DNA of 64,000 nucleotides from Cellulomonas pakistanensis (GTDB lineage Bacteria; Actinomycetota; Actinomycetes; Actinomycetales; Cellulomonadaceae), in the NCBI RefSeq assembly GCF_016862755.1, contig NZ_BONO01000006.1, positions 62,001 through 126,000 on the forward strand, in the 5' to 3' direction. Each line of letters begins with the position of its first letter. Position 1 is the first letter of the stretch. Positions 1 to 64,000 of this stretch are shown here, piece by piece. The position numbers and the translations under genes are program-made. The notes beneath the pieces were generated by a model, which saw only the letters and a program-made list of their open reading frames with translations, had not been told where the DNA came from and did no database searches.

Positions 1-963
1 CTCGACGGCGCGCTGCGCCGACCCGTCGAGCCGGTCCGCCGCGTCGGCGACCGTGCGGGCGGTCGCCACGATGCCGGCGACGGTGTCCCGGAGAGCCGCG
101 GTCGCGGTGTCGAGGGCGGCGGCGGTGCGGCCGATCTCGTCCCCGCCGGACACCTCGCTGCGGACCGTGAGGTCGCCGCCCGCCAGGGCCTGCGCGGCCG
201 TGGCGACGCGGTCCAGCCGGCGGCTGAGCCGGCGCGCGACGACGATCCCGACGGCGGTGGGCGCGACGGCGGCGAGCACCAGCGCCACCAGGACCACGAG
301 GGTGCTGCGATCGCCCGACGCCGCGGCGGCCGCCTGCGCGCGCTCCGCACGGCCGGCGTCGATCGCGATGAGCTCGTCGATGCGCTCGGTGGCCACGCGC
401 GCCGAGGTGACTGCGCTGGCGTCGGGGCCGTCGAGGCCCTGGAACGTCGTCAGCGAGCGCTCGACGACGTCCGCGGCCGCGAGCTGGTCCTCGGTGAGTC
501 CCGGCATCGCGAGGTAGTCGGCGAACCGGTCGAGGGTCGCCCGCGCGGCCTCGTCCCGGTCCTCGCCGAGCCCCTCGGCCTGGAACGGGTCGGTGTTCTC
601 GAGCGCCTCCCGCTGCTTGTCGCCCAGCTCCTGGGCGGCGGCGAGCTGCGAGCGGACGTCGCTGGCCAGCGCCATCCCGGTGACGTACTCGTCGTACATG
701 CGCTCGGTCGTGGCGGTGCTCGACCGCAGCGCCAGGACCGCGACCACCCCCAGCAGCAGCGTCATGGCCAGCCCGGCCGCGACCGTGAGGAGGATCTTCG
801 CGGTGAAGCCCAGGCCGCGGCGGTGCCCGGGTGCCGGGGCGCCCGCCGTCGGTCCGGCAGCCGCTGCCTCCGGCGACGTGCGAGGCCGGGGCACCCCGCC
901 GGCCGCCGTGCCCTCCGCGCGGGTCGCCCGCGTGCTCGCGGTCCGGTCGTCCGTGACGGTCAT
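1..963 (-). CDS. Methyl-accepting chemotaxis protein, N-terminal part (cut by window edge)
   Basis: The gene reads leftward from an ATG at 963 for 321 codons and runs off the left edge without a stop. Visible order: an Ala/Pro-rich cytoplasmic leader (about residues 1-52), TM1 (about 56-79), a periplasmic helical sensor of about 140 residues rich in charged heptads, TM2 (about 221-243) and a HAMP linker with the typical GGDLTVR and DEIGRT elements near 262-280. The signalling hairpin would lie outside the window. It is a membrane chemoreceptor that should signal through CheW/CheA. The small helical sensor resembles four-helix-bundle sensors; the ligand cannot be read. A second receptor lies 2.4 kb away, and both have a FliA-like promoter upstream. 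Confidence 0.9.
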   Translation of the reverse strand, partial: MTVTDDRTASTRATRAEGTAAGGVPRPRTSPEAAAAGPTAGAPAPGHRRGLGFTAKILLTVAAGLAMTLLLGVVAVLALRSSTATTERMYDEYVTGMALASDVRSQLAAAQELGDKQREALENTDPFQAEGLGEDRDEAARATLDRFADYLAMPGLTEDQLAAADVVERSLTTFQGLDGPDASAVTSARVATERIDELIAIDAGRAERAQAAAAASGDRSTLVVLVALVLAAVAPTAVGIVVARRLSRRLDRVATAAQALAGGDLTVRSEVSGGDEIGRTAAALDTATAALRDTVAGIVATARTVADAADRLDGSAQRAVE

Positions 964-1031
964 GCTCGGCCTCTCGTCGCACTCGCCGCAGCCGCCGTCG
1001 CCCGCGCGGGGCGCGTCACGCCCCGCTCTCA

Positions 1032-1058
1032 CGGTCGAGCGTCGCGCCGGGAGGTTGA
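1032..1058 (-). promoter_or_regulatory. FliA/WhiG-like promoter candidate for the first chemoreceptor
   Basis: On the minus strand TCAA (1058-1055) is followed by 15 nt and then CTCGACCG (1039-1032), about 70 nt before the receptor start. The layout matches the TAAA-N15-GCCGATAA class used by motility sigma factors, but only five of the eight bases match GCCGATCG, so this is the weakest of three such sites. Confidence 0.4.
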
Positions 1059-1133
1059 GGACAACGGCGGGGCGTCACACGGACGGGGACCGGCGGTCGC
1101 GCGTCCGGGTGACGGCGCGACGCCGGGCGACGG

Positions 1134-1216
1134 TGCGGGAGACGGGATTCGAACCCGCACGCCCTCTCGGGCACCAGGACCTAAACCTGGCGTGGCTGCC
1201 GTTACACCACTCCCGC
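1134..1216 (-). tRNA. tRNA-Leu (anticodon UAG)
   Basis: On the minus strand the sequence begins GCGGGAG and ends CTCCCGC plus discriminator A, a perfect 7-bp acceptor stem. The anticodon stem CCAGG/CCTGG encloses loop TTTAGGT, giving anticodon UAG. A long variable arm with a small hairpin marks it as class II, and the T-loop GTTCGAATC is intact. CCA is not encoded. It reads CUN leucine codons. Confidence 0.95.
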
Positions 1217-1257
1217 GCTGCCCCGGGCGGCGGCCCGGGGGTCCTGCTGCGGCGTCG

Positions 1258-1725
1258 TCAGTCGATGCCGAGGTCCCGGCGCAGCTTCGCGACGTGACCC
1301 GTGGCCTTGACGTTGTACTGCGCGAGCCGCACGGCGCCCTCGGGGTCGAGCACGACCGTGGAGCGGATGACGCCGGTGACGGTCTTGCCGTAGAGCGACT
1401 TCTCGCCCCACGCGCCCCACGCGTCGAGCACCTGCTTGTCGGGGTCGGACACCAGGGGGAAGGTCAGCGCCTCCTCCTCGGCGAACGCGGCGAGCTTCTC
1501 CGGACCGTCGGGCGAGACCCCGACCACCGCGTAGCCGTGCGCCTGGAGCGAGGCCAGGTTGTCCCGGAAGTCGCACGCCTGCTTGGTGCAGCCGGGCGTG
1601 CCGGCGGCGGGGTAGAAGTACACGACGACGCCCCGGCCCCGCAGGTCGGACAGGGTCAGCGTGCCCCCGTCGGCGGTCGGCAGCGTGAAGTCCGGGGCGG
1701 TGTCGCCGACGGCGAGGCGGGGCAT
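1258..1725 (-). CDS. bcp: Thioredoxin-dependent thiol peroxidase, Bcp/PrxQ family
   Basis: The 155-residue protein spans the single AhpC/TSA thioredoxin-like domain of Bcp peroxiredoxins, which reduce hydrogen and organic peroxides in the cytoplasm using thioredoxin. The motif [16 protein letters not shown] carries the peroxidatic Cys46 and resolving Cys51 in the CxxxxC spacing typical of this subfamily. Length matches the family (150-160 residues). It starts at an ATG with GGAG about 7 nt upstream. It is transcribed away from the GroES-like gene, leaving 65 bp between the two starts; tRNA-Leu lies downstream on the same strand. Confidence 0.95.
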
Positions 1726-1777
1726 GGCGTCTCCTTGGTGCGGTGCGGGCGCCCGTCAGCGTACGACGGCCCGGCGG

Positions 1778-1783
1778 TACCGT
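1778..1783 (+). promoter_or_regulatory. -10 hexamer of a probable leaderless promoter
   Basis: TACCGT ends 7 nt before the GTG start of the GroES-like gene at 1791. A TANNNT hexamer at this distance places the transcription start on or next to the start codon. Confidence 0.5.
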
Positions 1784-1790
1784 CTGCCCC

Positions 1791-2135
1791 GTGACCGCAC
1801 AGCGCCCCGAGAGCCCCCGCCCCGAGCTGCCGATCCGGATGCTCAACGACCGGCTGCTGGTGCAGCTGGACGCCGACGCGTCCGAGCGCCGGTCCACGGC
1901 CGGCATCGTGATCCCCGCGACGGCGGCCGTCGGCAAGCGGCTGACCTGGGGCGCGGTCGTCGCGGCGGGCCAGCACGTGCGGCAGGTCGCCGTGGGCGAC
2001 CGGGTGCTGTTCGACCCCGACGATCGGGCCGAGGTCGAGCTCGAGGCGCAGACGTACCTGCTGCTCCGGGAGAAGGACGTGCACGCGGTCGCCGAGCCCC
2101 GGGACGGGGGGCAGGGCACCGGCCTCTACCTGTGA
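1791..2135 (+). CDS. GroES-like co-chaperonin family protein
   Basis: The 114-residue product contains a Cpn10/GroES-type fold: PIRMLNDRLLVQLD, then STAGIVIPATA, a GAVVAAG segment and GDRVLFDPDD, matching the order of GroES strands. The mobile-loop region is short and it ends LLLREKDVHAV. It differs from the canonical 97-100-residue GroES by an N-terminal extension of about 14 residues, and no groEL adjoins it, so it is probably a stand-alone paralogue, not the main co-chaperonin. GTG at 1791 is preferred to an in-frame upstream codon because a TACCGT hexamer lies 7 nt before it. Confidence 0.8.
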   Translation: MTAQRPESPRPELPIRMLNDRLLVQLDADASERRSTAGIVIPATAAVGKRLTWGAVVAAGQHVRQVAVGDRVLFDPDDRAEVELEAQTYLLLREKDVHAVAEPRDGGQGTGLYL

Positions 2136-2248
2136 GGAAGCGCTTGCCGCGACCTCGTGAGCGGGGTGTTCGCCCTCGGCGTCACGTGTTGCGCGGCCGC
2201 TCGCGGCGGTGTTCCCATGAGCGCAGGAACGACCCGGGGGTGGCCGTG

Positions 2249-2533
2249 ATGGATGACGAGACGCAGGCGGCCGTGCAGAGCGAGCGCGGAGCAGGGGACG
2301 ACGCGACGGGCGTCGTCATGGACCTGCTGGCGGAGCACGTGCCGCTGACGCTGCTGGCCGACCTGGCCGTGGCGGAGCCGCGGTCCGCCGCGATCCTGGC
2401 GGCCGAGGGGCTGCCGGAGGACGCGTGGTGGGAGGGCGAGGACGACGAGGGCGAGGTCCCGGGACCGGGCCCGCGCGCCGAGGACGACGTGCCCGTCGAC
2501 CCCGACGCGGCCGCGGACGTGCACCCGGCGTGA
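2249..2533 (+). CDS. Hypothetical acidic protein
   Basis: This 94-residue protein has no family I recognise. The middle (about residues 22-60) looks like a short helical domain (VVMDLLAEHVPLTLLADLAV followed by SAAILAAEGLP). The C-terminal third is strongly acidic with Asp/Glu/Pro runs, and no Cys is present. A GTG one codon upstream of the ATG is an alternative start. Codon use has the high GC3 of neighbouring genes, which supports real coding. The 113 bp between it and the GroES-like gene hold no clear signal. Confidence 0.6.
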   Translation: MDDETQAAVQSERGAGDDATGVVMDLLAEHVPLTLLADLAVAEPRSAAILAAEGLPEDAWWEGEDDEGEVPGPGPRAEDDVPVDPDAAADVHPA

Positions 2534-2611
2534 CGTCCGCCACGTCGGGGCCCTGAGCGGGGGATCCGATTGGCATCCGGCGTCGCCGGGCTGCTAACGT
2601 TTCTCCTCGTT

Positions 2612-2684
<73 letters not shown>

Positions 2685-2692
2685 CTTCGGGA

Positions 2693-2730
2693 GGCCCCCG
2701 ACCAGCGGAGACGCGGTCGGGGGCCTTCGT
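2693..2730 (+). terminator. Rho-independent-like terminator after tRNA-Lys
   Basis: Arms GGCCCCCGAC (2693-2702) and GTCGGGGGCC (2716-2725) form a perfect 10-bp stem with a 13-nt loop, followed by a short T-containing tail (TTCGTCGTT). Confidence 0.75.
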
Positions 2731-2871
2731 CGTTCCCGCCCGCCGCACCCGCGCCGCCGGGCGCGGGGCCCGCCGGGGAAGGCCGTGCGACCCGCGGCCG
2801 CGACCGGGTCCGGCGCGCCGCCGCCCGGCGATCTGCGCCGGTGGCCGCCGCGCTAGCCCCATACTGGAACC

Positions 2872-3243
2872 GTGCCGAACACCGTCGCCGCCGACCCGAC
2901 CCTGCCGCTGCCCGAGCGCGGCCACGTCTGGCTCGACGAGTCCGACCCGGCGCTGCTGCTCATGAGCGGCGAGGTCGACGTGGCCGTCGTCGAGGAGCTG
3001 CGCGACCGGCTGGGCGTCGAGAGCGCGCGCGGGACCGACCTGGCCGCGGCGCTGCCGCAGGTGCGGGCCGTCGACATGTCCGCGGTGACGTTCGCCGACT
3101 CGTCGGCGGTGGGGCTGCTCGCGGGGCTCGTCATGGCGCTGCAGCCGGCGGGGGAGCGGCTCGCGGTCCGGGGCATCGGGCCGGCGGTCGAGACCCTGCT
3201 CGAGGTGACCGGGCTGCTGCCGCACCTCGCAGTCGAGGGCTGA
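2872..3243 (+). CDS. STAS-domain protein (anti-sigma factor antagonist-like)
   Basis: The 123-residue protein is a single STAS domain: [16 protein letters not shown] (strands 1-2), [20 protein letters not shown] (the usual phosphoacceptor loop, here with Ser residues in ADSSA) and [22 protein letters not shown] proteins of this size normally bind and release anti-sigma factors or serve as partner-switch modules. No anti-sigma kinase is adjacent, so the partner is unknown. It starts at GTG; a CATACT hexamer ends 6 nt upstream, suggesting a leaderless mRNA. A chemoreceptor follows 139 bp downstream, but that gene has its own promoter. Confidence 0.85.
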
Positions 3244-3273
3244 GCGAGGCGCACGCCGCCGGCGGGACCGACC

Positions 3274-3288
3274 AAAGGTCCCACCTTT
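3274..3288. repeat. Short inverted repeat upstream of the second chemoreceptor
   Basis: AAAGGT-CCC-ACCTTT is a perfect 6-bp inverted repeat with a 3-nt centre, 31 bp after the STAS stop. It could be an operator or a weak stem. Its core AAGGTCCCACC recurs at 5304-5314 near the 70-codon gene. Confidence 0.4.
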
Positions 3289-3303
3289 CACCCGTCCGCG
3301 CAC

Positions 3304-3330
3304 TCACCCGGTAGGAAGACCGACCGATCG
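3304..3330 (+). promoter_or_regulatory. FliA/WhiG-like promoter of the second chemoreceptor
   Basis: TCAC (3304-3307), exactly 15 nt, then ACCGATCG (3323-3330) match the TAAA-N15-GCCGATAA architecture of motility/sporulation sigma promoters. It lies 52 nt before the ATG at 3383. The -10 part sits inside a perfect 18-bp palindrome (3319-3336), so an overlapping repressor site is possible. Confidence 0.55.
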
Positions 3331-3382
3331 GTCGGTGGGCCGAGCCGAGGCCCGCCCCCACCGACGGACGGAGACCTTCGCC

Positions 3383-4987
3383 ATGCCTGCACCCGCCCCC
3401 ACCGGAACCCGCGCGCGGCGGCTCCTGGCCGACACCCCCGTGGGCGCCCGCATCGGCGCCGTGCTCGGCCTGCTCGCCGTGGCGGTCGTCGCGGTGGCCG
3501 GCCTCGGCATCGCGCGGCTGAACGGGCTGGAGTCCGCGATCGACCGGCTCGGTCGGGAGGCCATCGAGCCGCAGACCTACCTGGTGAACACGCAGCGCTG
3601 GTTCCAGGCGAGCCGCGCCCGGGTGCTCGAGTACGGCATGGTCGCGCCGCAGGACCGGGCGGCGATCGAGGGTGACCGCGCCGGGTTCGACGCCGACGCG
3701 CTGGAGAACATCGCGGCCTACGAGCCCTACGTGCTGGACGACGCCGCGTACGCGTCGCTGACGGACGCCTACGGCCGCTACCAGGCCGCGGCCGACGCCA
3801 TCCAGCCGGTCGCCGACGACGGCGCGGTGGCGTACCACGCGGCCTACGCGGACGAGGTGCGCGGGATCACCACCGAGATCGGCGACGCGATGCAGGCGCT
3901 CACCGACTCCGTCTCGGCGCACGCGGCCGACGGCGTCGCGGACGCGTCGGCGGACGCCGGGGCCGCGGCCGTGCAGATGATCGCGATCGGCGCGGCGGGC
4001 GTGGCCCTCGCGGCCGCGCTCGGCGTGCTGCTGGTCCGCCGGATCGTGCGGGACCTGGCGGCCGTGCAGCGCACCGTGCGCAGCATGGGCGAGGGCGACC
4101 TCACCGTCGCGGTGCCGCTGGACAGCCGCGACGAGCTGGGCCGCATGGCCGGCTCGCTGAACGACGCGCAGGTCTCGCTCCGCTCCCTGATGAGCGGCGT
4201 CGTGCACACGGCGCAGACGGTCGCCGCCGCGGCGGAGGAGCTGTCCGCCGCGTCGCACCAGGTGGTGGCGGGGTCGGACGAGACGTCGGCGCAGGCGGGC
4301 GTGGTCGCCGCGGCGGCCGAGCAGGTGTCCCGCAACGTGCAGACCGTGGCCGCGGGCGCCGAGCAGATGGGCGCCAGCATCCGCGAGATCGCGCAGAACG
4401 CCTCGCAGGCGGCCAAGGTCGCGGGGCAGGCCACGGACGCGGCGGCGGCGACGAACGACCAGGTCGCGCGGCTGGGCACCAGCAGCCAGGAGATCGGGAA
4501 CGTCGTCAAGGTCATCACCTCGATCGCGGAGCAGACGAACCTGCTCGCGCTGAACGCGACGATCGAGGCCGCCCGGGCCGGCGAGGCGGGCAAGGGCTTC
4601 GCGGTCGTGGCGGGCGAGGTCAAGGAGCTCGCGCAGGAGACCGCCAAGGCGACCGAGGACATCGCCCGGCGGGTCGAGGCCATCCAGGCCGACACCACCG
4701 GCGCGGTCGGCGCGATCGGGGAGATCTCGCACATCATCGCGTCGATCAACGACTACCAGCTCACCATCGCCTCCGCGGTGGAGGAGCAGACCGCCACCAC
4801 GACGGAGATGTCCCGCTCGGTGGCCGAGGCCGCGACCGGTTCCGGCGAGATCGCCACCAACATCACCGGCGTGGCGTCGGCCGCGAGCCAGTCGTCCCAG
4901 ACGCTCAACCAGATGGGCTCGGCCGTCGCGGAGCTCGCCCGCATGTCGGAGGACCTGCGGGGGCAGGTCTCGCGCTTCCGGTACTGA
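3383..4987 (+). CDS. Methyl-accepting chemotaxis protein
   Basis: Complete 534-residue chemoreceptor. Order: TM1 (about 24-43), an extracytoplasmic helical sensor of about 150 residues containing [20 protein letters not shown]2 (about 197-219), HAMP (about 220-272, with [20 protein letters not shown]) and an MA signalling domain to the end. The invariant hairpin tip [18 protein letters not shown] is present, as are Gln/Glu-rich helices suited to adaptation. It should form trimers of dimers that control CheA. The ATG at 3383 is chosen over an in-frame upstream start at 3335 because that one overlaps the promoter. The sensor resembles the left-edge receptor in size, not in obvious sequence. Confidence 0.96.
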
Positions 4988-5013
4988 CCGGCCGCGGCCC
5001 CGGGGCGGGCACG

Positions 5014-5058
5014 ACGCGACCCCCGTCGCACGCGCGCGGCGTGCGGCGGGGGTCGCGT
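5014..5058. terminator. Bidirectional terminator hairpin
   Basis: Arms 5014-5033 and 5039-5058 pair over 20 positions with a single T-G wobble and a 5-nt loop, between the convergent chemoreceptor and the 70-codon gene. Confidence 0.7.
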
Positions 5059-5084
5059 GCTCGGGTGCGGCCGCGCGGGCGCGG

Positions 5085-5297
5085 TCAGTCCGCCTGCGCG
5101 CGCCGCCGGGCCGCGACGCGCGCCCGCACGACGTCGGCGATCTGCTGCGCCTGGCCGCTGACCAGGCGGCGCAGGTCCTCGTACCGGGGGTCCACCTCGG
5201 CGTCCGTGGCGTCGCTGTCCCGCGCGGCGATCCACGCGCGCTTCGCGGCGCGGATGTCGGCGTCCGTGATCTCGACGCGCCAGGGATCGGTGTCCAT
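5085..5297 (-). CDS. Small hypothetical protein (70 aa)
   Basis: An ATG at 5297 opens a 70-residue frame, MDTDPWRVEITDADIRAAKR onward, ending in an Arg-rich tail. The body is predicted helical and highly charged, with a central RYEDLRRLVSGQAQQIADVV segment. I recognise no family. It converges on the chemoreceptor and shares its terminator. An upstream in-frame ATG at 5351 would add 18 residues of low plausibility. High GC3 and a self-contained length support it as a gene; the function is unknown. Confidence 0.6.
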   Translation of the reverse strand: MDTDPWRVEITDADIRAAKRAWIAARDSDATDAEVDPRYEDLRRLVSGQAQQIADVVRARVAARRRAQAD

Positions 5298-5375
5298 GGA
5301 TCCAAGGTCCCACCACGGCCGGCCCGGAAGCCGGTTTCCTCCGAGTTTCACCCCCTCTAGAACCGGACAAACGGC

Positions 5376-5402
5376 TCAATTCACCTGTTAGCCAGCCGAT
5401 CG
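5376..5402 (+). promoter_or_regulatory. FliA/WhiG-like promoter upstream of the flavoprotein gene
   Basis: TCAA (5376-5379), 15 nt, then GCCGATCG (5395-5402). This is the best match of the three motility-type sites in the first 5.5 kb. The next gene downstream on this strand starts at 5525, so a 5' leader of about 115 nt would be expected. Confidence 0.5.
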
Positions 5403-5524
5403 AGGACAGCCTTCGACGACCGGTCGAGTGACGAGGGCGGCGGCGTTCGCCCTGCCAGGACGCCCGGCCGGGGCCACGATGGAGGCACCGCGGACCGCGG
5501 CACCCGGAGGAACGGAGCGAGCAC

Positions 5525-7039
5525 ATGACCGAGCGCACCCTGGAGCAGGACGGGGACGGCGCCCAGCTGGACACCGTGACCTACGACGTGGTGGTGCTGG
5601 GCGCCGGCGCGGTGGGGGAGAACGCGGCCGACCGCGCCGGGCGCCTCGGGCTGTCCGTGCTGGTGGTCGAGCACGAGCTGGTCGGCGGCGAGTGCTCCTA
5701 CTGGGCGTGCATGCCCTCCAAGGCGCTGCTGCGGCCCGGCTCGGTGCTCGCGGCGGCGCGCGCCGTCCCCGGCGCCGCGGAGCTGGTGCAGGGGACCCTC
5801 GACCCGGCCGCGGTGCTCGCGCGCCGGGACGAGTTCACCTCGCACTGGGACGACCACGGCCAGGTCGAGTGGCTCGACTCGGCGGGCATCGCGCTGCTGC
5901 GCGGCACGGCGCGGTTCACCGGCCCGAAGGAGCTCGTCGTCGAGGCCGAGGACGGCGACACCCGGGTCATCGCCCGGCACGCCGTGATCGTGGCGACCGG
6001 GAGCGAGCCGACGGTCCCCGGCATCCCGGGGCTGGCGGAGGCGCGCCCGTGGACCTCCCGCGAGGCGACCGCGGTCAAGGACGTGCCGGCGAGCCTCGTG
6101 ATCCTGGGCGGCGGCGTCGTCGGCGTCGAGATGGCCGTGGCGTACCGCGACCTCGGCGCCGAGGTCACGCTGCTCGTCCGCGGCGACCGGGTGCTCGACA
6201 AGGCGGAGCCGTTCGCGTCCGACGAGGTCGCCGCGGGCCTCCGCGCGCTCGGCGTGGACCTGCGGTTCGGCACCGGCGCGACCCGGGTCGAGCGCGACGA
6301 GCGCGGCGTGCACCTGACGGTCTCCGGCCCGCAGGGCGAGGGCGAGGTGCACGCCGAGGAGGTGCTGGTCGCCACGGGCCGGCGCCCGCGCACCGCCGAC
6401 CTGGGGCTGGAGGCGGTCGGGCTCGAGCCGGGCGCGCCGGTCGCGGTCGACGACGCGCTGCAGGCCACCGCCGTGGCGGACGGCTGGCTGTTCGCCGTCG
6501 GCGACGTCACCGGGCGCACCGCCACCACCCACCAGGGCAAGTACGACGCCCGGGTCGTGGGCGACGTCGTGGCCGCGCGGTTCTCGGCCGGCTCGGCGCA
6601 GCCGGGCGAGGGGGCCGCCGAGGCGCAGGCCGCCGAGCGCGACGCCGCGGCCTTCACCCGGTACCGGGCGTCCGCGGACCACGTGGCCGTGCCGCAGGTC
6701 GTGTTCACCCGGCCCGAGGTGGCCTGGGTGGGTCGCAGCGAGCAGGAGGCGCGGGACGCCGGGCTGCGCGTGCGGGCGGTGCAGTACCCGATCGGGTCGG
6801 TCGCCGGCGCGTCGGTGGCCGCCGACGGCTACTCCGGGACGGCGCAGGTCGTGCTCGACGAGGACCGCGGCGTGATCGTCGGGGCCACCTTCACCGGGCC
6901 GGACGCGGCGGAGCTGCTGCAGGCGGCGACGATCGCCGTGACCGGCGAGGTGCCGGTCGACCGGCTGTGGCACGCCGTGCCGGCGTACCCGACGGTGAGC
7001 GAGGTCTGGCTCCGGCTGCTGGAGACCGCCGGGCTCTGA
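5525..7039 (+). CDS. FAD-dependent pyridine nucleotide-disulfide oxidoreductase (dihydrolipoyl dehydrogenase-like)
   Basis: The 504-residue protein has a Rossmann FAD site (VVLGAGAVGENAA, about 24-36), a redox disulfide motif GGECSYWACMPSKALL with Cys57 and Cys62, an NAD(P) site ILGGGVVGVEMA near 195 and the second FAD motif LFAVGDVTGRTATTHQGKY. It belongs to the Lpd/mercuric reductase superfamily. The C-terminal catalytic motif, normally AHPTxSE, reads AYPTVSE, so the base His is Tyr; authentic lipoamide dehydrogenase activity is therefore doubtful. No 2-oxoacid dehydrogenase genes adjoin it. GGAGG lies about 12 nt before the ATG. A motility-type promoter lies upstream. It could instead reduce quinones or another disulfide. 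Confidence 0.85.
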   Translation: MTERTLEQDGDGAQLDTVTYDVVVLGAGAVGENAADRAGRLGLSVLVVEHELVGGECSYWACMPSKALLRPGSVLAAARAVPGAAELVQGTLDPAAVLARRDEFTSHWDDHGQVEWLDSAGIALLRGTARFTGPKELVVEAEDGDTRVIARHAVIVATGSEPTVPGIPGLAEARPWTSREATAVKDVPASLVILGGGVVGVEMAVAYRDLGAEVTLLVRGDRVLDKAEPFASDEVAAGLRALGVDLRFGTGATRVERDERGVHLTVSGPQGEGEVHAEEVLVATGRRPRTADLGLEAVGLEPGAPVAVDDALQATAVADGWLFAVGDVTGRTATTHQGKYDARVVGDVVAARFSAGSAQPGEGAAEAQAAERDAAAFTRYRASADHVAVPQVVFTRPEVAWVGRSEQEARDAGLRVRAVQYPIGSVAGASVAADGYSGTAQVVLDEDRGVIVGATFTGPDAAELLQAATIAVTGEVPVDRLWHAVPAYPTVSEVWLRLLETAGL

Positions 7040-7065
7040 GCCGCCCGGGCGCGAGGCGCGAGAGG

Positions 7066-7110
7066 ACGACGAGAGGGGCGGGACCGTCGCGGTCCCGCCC
7101 CTCTCGTCGT
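7066..7110. terminator. Bidirectional terminator, perfect 20-bp hairpin
   Basis: Arms 7066-7085 and 7091-7110 are perfectly complementary with loop GTCGC. It sits between the convergent flavoprotein gene and the osmoprotectant-binding protein gene. Confidence 0.8.
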
Positions 7111-7138
7111 GCGGCGCCCGGGTCGGGCGCCGGGTGGG

Positions 7139-8143
7139 TCAGCTCGCGAGCGAGCCGTCGCTCGACAGGACCAGGCCGATCGAGGCCTCGCCCTGGCGCA
7201 CGGCGTCGCCGATCAGGCCGAAGTCGTACGACGCGAACTCGCTGACGGTGATGCCGTAGGTCTCCTCGAGGCCGATCTGGCAGAACGGCCGCTCCGGGCA
7301 CTCGGCCGGACCGGCGAGCACCACGCCGCCGCCGCACGCGTCGGCGAGCTCCGACAGCGTGGCGACGTCGTACTCCTCGGCGAACTCCGAGGTCACCGCG
7401 AACGCGTTCTGGTCCTGCGCGGCCGACACCTCGCCGAACACCAGGTCCGCGCCGGCGCCGAGCTCGGTCAGCGCCGCGACCGTCTCGTCCGGGTCGCCGC
7501 TCGCGACCGGCTCCGCGTCCGCGCCGTTGGCGGAGGTGTTGAGGAACTCGGCCAGCGTCGCCGCGTACTCCGGGGTCAGCGTGATCTGGCCGCTCTGCAG
7601 CGCCGGCAGGTAGGTCTCGCGGTTGCCGATGGTCTGCACCTCGGCGGTGTAGCCCGCGGAGCGCAGGACGCCGGCGTAGATCTCGGACAGCGTGGCGCTC
7701 TCCGAGAAGTTCGCCGCGCCGATCACGACGCTCTTCCCGGCGCCCACGGAGGCGTCCTCCGCCGCGAGGCCCTCGGCCTCGACGAACTGCTGCGCCGCCT
7801 CGCTCGACGTCTGCCGGTCGATGTCGACGGCCTTGTTCAGCTGGATCAGCTTGTCGGTGTCGAGCGCCGCGGACACGCTGTCGAGCAGCGGGAGGAGGTT
7901 CGGGTCCGCCTCGGCCGCGGCGGCGTTGACCGCCGGGATGACGTTGTCGGCGTTCTGCAGGCCCTGGTCGTCCTCGAGCACCACGAGCTGGTCGCCCGCG
8001 ACGGGCTCGCAGACCGTGCCGCTCGCGTCGCCGCCCGAGGTGGGGTCGGCGGTGCCTCCGCCGGAGCCCGGGTCGCCGCAGGCCGCGAGCAGGAGCAGCA
8101 GGCCGGCAGCGGCGGCGGGGAGGGTGGTGCGACGTGCGTTCAT
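7139..8143 (-). CDS. Osmoprotectant (glycine betaine/choline) ABC transporter substrate-binding lipoprotein
   Basis: The 334-residue precursor begins with an Arg-containing N-terminus, a hydrophobic core and the lipobox LLAACGD, so it should be a lipid-anchored binding protein. The rest is an OpuAC/ProX-type domain: KSVVIGAANFSESATLSEIY, followed by ETYLPALQSGQITLTPEYAA. The first 110 residues hold a partial second binding-like segment (DNVIPAVNAAAAEADPNLL), unusual but seen in related actinobacterial proteins. It is the last gene of a minus-strand unit after two permeases, separated from them by about 200 bp containing a G-rich tandem repeat. Substrate is inferred from family only. Confidence 0.88.
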   Translation of the reverse strand: MNARRTTLPAAAAGLLLLLAACGDPGSGGGTADPTSGGDASGTVCEPVAGDQLVVLEDDQGLQNADNVIPAVNAAAAEADPNLLPLLDSVSAALDTDKLIQLNKAVDIDRQTSSEAAQQFVEAEGLAAEDASVGAGKSVVIGAANFSESATLSEIYAGVLRSAGYTAEVQTIGNRETYLPALQSGQITLTPEYAATLAEFLNTSANGADAEPVASGDPDETVAALTELGAGADLVFGEVSAAQDQNAFAVTSEFAEEYDVATLSELADACGGGVVLAGPAECPERPFCQIGLEETYGITVSEFASYDFGLIGDAVRQGEASIGLVLSSDGSLAS

Positions 8144-8215
8144 GTGCGGGTCCTCTGGTCTCGGGTGGGCACACGGTGTTCGGAGCGTGCCGCGCGCCGG
8201 ACGGGTGCGCGGTGC

Positions 8216-8263
8216 GGTGGGGTGCGGGGTCGGTGGGGTGCGGGGTCGGTGGGGTGCGGGGTC
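8216..8263. repeat. Three perfect 16-bp G-rich tandem repeats
   Basis: GGTGGGGTGCGGGGTC occurs three times head to tail at 8216-8231, 8232-8247 and 8248-8263, with no substitutions. The repeated G4 runs could form a G-quadruplex on the plus strand; the transporter mRNA would carry the C-rich complement. It lies between the permease stop and the binding-protein start. Confidence 0.9.
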
Positions 8264-8340
8264 GGGCGTCCGTCGCTCATCCGACCGCGGACGTCCGGGT
8301 GCGGCAACCGCCGGGGGCGGTCGTCGCGGTCACGATCTGG

Positions 8341-9096
8341 TCACGTCCTGCTGGGCTCGGGTGCGGGGCCGGCGGCCGGGTCGTCCGCCGGGTCGGCGGG
8401 GGTGCGGGCGGGGCGGCGCCGGAGCCGGCCGGTCCGGGCTCGCATCGGCGCCGGCGTCAGCGCGCGCTGGACGGCGGCGAGGACGGCCTCGATCACGAGG
8501 CACAGCCCCGCGACGAGCACCGCGCCGGCGACGACCTGCCCGTACCGCTGGAGCGCCATGCCCTCGACGATGATGGAGCCGAGGCTCGACCCGCCGACCA
8601 GCGCGGCGAGCGGGACGGTCGCCAGCACCTGCGTGGTCGCGGTGCGCAGCCCGGCGCCGACGAGCGGCAGCGCGAGCGGCAGCTCGACCTGCGCGAGCGA
8701 CCGGGCGCCGGACAGGCCGACGCCCCGCGCGGCGTCCCGGACGTCGGCGTCCACCTCCATCAGCCCGGTGAAGGTGTTGCTGAGGATCGGCGGCACCGCG
8801 AACACGGCGACCGCGAGCACGGTGGCGGTCGCCCCGAACAGTCCGGTCGAGGCGAAGATCGTCAGCAGGGCGAACGTGGGCAGCGCGCGCGACGTGTTGG
8901 CGGCGACCACCGTGACGACGCCGCCGCGGCGCCGGTGGCCCAGCCAGACGCCGAGCGGCAGGGCGACCACCGCGGCGAGCAGCACGGCCAGCGCGCTGAT
9001 CCGCAGGTGGTCGGCGGTGAGCGCCAGCACGCCGTCGCGGCCGGTCCAGTTGAGCGGGTCGTTGAGCCAGGCGACCGCCTCCTGCAGCACGTCCAC
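8341..9096 (-). CDS. Osmoprotectant ABC transporter permease (OpuCB/ProW type)
   Basis: The 251-residue membrane protein has about six hydrophobic segments and the inner-membrane-component signature DAARGVGLSGARSLAQVELP (EAA loop), followed by PLVGAGLRTATTQVLATVPL. It is a BPD_transp_1 permease of the glycine-betaine family. It starts at GTG 9096, one nucleotide after the stop of the preceding permease, so the two are translationally coupled. Together they should form the membrane channel driven by the divergently encoded ATPase. Confidence 0.9.
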   Translation of the reverse strand: MDVLQEAVAWLNDPLNWTGRDGVLALTADHLRISALAVLLAAVVALPLGVWLGHRRRGGVVTVVAANTSRALPTFALLTIFASTGLFGATATVLAVAVFAVPPILSNTFTGLMEVDADVRDAARGVGLSGARSLAQVELPLALPLVGAGLRTATTQVLATVPLAALVGGSSLGSIIVEGMALQRYGQVVAGAVLVAGLCLVIEAVLAAVQRALTPAPMRARTGRLRRRPARTPADPADDPAAGPAPEPSRT

Positions 9097-9097
9097 G

Positions 9098-9850
9098 TCA
9101 GGCCTCCCGCCCGCGCCGGGCCCAGGGCGTCACCGCGCGGCCGACCAGCCAGAGCAGCAGGTCGAGCATGAGCGCCAGCGCCAGGCAGAGGAGCGTCGCC
9201 GTGAGGATCTCCGCGTGGTACTGGTTGTTGCGGAAGCCGCGGAACATGAGCTGGCCCAGACCGCCGTAGCCGACGACGACGCCCACGGTCACGAGCGCCA
9301 CGGTGGTCACCGTGGCGAGCCGCACCCCGGCGACGATCGCGGGCACGGCGTTCGGCAGCTCGACCGTCAGCAGCAGCCGGAACCGGCCGTAGCCCAGCCC
9401 GCGCGCCGCGTCCCGGACGCTCTCGTCCACGCCGCCCAGGCCGACCAGCACGTTGCGCACCAGCACGAGGAGCGCGTACACCACCAGGCCGATCAGCACG
9501 GGCGTGCGGCCGATGCCGGTCCACGGCACGAGCACGGTGAACAGCGCGAGCGACGGGATCGTGTAGAGCACGCTGCTGGCGCCGACGATGGGGGCCGCGA
9601 GCCGCGGGCGCAGGTGCGCGAGCATCCCCAGCGGCACGGCGATCGCGCAGGCGATGAGCACGGCCTGGACGGTGAGGCTCGCGTGCTGCTCGAGCGCGCG
9701 GGAGATGTCGCCCCAGTTGCGCCGGACGTAGTCCCAGGACAGCCAGGGGTTCGCCGCGGGGTCGCCGGCGGCCGCCACGACGCGCGCGGCGGCCGTCCCC
9801 GCGTTCTCGAGGCTGATCACCGGCACGACGCTACCGGTGCCGTCCGACAC
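9098..9850 (-). CDS. Osmoprotectant ABC transporter permease (OpuCD type)
   Basis: The 250-residue permease has an N-terminal helix-poor region, then six hydrophobic stretches and the EAA-type loop ESVRDAARGLGYGRFRLLLT followed by VELPNAVPAIVAGVRLATVT. It pairs with the next gene, which starts 1 nt after its stop. The GTG at 9850 is used here; a GTG eight codons inside is an alternative, since the first residues are poorly conserved in character. It starts 53 bp from the ATG of the ATPase gene on the opposite strand, so both units probably share a regulatory region. Confidence 0.87.
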   Translation of the reverse strand: MSDGTGSVVPVISLENAGTAAARVVAAAGDPAANPWLSWDYVRRNWGDISRALEQHASLTVQAVLIACAIAVPLGMLAHLRPRLAAPIVGASSVLYTIPSLALFTVLVPWTGIGRTPVLIGLVVYALLVLVRNVLVGLGGVDESVRDAARGLGYGRFRLLLTVELPNAVPAIVAGVRLATVTTVALVTVGVVVGYGGLGQLMFRGFRNNQYHAEILTATLLCLALALMLDLLLWLVGRAVTPWARRGREA

Positions 9851-9891
9851 GCGCCCGCGGCGACCGGTGCGCGCGTGTCGGCGGCCGCGGG

Positions 9892-9897
9892 TACGGT
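9892..9897 (+). promoter_or_regulatory. -10 hexamer, leaderless promoter of the ABC ATPase gene
   Basis: TACGGT ends 6 nt before ATG 9904, inside the 53-bp divergent region. Confidence 0.5.
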
Positions 9898-9903
9898 CGT
9901 CGG

Positions 9904-10953
9904 ATGGCCACCGCGATCGCGTTCGACCACGTGCGCAAGGCGTACGCCGACGGGACCGTCGCGGTCGGCGACCTGTCCCTCGAGGTCCGGGAGCACGAGC
10001 TGCTCGCCCTCGTCGGGCCCTCCGGCTGCGGCAAGTCGACGACCCTGCGGATGGCGAACCGCCTCGTCGAGCCCACGTCCGGCCGGATCCTCCTGGACGG
10101 CGAGGACGTGACCGACGTCGACGCGGTCGCCCTGCGCCGGCGGATCGGCTACGTCATCCAGAACGTCGGGCTGTTCCCGCACCGCACCGTCGAGCAGAAC
10201 GTCGGCACGGTCCCGAGGCTGCTCGGCTGGGACCGGAACCGGACGCGCGCCCGCACCCGCGAGCTGCTCGAGCTGGTCGGCCTCGCGCCCGACCGGTACG
10301 CGCGCCGCTACCCGCACGAGCTGTCCGGCGGCGAGCGGCAGCGCGTCGGCGTCGCCCGCGCGCTGGCCACCGACCCGCCCGTGCTCCTGATGGACGAGCC
10401 GTTCGGCGCCGTCGACCCCGTGGGCCGCCGCCGGCTGCAGACCGAGTTCCGCCGGATCAAGGACGAGCTCGGCACCACCGTGATGCTCGTCACCCACGAC
10501 GTCGACGAGGCGGTCCGGCTCGCGGACCGCGTCGCCGTGCTCAGCCGCGGCGGCCACCTCGAGCAGCTGTCCGACCCCGTGCGGCTGCTCGCGGCGCCCG
10601 CGAGCCCCGCGGTCGCCGACCTCGTGGGCACCGGCGCGGCCGTGCGCCTCCTGGCCCTCGGCCGGGTCGAGCCGCGGGACCTGCAGCCCGCCGGGGGAGC
10701 CGGGCCCGTGTCCGCGAACGGGCGCGCGCGGTCCGCCGTGCTCCGGGTGGGCGACCCGCTGGACGCCGCGTTCGCCGCCCTGGCCGCCGAGCCGACCGGC
10801 CGGGTGCCCGTGCACGAGGGCGACCGGGTCGTCGGCGAGCTCGACGCGCCGGGCGTGCTGGCGGCGCTGCACCGGCTCGTCGACGGCGCGCAGGACGCCG
10901 TGCCCAGCCGGGCGGCGGGGCAGCCCGAGCCGTCCGCCGGGGCGCGTGGGTAG
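9904..10953 (+). CDS. Osmoprotectant ABC transporter ATP-binding protein (OpuCA/ProV type)
   Basis: The 349-residue protein has Walker A GPSGCGKSTT (about residue 38), Q-loop region VIQNVGLFPHRTVEQN, signature LSGGERQRVGVARAL, Walker B VLLMDEPFGAVDP and switch His in VTHDVDEA. The C-terminal 110 residues are a degenerate regulatory tail resembling a truncated CBS region, with VPVHEGDRVVGELDAPGVL. It powers uptake by the two permeases encoded in the opposite direction, an unusual split since ATPase and permease genes normally share one operon. A TACGGT hexamer 6 nt before the ATG suggests leaderless expression. Confidence 0.93.
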   Translation: MATAIAFDHVRKAYADGTVAVGDLSLEVREHELLALVGPSGCGKSTTLRMANRLVEPTSGRILLDGEDVTDVDAVALRRRIGYVIQNVGLFPHRTVEQNVGTVPRLLGWDRNRTRARTRELLELVGLAPDRYARRYPHELSGGERQRVGVARALATDPPVLLMDEPFGAVDPVGRRRLQTEFRRIKDELGTTVMLVTHDVDEAVRLADRVAVLSRGGHLEQLSDPVRLLAAPASPAVADLVGTGAAVRLLALGRVEPRDLQPAGGAGPVSANGRARSAVLRVGDPLDAAFAALAAEPTGRVPVHEGDRVVGELDAPGVLAALHRLVDGAQDAVPSRAAGQPEPSAGARG

Positions 10954-10956
10954 TCT
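10951..10956 (+). promoter_or_regulatory. -10 hexamer, leaderless promoter of the ATP-grasp gene
   Basis: TAGTCT ends 7 nt before GTG 10964. Its TAG is also the stop codon of the preceding ABC ATPase gene. Confidence 0.5.
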
Positions 10957-10963
10957 GCCCAGG

Positions 10964-11881
10964 GTGACCACTCGCATCGCCCTCGCCACCTGCGCCGCCC
11001 TCCCGGACCTCGACCCCGACGACGCGCCGCTCGTGACGGCGCTGCGGGACCGGGGCCTCGAGGTCGAGTCGCCCGTCTGGAACGCCGGGGACGTCGACTG
11101 GTCGTCGTACGACGCCGTCGTCGTGCGGTCGACCTGGGACTACACCGAGCACCCGCGCGACTTCCGCTGGTGGACCCAGCGGGTGGCCCAGGCGTCGACG
11201 CTGATCAACCCGGCCCAGGTGCTCACCTGGAACGTCGACAAGATCTACCAGCGCGCCCTCGAGGCGGCCGGCCTGCCGATCGTGCCGACGATCTGGATGG
11301 ACCCCGCCCGCAAGTTCAACGCCCGCGCCATCCACACCCGGTTCCCGGCGTTCGGCGACTTCGTCATCAAGCCGACGATCAGCGCCGGCTCCCGCGACAC
11401 CGGCCGGTACGCCGCCGACGAGACCCCGTCCCGCGCCCTGGCCATCCAGCACGTGAAGCACCTGCTCGACGCCGGCCGGCACGTCATGGTGCAGCGGTAC
11501 CTCAAGCAGGTCGACACCGTCGGCGAGACCGCGCTGGTCTACTTCGACGGTCAGCTCTCCCACGCCGTGCGCAAGGCCCCGCTGCTCGAGGGCCCGTACC
11601 GCGCCGGCGACACCGACGGCGTCCTCTACAAGGAGGAGGTCATGACCCCGCGCGAGGCGTCCGAGGCCGAGCTCGCCCTCGGGCAGCGGGTCGTCGACGC
11701 GCTGCCGCAGCTCGTCCCGGGCGTCGAGCAGCCGCTCGCGTACACCCGCGTCGACCTCATCCCGGACGACCAGGGGAACCCGGTGGTCCTGGAGCTCGAG
11801 CTGATCGAGCCGAGCTTCTTCTTCGAGCAGGCGCCGGAGGCGGTCGACCGCTTCGCGGACGCGATCACGCGCCGCCTCTGA
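10964..11881 (+). CDS. ATP-grasp domain protein (O-ureido-D-serine cyclo-ligase/RimK-like)
   Basis: The 305-residue protein shows an N-terminal Rossmann-like half (RIALATCAALPDLDPDD; YDAVVVRSTWDYTEH) and an ATP-grasp half with FVIKPTISAGSRDTGRY, the ATP-binding ALVYFDG region and the metal-binding end YTRVDLIPDDQGNPVVLELE. The overall order matches DcsG-like ligases found widely in actinobacteria, which couple an amine or amino acid to a carboxyl or ureido group; the substrate is unknown. GTG 10964 is chosen because a TAGTCT hexamer lies 7 nt upstream and the in-frame GTG at 10946 overlaps the ABC gene. No biosynthetic cluster surrounds it. Confidence 0.8.
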   Translation: MTTRIALATCAALPDLDPDDAPLVTALRDRGLEVESPVWNAGDVDWSSYDAVVVRSTWDYTEHPRDFRWWTQRVAQASTLINPAQVLTWNVDKIYQRALEAAGLPIVPTIWMDPARKFNARAIHTRFPAFGDFVIKPTISAGSRDTGRYAADETPSRALAIQHVKHLLDAGRHVMVQRYLKQVDTVGETALVYFDGQLSHAVRKAPLLEGPYRAGDTDGVLYKEEVMTPREASEAELALGQRVVDALPQLVPGVEQPLAYTRVDLIPDDQGNPVVLELELIEPSFFFEQAPEAVDRFADAITRRL

Positions 11882-11910
11882 CGCGCGCGGGGCCGGCGGC
11901 CGCGCCGGCC

Positions 11911-12020
11911 CGCGAGGTCGTCATGTCGCGACGAGGTCGTCAGTCGCGACGAGGTCGTCATATCGCGACGAGGTCGTCATTCGCTTCTGACGACCTCGTC
12001 GGCATGTGACGACCTCGTCG
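11911..12020. repeat. Intergenic palindromic repeat element A
   Basis: GAGGTCGTCA occurs four times in direct order (from 11914, 11933, 11951 and 11970; spacing 18-19) and twice inverted as TGACGACCTC (from 11988 and 12007). Spacers are variants of NNTCGCGAC. It lies between the convergent ATP-grasp and tRNA-His genes. It could fold into alternative stems and belongs to the element family described under findings. Confidence 0.9.
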
Positions 12021-12052
12021 ACCGCGGGCACGGCGGCGCCGCAGCACGAACG

Positions 12053-12090
12053 GCGAAGGGCGCCGCCCCCGGGGGAGCGGCGCCCTTCGC
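12053..12090 (-). terminator. Terminator hairpin after tRNA-His
   Basis: Arms 12053-12066 and 12077-12090 form a perfect 14-bp stem with a C/G-rich 10-nt loop, 6 nt past the tRNA 3' end. Confidence 0.75.
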
Positions 12091-12095
12091 GCTGG

Positions 12096-12169
12096 GGTGG
12101 CTAACGGGACTTGAACCCGCGACCTCCTGGACCACAACCAGGCGCTCTACCACCTGAGCTATAGCCACC
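12096..12169 (-). tRNA. tRNA-His (anticodon GUG)
   Basis: On the minus strand the acceptor is GTGGCTA/TAGCCAC with an extra G(-1) opposite discriminator C, diagnostic for histidine tRNA. Anticodon stem CCTGG/CCAGG encloses TTGTGGT, giving GUG. The T-arm GGGTTCAAGTCCC is intact. CCA is not encoded. Confidence 0.96.
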
Positions 12170-12222
12170 ACGACCCCGGAGCTCCGGGGCCGTCGACAAG
12201 CATACCGGGTCCCGAGGGGTCC

Positions 12223-12885
12223 TCAGGACGTGGCGTTCGCCTCACGGTGCGCGGCGGCCACGGAGGTCGCCTGGACCTGCGTCGCGATCGCCTTCGCGGC
12301 CTTGGAGTCCGGGCCCGGCTGCGGGACCAGGAGCGCCGCGCGGTAGTACCGGAGCTCGTCGATGCTCTCCAGGATGTCCGCGAGGGCGCGGTGCCCGCCG
12401 TTCTTCTTCGGGGAGGCGAAGTACACCCGCGGGTACCAGCGGCGGGCCAGCTCCTTGATCGAGGACACGTCGACGATCCGGTAGTGCAGGTGATTCACCA
12501 GCTCGGGCATGTCGCGGTCGAGGAACACCTTGTCGGTGCCGACCGAGTTGCCGGCGAGCGGCGCCTTGCCCGGCTCGGGCACGTGCTCGCGGATGTACGC
12601 GAGCACCTGCGCCTGGGCGTCCTCGAGCGTGGTGCCGGTCGCCAGCGCGTCCAGCAGGCCCGAGGTGCTGTGCATCTCGCGGACGAAGTCGCCCATCTGC
12701 GTGAGCGCCTCGGCGGGCGGGGCGATGACGACGTCGACGCCCTCGCCGAGCACGTTGAGCTCGGAGTCGGTGACCACGGCGGCGACCTCGACGAGCGCGT
12801 CCTGGACGCTGTCCAGGCCGGTCATCTCGCAGTCGATCCACACGATCCGGTCGGCGCTGCCGTTGCCGTTGTTCAGGGTGCTCAC
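12223..12885 (-). CDS. orn: Oligoribonuclease (3'-5' exoribonuclease, DEDDh)
   Basis: The 220-residue protein degrades short RNA oligomers, including the pGpG produced from cyclic di-GMP, in the cytoplasm. DEDDh exonuclease motifs are clear: Exo I WIDCEMTGLD (Asp18, Glu20), Exo II region AGNSVGTDKVFLDRDMP and Exo III HRALADILESIDELRYYR. It is about 25-40 residues longer than E. coli Orn, with an Ala-rich C-terminal tail. The GTG at 12885 follows a TACCCT hexamer by 6 nt, indicating a leaderless transcript. It is an essential housekeeping gene in most actinobacteria. Confidence 0.97.
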   Translation of the reverse strand: MSTLNNGNGSADRIVWIDCEMTGLDSVQDALVEVAAVVTDSELNVLGEGVDVVIAPPAEALTQMGDFVREMHSTSGLLDALATGTTLEDAQAQVLAYIREHVPEPGKAPLAGNSVGTDKVFLDRDMPELVNHLHYRIVDVSSIKELARRWYPRVYFASPKKNGGHRALADILESIDELRYYRAALLVPQPGPDSKAAKAIATQVQATSVAAAHREANATS

Positions 12886-12891
12886 CCGCCC

Positions 12892-12897
12892 AGGGTA
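12892..12897 (-). promoter_or_regulatory. -10 hexamer, leaderless promoter of orn
   Basis: Minus-strand TACCCT (12897-12892), then 6 nt, then GTG at 12885. It directly follows the terminator hairpin of the upstream small gene. Confidence 0.5.
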
Positions 12898-12900
12898 CGG

Positions 12901-12934
12901 GTGAGCCCGCCGGACCGGGGTCCGGCGGGCTCAC
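12901..12934 (-). terminator. Perfect 16-bp hairpin between small gene and orn
   Basis: Arms 12901-12916 and 12919-12934 are exact complements with only GG between them. It sits 39 bp past the stop of the 67-codon gene and just before the orn promoter, so it should insulate orn from readthrough. Confidence 0.7.
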
Positions 12935-12973
12935 GTGCGTGGTGCGGCGGGCGGCGACGGTCCGCCGCCCGGG

Positions 12974-13177
12974 TCACCGGATCGCGGCGACCGTGGTGGT
13001 CGCCGGCAGCAGTGCCCGGAGGCGGTGCCGCACGACGCGTTCCGGCGGGCGACCGCGCGTCTCGGCGGTCGGTCTGACCTCGGCGCGCCGGGCGGCGTGC
13101 CGGGACAGGAGGCGGGCGGTCTCGATCCGCTCGCGGTGGTCGGCCTGGATCAGGTCGAACGTCAGGGTGGGGTGCAT
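12974..13177 (-). CDS. Small hypothetical protein (67 aa)
   Basis: An ATG at 13177 opens a 67-residue, Arg-rich, mostly helical protein beginning MHPTLTFDLIQADHRERIE. Small proteins with an MHPxLTxDL opening followed by an Arg/Ala-rich helix are recurrent in actinobacteria, with no assigned role that I know of. GGACTTACCC precedes the ATG; the ribosome-binding site is weak. It is followed by a perfect hairpin. The stretch from 13178 to 13409 upstream has no gene but carries palindromic element B and the marR promoter. Confidence 0.6.
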   Translation of the reverse strand: MHPTLTFDLIQADHRERIETARLLSRHAARRAEVRPTAETRGRPPERVVRHRLRALLPATTTVAAIR

Positions 13178-13289
13178 GGTGGGTAAGTCCTTCAGAGACG
13201 TTCCGGGAGGGGCCTGGCCGGGCCCCGGGACTCACCGCGCGGTACGCAGAACGCTCCCACCGCGCCCGCGCCGGGGTCACGCTTTTTTC

Positions 13290-13364
13290 GCGCGAGGTCG
13301 AGGGTGTCCGCCGGTACGCGGGCCGGAAACGCTCGACCTCGCCGCGAACCCTCGACCTCGGCGC
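13290..13364. repeat. Intergenic palindromic repeat element B
   Basis: GCGCGAGGTCGAGGGT (13290-13305) is inverted as ACCCTCGACCTCGGCGC (13348-13364), and a third half-copy CTCGACCTCG lies between. A T6 run precedes it at 13283-13288. It lies in a divergent region between the 67-codon gene and marR. Confidence 0.85.
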
Positions 13365-13375
13365 GGTGCCTAGAG

Positions 13376-13403
13376 GGTTGAAGCGTCAACCTTTGGCTAG
13401 GAT
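13376..13403 (+). promoter_or_regulatory. marR promoter with inverted-repeat operator
   Basis: GGTTGA-AGCG-TCAACC (13376-13391) is a perfect inverted repeat suited to a MarR dimer. TAGGAT (13398-13403) ends 6 nt before ATG 13410, so the operator covers the -35 region of a leaderless, probably autoregulated promoter. Confidence 0.6.
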
Positions 13404-13409
13404 GCCGCC

Positions 13410-13907
13410 ATGACCGACGACCCCCGCTGGCTGTCCGCGCGCGAGCTGCAGGCCTGGATGCGCCTCGAGGCGGTCGCCGAGCTGCTCCCGGCGGCCCTCG
13501 ACCACCAGCTGCAGCGCGACGCCGACCTGTCGCACTACGACTACCTGGTGCTCGCCAAGCTGTCCGAGGCGCCGGACCGCACGCTGCGGATGAGCGGGCT
13601 CGCCGCCAGCACGAACGCGACGCTCCCGCGGCTGTCGCACGTCGCGGCGCGGCTCGAGGCGCGCGGCTACCTCACCCGCACGCGCGCGGAGGACGACCGG
13701 CGCGCGACGCTGGCGACGCTGACCGAGGAGGGCTGGCGCAAGGTGGTCGCGACGGCGCCGACGCACGTCGCGGAGGTCCGACGGCTGGTGGTCGACCGGC
13801 TGAGCCCCGAGCAGGTCGTGCAGCTCGACGCGATCGCGCTCGCGGTGCTCGGCGCCCTCGACCCGGAGAACCGGCTCGAGGCGCAGAACCCGGTCGCCGG
13901 GGCCTGA
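13410..13907 (+). CDS. MarR-family transcriptional regulator
   Basis: The 165-residue protein has the winged-helix order of MarR regulators: an N-terminal dimerisation helix, HYDYLVLAKLSEAPDRTLRM, recognition helix region SGLAASTNATLPRLSHVAAR, the wing GYLTRTRAEDDRRATLATLT and C-terminal helices. It binds DNA as a dimer and usually responds to a small phenolic or oxidant ligand; none can be read here. An inverted repeat overlaps its own promoter, suggesting autoregulation. No efflux or detoxification gene adjoins it; the neighbour on the opposite strand is a PGPGW membrane protein. Confidence 0.92.
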   Translation: MTDDPRWLSARELQAWMRLEAVAELLPAALDHQLQRDADLSHYDYLVLAKLSEAPDRTLRMSGLAASTNATLPRLSHVAARLEARGYLTRTRAEDDRRATLATLTEEGWRKVVATAPTHVAEVRRLVVDRLSPEQVVQLDAIALAVLGALDPENRLEAQNPVAGA

Positions 13908-13911
13908 GCGG

Positions 13912-14376
13912 TCAGGCGGCGGGGGAGCCCCCGCGCGCAGCGGCCGCACGACGCTCCGCGGCCGCGCGACGCTCGGCCGCGCGGCGGGCGCGGCGCTCGC
14001 GGAACGCGTGCCAGGACCGCAGCACCAGCGCCTTGAGCCGGTGGTTGAACCGCTGGATCACGGCGAACTCGGTCCCGAGGATGCCGAGCCCGAGGAAGAT
14101 CGCGAGCCAGCCCGGCCCGGGCAGCACGAGCATCGCGACGCCCGCGAGCACGACGGTCAGGCCGACGGTGGTCACGACGATCTTGTAGGTCAGCCGCAGC
14201 CACGGCCGGCTCTCCGTCCGCGCGCGCAGCCGGGCGAGCGCGCGGTGCGCGCCGGTGTCGGTCCGCTCGCCGGCGGCGATCTCGTCGGCGAGGCCGCCCG
14301 ACGGCGCGGGCGCGGGGCCTCCGGACGGCGCGGGGCCCGGGACGGGGCCGGCGCCGGCGGGGGTCGGTGACGTCAT
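13912..14376 (-). CDS. TIGR02611/PGPGW family membrane protein
   Basis: The 154-residue protein has a Pro/Gly/Ala-rich N-terminal 45 residues, two hydrophobic helices around residues 73-110 separated by the hallmark VLPGPGWLAIFLGLGILGTE, and a long basic helix FRERRARRAAERR at the C-terminus. The function of this conserved actinobacterial family is unknown. The ATG at 14376 begins MTSPTPAGAG. The downstream end is 5 bp from the convergent marR stop, so the two 3' ends nearly touch with no terminator between. Confidence 0.82.
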   Translation of the reverse strand: MTSPTPAGAGPVPGPAPSGGPAPAPSGGLADEIAAGERTDTGAHRALARLRARTESRPWLRLTYKIVVTTVGLTVVLAGVAMLVLPGPGWLAIFLGLGILGTEFAVIQRFNHRLKALVLRSWHAFRERRARRAAERRAAAERRAAAARGGSPAA

Positions 14377-14432
14377 GTGTGCAACGACGACCGGGGCGCC
14401 CGGTTTGTTCCCGGCCGCGCGGGTGGAGTCGG

Positions 14433-15101
14433 TCAGGGGCGCTCCGCGTCGCCGGCTGCGTCGCTCTCCTCGCGCAGCGGCGACGGCCGCGAATCCAGCA
14501 CTGCCGTCAGCACCGCCTCGATCGCGAACGCGCTCGTCTCCGCCAGCTCGACCTCGTCGGGTGCGAGCAGCCACTGCACCTGCAGCCCGTCCATCGCCGC
14601 GAGCACGGCCGCTGCCGCCCGGTCCACGGTGGCCGGCGCGTCCACGCCACGCTCCGCGCAGACGACCTCCAGCGCCGCCCGCACCTGGCCGCGCAGCGTC
14701 CGGTACCGCTCGGTGAAGAACGGCCGCGCCGGGTGGTCGTCGGTGACGGACTCGGCGGACAGCACGGCGAACGCCTGCACGATCCCGGGCCGCCGCTCGT
14801 TGGCCAACGCGGTGCGCACCAGGTGCCGGAGCAGCTCGATCCCGTCCGGGACGCGCCGGTCGGGCAGGTGCTCGACGTCCGTCTCGTCGCGGTGCCGGAG
14901 CACCTCCAGCAGCAGCCGGTCCTTCGACCCGAAGTGGTGCAGGACGCCGGCGTGGGTCATGCCGACCTGCTCGGCGATCTCCGTGAGCGGGCCCTTGCCG
15001 TAGCCCCTGGCCGCGAAGGTGGCGGTCGCCGCGCGCAGGATCTCGGCCCGCCGCGCCAGCGTCTCCGGCCGCGCGCGCGGCGTCCGCCTGTCGTCCGTCA
15101 T
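14433..15101 (-). CDS. TetR-family transcriptional regulator
   Basis: The 222-residue protein has an N-terminal TetR helix-turn-helix (RAEILRAATATFAARGYGKG, then LTEIAEQVGMTHAGVLHHFG and SKDRLLLEVL, about residues 18-66) and a C-terminal ligand domain including RPGIVQAFAVLSAES. It is divergent from the GH3 glucosidase with 122 bp between the starts, and a TTACT/AGTAA inverted repeat lies in that region. It is therefore likely to repress the glucosidase gene, itself, or both; the inducer may be a beta-glucoside, though this is inference from position. Confidence 0.92.
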   Translation of the reverse strand: MTDDRRTPRARPETLARRAEILRAATATFAARGYGKGPLTEIAEQVGMTHAGVLHHFGSKDRLLLEVLRHRDETDVEHLPDRRVPDGIELLRHLVRTALANERRPGIVQAFAVLSAESVTDDHPARPFFTERYRTLRGQVRAALEVVCAERGVDAPATVDRAAAAVLAAMDGLQVQWLLAPDEVELAETSAFAIEAVLTAVLDSRPSPLREESDAAGDAERP

Positions 15102-15174
15102 CGCCCGTTCCCTCCCGTGGCGTGGCGCTCGCCGCCGCCGGCCGTCGTCCTCGCCCGGCCGTGGGGCCGGGAAC

Positions 15175-15192
15175 TTACTGACAGCGTAGTAA
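15175..15192. promoter_or_regulatory. Candidate TetR operator in the tetR/GH3 divergent region
   Basis: TTACTGACAGCGTAGTAA is an imperfect palindrome (TTACT/AGTAA ends, GAC/CGT inner) 31 bp before the glucosidase ATG. The size and symmetry fit a TetR-type dimer site. Confidence 0.5.
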
Positions 15193-15223
15193 CCTCCGAG
15201 GGCCGACTCGCGGAAGGACGACG

Positions 15224-17560
15224 ATGACCGACACCCGAACCGCCTACCAGGACGCGACCCTCCCCGTCGCCGACCGCGTGCAGGACCTGCTCGCCCGGAT
15301 GACCGTCGAGGAGAAGGTCGGGCAGATGCTCCAGCTCGACGCCCGGGGCGACTACGCCGACGACATCCTGCACAAGCACGTCGGGTCGATCCTGCACGCC
15401 TCGCCCGAGCGGCTGGCGCACGCCCACGACCTGACGGCCGAGACCCGGCTGCGCATCCCGCTGCTGGTCGGCGAGGACTGCATCCACGGGCACTCGTTCT
15501 TCGTCGGGTCGACCATCTTCCCGACTCAGCTCGGCATGGCGGCGTCCTGGGACGTCGACCTCGTGGAGCAGGTCGCCCGGGTCACCGCCCGCGAGGTCGC
15601 GACGACCGGCGTGCACTGGACGTTCAGCCCGGTGCTCTGCATCGCCCGCGACCTGCGCTGGGGCCGGGTGGACGAGACGTTCGGCGAGGACCCGTTCCTC
15701 ATCGGTGAGCTCGCGTCCGCGATGGTCCGCGGCTACCAGGGCGCCGGCCTCGACGACCCGACGGCGATCCTCGCCACCGCCAAGCACTTCGCCGGCTACT
15801 CCGAGACCCAGGGCGGCCGGGACGCGTCCGAGGCGGACATCTCCCGGCGCAAGCTCCGGTCGTGGTTCCTGCCGCCGTTCGAGCGGGTGGCGCGCGAGGG
15901 CTGCGCCACCTTCATGCTCGGCTACCAGACGATGGACGGCGTCCCGATCACCGTCAACGACTGGCTGCTGAACGACGTGCTGCGCGGCGAGTGGGGCTAC
16001 ACCGGCACCCTCATCACCGACTGGGACAACGTCGGCCGCATGGTGTGGGAGCAGAAGGTGCAGCCCGACCACGCGCACGCCGCCGCGGCCGCCGTGCAGG
16101 CCGGCAACGACATGGTGATGACGACGCCGCAGTTCTTCGCCGGCGCGCTCGAGGCGATCGAGTCCGGGCTGCTCGCGGAGGCCGAGCTCGACGCCGCCGT
16201 CAGCCGCATCCTCACGCTGAAGTTCCGGCTCGGGCTGTTCGAGGACCCGCGCCGGCCCGACCCGGAGGCGCAGGCGACCGTCGTGGGCGCGGCCGCGCAC
16301 GCGGACCTCAACCTGGACGTGGCGCGGCGCTCGCTCGTGCTGCTGCGGAACTCCGGTGTGCTGCCGCTGGCGGGCGGCTTCGACGGCGTGCACGGCGCGG
16401 CGGCGCGGGCGGTCGACGGCGGCGGGGTCCCGGCGGCCGGGGCGCTGCGGGCCTCGGGCGGGGACGAGACCCCGCGCCGGGTCGCGGTCGTGGGCCCGCT
16501 GGCCGACGACCACGAGGCGCACCTCGGCGACTGGGCGGGCAACTCCGGCCAGGCCGACTGGCTGCCCGAGGGGCACCCGCGGGACATGATCGTGACGATC
16601 CTCGACGGCCTGCGGGCGTCCGCGCCGGTCGGCTGGGCCGTGTCGCACAGCCGGGGCGCGGACATCCTCGACCTGGTGCCGGACCCTGCGGGCGAGACCT
16701 ACCCCGACGGGCAGCCGCGGCCGAAGATCGGCGTGCCGGTCGCGCCGGACGAGGCGCTGATCGCGGAGGCCGTGGCCGCGGCCGAGGACGCCGACTACGT
16801 CGTGGCCGTCGTGGGCGACCAGATCCAGCTGGTCGGCGAGGGCCGGTCCACCGCGACGCTCGAGCTCGTCGGCGGCCAGAACGCGCTGCTCGACGCGCTC
16901 GCGGCCACCGGCAAGCCCCTGGTCGTGGTGCTGCTGGCGTCCAAGCCGCTGGTGCTGCCGCCGTCCGCGGCGTCGGCCGACGCGCTGCTCTGGGTGGCGA
17001 ACCCGGGCATGCAGGGCGGCCAGGCGATCGCCGAGGTGCTGCTCGGGCTCACCGAGCCGTCGGGGCGGCTGCCGATCTCGTTCGCGCGGCACGCCGGCCA
17101 GCAGCCGACGTACTACAACCAGATCCGCGGCCAGCACGGCGACCGGTACGCCGACCTCACGCAGGAGCCGGCGTTCGTGTTCGGCGAGGGGCTGTCGTAC
17201 ACGATGGTCGAGTACGCGGACCTGCGGCTGGACCGGGAGACGGCCGCGGTGGGGGACACCGTGCGGGCGACCGTGACGCTCAGCAACACCGGGTCGCGGC
17301 CGGCGCGGGAGACCGTGCAGCTCTACGTGTCCGACGCGGTGACGTCGGTGTCCTGGGCGGAGAAGGAGCTCAAGGCGTACGCGCAGGTGGACGTCGCGCC
17401 GGGGTCGTCCGTGGAGGTGACCGTGGACCTGGCGGTGGCGGACTGCACGATCGTCGACGCCGCGGGCCGGCGGGTCGTGGAGCCGGGGCGGTTCGAGGTG
17501 CTCGTGGGGCGCTCGTCGCGGGACGCGGACCTGCTGCGGGCGGCGTTCGAGGTGCTCTGA
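15224..17560 (+). CDS. Glycoside hydrolase family 3 beta-glucosidase
   Basis: The 778-residue enzyme removes terminal beta-linked glucose from oligosaccharides. It has the GH3 N-terminal barrel with LLVGEDCIHGHSFF, SPVLCIARDLRWGRVDETFG, ATAKHFAGYSETQGG and ITDWDNVGRM, whose Asp266 is the expected nucleophile; then the alpha/beta sandwich and a C-terminal fibronectin-III-like domain (RATVTLSNTGSRPARETVQL). No signal peptide is visible, so it should act on imported oligosaccharides such as cellobiose. GGAAGGA precedes the ATG. A divergent TetR gene and an operator-like repeat suggest substrate-controlled expression. Confidence 0.95.
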   Translation: MTDTRTAYQDATLPVADRVQDLLARMTVEEKVGQMLQLDARGDYADDILHKHVGSILHASPERLAHAHDLTAETRLRIPLLVGEDCIHGHSFFVGSTIFPTQLGMAASWDVDLVEQVARVTAREVATTGVHWTFSPVLCIARDLRWGRVDETFGEDPFLIGELASAMVRGYQGAGLDDPTAILATAKHFAGYSETQGGRDASEADISRRKLRSWFLPPFERVAREGCATFMLGYQTMDGVPITVNDWLLNDVLRGEWGYTGTLITDWDNVGRMVWEQKVQPDHAHAAAAAVQAGNDMVMTTPQFFAGALEAIESGLLAEAELDAAVSRILTLKFRLGLFEDPRRPDPEAQATVVGAAAHADLNLDVARRSLVLLRNSGVLPLAGGFDGVHGAAARAVDGGGVPAAGALRASGGDETPRRVAVVGPLADDHEAHLGDWAGNSGQADWLPEGHPRDMIVTILDGLRASAPVGWAVSHSRGADILDLVPDPAGETYPDGQPRPKIGVPVAPDEALIAEAVAAAEDADYVVAVVGDQIQLVGEGRSTATLELVGGQNALLDALAATGKPLVVVLLASKPLVLPPSAASADALLWVANPGMQGGQAIAEVLLGLTEPSGRLPISFARHAGQQPTYYNQIRGQHGDRYADLTQEPAFVFGEGLSYTMVEYADLRLDRETAAVGDTVRATVTLSNTGSRPARETVQLYVSDAVTSVSWAEKELKAYAQVDVAPGSSVEVTVDLAVADCTIVDAAGRRVVEPGRFEVLVGRSSRDADLLRAAFEVL

Positions 17561-17610
17561 CGGGGCGCGCCGCCCGGGACGGGCCCGCCGCGTCCGAGGT
17601 CGCGCTCGGG

Positions 17611-17683
17611 TGCCCCCAGCAGGACTCGAACCTGCAACCGACGGATTAGAAGGCCGTTGCTCTATCCATTGAGCTATGGAGGC
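17611..17683 (-). tRNA. tRNA-Arg (anticodon UCU)
   Basis: On the minus strand the acceptor GCCTCCA/TGGGGGC (one T-G pair) carries discriminator A. The anticodon loop CTTCTAA gives UCU, and the D-arm TAGCTCAATGGATAGAGCA and T-arm GGTTCGAGTCC are normal. The last anticodon-stem pair (31-39) is a C-U mismatch, which bacterial tRNA-Arg(UCU) normally pairs. Confidence 0.93.
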
Positions 17684-17823
17684 GTCGCCGGGCGCCACCA
17701 GCGGGCCGCGCGTCCGGCGGACCCCAGGGTACGCGCCCGCCGCCGCACCGCCGCGACCACCTCGTCGCAGGTCAGTCGGGGGTCGCACGGCGCGGACGTT
17801 TGGCCGCCCCCGCGTTCACACGA

Positions 17824-17829
17824 GAGGAT
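17824..17829 (+). promoter_or_regulatory. -10 hexamer, leaderless promoter of the first GTPase pair
   Basis: GAGGAT ends 6 nt before GTG 17836. Confidence 0.45.
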
Positions 17830-17835
17830 GACGCC

Positions 17836-19524
17836 GTGAACGTGCAGGCGGAGAGCTCGGCGGCGCGGGACGTCCTCGACCGGCCGCTCGCCGCGACGTC
17901 CCTGCTCGACGCCCTCACCGACCTCCTGCGCGACGTCCGGTCGACCGAGTTCCCGCTCGAGGTGCCCGGCGTCGTGGCCGCGCGCGCGTCCCGGGTCCGC
18001 CTGGTCGACCAGCTCGCCGACCACCTGGTGCCGCGGCTGCGGCAGCTGTCCGCGCCGGCGATCGTCGTGGTCGCGGGGTCGACCGGCGCGGGGAAGTCGA
18101 CGCTGGTGAACTCGCTGGTCGGGACCGAGGTGACGACCGCCGGCGTGCTGCGGCCGACGACCCGCCGTCCCGTCCTGGTGCACCACCCGGAGGACGCCGA
18201 GCTGGTGCGCGAGCACCCGGTGACCGACGCCGTCGAGGTCGTCGCGTCCGAGCGGGTGCCGCGCGGCGTCGCGCTGATGGACGCCCCCGACGTCGACTCG
18301 CTGGAGGAGGCGAACCGGCGCTCGGCGCACCGGCTCCTCGAGGCGGCGGACCTCTGGCTGTTCGTGACGACCGCCGCCCGGTACGGCGACGCGCTGCCCT
18401 GGCGGGTGCTGGCGGGCGCGACCGAGCGCGGCGCCTCCGTCGCCATGGTGCTGAACCGCGTCGACCCGGCGTCGCTGCCGACGGTCCGCGGCGACCTGCT
18501 GGACCGGCTGCGCGCGCACGGCATGCAGGGCTCGCCCCTGTTCGTCGTGCCCGACCTCGGGCCGCACGAGGGGCTGCTCGACCAGGCGCTCGTCGCGCCG
18601 ATCACGCGCTGGCTGACGATGCTCGCGGGCCCCGACCGGGCGCGGACGGTCGTCGCCCGGACGCTGCGGGGGTCGTTCGCCGCGCTGCGGCCGTGGGTCG
18701 ACGAGCTCGTCGACGCGGTCGAGCGGCAGGCGGAGGCCGCCGGCGACGTGCGGGCCGCGCTGGACGACGCCGTGCGGGCGCCCGCCGAGGACGCCCGCCG
18801 GACCATCACCCGCGGCGCCGTGGCGCAGGGTGCGGTGCAGGCGCGCTGGACGGAGCTGACCGCGCCGGGCGCCGCGCTGGCGGGCGTGCTGCGTGGCGGC
18901 GGCCGGGTGGACCGTTCGCGCCGCGCCGGCCGGGACCGCGCCGCCGCCGTCATGCCGCTCGTGCAGGACCTGGTGTCCTCCGCGAGCGCGACGCTGTCGG
19001 CGATCGGCGCCGCCACCGAGACCGCGCTCCGCGACACCCTCGCGAGCGGGTCGACGGCGCGCTCGGCCGCGGAGCTCTGGCCGACGGCCGACCGGGCCGC
19101 GGACCGGCCGCGGGAGGTCGAGCGGGCGGCGCGCGACTGGGTGGGTGCTGCCGTCGAGGTGCTGACCTCCGAGCCCGCCGCCCCCGCGCCGGCGGGCGAT
19201 GACCGGGTCGCGCGCCGCGCCGCCGCGAAGGGCGCGAAGCGCGCCGCCGCCGCGCAGCGCGCGCTCGGCGACGAGGGCCTGGCCGCGCTCGCGCTGGCGT
19301 CCGCCGCCGGGCTGGAGTCCGCCGACCGGATGCTGGTGGACCTGCTCGGCGAGCGGGGCACCGAGGTGGCGGCCGTGCTGCGCGACCGGCTCGCCGAGCA
19401 CGCCGCCGACCAGACCCGGCGCGAGCGCGACGCGGCCGTCGCCGTGCTGGACCGACCGGCGCTGGCCGCGGACGCGGCGTCGACGCTGCGGCTGCGCCTG
19501 GCCGTGATCAAGGGGCTGACATGA
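17836..19524 (+). CDS. Dynamin-like GTPase, pair 1 member A
   Basis: The 562-residue protein carries a G domain: P-loop GSTGAGKST (81-89), switch region GVLRPTTRRPVLVHHP, G3 variant DAPDVDS (149-155) and G4 LNRVD (206-210). The rest is a long helical stalk with many Ala/Arg heptads. The family is the bacterial dynamin-like/YfjP-type large GTPases, whose relatives act at the membrane. Unlike its paralogue at 24064 it has no evident long hydrophobic segment in the C-terminal half. GTG 17836 is chosen because GAGGAT precedes it by 6 nt. It overlaps the next gene by ATGA, so the two are translationally coupled. The cellular role is unknown. Confidence 0.85.
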   Translation: MNVQAESSAARDVLDRPLAATSLLDALTDLLRDVRSTEFPLEVPGVVAARASRVRLVDQLADHLVPRLRQLSAPAIVVVAGSTGAGKSTLVNSLVGTEVTTAGVLRPTTRRPVLVHHPEDAELVREHPVTDAVEVVASERVPRGVALMDAPDVDSLEEANRRSAHRLLEAADLWLFVTTAARYGDALPWRVLAGATERGASVAMVLNRVDPASLPTVRGDLLDRLRAHGMQGSPLFVVPDLGPHEGLLDQALVAPITRWLTMLAGPDRARTVVARTLRGSFAALRPWVDELVDAVERQAEAAGDVRAALDDAVRAPAEDARRTITRGAVAQGAVQARWTELTAPGAALAGVLRGGGRVDRSRRAGRDRAAAVMPLVQDLVSSASATLSAIGAATETALRDTLASGSTARSAAELWPTADRAADRPREVERAARDWVGAAVEVLTSEPAAPAPAGDDRVARRAAAKGAKRAAAAQRALGDEGLAALALASAAGLESADRMLVDLLGERGTEVAAVLRDRLAEHAADQTRRERDAAVAVLDRPALAADAASTLRLRLAVIKGLT

Positions 19525-21086
19525 CCGAGCCGCGCACGGGCGCGACGCCCGCCGACGACGCACCGACGACCGCGGCGGACGGCGCCGCGGTGCCCCCGGT
19601 CGAGGCCGACCCGCGCAGCGACACCGCCGCGCTCACCCGCCGCCTCGCACGGCTGGACGAGGCGCTGGCGGTGGGTGGCGACCGCATCGACCCGGCCGTC
19701 GCCACGCGCGTCCGCGCGATCGGCGACCAGGTGCGGTCGCGGCTGGCGCTCGGCGTCGACCACACCGTCGTCGCGCTGCTCGGCGGCACCGGCTCCGGCA
19801 AGTCGAGCCTGTTCAACGAGATCTGCGGGCTCGAGTTCGCCGAGGTCGGCGTGAAGCGGCCGACGACCTCGCAGCCGACCGCGTGCGTGTGGGGGACCGG
19901 CGGGGAACGGCTGCTCGACTGGCTCGACGTGGCGGACGACCGGCGGATCGAGCGGGAGAGCGCCCTCGACGGCGACACCGAGGCGCCGCTGCGCGGGCTC
20001 GTGCTGCTCGACCTGCCCGACCACGACTCCATCGAGGACGCGCACCGCGAGGCCGTCGACCGGCTGCTGCCGATGGCCGACCTGCTCATCTGGGTCGTCG
20101 ACCCGCAGAAGTACGCCGACGACTCGCTGCACTCCGGCTACCTGCGCGGGCTCGTCGGCCACGAGGGCGCGATGCTCGTCGTGCTGAACCAGGTGGACAC
20201 CGTGCCGGCGGAGCAGCGCGAGGCGCTGGTCGCGGACGTCGGGAGGCTGCTCGCCGCCGACGGGCTGGAGGGCGTGCCGGTCCGCGCCACGTCCGCGCGC
20301 ACCGGCGAGGGGGTCGCCGAGATGCGGGACACGCTCGCGGAGGTCGTCGGCCGGCAGAGCCTCGCCGCCCGGCGCGCGTCCGCCGAGATCGCCGACGCGG
20401 CGCGGCTGGTGCAGGGCCAGGTCGGCGACGAGGAGCCGCCCGCCGACGCGCTCGACGTCACCCCGGTCGCCGTCACGCTCGCGCACGCCGCGGGGCTGCC
20501 GGCGCTCGCCGACGCGGTCGCCGCGGTGGTCCGCGGCAGCGCGACGACCGTGCCGGAGCTCGTCTCCGTGCAGTCCGGGACCGTCGCGCTCGCCCGTTCG
20601 CAGTGGACCGACGCGGTGACCGCGCGGCTGCCGCGCCGCTGGGTGGAGTCCGTGCGCGGCGCGCTGTCCGGGACGGACGACATCCGGGCGGCGGCCGACG
20701 AGGCGCTGTCGAAGGTCGCCGTCGTGACGCGGCGGTCGCGGCTCGCCGTCGCGCTGCTCGTCCTGGCCGTGGTGCTCGGCGTGGGGGCGCTCGCTGCCGC
20801 GGGCGCGGGCGCGTGGCGGACCTGGGGCGAGGGGACGGGGCCGGAGGAGCTGCTGCGGATCGCGTGGCCGCTGGCCGCCGGGCTCGCGGTGCTGGCCCTG
20901 CTCTGCGCCTGGCTCGCGGTGCGGGCGCGGCGGTCGGCCGCGGCGCGCCGCGCCGAGCGGGTGCGGCGGGACGGGCGCGAGGCGCTCGAGGGCGTCGCCC
21001 GGCAGTGCCTGGCCGAGCCGACCGCGACGGTGCTCGCGGCGCACCGGCGGGTGCGGGAGCTCGCCGCGGGGGCGCGGGAGGGCTGA
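19521..21086 (+). CDS. Membrane-anchored GTPase, pair 1 member B
   Basis: The 521-residue protein has P-loop GGTGSGKSS (88-96), G3 variant DLPDHDS (164-170), a conserved DLLIWVVDPQKYAD stretch, G4 LNQVD (222-226) and a TSARTGEG G5-like motif. Two hydrophobic helices lie in the C-terminal fifth (LAVALLVLAVVLGVGALAAA and the AWPLAAGLAVLALLCAW region), so it is probably a membrane protein with a cytoplasmic G domain. It starts inside the stop of member A. The two probably form a hetero-oligomer, as inferred for other tandem bacterial dynamin-like pairs such as IniA/IniC. A second A-B pair lies 3 kb downstream. Confidence 0.85.
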   Translation: MTEPRTGATPADDAPTTAADGAAVPPVEADPRSDTAALTRRLARLDEALAVGGDRIDPAVATRVRAIGDQVRSRLALGVDHTVVALLGGTGSGKSSLFNEICGLEFAEVGVKRPTTSQPTACVWGTGGERLLDWLDVADDRRIERESALDGDTEAPLRGLVLLDLPDHDSIEDAHREAVDRLLPMADLLIWVVDPQKYADDSLHSGYLRGLVGHEGAMLVVLNQVDTVPAEQREALVADVGRLLAADGLEGVPVRATSARTGEGVAEMRDTLAEVVGRQSLAARRASAEIADAARLVQGQVGDEEPPADALDVTPVAVTLAHAAGLPALADAVAAVVRGSATTVPELVSVQSGTVALARSQWTDAVTARLPRRWVESVRGALSGTDDIRAAADEALSKVAVVTRRSRLAVALLVLAVVLGVGALAAAGAGAWRTWGEGTGPEELLRIAWPLAAGLAVLALLCAWLAVRARRSAAARRAERVRRDGREALEGVARQCLAEPTATVLAAHRRVRELAAGAREG

Positions 21087-21281
21087 GGTCCGGTCCCCGT
21101 CGCGGGGTGGCGGCGGGCGGTCGTGCGGGACGCCGAGCGGGCGGCGAGTCCTCCACAGGGGCGGGGGTCTGCGTCGTCCCCAGGACCGGGGCCGCGCGTC
21201 GTCGCGGCCGGCGTCCGGTGCGGCAGCGTCGTGCCCACGGCCGGCCCGTCGGGGCGCCGGCCCCGGGCACCAGGAGGACGC

Positions 21282-21806
21282 ATGGCGGTCAACGAGCTCT
21301 CGGTCACGGTGGTCGGCTGGGTCGGCAGCGACCCGGTCTGCTACCGCGACGACGGGCAGGTCCCGTTCACCAAGTTCCGGCTCGCGAGCACGCCGCGGGT
21401 GTACGACCGGGACCAGGACGGCTACGTCGACGCCGACACGAGCTGGTTCACGGTCAAGACGTTCCGGCACCTCGCGCTCAACGTCGCGGAGGCGGTGCGC
21501 CGGGGCGAGCCGGTGGTCGTGCACGGGCGGCTCCGGCTGGCCGACTGGGTCAGCCCGGAGGGGCTGCCGCGCACGACCGCCGAGCTCACCGCCGACGCGG
21601 TCGGGCACGACCTGTCCCGCGGGACGACCCGGTTCACGCGCACCGTGCACCACGCGCGCACGGCGGCGGGGGCCGACGGGGAGCGCCCGCCCGCGGGCGG
21701 CGACGGCGCGGTGCCGGCGGCGGCCGAGGCGCAGCCCGTCGACCTGAGCCGCGCGGTCGAGCTGCCGGACGACGACGACGGCCCGGCGGCGGCGCTGACC
21801 GCGTGA
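21282..21806 (+). CDS. ssb: Single-stranded DNA-binding protein (accessory type)
   Basis: The 174-residue protein has a complete SSB OB fold: VNELSVTVVGWVGSDPV, FTKFRLASTPRVYD, TSWFTVKTFRHLALNVAEAV and GEPVVVHGRLRLADW. It should bind ssDNA as a tetramer. The C-terminal tail is acidic (DDDDGPAAALTA) but lacks the terminal DDDIPF-like tip that recruits replication proteins, so it is probably a secondary SSB. A strong AGGAGG lies 8 nt before the ATG. It sits between a GTPase pair and ettA, an arrangement repeated on neither side. Confidence 0.9.
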   Translation: MAVNELSVTVVGWVGSDPVCYRDDGQVPFTKFRLASTPRVYDRDQDGYVDADTSWFTVKTFRHLALNVAEAVRRGEPVVVHGRLRLADWVSPEGLPRTTAELTADAVGHDLSRGTTRFTRTVHHARTAAGADGERPPAGGDGAVPAAAEAQPVDLSRAVELPDDDDGPAAALTA

Positions 21807-21849
21807 CCGCGGCGGGCGGGTCGCCGCGCTCCGGACCCGGGCGGTCGGG

Positions 21850-22000
21850 CCCGGCGGCTCGGTCGGCCCGGCGCCTCGGTCCCGGCGCCTCGGTCCCGGC
21901 GGCTCGGTCGGCCCGGCGCCTCGGCCCCGGCGACCTGGCGGCTCGGCACCGGCGGCGGGGCGGCTCGCACTCCGCGGCCCGGCGGCTCGGTCCCCGCGGG
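21850..22000. repeat. GC-only degenerate tandem repeats upstream of ettA
   Basis: A 30-bp sequence at 21850-21879 recurs exactly at 21895-21924; between and after them are shorter variants of CCCGGCGCCTCGGT and CGGCGGCTCGG until about 22000. This is part of a 371-bp stretch (21807-22177) without a gene. TAGGCT at 22011-22016 may be the -10 of ettA with a long leader. Confidence 0.75.
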
Positions 22001-22177
22001 CCGGATCGCCTAGGCTGGGGGATCGCGCCGTCGCCCGGCGCCGCCCGCCCGCACCGGCCGCGCCCCACGCGCGCCGGCTGCCCCCGCGGACGGCCGCCGC
22101 GACGAGCCGGCACCCGCGAGGGCGCCCGGCGCGCGCGACACCGGACAACCGACGACCCCGAGGCGGACGAGAAGCCA

Positions 22178-23860
<1,683 letters not shown>

Positions 23861-23879
23861 CCGACCCCGCACCACCGCG

Positions 23880-23912
23880 CCGGCCGCCGCTCCCCCCGGG
23901 GACGGCGGCCGG
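23880..23912 (+). terminator. Hairpin after ettA
   Basis: CCGGCCGCCG (23880-23889) pairs with CGGCGGCCGG (23903-23912) across a 13-nt loop, 20 bp past the ettA stop. Confidence 0.6.
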
Positions 23913-23916
23913 TGGC

Positions 23917-24051
23917 GTCCCGGCAGGTGGGGGACTGCCGCGGCCGGCAGAGCGGCCGGCGTCCCGGCGGGTGGGGGACGGCCGCGGGCGGCGAGGCGGC
24001 CGGCGTCCCGGCGGCCGACGTCCCGGCGGGTGGGGGACGGCCGCGGGCGGC
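23917..24051. repeat. Degenerate 32-bp tandem repeats upstream of the second GTPase pair
   Basis: A 32-bp unit occurs exactly at 23961-23992 and 24020-24051, and with several changes at 23917-23948. Each contains GTCCCGGC, a GGTGGGGGAC core and a GC-rich end. The last copy abuts the CAGGAT promoter of the GTPase gene. Confidence 0.85.
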
Positions 24052-24056
24052 AGGAT
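24051..24056 (+). promoter_or_regulatory. -10 hexamer, leaderless promoter of the second GTPase pair
   Basis: CAGGAT ends 7 nt before ATG 24064 and overlaps the last base of the final 32-bp repeat. Confidence 0.45.
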
Positions 24057-24063
24057 GGGCCGC

Positions 24064-26115
24064 ATGGTCGACGACACCCCCACGCCGGCTGCCGCCGCGG
24101 TGACCGGCGCGGACGCCGCCCTCGCGGACGCCCTGGAGCGCCTGCACGCCCGGCTCCGCGACCTCGCCCTGCCGCTCGACGCCCCCGGCGCCGCGCAGGC
24201 CCGCGCCGACCGCCGCGCCGCGCTCGACCAGCTCGACGACTACCTGCTGCCGCGCCTGCGCTCCGTCGGGGCGCCGCTGCTCGTGGTGGTGGGCGGCTCG
24301 ACCGGCGCCGGGAAGTCGACGCTGGTCAACTCGCTGCTCGGCGAGCGGGTCAGCGACCCGGGCGTGCTGCGGCCGACCACCCGGTCGCCGGTGCTGGTGC
24401 ACCACCCCCTCGACGGCGGCTGGTTCACGGGCGACCGGGTGCTCCCCGGGCTGGCGCGGCTCGTCGGCGACCGCGGCGCCGCGGACGGGGCGGGCCCCGA
24501 GGGCACCGCGGCCGTCCGCCTCGTGCCCAGCGCCGCCCTGCCGCGCGGCCTCGCGCTGCTCGACGCCCCTGACGTGGACTCGGTGGAGGAGGCGAACCGC
24601 CGCCTGGCGGCCCAGCTGCTCGCGGCGGCCGACCTCTGGCTGTTCGTCACCACCGCCGCGCGGTACGCCGACGCCGTGCCGTGGGACCTGCTGCACTCGG
24701 CCGCGGAGCGGCACGCGCAGGTCGCGCTGGTCGTCGACCGGGTGGACCCGGGCGCCGAGCCGGTCGTCGCGGATCTGCGCCGGATGCTCGACGCGAACGG
24801 CCTGGGCGGTTCGCCGCTGTTCGCGGTCGAGGAGGGGCTGGGCGACGACGGGCTGCTGCCCGAGGCCGCGGTCGGCGAGGTCGCGGCCTGGCTGTCCGAC
24901 CTCGGCGGGGACGCGGCGGCGCGGCGCGCGGTCGCCGTCGCGACCCGGGACGGCGTGGTCGACGACCTGGCCCGGCGCGGCGTGCTGCTCGCGCAGGCGG
25001 CCGACGCGCAGGTGGTGGCGGACGCCCGGATGCGGGACGCCGTCGCCCGCGCCTACGCCGACGCGGCGACGCAGGTGGCCGTCGCGACCTCGGACGGCGC
25101 CATGCTGCGCGGCGAGGTGCTGGCCCGCTGGCAGGAGCTCGTCGGGACCGGCGACCTGCTGCGATCCGTCGAGCGCGGGGTCGGGCGGGTGCGCGACGCG
25201 GTCGTCGGGTTCCTCCGCGGGCGCCCCGCGGCCACCCCGCCGGTCGAGCAGGCCATCGCCCACGGGCTCGCCGCGGTCGTGCTGGACGCCGCCGACGCCG
25301 CGGCCGAGCGCACGCACGCCGCCTGGCGCGGCGACCCGGCGGGCGCCGCGCTGCTGCCCGACCTCGGCCTGTCCCGGTCGTCGGCGTCGCTGCGGGCGGA
25401 CGTCGACCGGGAGATCCGCGGCTGGCAGTCCGACGTGCTCGAGCTGGTCGGCGAGCAGGGGGCGCAGCGGCGCGGCACGGCGCGGGCGCTGTCGTTCGGC
25501 GTCAACGCGCTCGGGGTGAGCCTCATGGTGCTGGCGTTCGCGTCGACGGGCGGGCTCACGGGCATCGAGGTCGGCATCGCCGGCGGGACGGCGGTCGTGG
25601 CGCAGAAGCTGCTGGAGGCGGTGTTCGGCGACGACGCGGTGCGCCGGCTGACCGCCGCGGCGCGCGAGCGGCTGGACGCGCGGGTGCGCGGCGTCCTCGA
25701 CGGCGAGGCCGCCCGGTACACGTCGCAGCTCGACGCGCTGGTGGTGTCCGGCGGGGAGGCGCTGCGGTCGGCGGCGCTCGCGGTCGAGGCGGCCGCGCGG
25801 GGCGAGCGGGCCGGGCGCGGGGCGGACGACGCCGAGGGTCCGGACGGGGCCGCGGGTGCGCCCACGCCGGGCGGTGCGCTCGCGCCGGGCGGTGCGCTCG
25901 CGTCGGGCGGTGCACCTGCGCCGGCCGGGCACCCCGCGGCGAGCCTGCGGGGCGCGGAGCGGTGGCGTGCGACGGGGTCGCGGGGTGGTCCGCGCGTCCC
26001 GGGCGCCGGTGGCGCGGGCGCGGCGGCCGGCGGGGACCCGTCCGCGGCCGGTGACGCCGAGCGCCCCCGTGGCGGATTCTGGCGCCGGCTGCTCGGCCGG
26101 GAGGACCGCGGATGA
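24064..26115 (+). CDS. Dynamin-like GTPase, pair 2 member A
   Basis: The 683-residue protein is paralogous to the one at 17836: P-loop GSTGAGKST (78-86), GVLRPTTRSPVLVHHP, DAPDVDS (167-173), VVDRVD (223-228) and the shared ADLWLFVTTAARYADAVPW. Two-thirds along is a hydrophobic stretch (ALGVSLMVLAFASTGG followed by an IEVGIAGGTAVVA segment) that could insert in the membrane like a dynamin paddle. A low-complexity tail includes three 18-nt repeats encoding PGGALA-type units, and it ends with a basic FWRRLLGRED. It overlaps member B by ATGA. Confidence 0.85.
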   Translation: MVDDTPTPAAAAVTGADAALADALERLHARLRDLALPLDAPGAAQARADRRAALDQLDDYLLPRLRSVGAPLLVVVGGSTGAGKSTLVNSLLGERVSDPGVLRPTTRSPVLVHHPLDGGWFTGDRVLPGLARLVGDRGAADGAGPEGTAAVRLVPSAALPRGLALLDAPDVDSVEEANRRLAAQLLAAADLWLFVTTAARYADAVPWDLLHSAAERHAQVALVVDRVDPGAEPVVADLRRMLDANGLGGSPLFAVEEGLGDDGLLPEAAVGEVAAWLSDLGGDAAARRAVAVATRDGVVDDLARRGVLLAQAADAQVVADARMRDAVARAYADAATQVAVATSDGAMLRGEVLARWQELVGTGDLLRSVERGVGRVRDAVVGFLRGRPAATPPVEQAIAHGLAAVVLDAADAAAERTHAAWRGDPAGAALLPDLGLSRSSASLRADVDREIRGWQSDVLELVGEQGAQRRGTARALSFGVNALGVSLMVLAFASTGGLTGIEVGIAGGTAVVAQKLLEAVFGDDAVRRLTAAARERLDARVRGVLDGEAARYTSQLDALVVSGGEALRSAALAVEAAARGERAGRGADDAEGPDGAAGAPTPGGALAPGGALASGGAPAPAGHPAASLRGAERWRATGSRGGPRVPGAGGAGAAAGGDPSAAGDAERPRGGFWRRLLGREDRG

Positions 26116-27746
26116 GCGTCCCCCTGCACGACCGCGTCGCCGCGCTGTCCGCGGCCCTCGACGCGGGGGAGGGCCGGCTGCCCGCCGACGTGCTCGTCGA
26201 CGGCCGCGCCGTGCTCGCCCGGGTCGGCGAGCGCGCCGCGCTGTCCGCCGAGCACACCGTCGTCGCGCTGGCCGGCGCCACCGGCTCCGGGAAGTCGTCG
26301 CTGGTGAACGCGCTCGTGGGCGAGGAGGTCGCGGTCCCGGGCGTGCAGCGGCCGACGACCGGCGAGGCGCTGGCGGCCGTCCGCGGGCCGGGGGCGGAGC
26401 CGCTGCTCGACTGGCTGGGCGTGCGTCGGCGGCACGGGCTGCCGCCCGGGCCGGGCGCGGCCGGGTCGCGGCTCGTGCTGCTCGACCTGCCCGACCACGA
26501 CTCCGTCGTCGAGGCGCACCGGCTGCGCGCGGAGCACCTGATCGAGCGGGTCGACCTGCTGGTCTGGGTCGTCGACCCGCAGAAGTACGCCGACGCCGCG
26601 CTGCACGAGCGGTACCTCCGGCCGCTGGCCCGGCACGCCGACGTGGTGGTGCTCGTACTCAACCAGGCCGACCGGCTGGGCGCCGCGGAGGTCGACGCGG
26701 TGCTCGCCGACCTGCGCCGGCTGGCGGCGGAGGACGGGCTGCCCGGCGTCCGGGCGCTCGCCGTGTCCGCGCGCACCGGTCAGGGCGTCCCCGCGCTGCG
26801 CGACCTGCTGGACGACGCGGCCGAGCGCCGCCGCGCGGCCACCGCCCGGATGACCGCGGACGTCGAGGTCGTCGCCCGCCGGGTGCTCGACGCGTGCGGC
26901 GCCACGCCCGGGCGCCGCGGGGGACGCGGTGCCGGCGCCGACGCCGGGGTGCCCGCGCTCGCCGAGGCGCTCGCGGAGGCGGCCGGCGTGCCGGTGGTGG
27001 TCGAGGCGGTGCGGCGGGCGGCCGTGCGCCGGTCCGCCGCGCACGCGGGCTGGCCGCCGGTGCGCTGGCTCGCGCGGCTGCGGCCGGACCCGCTGCGCCG
27101 GCTGCACCTGGCGACCGGGACGGCGCGGGGGCGGGGCGGAGCCGGGGAGCCCGAGCCCGGGACCGTCGAGCGCACCTCGCTCCCGCCCGCCGGCCCCGCC
27201 GCGCGCGCGGCCGCGTCGTCGGCGGTGCGGCGGTACGTCGACGGTGCGACCGCCGACGTGCCGGACGCGTGGGCGCTGGCCGTCCGGGACGCGGTGGGCA
27301 CGGGCGACCTCGCCGACGACCTGGACCGGGCCGTCGGCGGGACGACGCTGCTGCCGGCGCGGCCGGGCGCGTGGGTGCGGGTGGCCGGCGCGCTGCAGTG
27401 GCTGCTGCTCGCGGCGGCCGTCGCGGGGGCGCTGTGGCTCGGGGTGCTCGCGGGGATGGCGTACCTGCAGCTGCCGCAGCCCCGCACGCCGGAGTGGGGG
27501 CCGTTCCCGGTGCCGACCGCGTTGCTCGCCGGCGGCCTGCTCGCGGGCGCGCTGCTGGCCCTGCTGGCGTCGGCGGTGGCGCGGCTGCTGGCCCGCGCGC
27601 GGGCCCGGGCGGCGAGGGTGCGGCTGCTCGCCGCGGTGACGCGGGTGGCCCGGGACCGGGTCGCCGACCCGGCGGCGGCGGTGCTGGGCGACCTCGCGCG
27701 GTGCCGGGAGCAGGCGCGGCGGGCGGCGGGGGAGCGCGGGCGCTGA
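26112..27746 (+). CDS. Membrane-anchored GTPase, pair 2 member B
   Basis: The 544-residue paralogue of the 19521 gene has P-loop GATGSGKSS (55-63), DLPDHDS (125-131), DLLVWVVDPQKYADAALHER and LNQAD in G4, then SARTGQG. Two hydrophobic helices occur near the C-terminus (LQWLLLAAAVAGALWLGVLA and the LLAGGLLAGALLALLASAVA region). Member A's stop is inside its start. Retention of the same A-B order, ATGA overlap and domain plan in both copies indicates duplication of the whole operon, with divergence concentrated outside the G domain. Confidence 0.85.
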   Translation: MSVPLHDRVAALSAALDAGEGRLPADVLVDGRAVLARVGERAALSAEHTVVALAGATGSGKSSLVNALVGEEVAVPGVQRPTTGEALAAVRGPGAEPLLDWLGVRRRHGLPPGPGAAGSRLVLLDLPDHDSVVEAHRLRAEHLIERVDLLVWVVDPQKYADAALHERYLRPLARHADVVVLVLNQADRLGAAEVDAVLADLRRLAAEDGLPGVRALAVSARTGQGVPALRDLLDDAAERRRAATARMTADVEVVARRVLDACGATPGRRGGRGAGADAGVPALAEALAEAAGVPVVVEAVRRAAVRRSAAHAGWPPVRWLARLRPDPLRRLHLATGTARGRGGAGEPEPGTVERTSLPPAGPAARAAASSAVRRYVDGATADVPDAWALAVRDAVGTGDLADDLDRAVGGTTLLPARPGAWVRVAGALQWLLLAAAVAGALWLGVLAGMAYLQLPQPRTPEWGPFPVPTALLAGGLLAGALLALLASAVARLLARARARAARVRLLAAVTRVARDRVADPAAAVLGDLARCREQARRAAGERGR

Positions 27747-27879
27747 CCCGGGGCGGGGTGCGGCGCCGGCGCGGGTGCGCGCGACGCCACACCGCCCCGG
27801 CGCCCCCGCCGTCCGCCGTGGGGGCAGGATGCTGGGTCGGGGCGACCGCACGGCCGCCCGTCGACAGGACGGAGGACGG

Positions 27880-28422
27880 ATGGCCAGGCTCCGGGTGCCG
27901 GTGCAGCTGCGCTGGTCCGACATGGACGCGTACGGGCACGTGAACAACGTCGAGCTGCTGCGGCTGCTCGAGGAGGCGCGGATCGAGGCGTTCTGGGCGC
28001 ACCCCGCGCCCGCGGACCCGCTGGGCGACGCCGGCCCCGCGTCGGGATCCGACGCCGCTCCCGCCGACCGCGAGGCCTGGCCGACCGCGGTGCTCGACGC
28101 CGGCCCGGGCGCGCGGACGGCCACGCTGGTCGCCCGGCAGGAGGTCGAGTACCTGCGCCCGCTGGGCTACCGCCGGACGCCCGTGGTCGTCGACATGTGG
28201 ATCGGGCACCTCGGCGGCGCGAGCATCGACGTCTGCTACGAGGTGCACGACGCGTCCCCGGACGGGTCCGCCGCCGGGCCCGGGCCCTACGCCCGCGCGG
28301 TCACCACGCTGGTGCTGGTCGACGCCGCGAGCGGCGCCCCGCGCCGGATCGGCGAGACCGAGCGCGCGGCGTGGCTGCCCTACGTCGAGGACCCGCCGAC
28401 GTTCCGCCGCCGCGGCCGCTGA
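27880..28422 (+). CDS. Acyl-CoA thioesterase, 4HBT hotdog family
   Basis: The 180-residue protein opens with RVPVQLRWSDMDAYGHVNNV, the 4-hydroxybenzoyl-CoA thioesterase-type active-site motif in which the Asp of SDMDAYGHVN is catalytic. The following helix LLRLLEEARIEAFW and strands EVEYLRPLGYRRTPVVVDM complete a single hotdog fold. It probably hydrolyses short or medium acyl-CoA in the cytoplasm. GGAGG lies 4 nt before the ATG, so this gene has a conventional ribosome site. A 25-residue Ala/Gly/Asp loop around residues 45-70 is an actinobacterial-style insertion. Confidence 0.88.
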   Translation: MARLRVPVQLRWSDMDAYGHVNNVELLRLLEEARIEAFWAHPAPADPLGDAGPASGSDAAPADREAWPTAVLDAGPGARTATLVARQEVEYLRPLGYRRTPVVVDMWIGHLGGASIDVCYEVHDASPDGSAAGPGPYARAVTTLVLVDAASGAPRRIGETERAAWLPYVEDPPTFRRRGR

Positions 28423-28484
28423 CGCGAACCCGCGCGCCGAACCCCCGCCCCCGCACGCCGAACCCCCGAACCCGCACCCTCGCA

Positions 28485-28568
28485 CCCCGTGCCTCACGCC
28501 GAGCTTGCAGAAGGTGCGGGGTTCAGCGTCGGGAAGTCGACATCTTCTGCAAGCTCGGCGCACGGGGG
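28485..28568. repeat. Intergenic palindromic repeat element C
   Basis: A 19-bp arm GCCGAGCTTGCAGAAGGTG (28498-28516) is inverted at 28541-28559 with one mismatch across a 24-nt loop. An outer CCCCGTGC/GCACGGGG pair extends it, with a bulge. It lies between the convergent thioesterase and SDR genes. The rest of the 230-bp gap (28423-28484) is C-rich with a repeated CGAACCCCCG-like word. Confidence 0.9.
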
Positions 28569-28652
28569 CGAGCGCGGAGCGGACGCGGGACGGGCGCGAC
28601 GAGGGGTCGCGGCGGGGTGCGCGGCCGGCTCGCAGCCGGGGCGCGCCGGGCG

Positions 28653-30440
28653 TCAGCGCGGCAGGTCCCGCCGCGAACGCTCCGCCGTCTCCGCCGCTCG
28701 CGCGATGTTCCGCTGCATCCCGCCGAACACGATCCCGTGGAACGGGTACACCGACCACCAGTACAGCTGCCCGAGCAGCCCGTGCGGGTGGAACACGGCT
28801 CGCTGCGCGAACCGGGTCGGCGGCGTCGTCCAGCGCTCGGGCGACACATCGTCCGGCCGCGCCGACCCCGCGTCGCCCTGCCGCTCCGGGGTGTCGCCGT
28901 CGGGCTCGACCCGCAGCTCCAGCCACGCCAGCCCGGGCACCCGCATCTCGGCGCGCAGCCGCAGCAGCCGGCCGGGCTGCACCTCCTCGACCCGCCAGAA
29001 GTCCACCGCGTCGTCGACCACGAGCCGGCGCGGGTCGCGGCGTCCCCGGCGCAGGCCCGGTCCGCCGACGACCCGGTCCATCAGCCCGCGCACCCGCCAG
29101 GCGAGCGACCACGAGTACCAGCCGCGCTCGCCGCCGACCGACTCCAGCACCCGCCAGAGCGCCGCGGGGGACGCGTCCACCTCGACGCTGCGCGCGTCCT
29201 CGTAGAGCGAGCCGCCGGCCCAGTCCGGGTCGGACGGCAGCGGCTCGGACGGCGCGCCGGGCACGCCCGCCGACGACCAGCGGGTCGTCACGTCGGCCTC
29301 GCGGATCCGGGCGAGGGCCAGGCGCAGCGCGCGCGGGAACGAGATCAGCCCCTCGGGCGGGTCCGGCACGTACTGGGCGATGTCGTGCTCCTCGCAGACG
29401 ACCTCGTGCACCAGCGACTCCACCAGCGGCCGCGCGATCCCGGACGGCACGGGGGTGACGAGGCCGACCCAGTGGCTCGACAGGCGCGGAGTCAGCACCG
29501 GCACCTTGACGATGATCCGCCGCGGCAGCCCGGCGGCCTTCGCGTAGCCCTGCATCATGTCGCGGTACGTCAGGACGTCCGGTCCGCCGATGTCGAACTC
29601 GCGGCTCACCTCGGGCGGCATCGACGCCGACCCGACCAGGTAGCGCAGCACGTCGCGGACGGCGATCGGCTGGATCCGGTTGTCCAGCCACTTCGGCACG
29701 GTCATCGCGGGGAGCCGCTCGGTGAGGTAGCGCATCATCTCGAATGACGCCGATCCCGAGCCGAGGATGACCGCCGCGCGCAGCACGGTCGTCGGCACGC
29801 CCGAGGCCAGCAGGATCTCGCCGACCTCCTTGCGGGACGCGAGGTGCGGGGACAGGTCCTCGGTGTCGGGGGACAGCCCGCCGAGGTAGACGATCCGGCC
29901 GACGCCGGCCTCGCGCGCCGCGGCGCCGAACGTCAGCGCGGTGCGGCGGTCCCGCTGCTCGAACCGGCGGCCCGAGCCGAGCGAGTGGATCAGGTAGTAC
30001 GCCACGTCCGTGCCGTCGAGCGCCGCGCGGATCTGCTCCGGGTCGGACGCGTCGGCCTGGGCGACCTCGACGGCGTCGTACCAGGGGCGGCCGCGCAGCC
30101 GCTCGGGCCGCCGGGCGATCGCGCGCACCCGGTAGCCGGCGGCGAGCAGCTCGGGCACGAGGCGGCCGCCGACGTAGCCGGTGACGCCGGTGACGGCCAC
30201 GAGCGGGGCGTCGGGGCGCGGCCGGCCGTCCTCGCCGACGCCGGGGACGATCCCGGGCAGCGTGCGGGCGACGGGCTCCGGCAGGAGGTCGTCGGCGGTG
30301 GGCGCGTCCGCGCTCGGGCTGGTCACGGCGGGGTCCTGGGGCACGTCCGCAGTCTCCGACGGCCCGATCGCGCCCGCATCCGGGGGAGCGGGTGGATCGA
30401 CCCCCTCGACCGGGAGCCGCGGGTGCATGATCGGGGGCAT
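28653..30440 (-). CDS. NAD(P)-binding SDR-like protein fused to DUF2867
   Basis: The 595-residue protein has an 80-residue disordered Pro/Asp-rich leader, then an atypical extended SDR domain with cofactor motif VTGVTGYVGGRLVPELLAAG, a YLIHSLGSG segment and RIVYLGGLSP. The C-terminal about 190 residues match the DUF2867 pattern (YSWSLAWRVRGLMDRVVGGP; ending FHPHGLLGQLYWWSVYPFHG). Such fusions are common in actinobacteria and are suspected to act on lipids or quinones; the substrate is unknown. The start is uncertain: ATG 30440 overlaps the divergent O-methyltransferase start, ATG 30428 is equally good, and the leader makes later starts possible. Confidence 0.82.
   Translation of the reverse strand: MPPIMHPRLPVEGVDPPAPPDAGAIGPSETADVPQDPAVTSPSADAPTADDLLPEPVARTLPGIVPGVGEDGRPRPDAPLVAVTGVTGYVGGRLVPELLAAGYRVRAIARRPERLRGRPWYDAVEVAQADASDPEQIRAALDGTDVAYYLIHSLGSGRRFEQRDRRTALTFGAAAREAGVGRIVYLGGLSPDTEDLSPHLASRKEVGEILLASGVPTTVLRAAVILGSGSASFEMMRYLTERLPAMTVPKWLDNRIQPIAVRDVLRYLVGSASMPPEVSREFDIGGPDVLTYRDMMQGYAKAAGLPRRIIVKVPVLTPRLSSHWVGLVTPVPSGIARPLVESLVHEVVCEEHDIAQYVPDPPEGLISFPRALRLALARIREADVTTRWSSAGVPGAPSEPLPSDPDWAGGSLYEDARSVEVDASPAALWRVLESVGGERGWYSWSLAWRVRGLMDRVVGGPGLRRGRRDPRRLVVDDAVDFWRVEEVQPGRLLRLRAEMRVPGLAWLELRVEPDGDTPERQGDAGSARPDDVSPERWTTPPTRFAQRAVFHPHGLLGQLYWWSVYPFHGIVFGGMQRNIARAAETAERSRRDLPR
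30426..30431 (+). promoter_or_regulatory. -10 hexamer, leaderless promoter of the O-methyltransferase gene
   Basis: CATGAT ends 7 nt before ATG 30439. It lies inside the annotated 5' end of the opposite SDR gene. Confidence 0.4.
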
Positions 30441-31122
30441 GGGGGAGCACGGGTCGGGGGAAGCGGGCTGGTCGGCGGTCGAGGCCTACCTGGTCGAGGA
30501 GCTGGTGCCGGAGGGCGCCGCGCTGGTCGCGGCGCGGGACGCCGGGCGCACGGCCGGGCTGCCCGCGATCGAGGTCGCGCCGACGGAGGGGAAGCTGCTC
30601 TGGTTGCTGTGCCGGATCGCCGGGGCGCGCCGCGTGCTGGAGTTCGGCACGCTCGCCGGGTACAGCACGCTGTGGTTCGCCGACGCGGTCGGGCCCGAGG
30701 GGCACGTGACGACGCTCGAGATCGACCCCGCGCACGCCGCCGTGGCCCGGGACAACTTCGCCCGGGCGGGCGTCGCCGACCGGGTGCGGCTGCTCGAGGG
30801 CGCCGCGGGTGACTCGGCCGAGGCGCTGATCGCGGCCGGCGAGGAGGCGTACGACCTCGTGTTCATCGACGCCGACAAGCCGAGCAACGCGCGCTACCTC
30901 GACCTCGCGGTCCGGCTGGCGCACCCGGGCACGGTCGTCGTCGTCGACAACGTCGTGCGCCGCGGTGCCGTGGCGGACGCGGCGACCGACGACCCCCGGG
31001 TCACCGGGTCGCGCGCGGTGCTGCACGCCATGGGCACCCACCCGCGCCTGGACGCCACGGCGCTGCAGACCGTCGGCGCGAAGGGCTGGGACGGCTTCGC
31101 CCTGGCCCGCGTCCGCGACTGA
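30439..31122 (+). CDS. O-methyltransferase, class I SAM-dependent (caffeoyl-CoA OMT-like)
   Basis: The 227-residue protein has the family-3 O-methyltransferase order: GLPAIEVAPTEGKLLWLLCR, SAM motif I VLEFGTLAGYSTLWFADAV, acidic TLEIDPAHAAVARDNF, metal/substrate motif DLVFIDADKPSNARYLDLAV and VVVDNVVRRGAV. Enzymes of this type methylate catechol-like hydroxyls with a divalent cation. No secondary-metabolite genes are nearby. CATGAT 7 nt before the ATG suggests leaderless transcription; the start overlaps the opposite SDR gene's 5' end. Confidence 0.92.
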   Translation: MGEHGSGEAGWSAVEAYLVEELVPEGAALVAARDAGRTAGLPAIEVAPTEGKLLWLLCRIAGARRVLEFGTLAGYSTLWFADAVGPEGHVTTLEIDPAHAAVARDNFARAGVADRVRLLEGAAGDSAEALIAAGEEAYDLVFIDADKPSNARYLDLAVRLAHPGTVVVVDNVVRRGAVADAATDDPRVTGSRAVLHAMGTHPRLDATALQTVGAKGWDGFALARVRD

Positions 31123-31140
31123 CGCCGCGGCGCCGGCCGC

Positions 31141-32151
31141 TCAGGACAGCAGCGCCAGGGTCTCCTTCTCGGCGACCGCCTGGGACCGGGTCGGGCGGAT
31201 GGTCGCGCCCTGGGCCCACAGCTCGACGACCCGCGGGTCGATGTACGACGCCCGGCACACCGCCGGGGTGTTGCCGAGCTCGTGCGAGACCGCCTTGACG
31301 ACCGCCGACACGACGCGCCGCTGCCCGCGCTCGGACCGCGGCGCCTCGCCGGACGCCGCCAGCCCGCGCGCGGCGAGCACCGTCGCGTGCCAGGTGCGGA
31401 AGTCCTTCGGGCTGGCGTCGTCGCCGAGCCGGTGCTTCACGTCGGCGCCCACCTCGGCGCTGGTGATGTCGTGCCAGCCGTCGTCGTCGCGCCAGGCCAG
31501 CAGCTCCGGCCCGCCGCCGCGCCGCCGCAGCAGCGTCCCGACGAGCTCCGCGACCTGCGCGTCCTCCACCACGACGTCGCGGATCTGGCCCGACTTGGCG
31601 GGGTAGTGGAACCGCACGGCGGTCTCGGCGCCGTCGTCGTCGGCGAGCACCTGCACGTGCTCGCGGCGCAGGGTCGCCAGGCCGTAGGAGCCGTTCTTCT
31701 GCGCGTACCCCTCGCCGCCCGCCCGGAAGTACGCGAGGTCCAGGAGCCGGAAGGCCAGCGCCAGCGCCTTCGCCCGGGGGAAGCCGGGCAGCGCGAGGTC
31801 GCGCCGCACGGACCGGCGCGCGGCGGGGAGCCGGCGGGCGACCTCGAGCACGTGGTCGTGCTTGAGCCGGTCGCGGCGCCGGCGCCACTGCTCGTGGTAC
31901 AGGTACTGCCGCCGCTGCGCGTCGTCGAGCCCGGCGGCCTGGATGTGGCCGTTGGGCCACGGGCTGATCCACACGTCCTGCCACGCGGGCGGGATGGCCA
32001 GCGCGACGATCCGGTCCAGGTGCTCCGGGTCGCTGATCCGCGTCACCCGGTCCACGTCGAGGTAGGAGAAGCCCCTCCCGGCGCGTCGCCGCGTCCACCC
32101 CGGGGAGTCGATCCGGACCCGTCGCAGCCTCACCACCGGGACACTGTGCAC
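31141..32151 (-). CDS. DNA topoisomerase IB (poxvirus/bacterial type)
   Basis: The product is about 336 residues and relaxes supercoils through a 3'-phosphotyrosyl intermediate. Features: N-terminal RGFSYLDVDRVTRISDPEHL and AIPPAWQDVWISPWPNGHIQ, then the catalytic domain with ARRLPAARRSVRRDL, GSYGLATLRREHV and the active-site region NTPAVCRASYIDPRV, whose Tyr (about residue 303) fits the SxxxxxYxxP pattern. It is not the housekeeping TopA. The exact start is uncertain among GTG codons at 32151, 32136 and 32133. It converges on the O-methyltransferase with only 18 bp between stops. Confidence 0.92.
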   Translation of the reverse strand: MHSVPVVRLRRVRIDSPGWTRRRAGRGFSYLDVDRVTRISDPEHLDRIVALAIPPAWQDVWISPWPNGHIQAAGLDDAQRRQYLYHEQWRRRRDRLKHDHVLEVARRLPAARRSVRRDLALPGFPRAKALALAFRLLDLAYFRAGGEGYAQKNGSYGLATLRREHVQVLADDDGAETAVRFHYPAKSGQIRDVVVEDAQVAELVGTLLRRRGGGPELLAWRDDDGWHDITSAEVGADVKHRLGDDASPKDFRTWHATVLAARGLAASGEAPRSERGQRRVVSAVVKAVSHELGNTPAVCRASYIDPRVVELWAQGATIRPTRSQAVAEKETLALLS

Positions 32152-32213
32152 CGCGCCCCGGCGGCCCGCCAGCGGAGCGTGGGCGGCGCCGGGACCGCTC
32201 CGGCGCCCCCGCG

Positions 32214-33104
32214 TCAGGCGGTCGGGACCCGGACCATGCCCTCCTGGGCGATCGTCGCGACGAGCGCGCCCGACCGGTCGAACACCCGCGTGCTGCCGAG
32301 GCCGCGGCCGCCCTGGGCGGACGGGCTGTCCTGGTCGAACAGCAGCCAGTCGTCGACCCGGACGTCCCGGTGCCACCACATGGCGTGGTCGAGGCTCGCG
32401 ACGGACAGGCCCGGCGTCAGCCAGGACAGGCCGGCGCGGCGCAGCACCGGCTCGAGCATGATCTGGTCGCAGGCGAACGCGAGCAGCGCGCGGTGCAGCA
32501 GCTGGTCGGCCGGGACGGCGCCCTTCGCGCGCATCCACACCCGCTGCCGGCCCTCGGGCGTCGGGGCGGGGCCGAGGTAGAGCGAGCCGCCGACGTGCCG
32601 GACGTCGAACGCGCTCTCGTGCGTCCAGAACCGGGCGACCGGGTGGTCGAGGTGGCCCATGCGGTCCATCGCGGACTCGACGTCCTCGGGCGCCGGGACG
32701 TCGGGGGCCGGCTCGGTGTGCTCGATGCCGGGCTGGTCCTCCTGGAACGACGCGATCATCGACAGGATCGGGTCGCCGTCCTGGGCGGCGTGCGTGCGCC
32801 GCGCGGAGAACGACCGGCCGTCCCGCAGCCGCTCGACCGCCAGCTCGATCGGGGTGGCGACGTCGCCGGCGCGCAGGAAGTAGCCGTGCAAGGAGTGCGG
32901 CAGCCGGCCCTCGGGCACGGTGCGGCCCGCGGCGACCAGCGCCTGCGCGATGACCTGGCCGCCGAACACGCGACCGCCGGGCTTGGGCAGGTTCGCGGCG
33001 GTGAACGCGTCCGGGCCGGAGCCGGCGGCGACGTCGAGGACGCCCAGCAGCGCGGTGATCGGGTCGGACGGGGCGTCGGTCGTGGCGGGGGCTGCGTCGG
33101 TCAC
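32214..33104 (-). CDS. tesB: Acyl-CoA thioesterase II
   Basis: The 296-residue protein has the double-hotdog TesB layout: RVFGGQVIAQALVAAGRTVP, LHGYFLRAGDVATPIELAVE, DGRSFSARRTHAAQDGDPIL in the first half; VWMRAKG, LLAFACDQIMLEPVLR, SLDHAMWWHRDVRVDDWLLF and IAQEGMVR in the second. The DQIML and SLDHAMWWH regions contain the conserved Asp/Thr-Ser/Gln catalytic area. It hydrolyses medium- to long-chain acyl-CoA. It is followed by the globin upstream on the same strand with 30 bp between; the two may be cotranscribed. Confidence 0.95.
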   Translation of the reverse strand: MTDAAPATTDAPSDPITALLGVLDVAAGSGPDAFTAANLPKPGGRVFGGQVIAQALVAAGRTVPEGRLPHSLHGYFLRAGDVATPIELAVERLRDGRSFSARRTHAAQDGDPILSMIASFQEDQPGIEHTEPAPDVPAPEDVESAMDRMGHLDHPVARFWTHESAFDVRHVGGSLYLGPAPTPEGRQRVWMRAKGAVPADQLLHRALLAFACDQIMLEPVLRRAGLSWLTPGLSVASLDHAMWWHRDVRVDDWLLFDQDSPSAQGGRGLGSTRVFDRSGALVATIAQEGMVRVPTA

Positions 33105-33134
33105 GCGGGCCAGCGTCTCACGCCCGCGGGGGCG

Positions 33135-33629
33135 TCAGCGGCCGGCCGTGTTCACCAGCGAGTGCGCCGCGCGCTCCAGGTAGTCCCACAGCGTCGCCTC
33201 GTACATCGGCGCCAGGCCGAGCGCGTCGACCGCCGCCCGCATGTGCCGCAGCCACCGGTCCCGCGCGTCGAAGTCGACCGCGAACGGCATGTGCCGCATG
33301 CGCAGCCGCGGGTGCCCGCGCTCCTCGGAGTAGGCGGTCGGGCCGCCCCAGTACTGCTCGAGGAACATCGTCAGCCGGCGCTTCGCAGGCTCGAGGTCCT
33401 CCTCGGGGTACATCGGCTTGAGCACCGGGTCGGTCGCGACGCCGTCGTAGAACGCGTCGACCAGGCGGGCGAACGTGACGTGCCCGCCGACCGCCTCGTA
33501 GAACGACTCGCGGCGGCGCGCCTCGCCGCTGCCCTCGGGCGCGGGGGAGACCGCGGCGGGCAGGGACGGCGCCGGCGCCGCCGCGCTGAGCGGGAGGGTC
33601 GGCCGGTCCGGGCGGGGCTGGTCGGTCAT
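33135..33629 (-). CDS. glbO: Group II truncated haemoglobin (trHbO/GlbO)
   Basis: The 164-residue protein has a 40-residue Pro/Ala-rich leader followed by a 2-on-2 globin: SFYEAVGGHVTFARLVDAFY with Tyr61 at B10, YPEEDLEPAKRRLTMFLEQY, WGGPTAYSEERGHPRLRMRH with proximal His113 (F8), and RDRWLRHM with Trp126 (G8). These residues are diagnostic of group II (O-type). It should bind oxygen tightly and react with peroxide or NO. The leader is longer than usual. It is upstream of tesB in the same direction, as in several actinobacteria; the reason is unknown. Confidence 0.95.
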   Translation of the reverse strand: MTDQPRPDRPTLPLSAAAPAPSLPAAVSPAPEGSGEARRRESFYEAVGGHVTFARLVDAFYDGVATDPVLKPMYPEEDLEPAKRRLTMFLEQYWGGPTAYSEERGHPRLRMRHMPFAVDFDARDRWLRHMRAAVDALGLAPMYEATLWDYLERAAHSLVNTAGR

Positions 33630-33765
33630 GGACGCCAGTCTCCCACCGCCGCGCGGGGCACCCGCGCCGGTGGCCGGCTCGCGCGGACTACGCTGAGCCC
33701 CAGGCCGACGTCCGCGACGACGGCGGCGGGGGCAGGTCCGGCAGAACAGCACGACGGGGGTTCCA

Positions 33766-33996
33766 GTGAGCAAGGCAGAGCAGATCCTGGTGGCGCTCGG
33801 CGGCGGCGGCAACGTCGTCGACCTCGAGCCCTGCATCACGCGCCTGCGCGTGGAGGTCACCGACCCGCAGCGGGTCGACGACGACGCCCTCAAGGCGACC
33901 GGCGCGTTCGGCGTCGTGCGCTCCGGGCGCATCGTCCAGGTGATCGTCGGCCCCGAGGCCGACAACCTCGCCGCGGAGCTCGACGGCCTGCGCTGA
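33766..33996 (+). CDS. Stand-alone PTS EIIB domain (glucose/N-acetylglucosamine family)
   Basis: The 76-residue protein is a single EIIB domain: KAEQILVALGGGGNVVDLEP, then CITRLRVEV whose Cys23 is the phospho-acceptor, and a closing VVRSGRIVQVIVGPEADNLA. Normally this domain is fused to EIIC; no EIIC or EIIA gene is in the window. It may phosphorylate sugars with a permease encoded elsewhere or have a regulatory role. GTG start with GGGGG 6 nt upstream. A strong convergent terminator follows. Confidence 0.9.
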   Translation: MSKAEQILVALGGGGNVVDLEPCITRLRVEVTDPQRVDDDALKATGAFGVVRSGRIVQVIVGPEADNLAAELDGLR

Positions 33997-34014
33997 CGCG
34001 GTCCGCGCACGACG

Positions 34015-34069
34015 ACGGCCCCGGCCGCCGCCGCACCCCTCCGAGGGGCCCGGTGGCGGCCGGGGCCGT
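34015..34069. terminator. Bidirectional terminator between EIIB and mscS
   Basis: Perfect 15-bp arms, 34015-34029 and 34055-34069, with a 25-nt loop. Confidence 0.75.
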
Positions 34070-34083
34070 TGCCCGTCCGCTCG

Positions 34084-35085
34084 TCAGTCGGTCGCGGGCT
34101 CGTCCGTCGCCGACACGCGCTCGCGGTGCGCCTCCAGCGCCTCGCGCTGCCCGGCGAGGGGGATGTCCGCGGCCTCGAGCGCCTCGCGGACCGCGGTGCG
34201 CAGTGCGCGGGCGACCGCCCACTGCCGGGCCGGCGCGGTGCGCTGCACGAGCTTGACGGTGACGGCGTCGAAGGACAGGTCCTCGGCGGTGGTCACGGTG
34301 GCGGACCCCTCCATCGACTGGCCCAGCGACGGGTCCTCGGCGAGCCGCGCGGCCGCGCCGACCAGGACGTCGCTCACCCGGTCGAGGTCGGCGAAGTAGT
34401 CGACCTTCACCTCGACGACGGCGTTGGCCCAGCCCTGCGTCTTGTTGCCGACGCGCAGCATCGAGCCGTTCGGGACGTACCAGAGGGTGCCGTCGGCGTC
34501 GCGGATCTTGGTCACGCGCAGGCCGACCGACTCGACCGTGCCCTGCGCCGGGCCGACGTCGACGACGTCGCCGACGCCGTACTGGTCCTCGAGCAGCATG
34601 AACATGCCGGACAGGAAGTCCTTCACCAGGCTCTGCGCGCCGAAGCCGAGCGCGACGCCGACGATCCCGGCGGACGCGATGAACGGCGCGATGTTGACGC
34701 CGACCTGGTCGAGCACCGACAGCACGACGATCGTGCCGATGACGATGCCCGCCGTGGAGCGCAGCACCGAGCCGATGGTGCGGGCGCGCTGGGTGCGCCG
34801 GGCCGTCGCGATCGGGTTCACCTTGCGCAGCGCGTTCGCCACCTCGGCGCCGCCGAGCGGCTTGGCGATGCCGCGCTGCAGGAGCGAGGAGCCGTCGGCG
34901 ATGTGCTCGGTGACGACCTTGATGAGGCGCCGGACGACCAGCAGGGCGATCGCGCCGACGACGACGATGATCGCGATGCGCAGGCCGGGGCCGAGCAGCC
35001 AGTCGACGAGGGCGTTGGCGTTGGTCGCGAGCTCGGCGCCCGGGTCGACCGCGGCCGGCAGGGAGGGGAGGGACGAGACGATCAC
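34084..35085 (-). CDS. Small-conductance mechanosensitive channel, MscS family
   Basis: The 333-residue protein has three membrane helices: LRIAIIVVVGAIALLVV, GIVIGTIVVLSVLDQVG and the pore helix IAPFIASAGIVGVALGFGAQ, followed by the MscS beta domain (VGDVVDVGPAQGTVESVGLR and NGSMLRVGN) and an alpha/beta C-terminus. It gates under membrane tension to release solutes during osmotic downshock. GTG 35085 follows a minus-strand TAGCGT by 6 nt, a leaderless arrangement. An osmoprotectant uptake system is also in the window but far away. Confidence 0.94.
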   Translation of the reverse strand: MIVSSLPSLPAAVDPGAELATNANALVDWLLGPGLRIAIIVVVGAIALLVVRRLIKVVTEHIADGSSLLQRGIAKPLGGAEVANALRKVNPIATARRTQRARTIGSVLRSTAGIVIGTIVVLSVLDQVGVNIAPFIASAGIVGVALGFGAQSLVKDFLSGMFMLLEDQYGVGDVVDVGPAQGTVESVGLRVTKIRDADGTLWYVPNGSMLRVGNKTQGWANAVVEVKVDYFADLDRVSDVLVGAAARLAEDPSLGQSMEGSATVTTAEDLSFDAVTVKLVQRTAPARQWAVARALRTAVREALEAADIPLAGQREALEAHRERVSATDEPATD

Positions 35086-35091
35086 CGGTCC

Positions 35092-35097
35092 ACGCTA
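35092..35097 (-). promoter_or_regulatory. -10 hexamer, leaderless promoter of mscS
   Basis: Minus-strand TAGCGT (35097-35092) then 6 nt then GTG 35085. Confidence 0.5.
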
Positions 35098-35186
35098 ACG
35101 AACCCGCGGCGGCGCCCGCGCCGCGCCCACGCCCCCCGCACGGGACCCTCACACGCCCCGGAGCGCGGCCGCGCGGCGGCCCGCCG

Positions 35187-35254
35187 CGAGACCCACTGAT
35201 CCGTCCGACCGCCACGCGCGCGGCGGGTGGTCTCGGGCGGATCAGTGGGTCTCG
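35187..35254. repeat. Intergenic palindromic repeat element D
   Basis: CGAGACCCACTGATCCGTC (35187-35205) is inverted as GGCGGATCAGTGGGTCTCG (35236-35254), 19 bp with one mismatch and a 30-nt loop. It lies between the mscS start and the prolyl oligopeptidase stop, both on the minus strand; the 198-bp gap holds nothing else clear. Confidence 0.9.
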
Positions 35255-35283
35255 GCGAGGTACTCGCGCGGCGCCCGCATGCG

Positions 35284-37527
<2,244 letters not shown>

Positions 37528-37534
37528 GCGCGCC

Positions 37535-37540
37535 ACCCTA
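37535..37540 (-). promoter_or_regulatory. -10 hexamer, leaderless promoter of the prolyl oligopeptidase gene
   Basis: Minus-strand TAGGGT (37540-37535), 7 nt, ATG 37527. Confidence 0.5.
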
Positions 37541-37668
37541 CGGCGCGCCCGGGCCCACCCCGGGGGCGCGGCCCCGGCGGCGGCACGCGTCCGGCCGCAC
37601 CGGCCCGCACCCGCGCCCACCAGCGCGGCCGCCCGGCGTGAGTGCTGCCGCTCTGGCAGGATCGCCGT

Positions 37669-39822
37669 GTGGCAGAGCGCACATCCTCCGACCCCCTGCT
37701 GGACCTCGCGCGGGCGCACGGCGTCGCGACGGAGTTCCAGGAGTTCAACGGCGGGATGCGGCAGGTCGACGCGCCGACGCTCGTCTCCGTCCTCGGCGCG
37801 ATGGGCGTCGACGCGTCCAGCCCCGAGCGGGTCGAGGTCGCGCTGCGGCACGCCGCGGACGCCCCGTGGCGCCGCGTCCTGCCGCCCGTGGTGGTGGTGA
37901 GGCAGTCCGACGAGACCCAGGTGCCGGTGCACGTCACGCACGGCGACCCCGTGCAGGCGTGGGTGGAGGTCGACGGCGCCGAGGGCCGCGGCCGGCGCGC
38001 CGCCGGGGCGGTCGCCGAGCGGATCGAGCTGGCGCAGGCGGACGTCCTGGTGGAGCCGCGCACGGTCGACGGGCGGGAGGTCGGCCGGGCGACGTTCGTG
38101 CTGCCGCCGGGCCTGCCGCTCGGCTGGCACCTGCTGCGCACCTCCGGCCCGTCGGGCGAGGCCGCCAGCCCGCTGGCCGTGACCCCCGACCGGCTGGAGC
38201 TGCCCGGCGCGCTCGACGAGAAGCGCGCCTGGGGCCTCATGGTGCAGCTGTACTCGGTGCGCTCGCGGGCGTCCTGGGGCGCGGGCGACCTGCGGGACCT
38301 CGCGGACCTCGCGTGGCTCTCGGGGCACGAGGCGGGCGCGCAGTTCCTGCTGATCAACCCGCTGCACGCCGCCGAGCCGGTGCCGCCGCTCACCCCGTCG
38401 CCGTACCTGCCGACGACCCGCCGGTTCGTCAACCCGCTGTACCTGCGGGTCGAGGACGTCGCCGAGACCGCGTACCTGTCGTCGGCCGACCGGGCGCTCG
38501 TCGAGTGGTCGGCCGAGCAGGCGCTCGCGCTGGACTCCGACGACGGCCCGATCGACCGCGACGTGGTGTGGGCGGCCAAGAAGGCCGCGCTCGAGGTGGT
38601 GTTCGCGGTGCCGCGGTCCGCCGCCCGGCAGTCCGCGTTCGACGACTTCCGGCGGCGCGAGGGCCGCGGGCTCGAGGACTTCGCCCTCTGGTGCGCGCTG
38701 GTCGAGAAGCACGGCCCGCCGCCGTGGCCGGCCGACCTCCGTGACCCCGCCGCGCCCGGCGCCCTGCGCGCCCGCACCGAGCTGGCCGACCGGGTGCAGT
38801 TCTTCTGCTGGCTGCAGTGGCTGTGCGACCAGCAGCTGGCGACGGCGCAGCGCACCGCCCACGAGGCCGGGATGTCGATCGGCGTCATGCACGACCTCGC
38901 CGTCGGCGTGCACCCGGTCGGCGCGGACGCGTGGGCGCTCGGGTCCGTGCTCGCGCGCGGCGCGTCGGTCGGCGCCCCGCCGGACATGTACAACCAGCAG
39001 GGGCAGGACTGGTCGCAGCCGCCGTGGCACCCCGCGGAGCTGGAGCGGGTCGCCTACCGGCCGTACCGCGACATGCTCCGCACCGTGCTGCGGCACGCGG
39101 GGGCCGTGCGGATCGACCACATCATCGGGCTGTTCCGGCTGTGGTGGATCCCGCAGGGCAACAGCCCCGCCGACGCCACCTACGTCGCCTACGACCACGA
39201 CGCGATGATCGGCATCCTCGCGCTGGAGGCGCACCGGGCCGGCGCCGTCGTCATCGGCGAGGACCTGGGCAACGTCGAGCCGTGGGTCCGCGACTACCTG
39301 CACGAGCGCGGGGTGCTCGGCACGTCGATCCTGTGGTTCGAGAAGGACGCCGACGGCCGCCCGCTGCCGCCCGACGACTACCGGCGGCTCGCGCTGTCGT
39401 CCGTCACGACGCACGACCTGCCGCCGACCGCCGGCTACCTGGCCGAGGAGCACGTCGCGCTGCGCGAGCGGCTCGGGCTGCTCACGGAGCCGGTCGAGCA
39501 GGTGCGCCGTGCGGCGCGGGCCGAGCGCGAGGAGATGCTGGCGGTGCTGCGCGAGCGCGGGCTGCTCGGCGACGACCCGACCGAGCGCGAGGTCGTCGAG
39601 GCCCTGCACCGGTACGTGCTGCGGACGCCGAGCGTGCTCGTCGGGGTGTCGCTGGCCGACGCGGTGGGCGAGCGCCGGGCGCAGAACCAGCCGGGGACCG
39701 ACCAGGAGTACCCCAACTGGCGGGTGCCGCTCGCCGACGGGGCCGGCCGGCTCGTCATGCTGGACGACCTGTTCACCAACGCGCGGCTGCGGTCGCTCGC
39801 GGCGGTGCTGGCGGAGGGCTGA
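37669..39822 (+). CDS. malQ: 4-alpha-glucanotransferase
   Basis: The 717-residue GH77 enzyme transfers alpha-1,4-glucan segments in maltodextrin and glycogen metabolism. After an actinobacterial N-terminal extension of about 170 residues come GLMVQLYSVRSRASWGAGDL, FLLINPLHAAEPVPPLTPSP, YLPTTRRFVNPLYL, VRIDHIIGLFRLWWIPQG with the nucleophile Asp, VIGEDLGNVEPWV with the acid/base Glu, and TTHDLPPTAGYL. GTG 37669 (VAERTSSDPLLDLARAHG) is preferred because CAGGAT ends 6 nt upstream. It is divergent from the prolyl oligopeptidase gene. Confidence 0.96.
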   Translation: MAERTSSDPLLDLARAHGVATEFQEFNGGMRQVDAPTLVSVLGAMGVDASSPERVEVALRHAADAPWRRVLPPVVVVRQSDETQVPVHVTHGDPVQAWVEVDGAEGRGRRAAGAVAERIELAQADVLVEPRTVDGREVGRATFVLPPGLPLGWHLLRTSGPSGEAASPLAVTPDRLELPGALDEKRAWGLMVQLYSVRSRASWGAGDLRDLADLAWLSGHEAGAQFLLINPLHAAEPVPPLTPSPYLPTTRRFVNPLYLRVEDVAETAYLSSADRALVEWSAEQALALDSDDGPIDRDVVWAAKKAALEVVFAVPRSAARQSAFDDFRRREGRGLEDFALWCALVEKHGPPPWPADLRDPAAPGALRARTELADRVQFFCWLQWLCDQQLATAQRTAHEAGMSIGVMHDLAVGVHPVGADAWALGSVLARGASVGAPPDMYNQQGQDWSQPPWHPAELERVAYRPYRDMLRTVLRHAGAVRIDHIIGLFRLWWIPQGNSPADATYVAYDHDAMIGILALEAHRAGAVVIGEDLGNVEPWVRDYLHERGVLGTSILWFEKDADGRPLPPDDYRRLALSSVTTHDLPPTAGYLAEEHVALRERLGLLTEPVEQVRRAARAEREEMLAVLRERGLLGDDPTEREVVEALHRYVLRTPSVLVGVSLADAVGERRAQNQPGTDQEYPNWRVPLADGAGRLVMLDDLFTNARLRSLAAVLAEG

Positions 39823-39850
39823 CGCCGGCTCGCCGCGCCGGGCGGCTGGC

Positions 39851-39856
39851 TAGGCT
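39851..39856 (+). promoter_or_regulatory. -10 hexamer, leaderless promoter of the P-loop kinase gene
   Basis: TAGGCT ends 6 nt before ATG 39863. Confidence 0.5.
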
Positions 39857-39862
39857 GCCCGG

Positions 39863-40474
39863 ATGACCACCCCCTGGCCGCCCCGACGCGTCCGGGTGGT
39901 CGGCACGAGCGGCGCGGGCAAGACGACGTTCGCCCGCGCGCTCGCCCGCCGGCTCGGCGTCCCGCACCGCGAGCTCGACGCGGTGTTCTGGGGGCCGGGC
40001 TGGCAGCTGCGGGACCGCGACGAGGCGCAGGGCGTGCTGCGGGCGTTCCTCGCCGGGTCGCCCGGCGGCTGGGTCGTCGACGGCAACTGGAACTCCCGCC
40101 GCGGCGCGCTCGGGGACGACGCCGACGTGGTGGTCTGGCTCGACTTCCCGCGACCGCTCGTGATGGCGCGGGTCGTGCGGCGGACGGTCGGGCGCGGGCT
40201 GCTGCGCCGCGAGCTGTGGCACGGCAACCGGGAGCAGCTCCGCAGCCTCGTGCGCCGCGACCCGGAGGAGAACATCGTGCTCTGGGCGTGGACGAGCTTC
40301 GCCCGCACCCGCGAGGCGTACACCGCGGAGGCGGCGCGGGGGACGGTCCCGGTGGTCCGCCTCCGGTCGCCGCGGCAGGCGCGCCGCTGGCTGGCGTCCC
40401 TCCCGGCCGCGGCGCCGGTCCTTGCGAGCCGGGCCGCGCCGCCGTCGCCCGACCGGGACCCCGCGCCGAGGTAG
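39863..40474 (+). CDS. P-loop NTPase, adenylate kinase/topology-modulation (FlaR)-like
   Basis: The 203-residue protein starts with RVRVVGTSGAGKTTFARALA (Walker A GTSGAGKTT), followed by ELDAVFWGPGWQLRDRDEAQ, a Walker B-like VVVWLDFPRP and a lid-like basic region LLRRELWHGNREQLRSLVRR. This is the FlaR/adenylate-kinase-like family seen in many bacteria; its nucleotide substrate is not established. The C-terminal 30 residues are Pro/Ala-rich. The stop codon is part of palindromic element E, so the element reaches into the coding end. TAGGCT 6 nt before the ATG indicates a leaderless mRNA. Confidence 0.82.
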   Translation: MTTPWPPRRVRVVGTSGAGKTTFARALARRLGVPHRELDAVFWGPGWQLRDRDEAQGVLRAFLAGSPGGWVVDGNWNSRRGALGDDADVVVWLDFPRPLVMARVVRRTVGRGLLRRELWHGNREQLRSLVRRDPEENIVLWAWTSFARTREAYTAEAARGTVPVVRLRSPRQARRWLASLPAAAPVLASRAAPPSPDRDPAPR

Positions 40475-40534
40475 TGCGTTCGCGCCGACGTAGTGCGGTG
40501 GAACGCACGACCTCGCGTGGAACGCGCTACCTCG
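40467..40534. repeat. Intergenic palindromic repeat element E (overlaps a stop codon)
   Basis: CGAGGTAGTGCGTTC (40467-40481) and a variant containing CGACGTAGTGCG (40486-40497) are inverted twice as GAACGCACGACCTCG (40501-40515) and GAACGCGCTACCTCG (40520-40534), each with one mismatch to the first arm. The TAG at 40472-40474 is the stop of the P-loop gene. Confidence 0.9.
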
Positions 40535-40581
40535 CGTGGGCCGCATAACATCGCGCTCGCAGGTCTCGCGCGTCCGGGCAC

Positions 40582-40653
40582 GCCGAGTTCGGTGGGTCCC
40601 GCCGAGTTCGGTGGCGGGAAGCACCGACGTCGGCGGCAGGTACCGAAGTCGCC
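40582..40653. repeat. Second, decayed palindromic element near element E
   Basis: GCCGAGTTCGGTG occurs at 40582-40594 and 40601-40613, then inverted with 2-3 changes as CACCGACGTCGGC (40622-40634) and TACCGAAGTCGCC (40641-40653). Both elements fill the 246-bp gap before the convergent pepN stop. Confidence 0.75.
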
Positions 40654-40720
40654 GGGACGACGGCGCGCCCGGGGCCGCCCCCCGTGAGAGGAGCAGCGCC
40701 GGGCGCGTCGGGCCGGGGCG

Positions 40721-43360
<2,640 letters not shown>

Positions 43361-43504
43361 GCGGGGTCTCCTCGTGGAACGTCGGTCGCAGGTCTGCGGT
43401 GGCCAGGCGGGCTGACCGTCGCCGCATCATTCCACCACCCGCGGTGTGGTGCGGTCCCCGGCCGCAGCACGTGCCGGCCGGGGAGGTGCCGGCAGGCGCT
43501 TGCC

Positions 43505-43530
43505 GGGCGGTCCGCGCGCCCGGACCGCCC
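43505..43530. other. Perfect 10-bp hairpin in the pepN/DsbA-like divergent region
   Basis: GGGCGGTCCG (43505-43514) and CGGACCGCCC (43521-43530) are exact complements with a 6-nt loop. Neither flanking gene ends here, so it is not an ordinary terminator; it may be a leader structure or an operator. The rest of 43361-43646 shows only GC-rich sequence. Confidence 0.6.
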
Positions 43531-43646
43531 GGGCCCGGCGTGACACGGGCGCCCCCTTCCGGGGCATGATGGCGGGCGGCGGTCGTCCGGCCGCCCGCGT
43601 CCGCGCGCACGCACCCCGACAGCCGACAGCCTGAGGAGCACCACCC

Positions 43647-44270
43647 GTGACCGACACGACCGCGCCCGACCGCGACACCGCCGACTTCTGGTTCGACCCC
43701 GCGTGCCCCTGGGCGTGGATGACGTCGCGCTGGATGACCGAGGTGCAGCGGGTCCGCGACGTGGACGTGCGCTGGCACGTGATGAGCCTGTCCGTGCTCA
43801 ACGAGGGCCGCGACCTGCCGGACGACTACCGCGCGCTGATGGACGAGTCCTGGGCGGCCGTGCGCGTGCTGACCGCGACGAAGGAGCTGTACGGCGCCGA
43901 GCACCTCAAGCCGCTGTACGACGCGCTCGGCACCCGCCGGCACCCGGGCGGCCGCACGGACACCTGGGCGATCATCCGCGAGGCGCTCGACGAGGTCGGC
44001 CTGCCCCAGTCCCTGCGCGCCTACGGCGACACCGACGAGTTCGACGAGCAGCTGCGGGCCTCGCACGCCGAGGCGATCGCGCTGGTCGGCGACGAGGTCG
44101 GCACCCCCGTGGTCGCCCTCAACGGCACGGCGTTCTTCGGCCCGGTGATGACGCCGGCGCCGAAGGGCGAGGAGGCCGGGCGGCTGTGGGACGGCCTCGC
44201 GCTGGTCACCGGCGTCCCCGGCTTCTACGAGCTGAAGCGCACCCGCACCAAGGGTCCCGTCTTCGACTGA
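43647..44270 (+). CDS. DsbA-fold oxidoreductase, mycothiol-dependent nitroreductase (Rv2466c)-like
   Basis: The 207-residue protein is a thioredoxin-fold enzyme with a helical insert: ADFWFDPACPWAWMTSRWMT near the N-terminus, EVGTPVVALNGTAFFGPVMT (cis-Pro) and VTGVPGFYELKRTRTKGPVF at the end. This order matches Rv2466c-type mycothiol-dependent reductases of actinobacteria. The active site, CPWC in Rv2466c, is CPWA here (Cys20, Ala23), so it would act with a single Cys and mycothiol. GTG start with GGAG 12 nt upstream. A downstream secreted protein gene follows after 59 bp. Confidence 0.88.
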   Translation: MTDTTAPDRDTADFWFDPACPWAWMTSRWMTEVQRVRDVDVRWHVMSLSVLNEGRDLPDDYRALMDESWAAVRVLTATKELYGAEHLKPLYDALGTRRHPGGRTDTWAIIREALDEVGLPQSLRAYGDTDEFDEQLRASHAEAIALVGDEVGTPVVALNGTAFFGPVMTPAPKGEEAGRLWDGLALVTGVPGFYELKRTRTKGPVFD

Positions 44271-44329
44271 GCGTCCGCGCCCCCCGGCGCACCCGCACCC
44301 CTCGCACCCCGCACCTCCGGAGGACCCCC

Positions 44330-44887
44330 ATGGCAGCCCTCGCGAACCTGAGCCGCGGCCTCAAGATCTTCCTCGCCGTCGACCTGGTGCTCCTCCTGGG
44401 CCTGCTCGTCGCGGTCGTCGTCGTGCTCGGCGGCGGCTCGGGCGACGGCGGCGCCGGGGCCACCCCGTCCGCGCCCGCCTCCCAGGCCGCGACCGGCGGC
44501 GCGACCGACGACGGCACGTCCGGCGCGACCAGCGACACCGCCACGTCGTTCGCGTCCCCGACGGGCAACATCGCGTGCACCATGTCGCCCGACGGCGTCA
44601 CCTGCACCATCGCGAACAAGCAGTACGACGTCCCCGCGTCCGCGGGCTGCACCGGCACGACCGGGCACACGATCGTGCTGAACGAGGCCGACGGCGTCAC
44701 CACCCCGTGCGTCGAGGGCCCGGCGCCCGCCCCCGCGTCGGCGGACACCCCGGTCCTCGAGTACGGGCAGACCCAGACGGTCGGGCCGTACACCTGCACG
44801 AGCGGGTCCGACGGCATGTCCTGCGTGGTCGACGAGACGGGTGACGGGTTCCGCGTCGCGACCGCGGCGCTGACGACGCTGCCGTGA
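44330..44887 (+). CDS. Membrane-anchored exported protein with DUF6636-like domain
   Basis: The 185-residue protein has one N-terminal hydrophobic helix (IFLAVDLVLLLGLLVAVVVV, about 13-33) with no clear cleavage site, a Gly/Ser/Thr/Ala linker (35-75), then a domain with ASPTGNIACTMSPDGVTCTI, ASAGCTGTTGHTIVLNEADG, VLEYGQTQTVGPYTCTSGSD and GMSCVVDETGDGFRVA. The six Cys probably form disulfides outside the cell. The SPTGNIAC pattern matches DUF6636 proteins of actinobacteria, whose function is unknown. GGAGG lies 7 nt before the ATG. The stop overlaps the next start, so the two are coupled. Confidence 0.8.
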   Translation: MAALANLSRGLKIFLAVDLVLLLGLLVAVVVVLGGGSGDGGAGATPSAPASQAATGGATDDGTSGATSDTATSFASPTGNIACTMSPDGVTCTIANKQYDVPASAGCTGTTGHTIVLNEADGVTTPCVEGPAPAPASADTPVLEYGQTQTVGPYTCTSGSDGMSCVVDETGDGFRVATAALTTLP

Positions 44888-46209
44888 CGGGGCGCCCGCC
44901 GGCCGGGCTGCGGCTGGTCCGCCGCTCGCCGACGACGTGGTGGCCGGTGCCCACGCTGGGCACCCCGGAGTCCCGGGGGTTCCCGCAGGCCGCGCTGGAC
45001 GCGCACCGGCCGTCGCCGTGGCGGTACGTGCTCGGGGGCCTGCTCGGCGGCGCGCTCGCGGGGGTGGTCGCGCTGCTGCTCGCCCCGCCCGGCTGGGCGG
45101 CGTGGGACGGCGCCGCCCGGGTGGCCGGTGCGGTGGCCGGGCTCGTCCTGCTCGCGGTGGTCCACACCCGCGGGCACCCGGTCGCGTACGCGCTCGGCGG
45201 CGTCGGCGGCGCCGCGGCGGGCCTCGCGCTGGGCGGCCGGGTCGCACCCGCGGTGGTGCTCGCGGTGGTCGGCTGCGCCCTGGCCGTGCCGGCGTGGTCC
45301 GGGTACGCCGCCCGGACGCGCTGGTGGCCGCGGCTCGACGCCCTCGCCGAGCGGCACCGCTGCGTCGAGGGCGCCGTGGCGGAGGCGGTGCCCGTGGCGG
45401 GGTCGGGGTGGCCCGCCCGCTACGACGTGCGGGTGACCAGCCCGGATGCGCCAGGGCTCCACTGGTGGGCGCTGGAGCGGCAGGCGTCGCCCGGGAGCCG
45501 GCCCCTCGTCGGCGACCCGGTCCGGATCTGGTACCGCCCGGACGACCCGGAGGCCGCGGTGCTGTGCGTCCCCGAGGACGTCGTCGCCCCCGAGGCGCGC
45601 CGGCGGCGGTACCGCGAGCACCGCGACGCGAACGGGGGCGTCGACCCGACGCTGCCGCTGCCGGTCCGGGACCCGCCGGTGGTCGTCGCGACGCTGCCGG
45701 ACGCGGACGCGCCGTTCCCCGCGGCGGCCGTGACGGCGCTCCGCCCGGGCCCGGGACGGGCGCCCGTGGTCCTGGCGGCCGCGGCCGCCGTGCTGGCCCT
45801 GGTCTCGGCCCTGACCTTCCTCGCCGGCCGCTCCGGCGCGACGGCGGCGGGCACCGCGGTCCTGGTCGCGGTGGCCGCCTGGGTCGCCGCGCGCACGCGG
45901 GCCAGCAGGCGGCGGCGCTGGGCGCGGCTCGCGCCGCTGCTCGACCGGCCGGTGCGGGCCGACGGCGTCGTCGAGCGGGTCGTCGTGGCCGAGGGCTCGC
46001 CGTGGTGCGTGCTGCACGTCGCCTCGCCGGCCGCGCCCGGCGGCACGTGGCTCGCCCGGGAGCGCACGACCCCGCGGCTGCGGCCGACGGCGGGGCAGCG
46101 CGTGACGGCGTGGCACGCGCCGGACGACCCGGGCGCCGTGGTGCTCGGGATCCCGGCGGCCGCGCCCGACCCCGGGCGGGAGCCGAGCGGGGCGGCCCGC
46201 GCGGGCTGA
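44884..46209 (+). CDS. Hypothetical membrane protein with DUF3592-like repeats
   Basis: The 441-residue protein has four to six hydrophobic helices in two clusters (about residues 45-145 and 295-345). Each cluster is followed by a soluble beta domain with a similar pattern: RYDVRVTSPDAPGLHWWALE ... VGDPVRIWYRPDDPEAAVLC, and CVLHVASPAAPGGTWLARER ... AGQRVTAWHAPDDPGAVVLG. This internal duplication resembles DUF3592-type membrane proteins. Function is unknown. GTG 44884 overlaps the preceding stop by 4 nt, suggesting co-translation with the DUF6636-like protein. Confidence 0.7.
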   Translation: MTGRPPAGLRLVRRSPTTWWPVPTLGTPESRGFPQAALDAHRPSPWRYVLGGLLGGALAGVVALLLAPPGWAAWDGAARVAGAVAGLVLLAVVHTRGHPVAYALGGVGGAAAGLALGGRVAPAVVLAVVGCALAVPAWSGYAARTRWWPRLDALAERHRCVEGAVAEAVPVAGSGWPARYDVRVTSPDAPGLHWWALERQASPGSRPLVGDPVRIWYRPDDPEAAVLCVPEDVVAPEARRRRYREHRDANGGVDPTLPLPVRDPPVVVATLPDADAPFPAAAVTALRPGPGRAPVVLAAAAAVLALVSALTFLAGRSGATAAGTAVLVAVAAWVAARTRASRRRRWARLAPLLDRPVRADGVVERVVVAEGSPWCVLHVASPAAPGGTWLARERTTPRLRPTAGQRVTAWHAPDDPGAVVLGIPAAAPDPGREPSGAARAG

Positions 46210-46218
46210 GCGACGACC

Positions 46219-46250
46219 GGCGCGCCCGCCCCGACCGGAGCGGGCGCGCC
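46219..46250. terminator. Bidirectional terminator hairpin
   Basis: GGCGCGCCCGC (46219-46229) pairs with GCGGGCGCGCC (46240-46250) across 10 nt, between convergent genes. Confidence 0.7.
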
Positions 46251-46256
46251 GAGCCG

Positions 46257-48233
46257 TCACCAGATGCGCACGCGCTCCTCGGGCGCGAGGTACAGCCCGT
46301 CGCCCTCCTGCACGCCGAACGCCGTGTAGAACTCGTCGACGTTCCGCACGACCGCGTTGCAGCGGACCTCGTCGGGCGAGTGCGGGTCGACCGCGAGCCG
46401 CCGGATGACCTCCTCGTCGCGGCCCTTCGCGCGCCAGACCTGCGCCCAGCCGAGCAGCACCCGCTGCACGCCGGTCAGGCCGTCGACCTCGGGGGCCTCG
46501 TCGAGCGAGGTGCCGAGGGCGATCCGGTAGGCCTTGAGGGCGATCGACAGGCCGCCCAGGTCGCCGATGTTCTCGCCGATCGTGAGTGCGCCGTTGACGT
46601 GGTGCGAGCCGTTCAGCTGCGCGGGGGAGAACGCGTTGTACTGCTCGATGAGCGCGGACGTGCGCTTCTCGAACTCCGCCCGGTCGGACTCGGTCCACCA
46701 GTCCTCGAGCCGGCCCTGGCCGTCGTACTTCGAGCCCTGGTCGTCGAACCCGTGTCCGATCTCGTGCCCGATGACCGCGCCGATGCCGCCGTAGTTGACG
46801 GCGTCGTCCGCGTCGGCGTCGAAGAACGGCGGCTGCAGGATCGCGGCGGGGAACACGATCTCGTTCATGCCGGGGTTGTAGTAGGCGTTGACCGTCTGGG
46901 GCGTCATGAACCACTCGTCGCGGTCGATCGGCTTCCCGATCTTGTTCAGCTCGTGGTCCTGCTCGAAGGCGGACGCGCGGCGGACGTTGCCGACCAGGTC
47001 GTCGGCACGCACCTCGAGACCGGAGTAGTCGCGCCACTTCACCGGGTAGCCGATCTTCGGGGTGAACGCGTCGAGCTTCGCGAGCGCCTTCGCCTTGGTG
47101 TCCTCGCCCATCCAGTCGAGCGCGAGGATCGACTCGCGGTACGCCTCGACCAGGTGGCCGACGAGCACCTCCATCCGCTCCTTGTGCGCCGGCGGGAAGT
47201 GCCGGGCGACGTACACCTCGCCGACGGCCTCGCCGAGCACGCCCTGGACGAGCGAGACGCCGCGCTTCCAGCGGTCGCGGAGCTCCTGGGCACCCGTCAG
47301 CGTGCGGCCGTGGAAGTCGAAGTTGGCCTCGACCAGCTCGGAGGACAGGTACGGCGCCCGGGCGCTGATCGCGTGGTACGCCAGCCAGGCCTGCCAGTCC
47401 TCGACCGGCTCGGTGGCCCACAGCTCGGCGAAGGCGGTGGCGAACGACGGCTCCCGGACGACCAGCTCGTCGAGCGAGCCCTGCGGGGCGCCCAGCGCGC
47501 GGGACCACGCCTCCCAGTCGAAGCCGGGGGCCGTGGTCGCGAGCGCCGACAGCGTCGTCGGGTTGTAGGTGAGGTCGGCGTCGCGGTCCTTCACGACGTC
47601 CCAGTGGCCCGCGGCGATCTTCGTCTCCAGGGCCACGACCCGGCCAGCGGCGTCGTCCGCCGCCGCCTCGTCCGCCGCCCAGCCGCCGAGCCGCAGCATC
47701 CGCGCGACGTGCGGGCGGTAGGCGGCGAGCACGGACGCGTACTGCTCGTCGCGGTAGTACGACTCGTCGGGCAGGCCGAGGCCCGACTGGTACAGGTAGA
47801 CGACGTAGCGCTCCGGGTCCTTCGCGTCGTTGTCGACCCAGAACCCGGTGCCCCCGGCTGCGCCCGAGCGCTGCAGCGCGCCGAGGACGTCGGTGAGGTC
47901 CTGCCGGGTCGCGGCCGCGGCGATCGCCGACAGGTCGGGGCGCAGCGGCTCGGTGCCGGCGGCCTCGACGGCGTCGACGTCCATGAACGACGCGTACAGC
48001 GCGCCGATCTGCGCCTGCACGCCGGTCGCGTCCTCGGCCTCGCCGGCCTCCACGATGATGTCGCGGACCTGCTCCTCGGCCTGGTCGTGCAGCGCGCGGA
48101 ACGAGCCGTCCATCGCCCGGTCCGCGGGGATCACGTGCTCGGCGGCCCACCGGCCGTTGACGTGCGCGTACAGGTCGTCCTGGGGGCGGACGGCCGGGTC
48201 GAGGGCGGAGGTGTCGATGCCGCTGCGGGTCAT
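46257..48233 (-). CDS. pepO: M13 family zinc metallopeptidase (PepO/neprilysin-like)
   Basis: The 658-residue peptidase cleaves oligopeptides. The N-terminal M13 domain (RPQDDLYAHVNGRWAAEHVI) is followed by the catalytic domain with NEIVFPAAILQPPFF, the zinc motif IGAVIGHEIGHGFDDQGSKY (HExxH near residue 490), TIGENIGDLGG carrying the third zinc ligand and EVRCNAVVRNVDEFYTAF at the end. No signal peptide or membrane anchor is visible, so this is a cytoplasmic-type M13 enzyme, as in many actinobacteria. ATG 48233 with GGAAGGG upstream. Confidence 0.95.
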   Translation of the reverse strand: MTRSGIDTSALDPAVRPQDDLYAHVNGRWAAEHVIPADRAMDGSFRALHDQAEEQVRDIIVEAGEAEDATGVQAQIGALYASFMDVDAVEAAGTEPLRPDLSAIAAAATRQDLTDVLGALQRSGAAGGTGFWVDNDAKDPERYVVYLYQSGLGLPDESYYRDEQYASVLAAYRPHVARMLRLGGWAADEAAADDAAGRVVALETKIAAGHWDVVKDRDADLTYNPTTLSALATTAPGFDWEAWSRALGAPQGSLDELVVREPSFATAFAELWATEPVEDWQAWLAYHAISARAPYLSSELVEANFDFHGRTLTGAQELRDRWKRGVSLVQGVLGEAVGEVYVARHFPPAHKERMEVLVGHLVEAYRESILALDWMGEDTKAKALAKLDAFTPKIGYPVKWRDYSGLEVRADDLVGNVRRASAFEQDHELNKIGKPIDRDEWFMTPQTVNAYYNPGMNEIVFPAAILQPPFFDADADDAVNYGGIGAVIGHEIGHGFDDQGSKYDGQGRLEDWWTESDRAEFEKRTSALIEQYNAFSPAQLNGSHHVNGALTIGENIGDLGGLSIALKAYRIALGTSLDEAPEVDGLTGVQRVLLGWAQVWRAKGRDEEVIRRLAVDPHSPDEVRCNAVVRNVDEFYTAFGVQEGDGLYLAPEERVRIW

Positions 48234-48375
48234 GGTCGAGGGGGGTCCCTTCCGGTCGGGCCGGCGCGCGGCCGCGCACCGGGAGCCAGCCTAGGTCGCG
48301 GGGCCGACGCGGCGCTGCCCCGGGGCGGGGTCGCGCGGTCTGCGGACAGGCGGGTCGCGCCGACCCGGCGTGGGG

Positions 48376-48381
48376 CAAGAT
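48376..48381 (+). promoter_or_regulatory. -10 hexamer, leaderless promoter of rpiB
   Basis: CAAGAT ends 6 nt before ATG 48388. Confidence 0.45.
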
Positions 48382-48387
48382 GGGCCC

Positions 48388-48840
48388 ATGCGTATCCATG
48401 TCGCCGCTGACCACGCCGGGTTCGAGCTGAAGGTCGCGCTGGTCGAGCACCTGCGCGCCGCCGGGCACGACGTCGTCGACCACGGGGCCGCCGAGTACGA
48501 CCCGCAGGACGACTACCCGGCCGTGTGCTTCGCGGCGGGCGAGGCCGTCGTCGCCGACCCGGGCAGCCTCGGCGTCGTCATCGGCGGGTCCGGCAACGGC
48601 GAGCAGATCGCCGCGAACAAGGTGACCGGCGTCCGCGCCGCGCTGGCCTGGAACCGCGACACCGCGACGCTGGGCCGGCAGCACAACGACGCGAACGTCG
48701 TGGCGATCGGCGCGCGCCAGCACTCCGTGGACGAGGCGATCGAGCTCGTGGACGCGTTCGTGGACGAGCCGTTCAGCCAGGACCCGCGCCACCAGCGGCG
48801 GATCGACCAGCTGGCGGCGTACGAGGCCGCGCGCGCCTGA
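48388..48840 (+). CDS. rpiB: Ribose-5-phosphate isomerase B
   Basis: The 150-residue enzyme interconverts ribose-5-phosphate and ribulose-5-phosphate in the pentose phosphate pathway. Family signatures are present: RIHVAADHAGFELKVALVEH, GHDVVDHGAAEYDPQDDYP, GVVIGGSGNGEQIAANKVTG and HNDANVVAIGARQHSVDEAI. The position equivalent to the E. coli catalytic Cys is Ser/Gly in actinobacterial RpiB, consistent with GGSGNG here. ATG 48388 follows CAAGAT by 6 nt. It converges on the Eis-like gene across palindromic element I. Confidence 0.96.
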   Translation: MRIHVAADHAGFELKVALVEHLRAAGHDVVDHGAAEYDPQDDYPAVCFAAGEAVVADPGSLGVVIGGSGNGEQIAANKVTGVRAALAWNRDTATLGRQHNDANVVAIGARQHSVDEAIELVDAFVDEPFSQDPRHQRRIDQLAAYEAARA

Positions 48841-48870
48841 CCTCCGGCGGCGGCCACCGCGCCGCGCCGT

Positions 48871-48930
48871 CGCGAGGGCACCTCCCGGCTGCTCCCGCGA
48901 GCCGGGACGCGGTCGAGAGGTGCGCTCGCG
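48871..48930. repeat. Intergenic palindromic repeat element I
   Basis: CGCGAGGGCACCTC (48871-48884) is inverted as GAGGTGCGCTCGCG (48917-48930), 14 bp with one mismatch, and an inner CCGGCT/AGCCGG pair (48885-48890, 48900-48905) sits in the loop. It lies between the convergent rpiB and acetyltransferase genes. Confidence 0.85.
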
Positions 48931-48939
48931 GTGCGTCCC

Positions 48940-50229
48940 TCAGAACACCCAGGGGCACACCGGCGCGACCGGCCAGCCGAACGCGGTCGCCGCGCGGTGC
49001 AGCGCGTCCGGCCGCGCCGCGGTGACCTGCCCGACGGCGGCGAGCGCCGCCAGGCTCCGCCCGCCGAGGTACGCGGCGCCCAGCTCGCGGACGTCGAGCG
49101 CCAGGTCCGGCTCGGCCCCGGCGGCCGGCTCGACCCGCGCGCCGTAGGTGCCGTCCGCGCCGGCCTCGCCGGTGACCAGCCGCCAGGCGCCGTCGTTCCC
49201 GGGGAGCAGCGCGTCGCGGACGCCGAGCACGACGTCCAGCGGCGCGGCGTACCGGCGGCCCGCCAGCGCGGCAGGCACGTCGAGCAGCCGCACCCACAGG
49301 TTGTCGGTCAGCTTCGGCACCGGGCGCCGGGTGTCGACGAGCAGGGCCAGCAGCGGGTCGTCGACCGGCAGCATCCCGGTGGTGACGGTCGACGTCAGGT
49401 CGAGGTCGAGCAGCACGGACCAGAGCCGGTGCGCGGCGGCCGCGTCCGCGGCGGCGGCGAGCCGCACCTGCACCGGGTACTCGGCTCCGCCGTCCGCCCA
49501 GGTCTGGGTGCGCCGGACGATCGCGAACGCCCGGGCGTCGCCGCCGGCGTCCCGCACCGTGACGATCCGGGCCGGCTCGCCGCCGTTGCGCCAGGCCGGC
49601 GGGTCGGCGACCGCGATGCGCCGCAGCGCGTCCGAGCCGCGCCGGATCCAGCCCGGCCGGCCTTCGCCGGCGGCGGAGTACACGTCGTCGACGAGGCCCT
49701 CGTGCGCGGCCGGGTCGAGCGTCGCGAACCGCACGGTCAGGTCCGCCGACCCCGGCACGTCCCGGAGCGCGGCGCCGCGGGGGAGCGTCATCCGGACGTG
49801 GTCCGCGGCGGAGCCGTAGCCGAACCGGCCGTAGATGCCGGGCTCGGCGGCGAACAGCGCGGACACCGGCTCGCCGCGGCCGAGCGACCGGTCGAGGTGC
49901 GCCCGGATCATCCGGTGCAGCAGCCCGCGCCGCCGGTGGTCGGGCCGCACGCCGACCCAGGTGAGGCCCGCGCACGGCACCTCGCCGCCCGGCGTCGGCA
50001 GCGTGAAGGCGTAGGAGCCGTGCACGGCGACGATCTCGCCCGGCCCGTCGCCGGCGTCGGTCTCGACGGCGACCGCCCGGTCGAGCGGCACCGCGAACGG
50101 GACGTCGGCGTCGAGCGCCGCGTCGCGCGCCGGCTCGGCGAACGCCATCGCGTCGACGGCGCGGAACTCCTCCACGCGGTCGGCGGTGAGCTCCAGCAGG
50201 CGGTACCCGGCAGCGGTCGTGGTGGTCAT
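48940..50229 (-). CDS. GNAT N-acetyltransferase, Eis family
   Basis: The 429-residue protein has two GNAT-like domains and a sterol-carrier-like C-terminal domain, as in Eis. The acetyl-CoA loop appears in LTWVGVRPDHRRRGLLHRMI, followed by EPVSALFAAEPGIYGRFGYG and DHVRMTLPRG. It ends CPWVF; in Eis the terminal carboxylate on Phe takes part in catalysis. Eis-type enzymes acetylate amines, including aminoglycosides, but the natural substrate here is unknown. The second in-frame ATG (50229) is chosen because a CAGGAT hexamer lies 7 nt before it; the first ATG is at 50238. Confidence 0.9.
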   Translation of the reverse strand: MTTTTAAGYRLLELTADRVEEFRAVDAMAFAEPARDAALDADVPFAVPLDRAVAVETDAGDGPGEIVAVHGSYAFTLPTPGGEVPCAGLTWVGVRPDHRRRGLLHRMIRAHLDRSLGRGEPVSALFAAEPGIYGRFGYGSAADHVRMTLPRGAALRDVPGSADLTVRFATLDPAAHEGLVDDVYSAAGEGRPGWIRRGSDALRRIAVADPPAWRNGGEPARIVTVRDAGGDARAFAIVRRTQTWADGGAEYPVQVRLAAAADAAAAHRLWSVLLDLDLTSTVTTGMLPVDDPLLALLVDTRRPVPKLTDNLWVRLLDVPAALAGRRYAAPLDVVLGVRDALLPGNDGAWRLVTGEAGADGTYGARVEPAAGAEPDLALDVRELGAAYLGGRSLAALAAVGQVTAARPDALHRAATAFGWPVAPVCPWVF

Positions 50230-50324
50230 GGGCGCCATCCTGGCGGGCCGGCTCGTGCCCGGTCACCCGAATTCAGCCGCGACCCTGACGTGGCGGCACC
50301 TGTCGGCCCCCTCGGCGGGCTGGG

Positions 50325-50330
50325 TACCCT
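50325..50330 (+). promoter_or_regulatory. -10 hexamer, leaderless promoter of the SpoIIE phosphatase gene
   Basis: TACCCT ends 6 nt before GTG 50337. Confidence 0.5.
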
Positions 50331-50336
50331 CGCGGC

Positions 50337-51473
50337 GTGACACCCCCGGGCAGGCCGCCGCGGCCGCCGCAGCCGCCGCGACCGCCCGCCGTGCGCCGGC
50401 GCCGCGCCGCGAGCGTGCTCGACCGGGTGCGCGCGTGCCTGCGCCGCTACGGGCTCGGGTCGCAGCAGGCGCTGACCACGGTGCTCGTGGCGCTGACGCT
50501 GCTGGCGTCGGCCGGCATCGTGTGGGCGCGGCCCTGGGTGCCGCCGTCGACGTTCATCCTCATCGAGCTGCTCGGCGCGTTCCTGCTGCGGATGCGCGGG
50601 ATGGTCGTGCTGTGCGCGGCGATCGCGGTGCAGTTCGTCGCGATCCCGCTCGCCGGGCTGGGGGAGTTCACGCCCGGCACGTTCTTGCTGCAGGGGATCG
50701 CCATCGCCGCGCTGCTGTCGTTCGCGGCGCACCGGGAGCGGCTGGGGCTGCAGGGCGCGCCCGGCGAGCTGATGATCGTCGACCTGCGGGACCGGCTCGC
50801 CGCGCACGGGGTGGTGCCGCCGCTGCCCGACGGCTGGCGGGTGGAGACGGCCCTGCGCTCGGCGCACCGCGAGGCGTTCTCCGGCGACTTCGTGGTGACC
50901 GCGACCCGGTCCGCGGGGTCGGTGCTGGAGATCGCGCTGGTGGACGTGTCGGGCAAGGGGCAGGACGCCGGGGTGCGGTCGCTGCAGCTGTCGGGCGCGC
51001 TCGCCGGGCTGATCGGGCAGCTGCCCGCCCCGGACTTCCTGCCGGCGGCGAACGCGTACCTGCTCGCCCAGGACTGGGAGGAGGGGTTCGCGACCGCCGT
51101 GCACGTCAGCCTGATCCTCGCGACCGGCGAGTACACGGTCGCGTCCGCCGGGCACCTGCCGCCGGTGCAGCTGCACGCCGGGTCGGGGCTGGTCGGGCTG
51201 GTGCCGGCCGGCGGCGGGCCCGCGCTGGGCGTCCTCGCCGGCGCCGCCTTCCCGCCGGTGACCGGGCGGCTCGACCGCGGCGACACCCTGCTGCTGTACA
51301 CCGACGGCCTGGTCGAGACGCCCGGCGGCGACCTGGACCTCGGGATCGACCGGCTGCGCGGCGTCGTCGAGGGCGTGCTGTCGACCGGGCGCGGCGACGC
51401 CGACGACGTCATCGCCCGGGTCGGCGCCGGCGAGGGCGACGACCGGGCCCTCGTGCTGCTGCGGAGGGGCTGA
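50337..51473 (+). CDS. Membrane PP2C-type serine phosphatase (SpoIIE/RsbU family)
   Basis: The 378-residue protein has a Pro/Arg-rich cytoplasmic start, three to four hydrophobic helices (about 45-135) and a PPM phosphatase domain: WRVETALRSAHREAFSGDFV, EIALVDVSGKGQDAGVRSLQ (metal-binding Asp), LILATGEYTVASAGHLPPVQ, GDTLLLYTDGLVETPGG and GEGDDRALVLLRR. Such phosphatases dephosphorylate anti-anti-sigma STAS proteins; a STAS protein is encoded at 2872 but 47 kb away. GTG 50337 follows TACCCT by 6 nt. The next gene starts 2 nt after its stop. Confidence 0.92.
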   Translation: MTPPGRPPRPPQPPRPPAVRRRRAASVLDRVRACLRRYGLGSQQALTTVLVALTLLASAGIVWARPWVPPSTFILIELLGAFLLRMRGMVVLCAAIAVQFVAIPLAGLGEFTPGTFLLQGIAIAALLSFAAHRERLGLQGAPGELMIVDLRDRLAAHGVVPPLPDGWRVETALRSAHREAFSGDFVVTATRSAGSVLEIALVDVSGKGQDAGVRSLQLSGALAGLIGQLPAPDFLPAANAYLLAQDWEEGFATAVHVSLILATGEYTVASAGHLPPVQLHAGSGLVGLVPAGGGPALGVLAGAAFPPVTGRLDRGDTLLLYTDGLVETPGGDLDLGIDRLRGVVEGVLSTGRGDADDVIARVGAGEGDDRALVLLRRG

Positions 51474-51475
51474 GG

Positions 51476-51805
51476 GTGGACGAGGCGTACCTGGAGGCGG
51501 TGCTCGACGTCGTCGACGCGATCCCCTCCGGCCGGGCGATGACCTACGGGACCATCGCCGAGGTCGTGGCCGACCGGCTCGTCGCCGAGGGCCTGCCCGC
51601 GCGCGGCGGGCCGCGGCAGGTCGGGCAGGTCATGTCCCGCGGCGGCTCCGGGGTGCCGTGGTGGCGGGTGGTGAACGCGTCCGGCGCGCCGCCCGCGCAC
51701 CACGCCCGGACCGCGCTGGAGCACCTGCGCGCCGAGGGCACGCCGCTGTCGGCGGACGGGACCCGGGTGGCGCTGCGCCGGGCGATCTGGTTCCCGGACG
51801 ACTGA
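51476..51805 (+). CDS. Alkyltransferase-like protein (ATL, MGMT family)
   Basis: The 109-residue protein is the DNA-binding domain of O6-alkylguanine transferases: LDVVDAIPSGRAMTYGTIAE, GPRQVGQVMSRGGSGV, then PWWRVVNASG and a C-terminal helix. In active MGMT the motif is PCHRV; here Cys is Trp62 and His is Trp63, so it cannot accept an alkyl group. ATL proteins bind O6-alkylguanine and hand it to nucleotide-excision repair. GTG start with GGAGGGG just upstream in the end of the phosphatase gene (2-bp spacing), so the two are cotranscribed. Confidence 0.92.
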   Translation: MDEAYLEAVLDVVDAIPSGRAMTYGTIAEVVADRLVAEGLPARGGPRQVGQVMSRGGSGVPWWRVVNASGAPPAHHARTALEHLRAEGTPLSADGTRVALRRAIWFPDD

Positions 51806-51845
51806 CCCGGTCGCCAGCCCGGTGGTCCGAGCCGGAGGAGGAGCC

Positions 51846-52157
51846 GTGCGGCGAGACCTGCCGCGGGACGCGCTCGCGCGTCACCACGACGCGGTGCTGC
51901 GGGTGCTGGCCGACCACGGCGTGGTGGCGGCCGGGGTCTTCGGCTCGGTGGCCCGGGGCGAGGACGGCGCCGAGTCGGATCTCGACCTGATCGTGCACTT
52001 CGGGCCCGACGCCCGGCGCGACCTCGCGGCGCTCACCGCCGCGCCGGAGTCGCCGACCGGCGTGCGGGTCGACGTGGTCGACGACGAGATGGTGCTCGAG
52101 CGGGCGGGCCGGACCGGCGTGGGCGGTCGGATCCGCGCCGAGACCGTCCCGCTGTGA
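51846..52157 (+). CDS. Minimal nucleotidyltransferase (MNT) domain protein
   Basis: The 103-residue protein has the pol-beta superfamily motif AGVFGSVARGEDGAESDLDL with Gly-Ser at 33-34 and catalytic Asp45 and Asp47, followed by LIVHFGPDARRDL and VRVDVVDDEMV supplying the third acidic residue. MNT proteins usually pair with a HEPN protein (MntA/HepT type) as an antitoxin that AMPylates the toxin. GGAGGAGGAGCC gives a very strong ribosome site before GTG 51846. The expected partner frame overlapping its stop by GTGA appears frameshifted. Confidence 0.85.
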   Translation: MRRDLPRDALARHHDAVLRVLADHGVVAAGVFGSVARGEDGAESDLDLIVHFGPDARRDLAALTAAPESPTGVRVDVVDDEMVLERAGRTGVGGRIRAETVPL

Positions 52158-52372
52158 CGCCCGAAAGGCGGAATGCGTCGTCGCGCTGGCGGAGGAGCTC
52201 GACGCGGCCTTCGCGATCGCCGCGGAGGCGGGACCGCAAGGTGGTGGCGCACCGGCCGATGGACGCGGAGTTCGCGGAGCGGCTGATCGACACGATCATC
52301 CTGCCGCTGGCGACGGGCCGCCCGGCGGACGCCGCCGCGGGGGAGCAGGCGCTCCTCGCCGACGCGCGCTGA
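52154..52372 (+). pseudogene. Frameshifted small gene, possible HEPN partner remnant
   Basis: A GTG overlapping the MNT stop (GTGA) begins a frame to 52372, but the first 28 codons encode an improbable Arg/Ser-rich peptide. High GC3 in that stretch falls in the adjacent frame (reading ECVVALAEELDAAFAIAAEA) and switches back near 52228 (RKVVAHRPMDAEFAERLIDT then IILPLATG). That pattern suggests a gene hit by two indels, or a GTG-started 45-codon remnant. RKVVAH fits the RX4-6H pattern of HEPN proteins, weak evidence for a decayed toxin partner. Confidence 0.45.
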
Positions 52373-53962
52373 TCACCCGTCGTCGCGGACCAGGAACGGG
52401 TCCAGCACGCCCGGCGCGGCCGCGACCGCGAACCGCAGCGCCTCGTCGGCCTCGACGTCCGGGGCGTCGTACCGGCCCCAGCCGGCCGCGGTCATGGCGG
52501 CGACGGTCCGCAGCCCGAGCCGGCGCTGCAGCACCGACTCGCGCAGCGCGATCGTGCTGACCGCGTCGCGGCGCAGCGCCGAGGTGGCCCGCGCCACCAG
52601 GCCCGAGCGCACCACGACGTAGTCGCCTACCACCGCGTGGCCGAGCGCCCGGTGCGCGACGACCGCGGCGAGCAGCGCGACCGGCCACAGGGCGGCGCCG
52701 ACCCACGGGGCCCAGGCGGGCAGCACGGCGGTGGCGGCGAGCCAGGCGAGCGCGCCTGTGACGATCGCCGCCGTCGCGGTCGCCCACCAGAGCCGGCGGC
52801 GCAGCGCCCCGGCCGGATGCCGGCGCAGGGGCGCCCCGATCGGGTCCGGGTCGGCCGCGAGCACGGCGCTCGCCACCGGCCACGCCACCGAGGCCGGGCC
52901 GCGGGGCAGCACCGCCGCGGGCTGCGAGGCGGACCAGATCGACAGGCCGGTGGTGATGACCGACGTGTCCGCCATCCCCATCCACCGCCACAGCACCGGC
53001 TCGGACACCGTGATGCCCCGGAGCCGCCGGTCGTCGCGGCTCACCTCCCGGGTGGTCAGCAGGCCCTGCCGGCTGCGCAGGTGGGTGCCGCCCTCGCCTG
53101 GCACGCGGGCGAGCTCGAGACCCCAGGACGCGGCGAGGTAGTTCGCACCCATGCCGACCGCGCCGACCGCGAGCACCAGCGCGAGGCCGACGAGGACCGT
53201 GCCCGCGCGGCCGAGCCGCTCCCAGGGCAACAGGCCCTCGACCCACGCGACCGGGTCGAGCCCGAAGGTGTCGAGCAGCCAGTACGCGCCCCAGAGCAGG
53301 CCGGCGGCGGTGACGAACGACCAGATGCTCAGGAGGTTGTAGACGACCCACCACGGCCGGAACCGGGCGATCACGTGCTCCGCGTCCTGGCCGGCGTCCG
53401 CGCCGGCGCCCTGGTCAGCGGCCGCGAGGGCCGGCGCGCGGTCGAGCAGCACCGCCCGCAGCAGCTCGGCGTCGCGGCGGGCCACCGCGTCCAGCGCGAG
53501 CGCGGACTCGCCCGCCGCCAGCTGCTGCCCGGCCCCGACCAGCACGATCCGGAGCCCGGACAGCCGGTGCCGCAGCCGTGCCGTGGTGTCGACGCTCCGG
53601 ATCCGGTCCCGCCGCACCGAGCGATAGCGGCGCACGAGCAGCCCCGACCGGCGCTCGACGTACTCGTCCGTCACGCGGTACCGGGTGACCGCCCAGCGGA
53701 CGGCGTCGCGCGCCGCCCCGAGCACGCCCCAGGCGGCGATGAGGAGCAGCGGCCACAGCGTCGACCACGACGCCTCGACGCCGAACACGCCGACGGCGAC
53801 CGCGGTCGGGGCGAGCGACAGCAGCGAGCGGGCGAGGTCGACCGCGATCATCCGCGGCGCGAGGCGGGACCACGGCGTCCCGTCGTCGGTCGCGGGTCGG
53901 TCGGCCTCGACGACGGCCGCGTCCGGGGCGACGTCCCGGGGCGCGGCCGGGGACTCGCTCAC
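52373..53962 (-). CDS. Membrane protein with tandem bacterial PH domains (YdbT-like)
   Basis: The 529-residue protein has several paired hydrophobic helices, each followed by a bPH2 (DUF304) segment: YRVTDEYVERRSGLLVRRYR, THLRSRQGLLTTREVSRDDR with RLRGITVSEPVLWRWMGM, and GDYVVVRSGLVARATSALRR with RDAVSTIALRESVLQRRLGL. Three such units are visible. YdbS/YdbT proteins sit in the membrane; their function is unresolved, with a link to resistance to membrane-active peptides in Bacillus. GTG 53962 overlaps the preceding gene's stop (4 nt). It ends immediately beside the converging pseudogene. Confidence 0.88.
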   Translation of the reverse strand: MSESPAAPRDVAPDAAVVEADRPATDDGTPWSRLAPRMIAVDLARSLLSLAPTAVAVGVFGVEASWSTLWPLLLIAAWGVLGAARDAVRWAVTRYRVTDEYVERRSGLLVRRYRSVRRDRIRSVDTTARLRHRLSGLRIVLVGAGQQLAAGESALALDAVARRDAELLRAVLLDRAPALAAADQGAGADAGQDAEHVIARFRPWWVVYNLLSIWSFVTAAGLLWGAYWLLDTFGLDPVAWVEGLLPWERLGRAGTVLVGLALVLAVGAVGMGANYLAASWGLELARVPGEGGTHLRSRQGLLTTREVSRDDRRLRGITVSEPVLWRWMGMADTSVITTGLSIWSASQPAAVLPRGPASVAWPVASAVLAADPDPIGAPLRRHPAGALRRRLWWATATAAIVTGALAWLAATAVLPAWAPWVGAALWPVALLAAVVAHRALGHAVVGDYVVVRSGLVARATSALRRDAVSTIALRESVLQRRLGLRTVAAMTAAGWGRYDAPDVEADEALRFAVAAAPGVLDPFLVRDDG

Positions 53963-54519
53963 GTCGCGTCCCCGGGCGTGCGCTCGGTGACGGCGGTCAG
54001 CCGCTCCGCGAGCTCCGCGGCGAGCTCGGCGTCGAGCCCACGGAGGCTGATCGCCCCGCTGGACGAGGCGGTGGTGACCCGGAGCGTGGCCAGACCGAGC
54101 AGCTGCTCCAGCGGGCCACGGACGGCGTCGACCGTCTGGACCCGCGACAGCGGGGCGACCCGCCACTCGCGGACCAGCCAGCCGGACAGGCCGTAGACGG
54201 CGAGGTCGGTCGTCTCCCACCGGTGCACCGCGTAGCGGAGCCGGGGCTCGACCAGCACGCGCGCGGCCGTCCACAGGACGCCGAGGACCAGCGGGACCGC
54301 TAGCCACGGCCGAGCGGGCTCCCAGAGCCACCACACCGCGCCGACGACCAGCGTGGGCGCGCCCGCGGCGGCCAGGCCGCGCAGCAGCCACCAGCGGCGG
54401 GCGCGAGGGTCGACCCGGTGGGTCGGCGGGCGCAGCCGGAGCGGCGGTCCGTCGGGCGGCGACTGGTCGTGCGGCTCGACGGGGCGGGGAGGAGACGGCG
54501 TTCGGGACGTCGGGTCCAT
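53959..54519 (-). CDS. Bacterial PH domain membrane protein (YdbS-like)
   Basis: The 186-residue protein has a proline-rich start, two hydrophobic helices (GLAAAGAPTLVVGAVWWLW and WLAVPLVLGVLWTAARVLV) and one bPH2 domain: LRYAVHRWETTDLAVYGLSG, VREWRVAPLSRVQTVDAVRG, PLEQLLGLATLRVTTASSSG. It is the small partner of the three-unit protein encoded after it, as ydbS precedes ydbT. ATG 54519 is preferred because CACAGT lies 5 nt upstream; an in-frame ATG is at 54534. Confidence 0.88.
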   Translation of the reverse strand: MDPTSRTPSPPRPVEPHDQSPPDGPPLRLRPPTHRVDPRARRWWLLRGLAAAGAPTLVVGAVWWLWEPARPWLAVPLVLGVLWTAARVLVEPRLRYAVHRWETTDLAVYGLSGWLVREWRVAPLSRVQTVDAVRGPLEQLLGLATLRVTTASSSGAISLRGLDAELAAELAERLTAVTERTPGDAT

Positions 54520-54556
54520 GCTCCACTGTGGCACACGGACCCGACGTCGCGGACGG

Positions 54557-55051
54557 CTACGCCAGGGCGCGCCTGCTGCTGATGACGCCGGTGTCGAAGC
54601 CCGCGAGGTGCAGGCCGCCGTGGAAGCGGGCGTGCTCGATCTTGACGCAGCGGTCCATGACGACCGTCAGGCCCGCCGCCTCGCCGCGCGCCGCGACGTC
54701 CTCGTGCCACGAGCCGAGCTGCAGCCACAGCGCCTTCGCCCCGACGGCCAGCGTCTCGTCGAGCACCGTCGGCAGGTCGTCGTGCCGGCGGAACACGTCC
54801 ACCAGGTCCGGGACCACCGGCAGGGCGTCGAGCGAGGGGTACACCGGCTGCCCGAGGATCTCGGTCTCGCGCGGGTTGACCAGGTACACGTCGTACGGCG
54901 TGCTGGACAGCAGGTACGTCGTGACGAAGTACGACGCGCGCGCGGGGTTGTTGGACGCGCCGACGATCGCGATCGACCGGGTGCGGCGGAGCAGCGCCAG
55001 GCGCTCGGGGGCGCTCGGCCCCTGCCAGGTGCGCTCGGGGGTCGTGGTCAT
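54557..55051 (-). CDS. CoA-binding protein (YccU/CoA_binding_2 family)
   Basis: The 164-residue Rossmann-fold protein has SIAIVGASNNPARASYFVTT, YDVYLVNPRETEILGQPVYP, DLVDVFRRHDDLPTVLDETL, KALWLQLGSWHEDVAARGEA and VVMDRCVKIEHARFHGGLH. YccU-type proteins bind CoA or a related nucleotide; the role is unclear. It starts inside the metY stop (TGATG overlap), so it belongs to the sulfur/acetate operon. The co-occurrence of a MetY-type enzyme, an acetate-CoA ligase and a CoA binder suggests a link with acetyl-CoA handling, which is inference. Confidence 0.9.
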   Translation of the reverse strand: MTTTPERTWQGPSAPERLALLRRTRSIAIVGASNNPARASYFVTTYLLSSTPYDVYLVNPRETEILGQPVYPSLDALPVVPDLVDVFRRHDDLPTVLDETLAVGAKALWLQLGSWHEDVAARGEAAGLTVVMDRCVKIEHARFHGGLHLAGFDTGVISSRRALA

Positions 55052-56502
55052 CAGCTCTCCTCCGGGATCGAGCAGGACGCGCCGCCGGCGATGCCGCCGA
55101 CGCCGGTGACCGCCGCGCCGACCGCGGTGGCGGCCGGGACGGCGGGCCGCGCGGCGGCGGCCGCGGCCCCGTCGGTCGCGCCGTCCGACGCCTCGCGCGG
55201 CGCCGTCGCCGCCGTCAGCGCCTGGTCCAGGTCCCAGAGGATGTCCTCCGGGTCCTCGAGCCCGACGCTGATCCGCACCAGGTCCTCGGGCACGCCCGCC
55301 ACGGCGAGCTGCTCCGCCGACAGCTGCTGGTGCGTGGTCGACGCCGGGTGGATGACGAGCGTGCGCGCGTCACCGACGTTGGCCAGGTGGCTGGCGAGCT
55401 GCAGGTTCTCGATGAACCGGCGCCCGACCTCGCGGCCGTCGCGGTCGGCGGTCGCCGCGAGCCGGAACGCGAACACCGACCCCGGTCCGAGCGGCAGGTA
55501 GCGCCGCGCGCGCTCGTGGTGCGGGTGCGACGGCAGGCCCGCCCACTGCACCGACGTGACGCGCGGGTCGGCGTCGAGCCACTCGGCGACGGCCCGGGCG
55601 TTGGCCAGGTGCGCGTCGAGCCGCTGGGGGAGGGTCTCCACGCCCTGCAGCAGCTGGAACGCCGACTGCGCCGACAGCGACGGGCCGATGTCCCGCAGCT
55701 GCTCGGAGCGGAGCTTGGTGAGGAACCCGTACTCGCCGAAGTTCTCCCACCACTTCACGTCGTTGTACGACGGCACCGGCTCGGTCATCTGCGGGAACTT
55801 GCCGTTGCCCCAGTTGAACCGGCCGGACTCGACGACGACGCCGCCGAGCGTGGTGCCGTGCCCGCCGAGGAACTTGGTGGCGGAGTGGATGACGATGTCG
55901 GCGCCGTGCTCGATCGGCCGCACCAGGTACGGGGTCGACAGCGTGGCGTCGACGACGAGCGGGACGCCCGCGGCGTGCGCGACCTCGGCCAGGCCGGCCA
56001 GGTCGGCGACCTCCCCGGACGGGTTCGCGACGACCTCGGTGTAGACGGCCTTGGTCTTCGGGCGGATCGCCGCGGCGTAGTCCGCCGGGTCGGTGCCCGC
56101 GACGAACGTGGTCTCGACGCCGAACCGGCGCAGCGTCACGTCGAGCTGGGTGACCGTGCCGCCGTACAGCTGCGCGGAGGCGACGACGTGGTCGCCCGCG
56201 CCGACCAGCGCGGCGAACGTGATGAACTCCGCCGCCATGCCGGACGCGGTCGCGACGGCGCCGATGCCGCCCTCGAGCGAGGCGATCCGCTCCTCGAACG
56301 CGGCGACCGTCGGGTTGCCGAGCCGGGAGTAGATGTTGCCGTACTTCTGCAGCGCGAACAGGTTCGCGGCGTCGGTGGTGTCGTTGAACACGAACGACGT
56401 CGTCTGGTAGATCGGCACGGCGCGGGCGCCGGTCGCGGCGTCGGGGATCGCCCCGGCGTGCAGGGCGCGGGTGCGGAAGCCGAAGCGGTGCTCGGAGCTC
56501 AT
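55051..56502 (-). CDS. metY: O-acetylhomoserine sulfhydrylase (O-acetylhomoserine aminocarboxypropyltransferase)
   Basis: The 483-residue PLP enzyme makes homocysteine (or methionine from methanethiol) from O-acetylhomoserine, releasing acetate. Motifs: RALHAGAIPDAATGARAVPI, YQTTSFVF, LEGGIGAVATASGMAAEF, VVDATLSTPYLVRPIEHGAD and the PLP Lys in IVIHSATKFLGGHG, then VPSYNDVKWWENFGEYGFLT. It exceeds typical MetY (about 430) by an Ala/Gly-rich tail ending ASCSIPEES. ATG 56502 overlaps the acs stop by ATGA. Placement after sulfonate-transport genes supports a role in fixing imported sulfur. Confidence 0.95.
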   Translation of the reverse strand: MSSEHRFGFRTRALHAGAIPDAATGARAVPIYQTTSFVFNDTTDAANLFALQKYGNIYSRLGNPTVAAFEERIASLEGGIGAVATASGMAAEFITFAALVGAGDHVVASAQLYGGTVTQLDVTLRRFGVETTFVAGTDPADYAAAIRPKTKAVYTEVVANPSGEVADLAGLAEVAHAAGVPLVVDATLSTPYLVRPIEHGADIVIHSATKFLGGHGTTLGGVVVESGRFNWGNGKFPQMTEPVPSYNDVKWWENFGEYGFLTKLRSEQLRDIGPSLSAQSAFQLLQGVETLPQRLDAHLANARAVAEWLDADPRVTSVQWAGLPSHPHHERARRYLPLGPGSVFAFRLAATADRDGREVGRRFIENLQLASHLANVGDARTLVIHPASTTHQQLSAEQLAVAGVPEDLVRISVGLEDPEDILWDLDQALTAATAPREASDGATDGAAAAAARPAVPAATAVGAAVTGVGGIAGGASCSIPEES

Positions 56503-58565
56503 GCGCGAGTGGCCTCCTCGGCCTCGGGGATCGGGGCGAGGGTAACGCCGTCGCGCAGCAGCGCGGCGACCTGGTCCACGGCCCAGGGGTTCTGCAGGGA
56601 GGTGACGTCGCCGAGCGGCCGGCCGTCGTGCAGCTCGGCCAGCAGCCGCCGCATGATCTTGCCGGACCGGGTCTTGGGGACCTCGGGGACGAGGACGACG
56701 TGCTTCGGCTTGGCGACCGGGCCGATCTCGCGCTGCACCTGCGCGCGCAGGTCCTCGCGCAGCGCCGCGGCGGCGGCCCGCCAGGCGGCGACGTCCTCGA
56801 CCGGCCCGGGCGCGACCGCCGGGACGACGAACGCGGCCACGGCCTGCCCGCCGACGGCGTCCGTGACGCCCGCGACGCCGGCCTCGCCGACCGCGGGGTG
56901 CGCGACGAGGGCCGACTCGATCTCGATGGTCGACAGCCGGTGGCCCGCGACGTTCACGACGTCGTCCACCCGGCCGAGCAGCCAGACGTCGCCGTCGGCG
57001 TCCCAGGACGCGCCGTCGCCGGCGAGGAAGTAGCCGTGCGCGGCGAGCGGCCGCCAGTAGGAGTCGCGGAACCGCGCCGGGTCGCCCCACACGGTCCGCG
57101 CCATGCCGGGCCACGTCCGGTCGAGCACGAGGTAGCCGCCGGAGCCGCGGGGCACCTCGGCGCCCGCGTCGTCGACCACCTTCGCCGAGAAGCCGGGCAG
57201 CGCGCGGGTGGCCGAGCCGGGCTTGAGCGTGGTGACGCCGGGCAGCGGGGCGATGACGGCCGCGCCGGTCTCGGACTGCCACCAGGTGTCGACGACCGGC
57301 GCGCGGTCGGCCCCGAACTGCGAGCGGAACCACACCCACGCCTCGGGGTTGATCGCCTCGCCGACGGTCCCGAGCAGGCGGACGGTCGACAGGTCGTACC
57401 CGGCCGGCAGGCCCTCGGGGAACCACGTCATGAAGGTCCGGATCAGGGTCGGGGCGGTGTAGTAGACGGTGACGCCGTACCGCTCGATGACCTCGAGGTG
57501 GCGCTCGCGGTGCGGGGTGTCGGGCGTGCCCTCGTAGATCACCTGGGTCAGCCCGTTGCTGAGCGGCCCGTAGATCTCGTAGGTGTGCGCCGTGACCCAG
57601 GCGAGGTCGGCGGTGCACCAGTGCACGTCGTCGGGCTTGGCGTCGAACATCGCCCAGTGCGTCCAGGACGCGTGCGTCAGGTAGCCGCCGGTGGTGTGCA
57701 CCAGGCCCTTGGGCTTCCCGGTGGTGCCGGACGTGTAGATGATGAACAGCGGGTGCTCGGCGTCGAACGCCTGCGCCTCGTGCTCGTCCGACGCGGTGTC
57801 GACGACGTCGTGCCACCAGACGTCGCGGCCCTCGGTCCAGGCGACGTCCTGCCCGGTGCGCCGCACGACCAGCACGTGCTCGACGTGGTCCAGGCCGTCG
57901 ACCGCGGCGTCCGCGGCGGACTTCACCTCGACGGCCTGCCCGCGGCGGAACTGGCCGTCGCTGGTGACCAGCAGCTTGGCGCCGGTGTCCTGCACCCGGA
58001 ACCGCACGGCCTCCGCGGAGAACCCGCCGAACACCAGGGAGTGCACCGCGCCGATCCGGGCGATCGCGAGGGTCACGACGATCGTCTCGGCGATCACCGG
58101 CAGGTAGACGACCACGCGGTCGCCGGGGCCGACGCCGAGGTCGGTCAGGGCGTTCGCGGCCCGGGACACCTCGCGCTGCAGGTCGGCGTAGGTGATCGAC
58201 CGCCGGTCGCCGCGCTCGCCCTCGGCGTGGATCGCGACCTTGTCGCCGCGGCCGGCGGCCACGTGCCGGTCGACGCAGTTCACCGCGGCGTTCAGCCTGC
58301 CGCCGACGAACCACTGCGCCTCGGGGACGGTCAGCTCGCCGTCCGGGCCCTCGACCGCGGGGGACCAGGTGTGGGCGGTGTGCCAGGGCTCGGCCCACTC
58401 CAGGCGGCGGGCGGCGTCCTCCCAGAACCCCACGTGGTCGGCGTCGGCCCACGCCCGCAGGCGTTCGGCCTCCTCCGGGCCCACGTTCCAGTCGCCGGCC
58501 GGGGCCGGGTACGCGCGGGTCTCGGTCTGCAGCGCGGTGATGGTCGCGCTCGTCGTGCTCGTCAT
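56499..58565 (-). CDS. acs: Acetate-CoA ligase (acetyl-CoA synthetase)
   Basis: The 688-residue enzyme activates acetate to acetyl-CoA through acetyl-AMP. Motifs: DWNVGPEEAERLRAWADADH, LNAAVNCVDRHVAAGRGDKV, the adenylation loop IIYTSGTTGKPKGLVHTTGG, WWQSETGAAVIAPLPG, YFLAGDGASWDADGDVWLLG and the C-terminal Lys motif PKTRSGKIMRRLL, the usual site of acetylation control. It lies between ssuC (start overlap ATGA) and metY (ATGA), so it is cotranscribed with sulfur genes, an uncommon setting. Recycling of acetate released by MetY is the simplest explanation. Confidence 0.95.
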   Translation of the reverse strand: MTSTTSATITALQTETRAYPAPAGDWNVGPEEAERLRAWADADHVGFWEDAARRLEWAEPWHTAHTWSPAVEGPDGELTVPEAQWFVGGRLNAAVNCVDRHVAAGRGDKVAIHAEGERGDRRSITYADLQREVSRAANALTDLGVGPGDRVVVYLPVIAETIVVTLAIARIGAVHSLVFGGFSAEAVRFRVQDTGAKLLVTSDGQFRRGQAVEVKSAADAAVDGLDHVEHVLVVRRTGQDVAWTEGRDVWWHDVVDTASDEHEAQAFDAEHPLFIIYTSGTTGKPKGLVHTTGGYLTHASWTHWAMFDAKPDDVHWCTADLAWVTAHTYEIYGPLSNGLTQVIYEGTPDTPHRERHLEVIERYGVTVYYTAPTLIRTFMTWFPEGLPAGYDLSTVRLLGTVGEAINPEAWVWFRSQFGADRAPVVDTWWQSETGAAVIAPLPGVTTLKPGSATRALPGFSAKVVDDAGAEVPRGSGGYLVLDRTWPGMARTVWGDPARFRDSYWRPLAAHGYFLAGDGASWDADGDVWLLGRVDDVVNVAGHRLSTIEIESALVAHPAVGEAGVAGVTDAVGGQAVAAFVVPAVAPGPVEDVAAWRAAAAALREDLRAQVQREIGPVAKPKHVVLVPEVPKTRSGKIMRRLLAELHDGRPLGDVTSLQNPWAVDQVAALLRDGVTLAPIPEAEEATRA

Positions 58566-59449
58566 GCCCACCTTCTCAGCAGCGACTTCTCGGCCAGTCC
58601 GATCAGCGCGTCGGTCGTCTTGCCCAGCAGCGCCAGCAGGACGATCGCCAGGATCATCCGGTCGACGCGGCCGTTGTTGCCGGAGTCCATCAGGAGGAAG
58701 CCGAGGCCCATCGACGACGCGATGAGCTCCGCGGCCACCAGGAACAGCCACGACTGCGCGAGCGCGAGCCGCAGTCCCGCCACCACGGACGGGACGGCGG
58801 CGGGGAGCTGCACGGCCCCGAGCAGCCGCGCCCCGCGCAGCCCGTACGCGCGCCCGGCCTCGACCAGGTGCGCGTCGACGTGCCGCAGCGCGGCGACGAC
58901 GGTCGTGTACACCGGGAAGAACGCGCCGATCGCGATGAGCGTCAGCTTCGACTCCTCGCCGATCTTCATCCAGAGGATCAGCAGCGGCACCCAGGCCAGC
59001 GACGGCACCGCCCGGATCGCGCCCAGCGTCGGCTCGAGCAGCGCGCCGGCCAGACGGGACAGGCCGACGACGGACCCGACAGCCAGTCCGAGGGCCGCTC
59101 CGATCAGGAACCCGAGCACGACGCGCTGCGTCGAGATCGCGACGTACTGGCCGAGCAGGCCGCGCTGCGCGAGGTCGACGGCCGCGGTCCAGACGGACGC
59201 GGGGCTCGGCAGCTGGTACGGCGCGACCAGGCCGGACGCCGTGACGAGCTGCCACGCGACCAGCAGGACCGCGGGCACCACGAGGCCGAGGGCGAGGCGC
59301 ACGGGCCGGCGCGCGAGCGGCCCGGCGCCGGGGCGGGCGGCGAGGCCGAGGCTGAACGGGTTCAGCCCGGGCAGCGCGCGGCCGCGGGCGTCGGTCGCCC
59401 GGACGCTGCTGCCCGCGACGGTCACCACGGGGGCGGGGGCGTCGGTCAT
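58562..59449 (-). CDS. ssuC: Aliphatic sulfonate/nitrate-type ABC transporter permease (SsuC)
   Basis: The 295-residue membrane protein has about six helices after a 50-residue leader; the EAA loop is VEAGRAYGLRGARLLGAVQL, preceded by IRAVPSLAWVPLLILWMKIG, typical of SsuC/TauC/NrtB permeases. It would carry organosulfur compounds through the membrane with SsuB. GGAG lies about 8 nt before ATG 59449. The stop overlaps the acs start. It is separated from ssuA by 110 bp holding palindromic element F. Confidence 0.92.
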   Translation of the reverse strand: MTDAPAPVVTVAGSSVRATDARGRALPGLNPFSLGLAARPGAGPLARRPVRLALGLVVPAVLLVAWQLVTASGLVAPYQLPSPASVWTAAVDLAQRGLLGQYVAISTQRVVLGFLIGAALGLAVGSVVGLSRLAGALLEPTLGAIRAVPSLAWVPLLILWMKIGEESKLTLIAIGAFFPVYTTVVAALRHVDAHLVEAGRAYGLRGARLLGAVQLPAAVPSVVAGLRLALAQSWLFLVAAELIASSMGLGFLLMDSGNNGRVDRMILAIVLLALLGKTTDALIGLAEKSLLRRWA

Positions 59450-59462
59450 GAGGTCTCCTTCC

Positions 59463-59536
59463 GCCGAGTTCGGCACCTCCGGTGCGAGTTCGGCACCTCC
59501 AGGTGCCGACCTCGCACGCGGACTGCCGAACTCGGC
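59463..59536. repeat. Intergenic palindromic repeat element F (nested, inside an operon)
   Basis: Outer arms GCCGAGTTCGGCA (59463-59475) and TGCCGAACTCGGC (59524-59536) are perfect. Nested arms GTGCGAGTTCGGCACCT (59482-59498) and AGGTGCCGACCTCGCAC (59501-59517) match at 16 of 17. It lies between ssuA and ssuC, both minus strand. Confidence 0.92.
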
Positions 59537-59559
59537 AGCGCGGTGCAGGAGGGGTTCGG

Positions 59560-60633
59560 TCAGTCGGCGATCGTCGTCGGGTCGGCGTTCTCCGCGTAGG
59601 TGGGCTCGAACAGCTCGTCCAGCGCGGTGTCGACCAGGTCCTGGCTCGCCACGTCGCCGGACTCGACGAAGATCGGGCCGACGACCTCGAGCACGTCGCG
59701 CTGCGCCTGGCCGGGGACCGGGTCGATGTCGAGCGTGGTGCGCTCGGTGATGACGGTCTCGGCGACGGCCGGGTCGATGCCGGCGACCTCGGCGAGGATC
59801 GCCACGACCTCGTCGGGGTTCTCCTGCGCCCAGGCGCGCGCCTTCTCGTAGGCGTCGACGACGACCTGCGCCAGGTCGGGGCTCGCGTCCAGGAACTCCT
59901 GCGTCGCGTTGAGGAACCCGTAGGTGTTGAAGTCGACGTTGCGGTAGACCAGCGTCGACCCGGCCTCCGCCTCGCTCGCGGCCATCAGCGGGTCCAGGCC
60001 GGACCACGCGTCGACCGAGCCGTTCTCCAGCGCGGCCTTGCCGTCCGCGTGCTGCAGGTTCTGCACCTCGACGTCGGCCGGGTCGACGCCCGCCTCGTCG
60101 AGCGCCTGCAGCAGGAAGAAGTACGGGTCGGTGCCCTTGGTCGCGGCGACCGAGCGCCCGGCCAGGTCCTCGACGCCCGTGATGTCCGAGCCCTCCGGCA
60201 CGACGAGCGCCGCCCACTCGGGCTGGCCGTAGATGTCGATGGTGCGGATCGGCGACCCGTTCGACCGGGCGAGCAGCGCCGCCGAGCCGGCGGTGGAGCC
60301 GACGTCGACCGCGCCGGCGCGCAGCGCCTCGTTGGCCTTGTTCGAGCCGGCCGACTGGACCCACTCGACGGTGACGTCGTCGCCGAGCGTCTCCTCGAGC
60401 CAGCCCTGGTCCTTGATGACCAGGCTGAGCGGGTTGTAGGTCGCGAAGTCGACGGTGAGCGTGTCGGCGCTCCAGCCCTCGGCGGTCGCGCCGTCCGCGG
60501 GCTCGTCGGCCTGGGCGGCCTCGCCCTCGCCGGCCACGCAGCCGGCGAGCAGCAGGGTCGCGGCGACGGCGCTCGCGCCGAGGGCGATCGGGCCGCGCAG
60601 CCGGCGACGGGAGGCGGTGGTCAGGGCGGTCAT
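59560..60633 (-). CDS. ssuA: Sulfonate/taurine-type ABC transporter substrate-binding lipoprotein (SsuA/NrtA family)
   Basis: The 357-residue precursor has an Arg-rich N-terminus, hydrophobic core and lipobox LLLAGCVAG. The mature part is an NMT1/SsuA-type domain: TVDFATYNPLSLVIKDQGWL, VEWVQSAGSNKANEALRAGA, DVGSTAGSAALLARSNGSPI, LAGRSVAATKGTDPYFFLLQ and DAWSGLDPLMAASEAEAGST. It delivers the ligand to SsuC. The exact substrate (alkanesulfonate, taurine or other) cannot be told; no SsuD monooxygenase is encoded in the window. It follows ssuB by 35 bp. Confidence 0.9.
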   Translation of the reverse strand: MTALTTASRRRLRGPIALGASAVAATLLLAGCVAGEGEAAQADEPADGATAEGWSADTLTVDFATYNPLSLVIKDQGWLEETLGDDVTVEWVQSAGSNKANEALRAGAVDVGSTAGSAALLARSNGSPIRTIDIYGQPEWAALVVPEGSDITGVEDLAGRSVAATKGTDPYFFLLQALDEAGVDPADVEVQNLQHADGKAALENGSVDAWSGLDPLMAASEAEAGSTLVYRNVDFNTYGFLNATQEFLDASPDLAQVVVDAYEKARAWAQENPDEVVAILAEVAGIDPAVAETVITERTTLDIDPVPGQAQRDVLEVVGPIFVESGDVASQDLVDTALDELFEPTYAENADPTTIAD

Positions 60634-60668
60634 GGGGTGCTCCAGGTCGGTGTCGGGGGAGGTGCGGG

Positions 60669-61538
60669 TCAGATGGAGTGGTGCGCGTCGGGGTCGTGCG
60701 CGGGGTGGTGCGTGGGGACGCCGAGCCCGTCGAGGAGCTCGGCGCGCAGCTCGGCGAGCCGGGCGTCCGCGCGGTCGCGGGGCCGGTCGCCGGGGACGGT
60801 GACGACGGAGCGGACGGAGGTGTCGGCCGCTCCGGCCGTGAGGGAGCCGAGCAGCACGACCCGGTCGGCGAGGTAGAGGGCCTCCTCGACGTCGTGCGTC
60901 ACCAGCAGCACCGTCGTCGGGCGGCTGGCGTGCACCTCGAGCAGCAGGTCCTGCATCCGCAGCCGGGTCAGCGCGTCGAGGGCGCCGAACGGCTCGTCGA
61001 GCAGCAGCACGCCGGGCCGGCGGGCGAGCGCCCGGGCCAGCGACGCGCGCTGCGCCATGCCGCCGGACACCTGCCGCGGCCGCAGCCCGGCCGAGCCGGC
61101 GAGCCCGACCAGGTCGAGCAGCCGGGCGACCTGCTCCCGGGACTCGGCGCGCGGCGTGCCGCGGGGGACGCCGAGCGCCACGTTGTGCGCGAGCGTCCGC
61201 CAGGGGAGCAGGCGGGGCTCCTGGAACGCGACGGCGGTGCGCGCGTCGTAGGGGGCGACGGGCTCGCCGCCGAGCAGGATCCGGCCGCCGTCCGGGGCGT
61301 CGAGGCCGGCGACCTGGCGCAGCAGCGTCGACTTGCCGCAGCCGGACGGGCCGACGACGGCGACGATCTCGCCGGCCGCGACCGACAGGTCGACGCCGGC
61401 GAGCACGGGGCGGGGCCCTGCGGGCGTGGCGAAGGTGCGGGCGACGCCGTGCAGCTCGACCGGGCGGGCGGTCGCGGCGTCGGCCGGGTCGGCGGTCGTG
61501 GTGGCGGTGCGGGTGGCGGTGCTGGGCGCGGGGCTCAT
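60669..61538 (-). CDS. ssuB: Sulfonate-type ABC transporter ATP-binding protein (SsuB)
   Basis: The 289-residue ATPase has Walker A VVGPSGCGKSTLLRQVAG, Q-loop TAVAFQEPRLLPWRTLAHNV, signature VSGGMAQRASLARALARRPG, Walker B VLLLDEPFGALDALTRLRM and switch His in LLVTHDVEEALYLADRV. The QEPRLLPW sequence is typical of SsuB/TauB/NrtD-type ATPases. It is the first large gene of the operon; upstream are a candidate Cys-rich leader ORF and a three-half-site repeat. The ATG at 61538 lacks an obvious ribosome site, consistent with translation influenced by the leader. Confidence 0.93.
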   Translation of the reverse strand: MSPAPSTATRTATTTADPADAATARPVELHGVARTFATPAGPRPVLAGVDLSVAAGEIVAVVGPSGCGKSTLLRQVAGLDAPDGGRILLGGEPVAPYDARTAVAFQEPRLLPWRTLAHNVALGVPRGTPRAESREQVARLLDLVGLAGSAGLRPRQVSGGMAQRASLARALARRPGVLLLDEPFGALDALTRLRMQDLLLEVHASRPTTVLLVTHDVEEALYLADRVVLLGSLTAGAADTSVRSVVTVPGDRPRDRADARLAELRAELLDGLGVPTHHPAHDPDAHHSI

Positions 61539-61692
61539 GGGGGTTCCCGGGTCGTCGGGCCGCTGCGGAGGCGGCGCGGGGCGGCGAGGGTGCCGGGACC
61601 GGCGCGACCGGCGCGGCGGGGCGCGGGTCGGACGGGTCGCGGCGGGGCGGGGTGCTGCCGGGGCGCGGCCCGTGGGCGTCAGGAGGACGCGG

Positions 61693-61800
61693 TCAGGCGG
61701 CGCAGGCGCGCGGACAGCTCGCCGAGCGGCGACAACAGCGGCAGGACGCGGGCATGGGCAGGCGCGGGCGCTGGGTCGTGCGCTGCACCGACCGGGCCAC
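61693..61800 (-). CDS. Candidate Cys-rich leader peptide upstream of the sulfur operon
   Basis: A 35-codon frame starts at GTG 61800, 6 nt after AAGGAGG, the strongest ribosome site in this region, and stops at 61693, 154 nt before ssuB. The C-terminal half reads PMPASCRCCRRSASCPRACA: five Cys in the last 16 residues, including TGTTGT in tandem. Cys-rich upstream ORFs that sense cysteine supply by ribosome stalling are known before sulfur genes in mycobacteria and other actinobacteria. Position, ribosome site and composition fit; no clear attenuator stem was found, and chance Cys codons remain possible. Confidence 0.5.
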   Translation of the reverse strand: MARSVQRTTQRPRLPMPASCRCCRRSASCPRACAA

Positions 61801-61818
61801 GGGCCGCCTCCTTCACGC

Positions 61819-61853
61819 CGTCTCGCTCTATGAGACGCGAATGTTCACGTCTC
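61819..61853. promoter_or_regulatory. Candidate operator of the sulfur operon: three GAGACG/CGTCTC half-sites
   Basis: CGTCTC (61819-61824), GAGACG (61832-61837) and CGTCTC (61848-61853). The last two bound a 22-bp palindrome matching at 9 of 10 arm positions. It is just upstream of the leader ORF on the minus strand. It is suggestive of a dimeric regulator binding site. Confidence 0.45.
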
Positions 61854-61950
61854 GGGATCACCGCCGACAGTAGCGCCCGGCCCGCGCCGAGACAACCGCG
61901 CCGCGCCGCCGCGGCGTCCGCCGCGCAGGCCTCGCCTCCCGCGGCGGGCG

Positions 61951-62016
61951 CGCCGAGATGGCGACTCTCGGCTGTGCGAGCGCGCCGTGCCGCAGCCGAG
62001 AGTCGCCAGCTCGGCG
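61951..62016. repeat. Intergenic palindromic repeat element G
   Basis: A 24-bp arm (61951-61974, starting CGCCGAGATGGCG) is inverted at 61993-62016 with one mismatch and an 18-nt loop. It lies between the benE stop and the sulfur-operon promoter region. Confidence 0.92.
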
Positions 62017-62031
62017 AGGGGGGTGGCCGGG

Positions 62032-63273
62032 TCAGCGGCGGGCGGCGCGCAGGACCAGGTGGACCGCGATGCCCGCGAGCAGGCCCCAGAACGCCGCCGA
62101 CACCCCGCCGACGCTCACGCCCGACACCGTGACCAGGAACGTCACCGCCGCCGCCTCGCGGTGACCCGCCGCGCCGAACGCCCCGCCGAGCGCAGCCGCG
62201 AGCGTCCCCACGAGCGCCAGGCCCGCCGCGGCCGCGATCAGCCCGGCCGGCGCCGCCAGGGCCACCGCGGCCACCGCCGCCGACGCGATGGCGAGCACCA
62301 CGTACCCGCAGCCGGCGACGACCGCCGCGCGCCACCGCCGCCGCGGGTCGGGCCCGCCCTCGGGGCCGGCGGCGAGCGCCGCGCTGATCGCCGCGAGGTT
62401 GATCGCGTGCCCGCCGAACGGCGCCGCCAGCACCGTGCCGATCCCGGTGACCAGCATCGCGGGCCGCAGGGGAGCGGCGTACCCGAACCCGGCCAGCACG
62501 GCGACGCCCGGGATGTTCTGCGACGCCATCGTCACGACGAACAGGGGCACGGCGACCGACACGACGGCCGACCAGGACGGCTCGGGCGTGGTCCAGGTCA
62601 GCGACGGCACGAGGTCGCCGGGGTCGAGCGCCCGCACGCCCGGCGACGCGACGGCGATCGCCACCGCGAGCCCGATCGCCGCGGGCGTCGCCCAGCGCGG
62701 GGCCCACCGCAGCAGCGCCAGCCAGATCAGCACCACCGGCCCGACCAGCAGCGGCCGGTCGGCGACGGCCAGCACCGGCTGCAGGCACAGGTCGACGAGG
62801 ACGCCGGCGAGCATCGCGTTCGCCAGCGGCACCGGGATGAGCCGGACCCAGCGCTCGAGCCGCCGCCACAGCCCCACGGCCGCGAGCAGCGCCCCGCACA
62901 GCGCGAACCCGGCGACCGCCTCCGCCCAGCCGCCCGCCGCGGTCCCCGTGGTCGCGAGCAGCGCGGCCCCCGGGGTCGACCAGGCGACCGTGATCGGCAG
63001 CCGGGTCCGCCAGGCGAGCAGGATCGTGGCGGCGCCCATCGCGAGCGTCACGGCGAGCAGCCCGGACGCCGCCTGCGCCGGGGTGGCGCCGACGGCCCGC
63101 AGCCCGCCGAGGACGACGGCGAACGCGCTGGTGAAGCCGACGACCGCCGTGACGGCGCCGGCGGCGAGGTGCGTCCCGCCGTCGCGTGGTGCGGCGACGG
63201 TCGCGTCGACGGTCGCGGGCGCGGGCGGGGTCTCGGCCGCGGGCGCGGCCGGGGCGTCGTCGGGCGGGGTCAC
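62032..63273 (-). CDS. benE: Benzoate/H+ symporter BenE family protein
   Basis: The 413-residue membrane protein has about 11-12 hydrophobic segments after a 35-residue Pro/Ala-rich start. Typical BenE stretches are LAAGAVTAVVGFTSAFAVVL, LPITVAWSTPGAALLATTGT, FVVTMASQNIPGVAVLAGFG, AAPFGGHAINLAAISAALAA and TVSGVSVGGVSAAFWGLLAG. Family members import benzoate with protons, but homologues occur without degradation genes, and none are seen here. GTG 63273 follows a minus-strand TACCGT by 7 nt, indicating leaderless transcription. Confidence 0.9.
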   Translation of the reverse strand: MTPPDDAPAAPAAETPPAPATVDATVAAPRDGGTHLAAGAVTAVVGFTSAFAVVLGGLRAVGATPAQAASGLLAVTLAMGAATILLAWRTRLPITVAWSTPGAALLATTGTAAGGWAEAVAGFALCGALLAAVGLWRRLERWVRLIPVPLANAMLAGVLVDLCLQPVLAVADRPLLVGPVVLIWLALLRWAPRWATPAAIGLAVAIAVASPGVRALDPGDLVPSLTWTTPEPSWSAVVSVAVPLFVVTMASQNIPGVAVLAGFGYAAPLRPAMLVTGIGTVLAAPFGGHAINLAAISAALAAGPEGGPDPRRRWRAAVVAGCGYVVLAIASAAVAAVALAAPAGLIAAAAGLALVGTLAAALGGAFGAAGHREAAAVTFLVTVSGVSVGGVSAAFWGLLAGIAVHLVLRAARR

Positions 63274-63280
63274 GCGCCGC

Positions 63281-63286
63281 ACGGTA
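63281..63286 (-). promoter_or_regulatory. -10 hexamer, leaderless promoter of benE
   Basis: Minus-strand TACCGT (63286-63281), 7 nt, GTG 63273. Confidence 0.5.
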
Positions 63287-63323
63287 GCGCCGCGGTGTGT
63301 CCGCCGCGTTGCACCGTCCGCGC

Positions 63324-63394
63324 CCGAGGTCGTCGGTCCCGTCCACCCGAGGGGGTGCGGAACCGGCGACCTCGGGCGGGACCGACGACCTCGG
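63324..63394. repeat. Intergenic palindromic repeat element H
   Basis: CCGAGGTCGTCGGTCCCG (63324-63341) and CGGGACCGACGACCTCGG (63377-63394) are a perfect 18-bp inverted repeat; an extra GGCGACCTCGGGC copy lies in the loop. It lies between the benE promoter and the oxidoreductase stop. Confidence 0.92.
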
Positions 63395-63416
63395 CCGGGA
63401 CCGAGGCGCCCGCCGG

Positions 63417-64000
63417 TCAGCCCAGCAGATCCGCGATCTGGTCCAGCTGCTCCGGCGCCGCCTGCACCAGCAGCGTCGTCACGGCCGTGCCCCGCCAGGC
63501 CGCGGACTGCTCGCGCACGTCGTCCGGCGTCCCCACCAGCGCCACGTCCCGCACCAGCTCGGTCGGGACGGCCGCCGCCGCGCGCGCCCGGTCGCCCGCC
63601 AGGTAGTGCGCCTGGATCTCCGCGCACGCCTCGGCGTACCCGAGCCGGGCGAGCGCGTTCGCGTGGAAGTTCGCGCCCTTCGCGCCCATCCCGCCGGCGT
63701 ACAGCGCGACGAACGGACGCACCGCGTCGGCCGCGGCCTCGACGTCCGGGCCCAGCACCACCGGCACGGTGGCGGTGACCTCGAACTCCTCGACGGGGCG
63801 GGTGCCGGCGAGCCGCCGGTCGAAGCCCTCCGCGAGCAGCCCTCGGAACTCGTCGTCGAGGCGCGGGGTGTAGAACAGCGGCAGCCAGCCGTCGGCGATC
63901 TCGGCGGACAGCGCGATGTTCTTCGGCCCCTCGGCGGCGAGGTGGATCGGCAGGTCCGCGCGCAGCGGGTGCACGGTCGAGCGCAGCGCCTTGCCGAGCC
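63417..64000 (-). CDS. Luciferase-like (LLM class) flavin/F420-dependent oxidoreductase, C-terminal part
   Basis: The frame is open from the right edge to a stop at 63417, giving the last 194 codons or so. HPLRADLPIHLAAEGPKNIA followed by LSAEIADGWLPLFYTPR is typical of LLM-class F420-dependent oxidoreductases, and the tail ELVRDVALVGTPDDVREQSA followed by WRGTAVTTLLVQAAP matches their C-terminal barrel. Substrate is unknown. It is superfamily-related to SsuD, but these motifs point to the F420 branch, so it is not taken as the missing sulfonate monooxygenase. The 5' end is outside the window. Confidence 0.88.
   Translation of the reverse strand, partial: LGKALRSTVHPLRADLPIHLAAEGPKNIALSAEIADGWLPLFYTPRLDDEFRGLLAEGFDRRLAGTRPVEEFEVTATVPVVLGPDVEAAADAVRPFVALYAGGMGAKGANFHANALARLGYAEACAEIQAHYLAGDRARAAAAVPTELVRDVALVGTPDDVREQSAAWRGTAVTTLLVQAAPEQLDQIADLLG

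Follow-up and report, generated by a model that had tools for sequence, protein, structure and literature searches.

The region ahead of ssuB in Cellulomonas pakistanensis raises the question of what a short, cysteine-rich open reading frame is doing directly before genes for sulfonate-type uptake and an O-acetylhomoserine sulfhydrylase. A preliminary description of the window (the whole 64,000-nt stretch of DNA that was analysed) had pointed to a 35-codon ORF with AAGGAGG at 6-nt spacing, whose final 16 residues include five Cys, and which lies directly ahead of ssuB-ssuA-ssuC-acs-metY. The ORF, its Shine–Dalgarno (SD) sequence, and its Cys cluster (residues 20, 22, 23, 29, and 33) are present in exactly this form on the minus strand, and family matches bear out the gene order:

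61807..61813 (-): SD sequence AAGGAGG of the leader ORF, 6 nt from the GTG, kept in relatives
61693..61800 (-): Cys-rich leader ORF, 35 aa, GTG start, TGA stop, peptide MARSVQRTTQRPRLPMPASCRCCRRSASCPRACAA
61732..61743 (-): main Cys codon cluster TGC CGC TGT TGT (CRCC), the proposed stall site
60669..61538 (-): ssuB, ABC transporter ATPase
59560..60633 (-): ssuA, aliphatic sulfonate-family substrate-binding protein (TIGR01728)
58562..59449 (-): ssuC-like permease
56499..58565 (-): acs, acetate--CoA ligase (TIGR02188)
55051..56502 (-): metY, O-acetylhomoserine sulfhydrylase (TIGR01326)

The leader stop lies 154 nt from the ssuB ATG (61538), and ssuC/acs and acs/metY each overlap by 4 nt. The reading that we favor, at a probability of roughly 0.78, is that the ORF is a translated leader coupling expression of ssuB-ssuA-ssuC-acs-metY to the supply of charged Cys-tRNA, i.e., an SD-led, ribosome-mediated attenuator; that it senses cysteine we infer from its sequence and from comparison with relatives.

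The cysteine content is far above background. At the rate of the window's genes, at least five Cys in 34 codons has a binomial P of 1.8e-7, and under a first-order Markov null 1/20000 upstream regions contained an SD-led ORF of 15–50 aa with at least five Cys. Across 30 Cellulomonas leaders, Cys makes up 16.8% of codons, versus 0.37% in 33 putative window genes, and the rarer codon TGT accounts for 60/150 (40%) of leader Cys codons versus 1/48 (2%) in window genes; the window leader itself uses, in order, TGC, TGT, TGT, TGT, and TGC.

Conservation upstream of ssuB, which the preliminary description had proposed as a check, was found across Cellulomonas, Actinotalea, and sister genera. We took ssuB orthologues from 59 relatives, together with ssuA orthologues matched in 75/222 family genomes, and read 71 upstream regions; family-wide, 57 leaders could be assigned, a few of them weak (e.g., L111). 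Among same-genus orthologues with close SsuB sequences, the window included, a Cys-rich ORF occupies the same place in 14/14 loci, 13 of them with a well-placed SD (the sequence of L010 ends at a contig end). Nearly all Cellulomonas and Actinotalea genomes with this ssu operon and enough upstream sequence carry a well-placed SD and an ORF of 16–38 aa. Leader-bearing relatives comprise Cellulomonas, a sister group that is mostly Actinotalea, and others in Promicromonospora and Puerhibacterium (example peptides are MTVARSVHVLRPVMCRCCPCCVMQPRTGPC, MTAVRTAPSPAVMTRCCHMCCMCPCTGPC, MTARPSLLMCCRSACCSQHRTGS, and MNGLHDSMALPMARMCGCMPRAGA); the regions upstream of the ssu genes hold no leader in most Promicromonospora, nor in Georgenia, Microbacterium, or other Microbacteriaceae. 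No comparable Cys-rich leader was found in the cysD/cysH regions of four relatives, a tblastn search of plasmids with the window peptide gave no match, and an unframed search for other Cys leaders in this and related genomes was dominated by noise, its recognisable true matches being the ssuB leaders.

The features that persist among leaders are the SD, the start, the Cys cluster (as CRCC, CC..CC, or CGC), and the codons next to the stop; other residues turn over. At each of the three Cys positions in CRCC, species differ in whether they use TGC or TGT, with Cys unchanged. Substitutions show no third-position excess, and the N-terminus and length drift, so that conservation does not extend to the peptide sequence itself; drift outside the Cys residues without third-position excess is as expected of a codon sensor. 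The alignments show an SD-led ORF with clustered Cys codons, a putative promoter, and a predicted helix (P2, below) being kept while the peptide drifts. The role of the leader would thus lie in being translated, to which the SD and its conservation point, rather than in acting as a protein.

The same comparisons bear on what else the ORF could be. It might encode a functional small protein, such as a metal-binding or redox peptide, since CRCC and CC..CC could bind metal and the SD is good; yet only the Cys codons and the RNA-paired codons are kept, several Actinotalea and Promicromonospora-family versions retain only one to three Cys, the window peptide matches no NCBIfam or Pfam family, and the position before ssuB is fixed, making this reading very unlikely. 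Improbable too, if not to the same degree, is a locus that is mainly an RNA or operator element, in which the ORF is incidental and its Cys residues stem from overlap of UGC/UGU with the hairpin HP1 described below. Hairpins do overlap the Cys codons and a 5′UTR palindrome is conserved, but so is the correctly spaced SD; Cys survives both the synonymous TGC/TGT changes and differing hairpin sequences; and pairwise gaps fall in multiples of three in 48% of cases inside the ORF versus 20% downstream or otherwise outside it (the pairs not being independent). As for a chance ORF without function, GC-rich DNA does contain many open frames, which leaves the Cys content unexplained, and the 1/20000 null result and conservation in dozens of genomes refute it, leaving a negligible probability.

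A transcription start downstream of 61693, named in the preliminary description as grounds for discarding the leader, is not favored, as a conserved promoter-like pair (61895-61867) precedes the ORF:

61890..61895 (-): promoter -35 element TTGTCT, conserved in alignments
61867..61872 (-): promoter -10 element TACTGT after a 17-nt spacer; TACAGT/TACTGT in relatives

The window's TTGTCT-17-TACTGT aligns with TTGCC..TACAGT of relatives, in most of which the pair likewise lies upstream of the ORF; it went undetected in a scan for the strict sigma70 consensus.

Between the Cys codons and ssuB, the RNA is predicted to form a set of competing helices:

61719..61732 (-): hairpin HP1, UCGCC-GCUC-GGCGA, starting at the Cys cluster
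61694..61703 (-): 5′ arm of helix P2 (strand 2), GCGCCGCCUG, extending from the final leader codons into the stop; groups A and C share this topology
61663..61672 (-): 3′ arm of P2 (strand 3), CGGGCCGCGC
61676..61690 (-): inner hairpin P3, GCGUC-CUCCU-GACGC; an inner hairpin is conserved in Actinotalea
61654..61660 (-): CGGCAGC, complementary to CUGCCG in the region of the first Cys codon
61556..61563 (-): strand 4, GCGGCCCG, with which strand 3 can pair instead, immediately ahead of ssuB

In the window, the P2 arms (GCGCcGCCUG / CGGGCcGCGC) enclose the P3 hairpin. P2 is paired in 160/160 alignment cells of 20 Cellulomonas leaders (group A) and in 123/133 cells of 15 Actinotalea-group leaders (group C), the latter with one compensatory change, and control partners slid by 1–3 columns pair far less. 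The group A arms (GCACCGGC/GCCGGUGC) and group C arms (GCGCUGGC/GCCAGCGC) are two compensatory pairs apart, the window helices have other sequences than the group A helices, and groups E and F show the same helix pattern by eye. A CCGG strand follows the group A 3′ arm GCCGGUGC in 20/20 leaders and can pair with that arm instead; the RNAalifold consensus contains this CCGG pairing in group A and P2 in group C. An HP1-like hairpin sits on or beside the Cys codons in all groups, with 72/73 cells paired and two covarying pairs in group C and 76/98 cells paired in group A; HP1 is missing from the minimum free energy fold of the isolated window stretch.

Modeled with a ribosome held at the Cys codons, the window RNA has a predicted P2 probability of 1.0 and a probability of 0 for pairing of strand 3 with strand 4 (3:4); with the ribosome at the stop, the freed strand 3 pairs with GCGGCCCG at a predicted 0.92, and with no ribosome P2 is predicted at 0.95. 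Any strand freed by masking finds a new partner, so this predicted switch is weak evidence alone, and thermodynamic models of GC-rich RNA prove no switch. Because the duplex of strands 2 and 3 (2:3) beats shuffles in only 6/57 individual leaders of this GC-rich DNA, i.e., the single-sequence test is mostly not significant, we lean only on conservation and covariation; the folding z of the window stretch is likewise only -1.0. The trp-type combination of control codons with a competing 2:3 helix is present, strongly in groups A and C and more weakly in the window clade.

How such a switch would act on ssuB depends on the intervening segment:

61539..61692 (-): spacer rich in C (0.58) and poor in G (0.29), a candidate region for Rho loading

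The C–G bias of the spacer lies at the 99.9th percentile of the window and fits Rho loading, and a consensus scan found no intrinsic terminator or U-tract between leader and ssuB. Across the 37 sequences modeled, predicted accessibility of the ssuB start is nearly equal in both ribosome states, and simple masking of the ssuB SD is not claimed since start accessibility is the same in either state. From the missing U-tract, the C-rich spacer, and the unchanged accessibility, we favor premature termination over SD masking with moderate confidence. The same leader sensor could instead feed translational attenuation as in M. smegmatis, in which the stalled ribosome reshapes the mRNA so that ssuB initiates and transcription is unaffected. 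We hold this to be a doubtful but real possibility, confined to the output step: translation attenuation is the mechanism described for the nearest precedent that has been studied (PMC13236596), and the Cellulomonas ssuB SD is weak (GGGA/GGAC only), so that initiation could be limiting; against it stand the nearly unchanged pairing predicted for the initiation region, the distance of the uORF stop from ssuB, which is too great for simple coupling, and the extent of P2 and 3:4, both of which stop short of the start codon.

With premature termination as the preferred output, the attenuator would work as follows. When cysteine is ample, the ribosome would reach the UGA and cover the 5′ arm of P2; the 3′ arm would then pair onward (3:4), giving an off state of premature termination, with Rho probably assisting on the unprotected C-rich spacer. 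Under cysteine shortage, ribosomes would stall at the CRCC codons, P2 would form, 3:4 would not, and the operon would be on. Action of a Cys leader without a classical terminator, whether by Rho, RNA switching, or translation, is directly testable in culturable Cellulomonas.

Several known systems resemble this arrangement in part. Mycobacterial polycysteine sORFs are cysteine-responsive attenuators (Canestrari et al. 2020, as cited in PMC9031893 and PMC13236596) and, as described there, share with our leader a short ORF in which Cys codons cluster and which lies ahead of a sulfur or cysteine operon, the lack of an intrinsic terminator, and an actinobacterial host. They are described there as leaderless, whereas the window leader is SD-led, its 5′UTR is predicted at about 60 nt, and the conserved promoter-like pair lies about 70 nt ahead of it; the ssu-acs-metY target, the conserved downstream P2, the favoring of TGT, and the Met enrichment in Actinotalea (below) are further differences from those accounts. 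Seliverstov et al. 2005 predicted Cys leaders for cys operons of Mycobacterium and P. acnes and for cbs of B. longum, with Cys runs near the stop, no terminator hairpin, a pyrimidine-rich spacer, and suggested Rho involvement (PMC1262725). The present leader differs in its family, Cellulomonadaceae, in lying ahead of ssu, and in its conserved covarying helices, whereas the earlier work found no conserved hairpins able to act as terminators (PMC1262725). With classical attenuators (trp, and M. tuberculosis ilvB1; PMC13236596) it shares leader-peptide control codons and the competition of a last-codon helix with a downstream helix; unlike the trp type, which ends in a GC hairpin and U-tract terminator, it has no U-tract.

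HVDL-type actinobacterial leaders likewise precede ssu genes and are SD-led, but the window leader contains no HVDL or RRHVDL-like motif; together with the lack of a family match, this supports the earlier view of it as a divergent, Cys-rich type. We infer a leader that would behave as a cysteine-responsive attenuator while being neither leaderless, nor U-tract-terminated, nor of HVDL type. Ribosome-mediated control by cysteine would then reach beyond mycobacteria into another actinobacterial family, here with an SD-led leader and a different operon. An Rfam covariance-model search of the window gave no credible family. Matches to RF00162, the SAM riboswitch, occur only in L016 (1200-1289) and L018 (1156-1248), from two other families of the order, and end a few bases before a leader ORF (at about 1294 and 1255, respectively) ahead of ssuB; the leader is Cys-rich in L016 (MPPTYRPCEVEFHGVAAASCCPAPTLTCRCCL) and of HVDLC type in L018 (GRPHVDLCRR). 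This layout suggests that in these two loci the SAM switch may control translation of the Cys leader.

Control codons appear to have shifted within the family. Fourteen leaders, mostly of Actinotalea (L089, L099, L103-L105, L108, L110, L112-L117, and L126), contain 17.5% non-start Met, versus 0.67% in six proteins encoded in the window, along with 11% Cys; P-values for this shift are inflated by species relatedness, and it is plain in the sequences. An [LR]PM motif is conserved in the Met-rich set and also occurs in the window leader as LPM (61753-61761). Being rich in both residues, the Actinotalea leader may report both Met and Cys, and the attenuator there would sense the two together; such a shift suggests that control codons are exchangeable during evolution.

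The 5′UTR also contains a candidate second layer of control:

61820..61836 (-): palindrome GTCTCATAGAGCGAGAC, candidate operator, shared with the ssu leaders of many relatives
61832..61853 (-): a further inverted repeat, GAGACG-N10-CGTCTC, which overlaps with the palindrome

The palindrome pattern GTCTCRNNNNNYGAGAC has three sites in the C. pakistanensis genome (the reversed control has none): the ssu leader, a site between leuC and a divergent IclR-family regulator (L134, C22:45448-45464), and one just downstream of an upp-like gene (L133, C7:85986-86002). The close relatives G009 and G027 carry identical matches at both sites outside the ssu leader, as does G016 at the last of the three; further sites with the pattern occur across the genus. 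The regulator's assignment to the IclR family is supported by its sequence. NdgR of S. coelicolor binds leucine/BCAA and cysteine operons (PMC4340878), and the window palindrome is common to a divergent IclR-regulator/leuC promoter with the layout of ndgR/ltbR-leuCD, which suggests that it may be the operator of an NdgR/LtbR-like regulator; the 15-bp motif published for S. coelicolor resembles GTCCAC (PMC4340878), in contrast to GTCTCA here. The palindrome could alternatively act as an RNA hairpin. With roughly 57 aligned leaders, control codons, RNA helices, and operator can be told apart.

The physiological setting adds a puzzle. The C. pakistanensis genome (99.9% complete) encodes no PF01507 PAPS/APS-reductase-family protein and no PF01077 sulfite/nitrite reductase domain, while PF01507 matches, a few of them weak, occur in 47/61 Cellulomonas genomes; sulfate and sulfite reduction thus appear to have been lost in this Cellulomonas clade, with the ssu genes remaining. 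The leader occurs in genomes with and without PF01507 and therefore has no fixed link to sulfate assimilation. By the classic route, ordinary desulfonation would give no usable sulfide in a cell that lacks sulfite reductase, and the retention of ssu after this apparent loss makes the substrate of the transporter puzzling. As this genome appears to lack both reductions, its sulfur supply may depend centrally on gating of the ssu operon. The fullest version of our model, which we advance tentatively and at less than even odds, would be a lineage-specific sulfur-amino-acid attenuator ranging from Cys-dominated (Cellulomonas) to Met plus Cys (Actinotalea), with competing helices, a terminator-less, Rho-dependent C-rich spacer, and an NdgR-like operator; it would govern MetY and sulfonate-type uptake in hosts some of which have lost sulfate and sulfite reduction.

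Two features lie farther upstream. At 63417-63998, upstream of benE, the window contains the end of a gene for a luciferase-like oxidoreductase of the F420-dependent type (TIGR03559-like). Between benE and the leader promoter (61950-62017) stands a long inverted repeat, CGAGATGGCGACTCTCGGCTG ... CAGCCGAGAGTCGCCAGCTCGG, which is probably a terminator-like hairpin, given a similar repeat with compensatory differences in L062.
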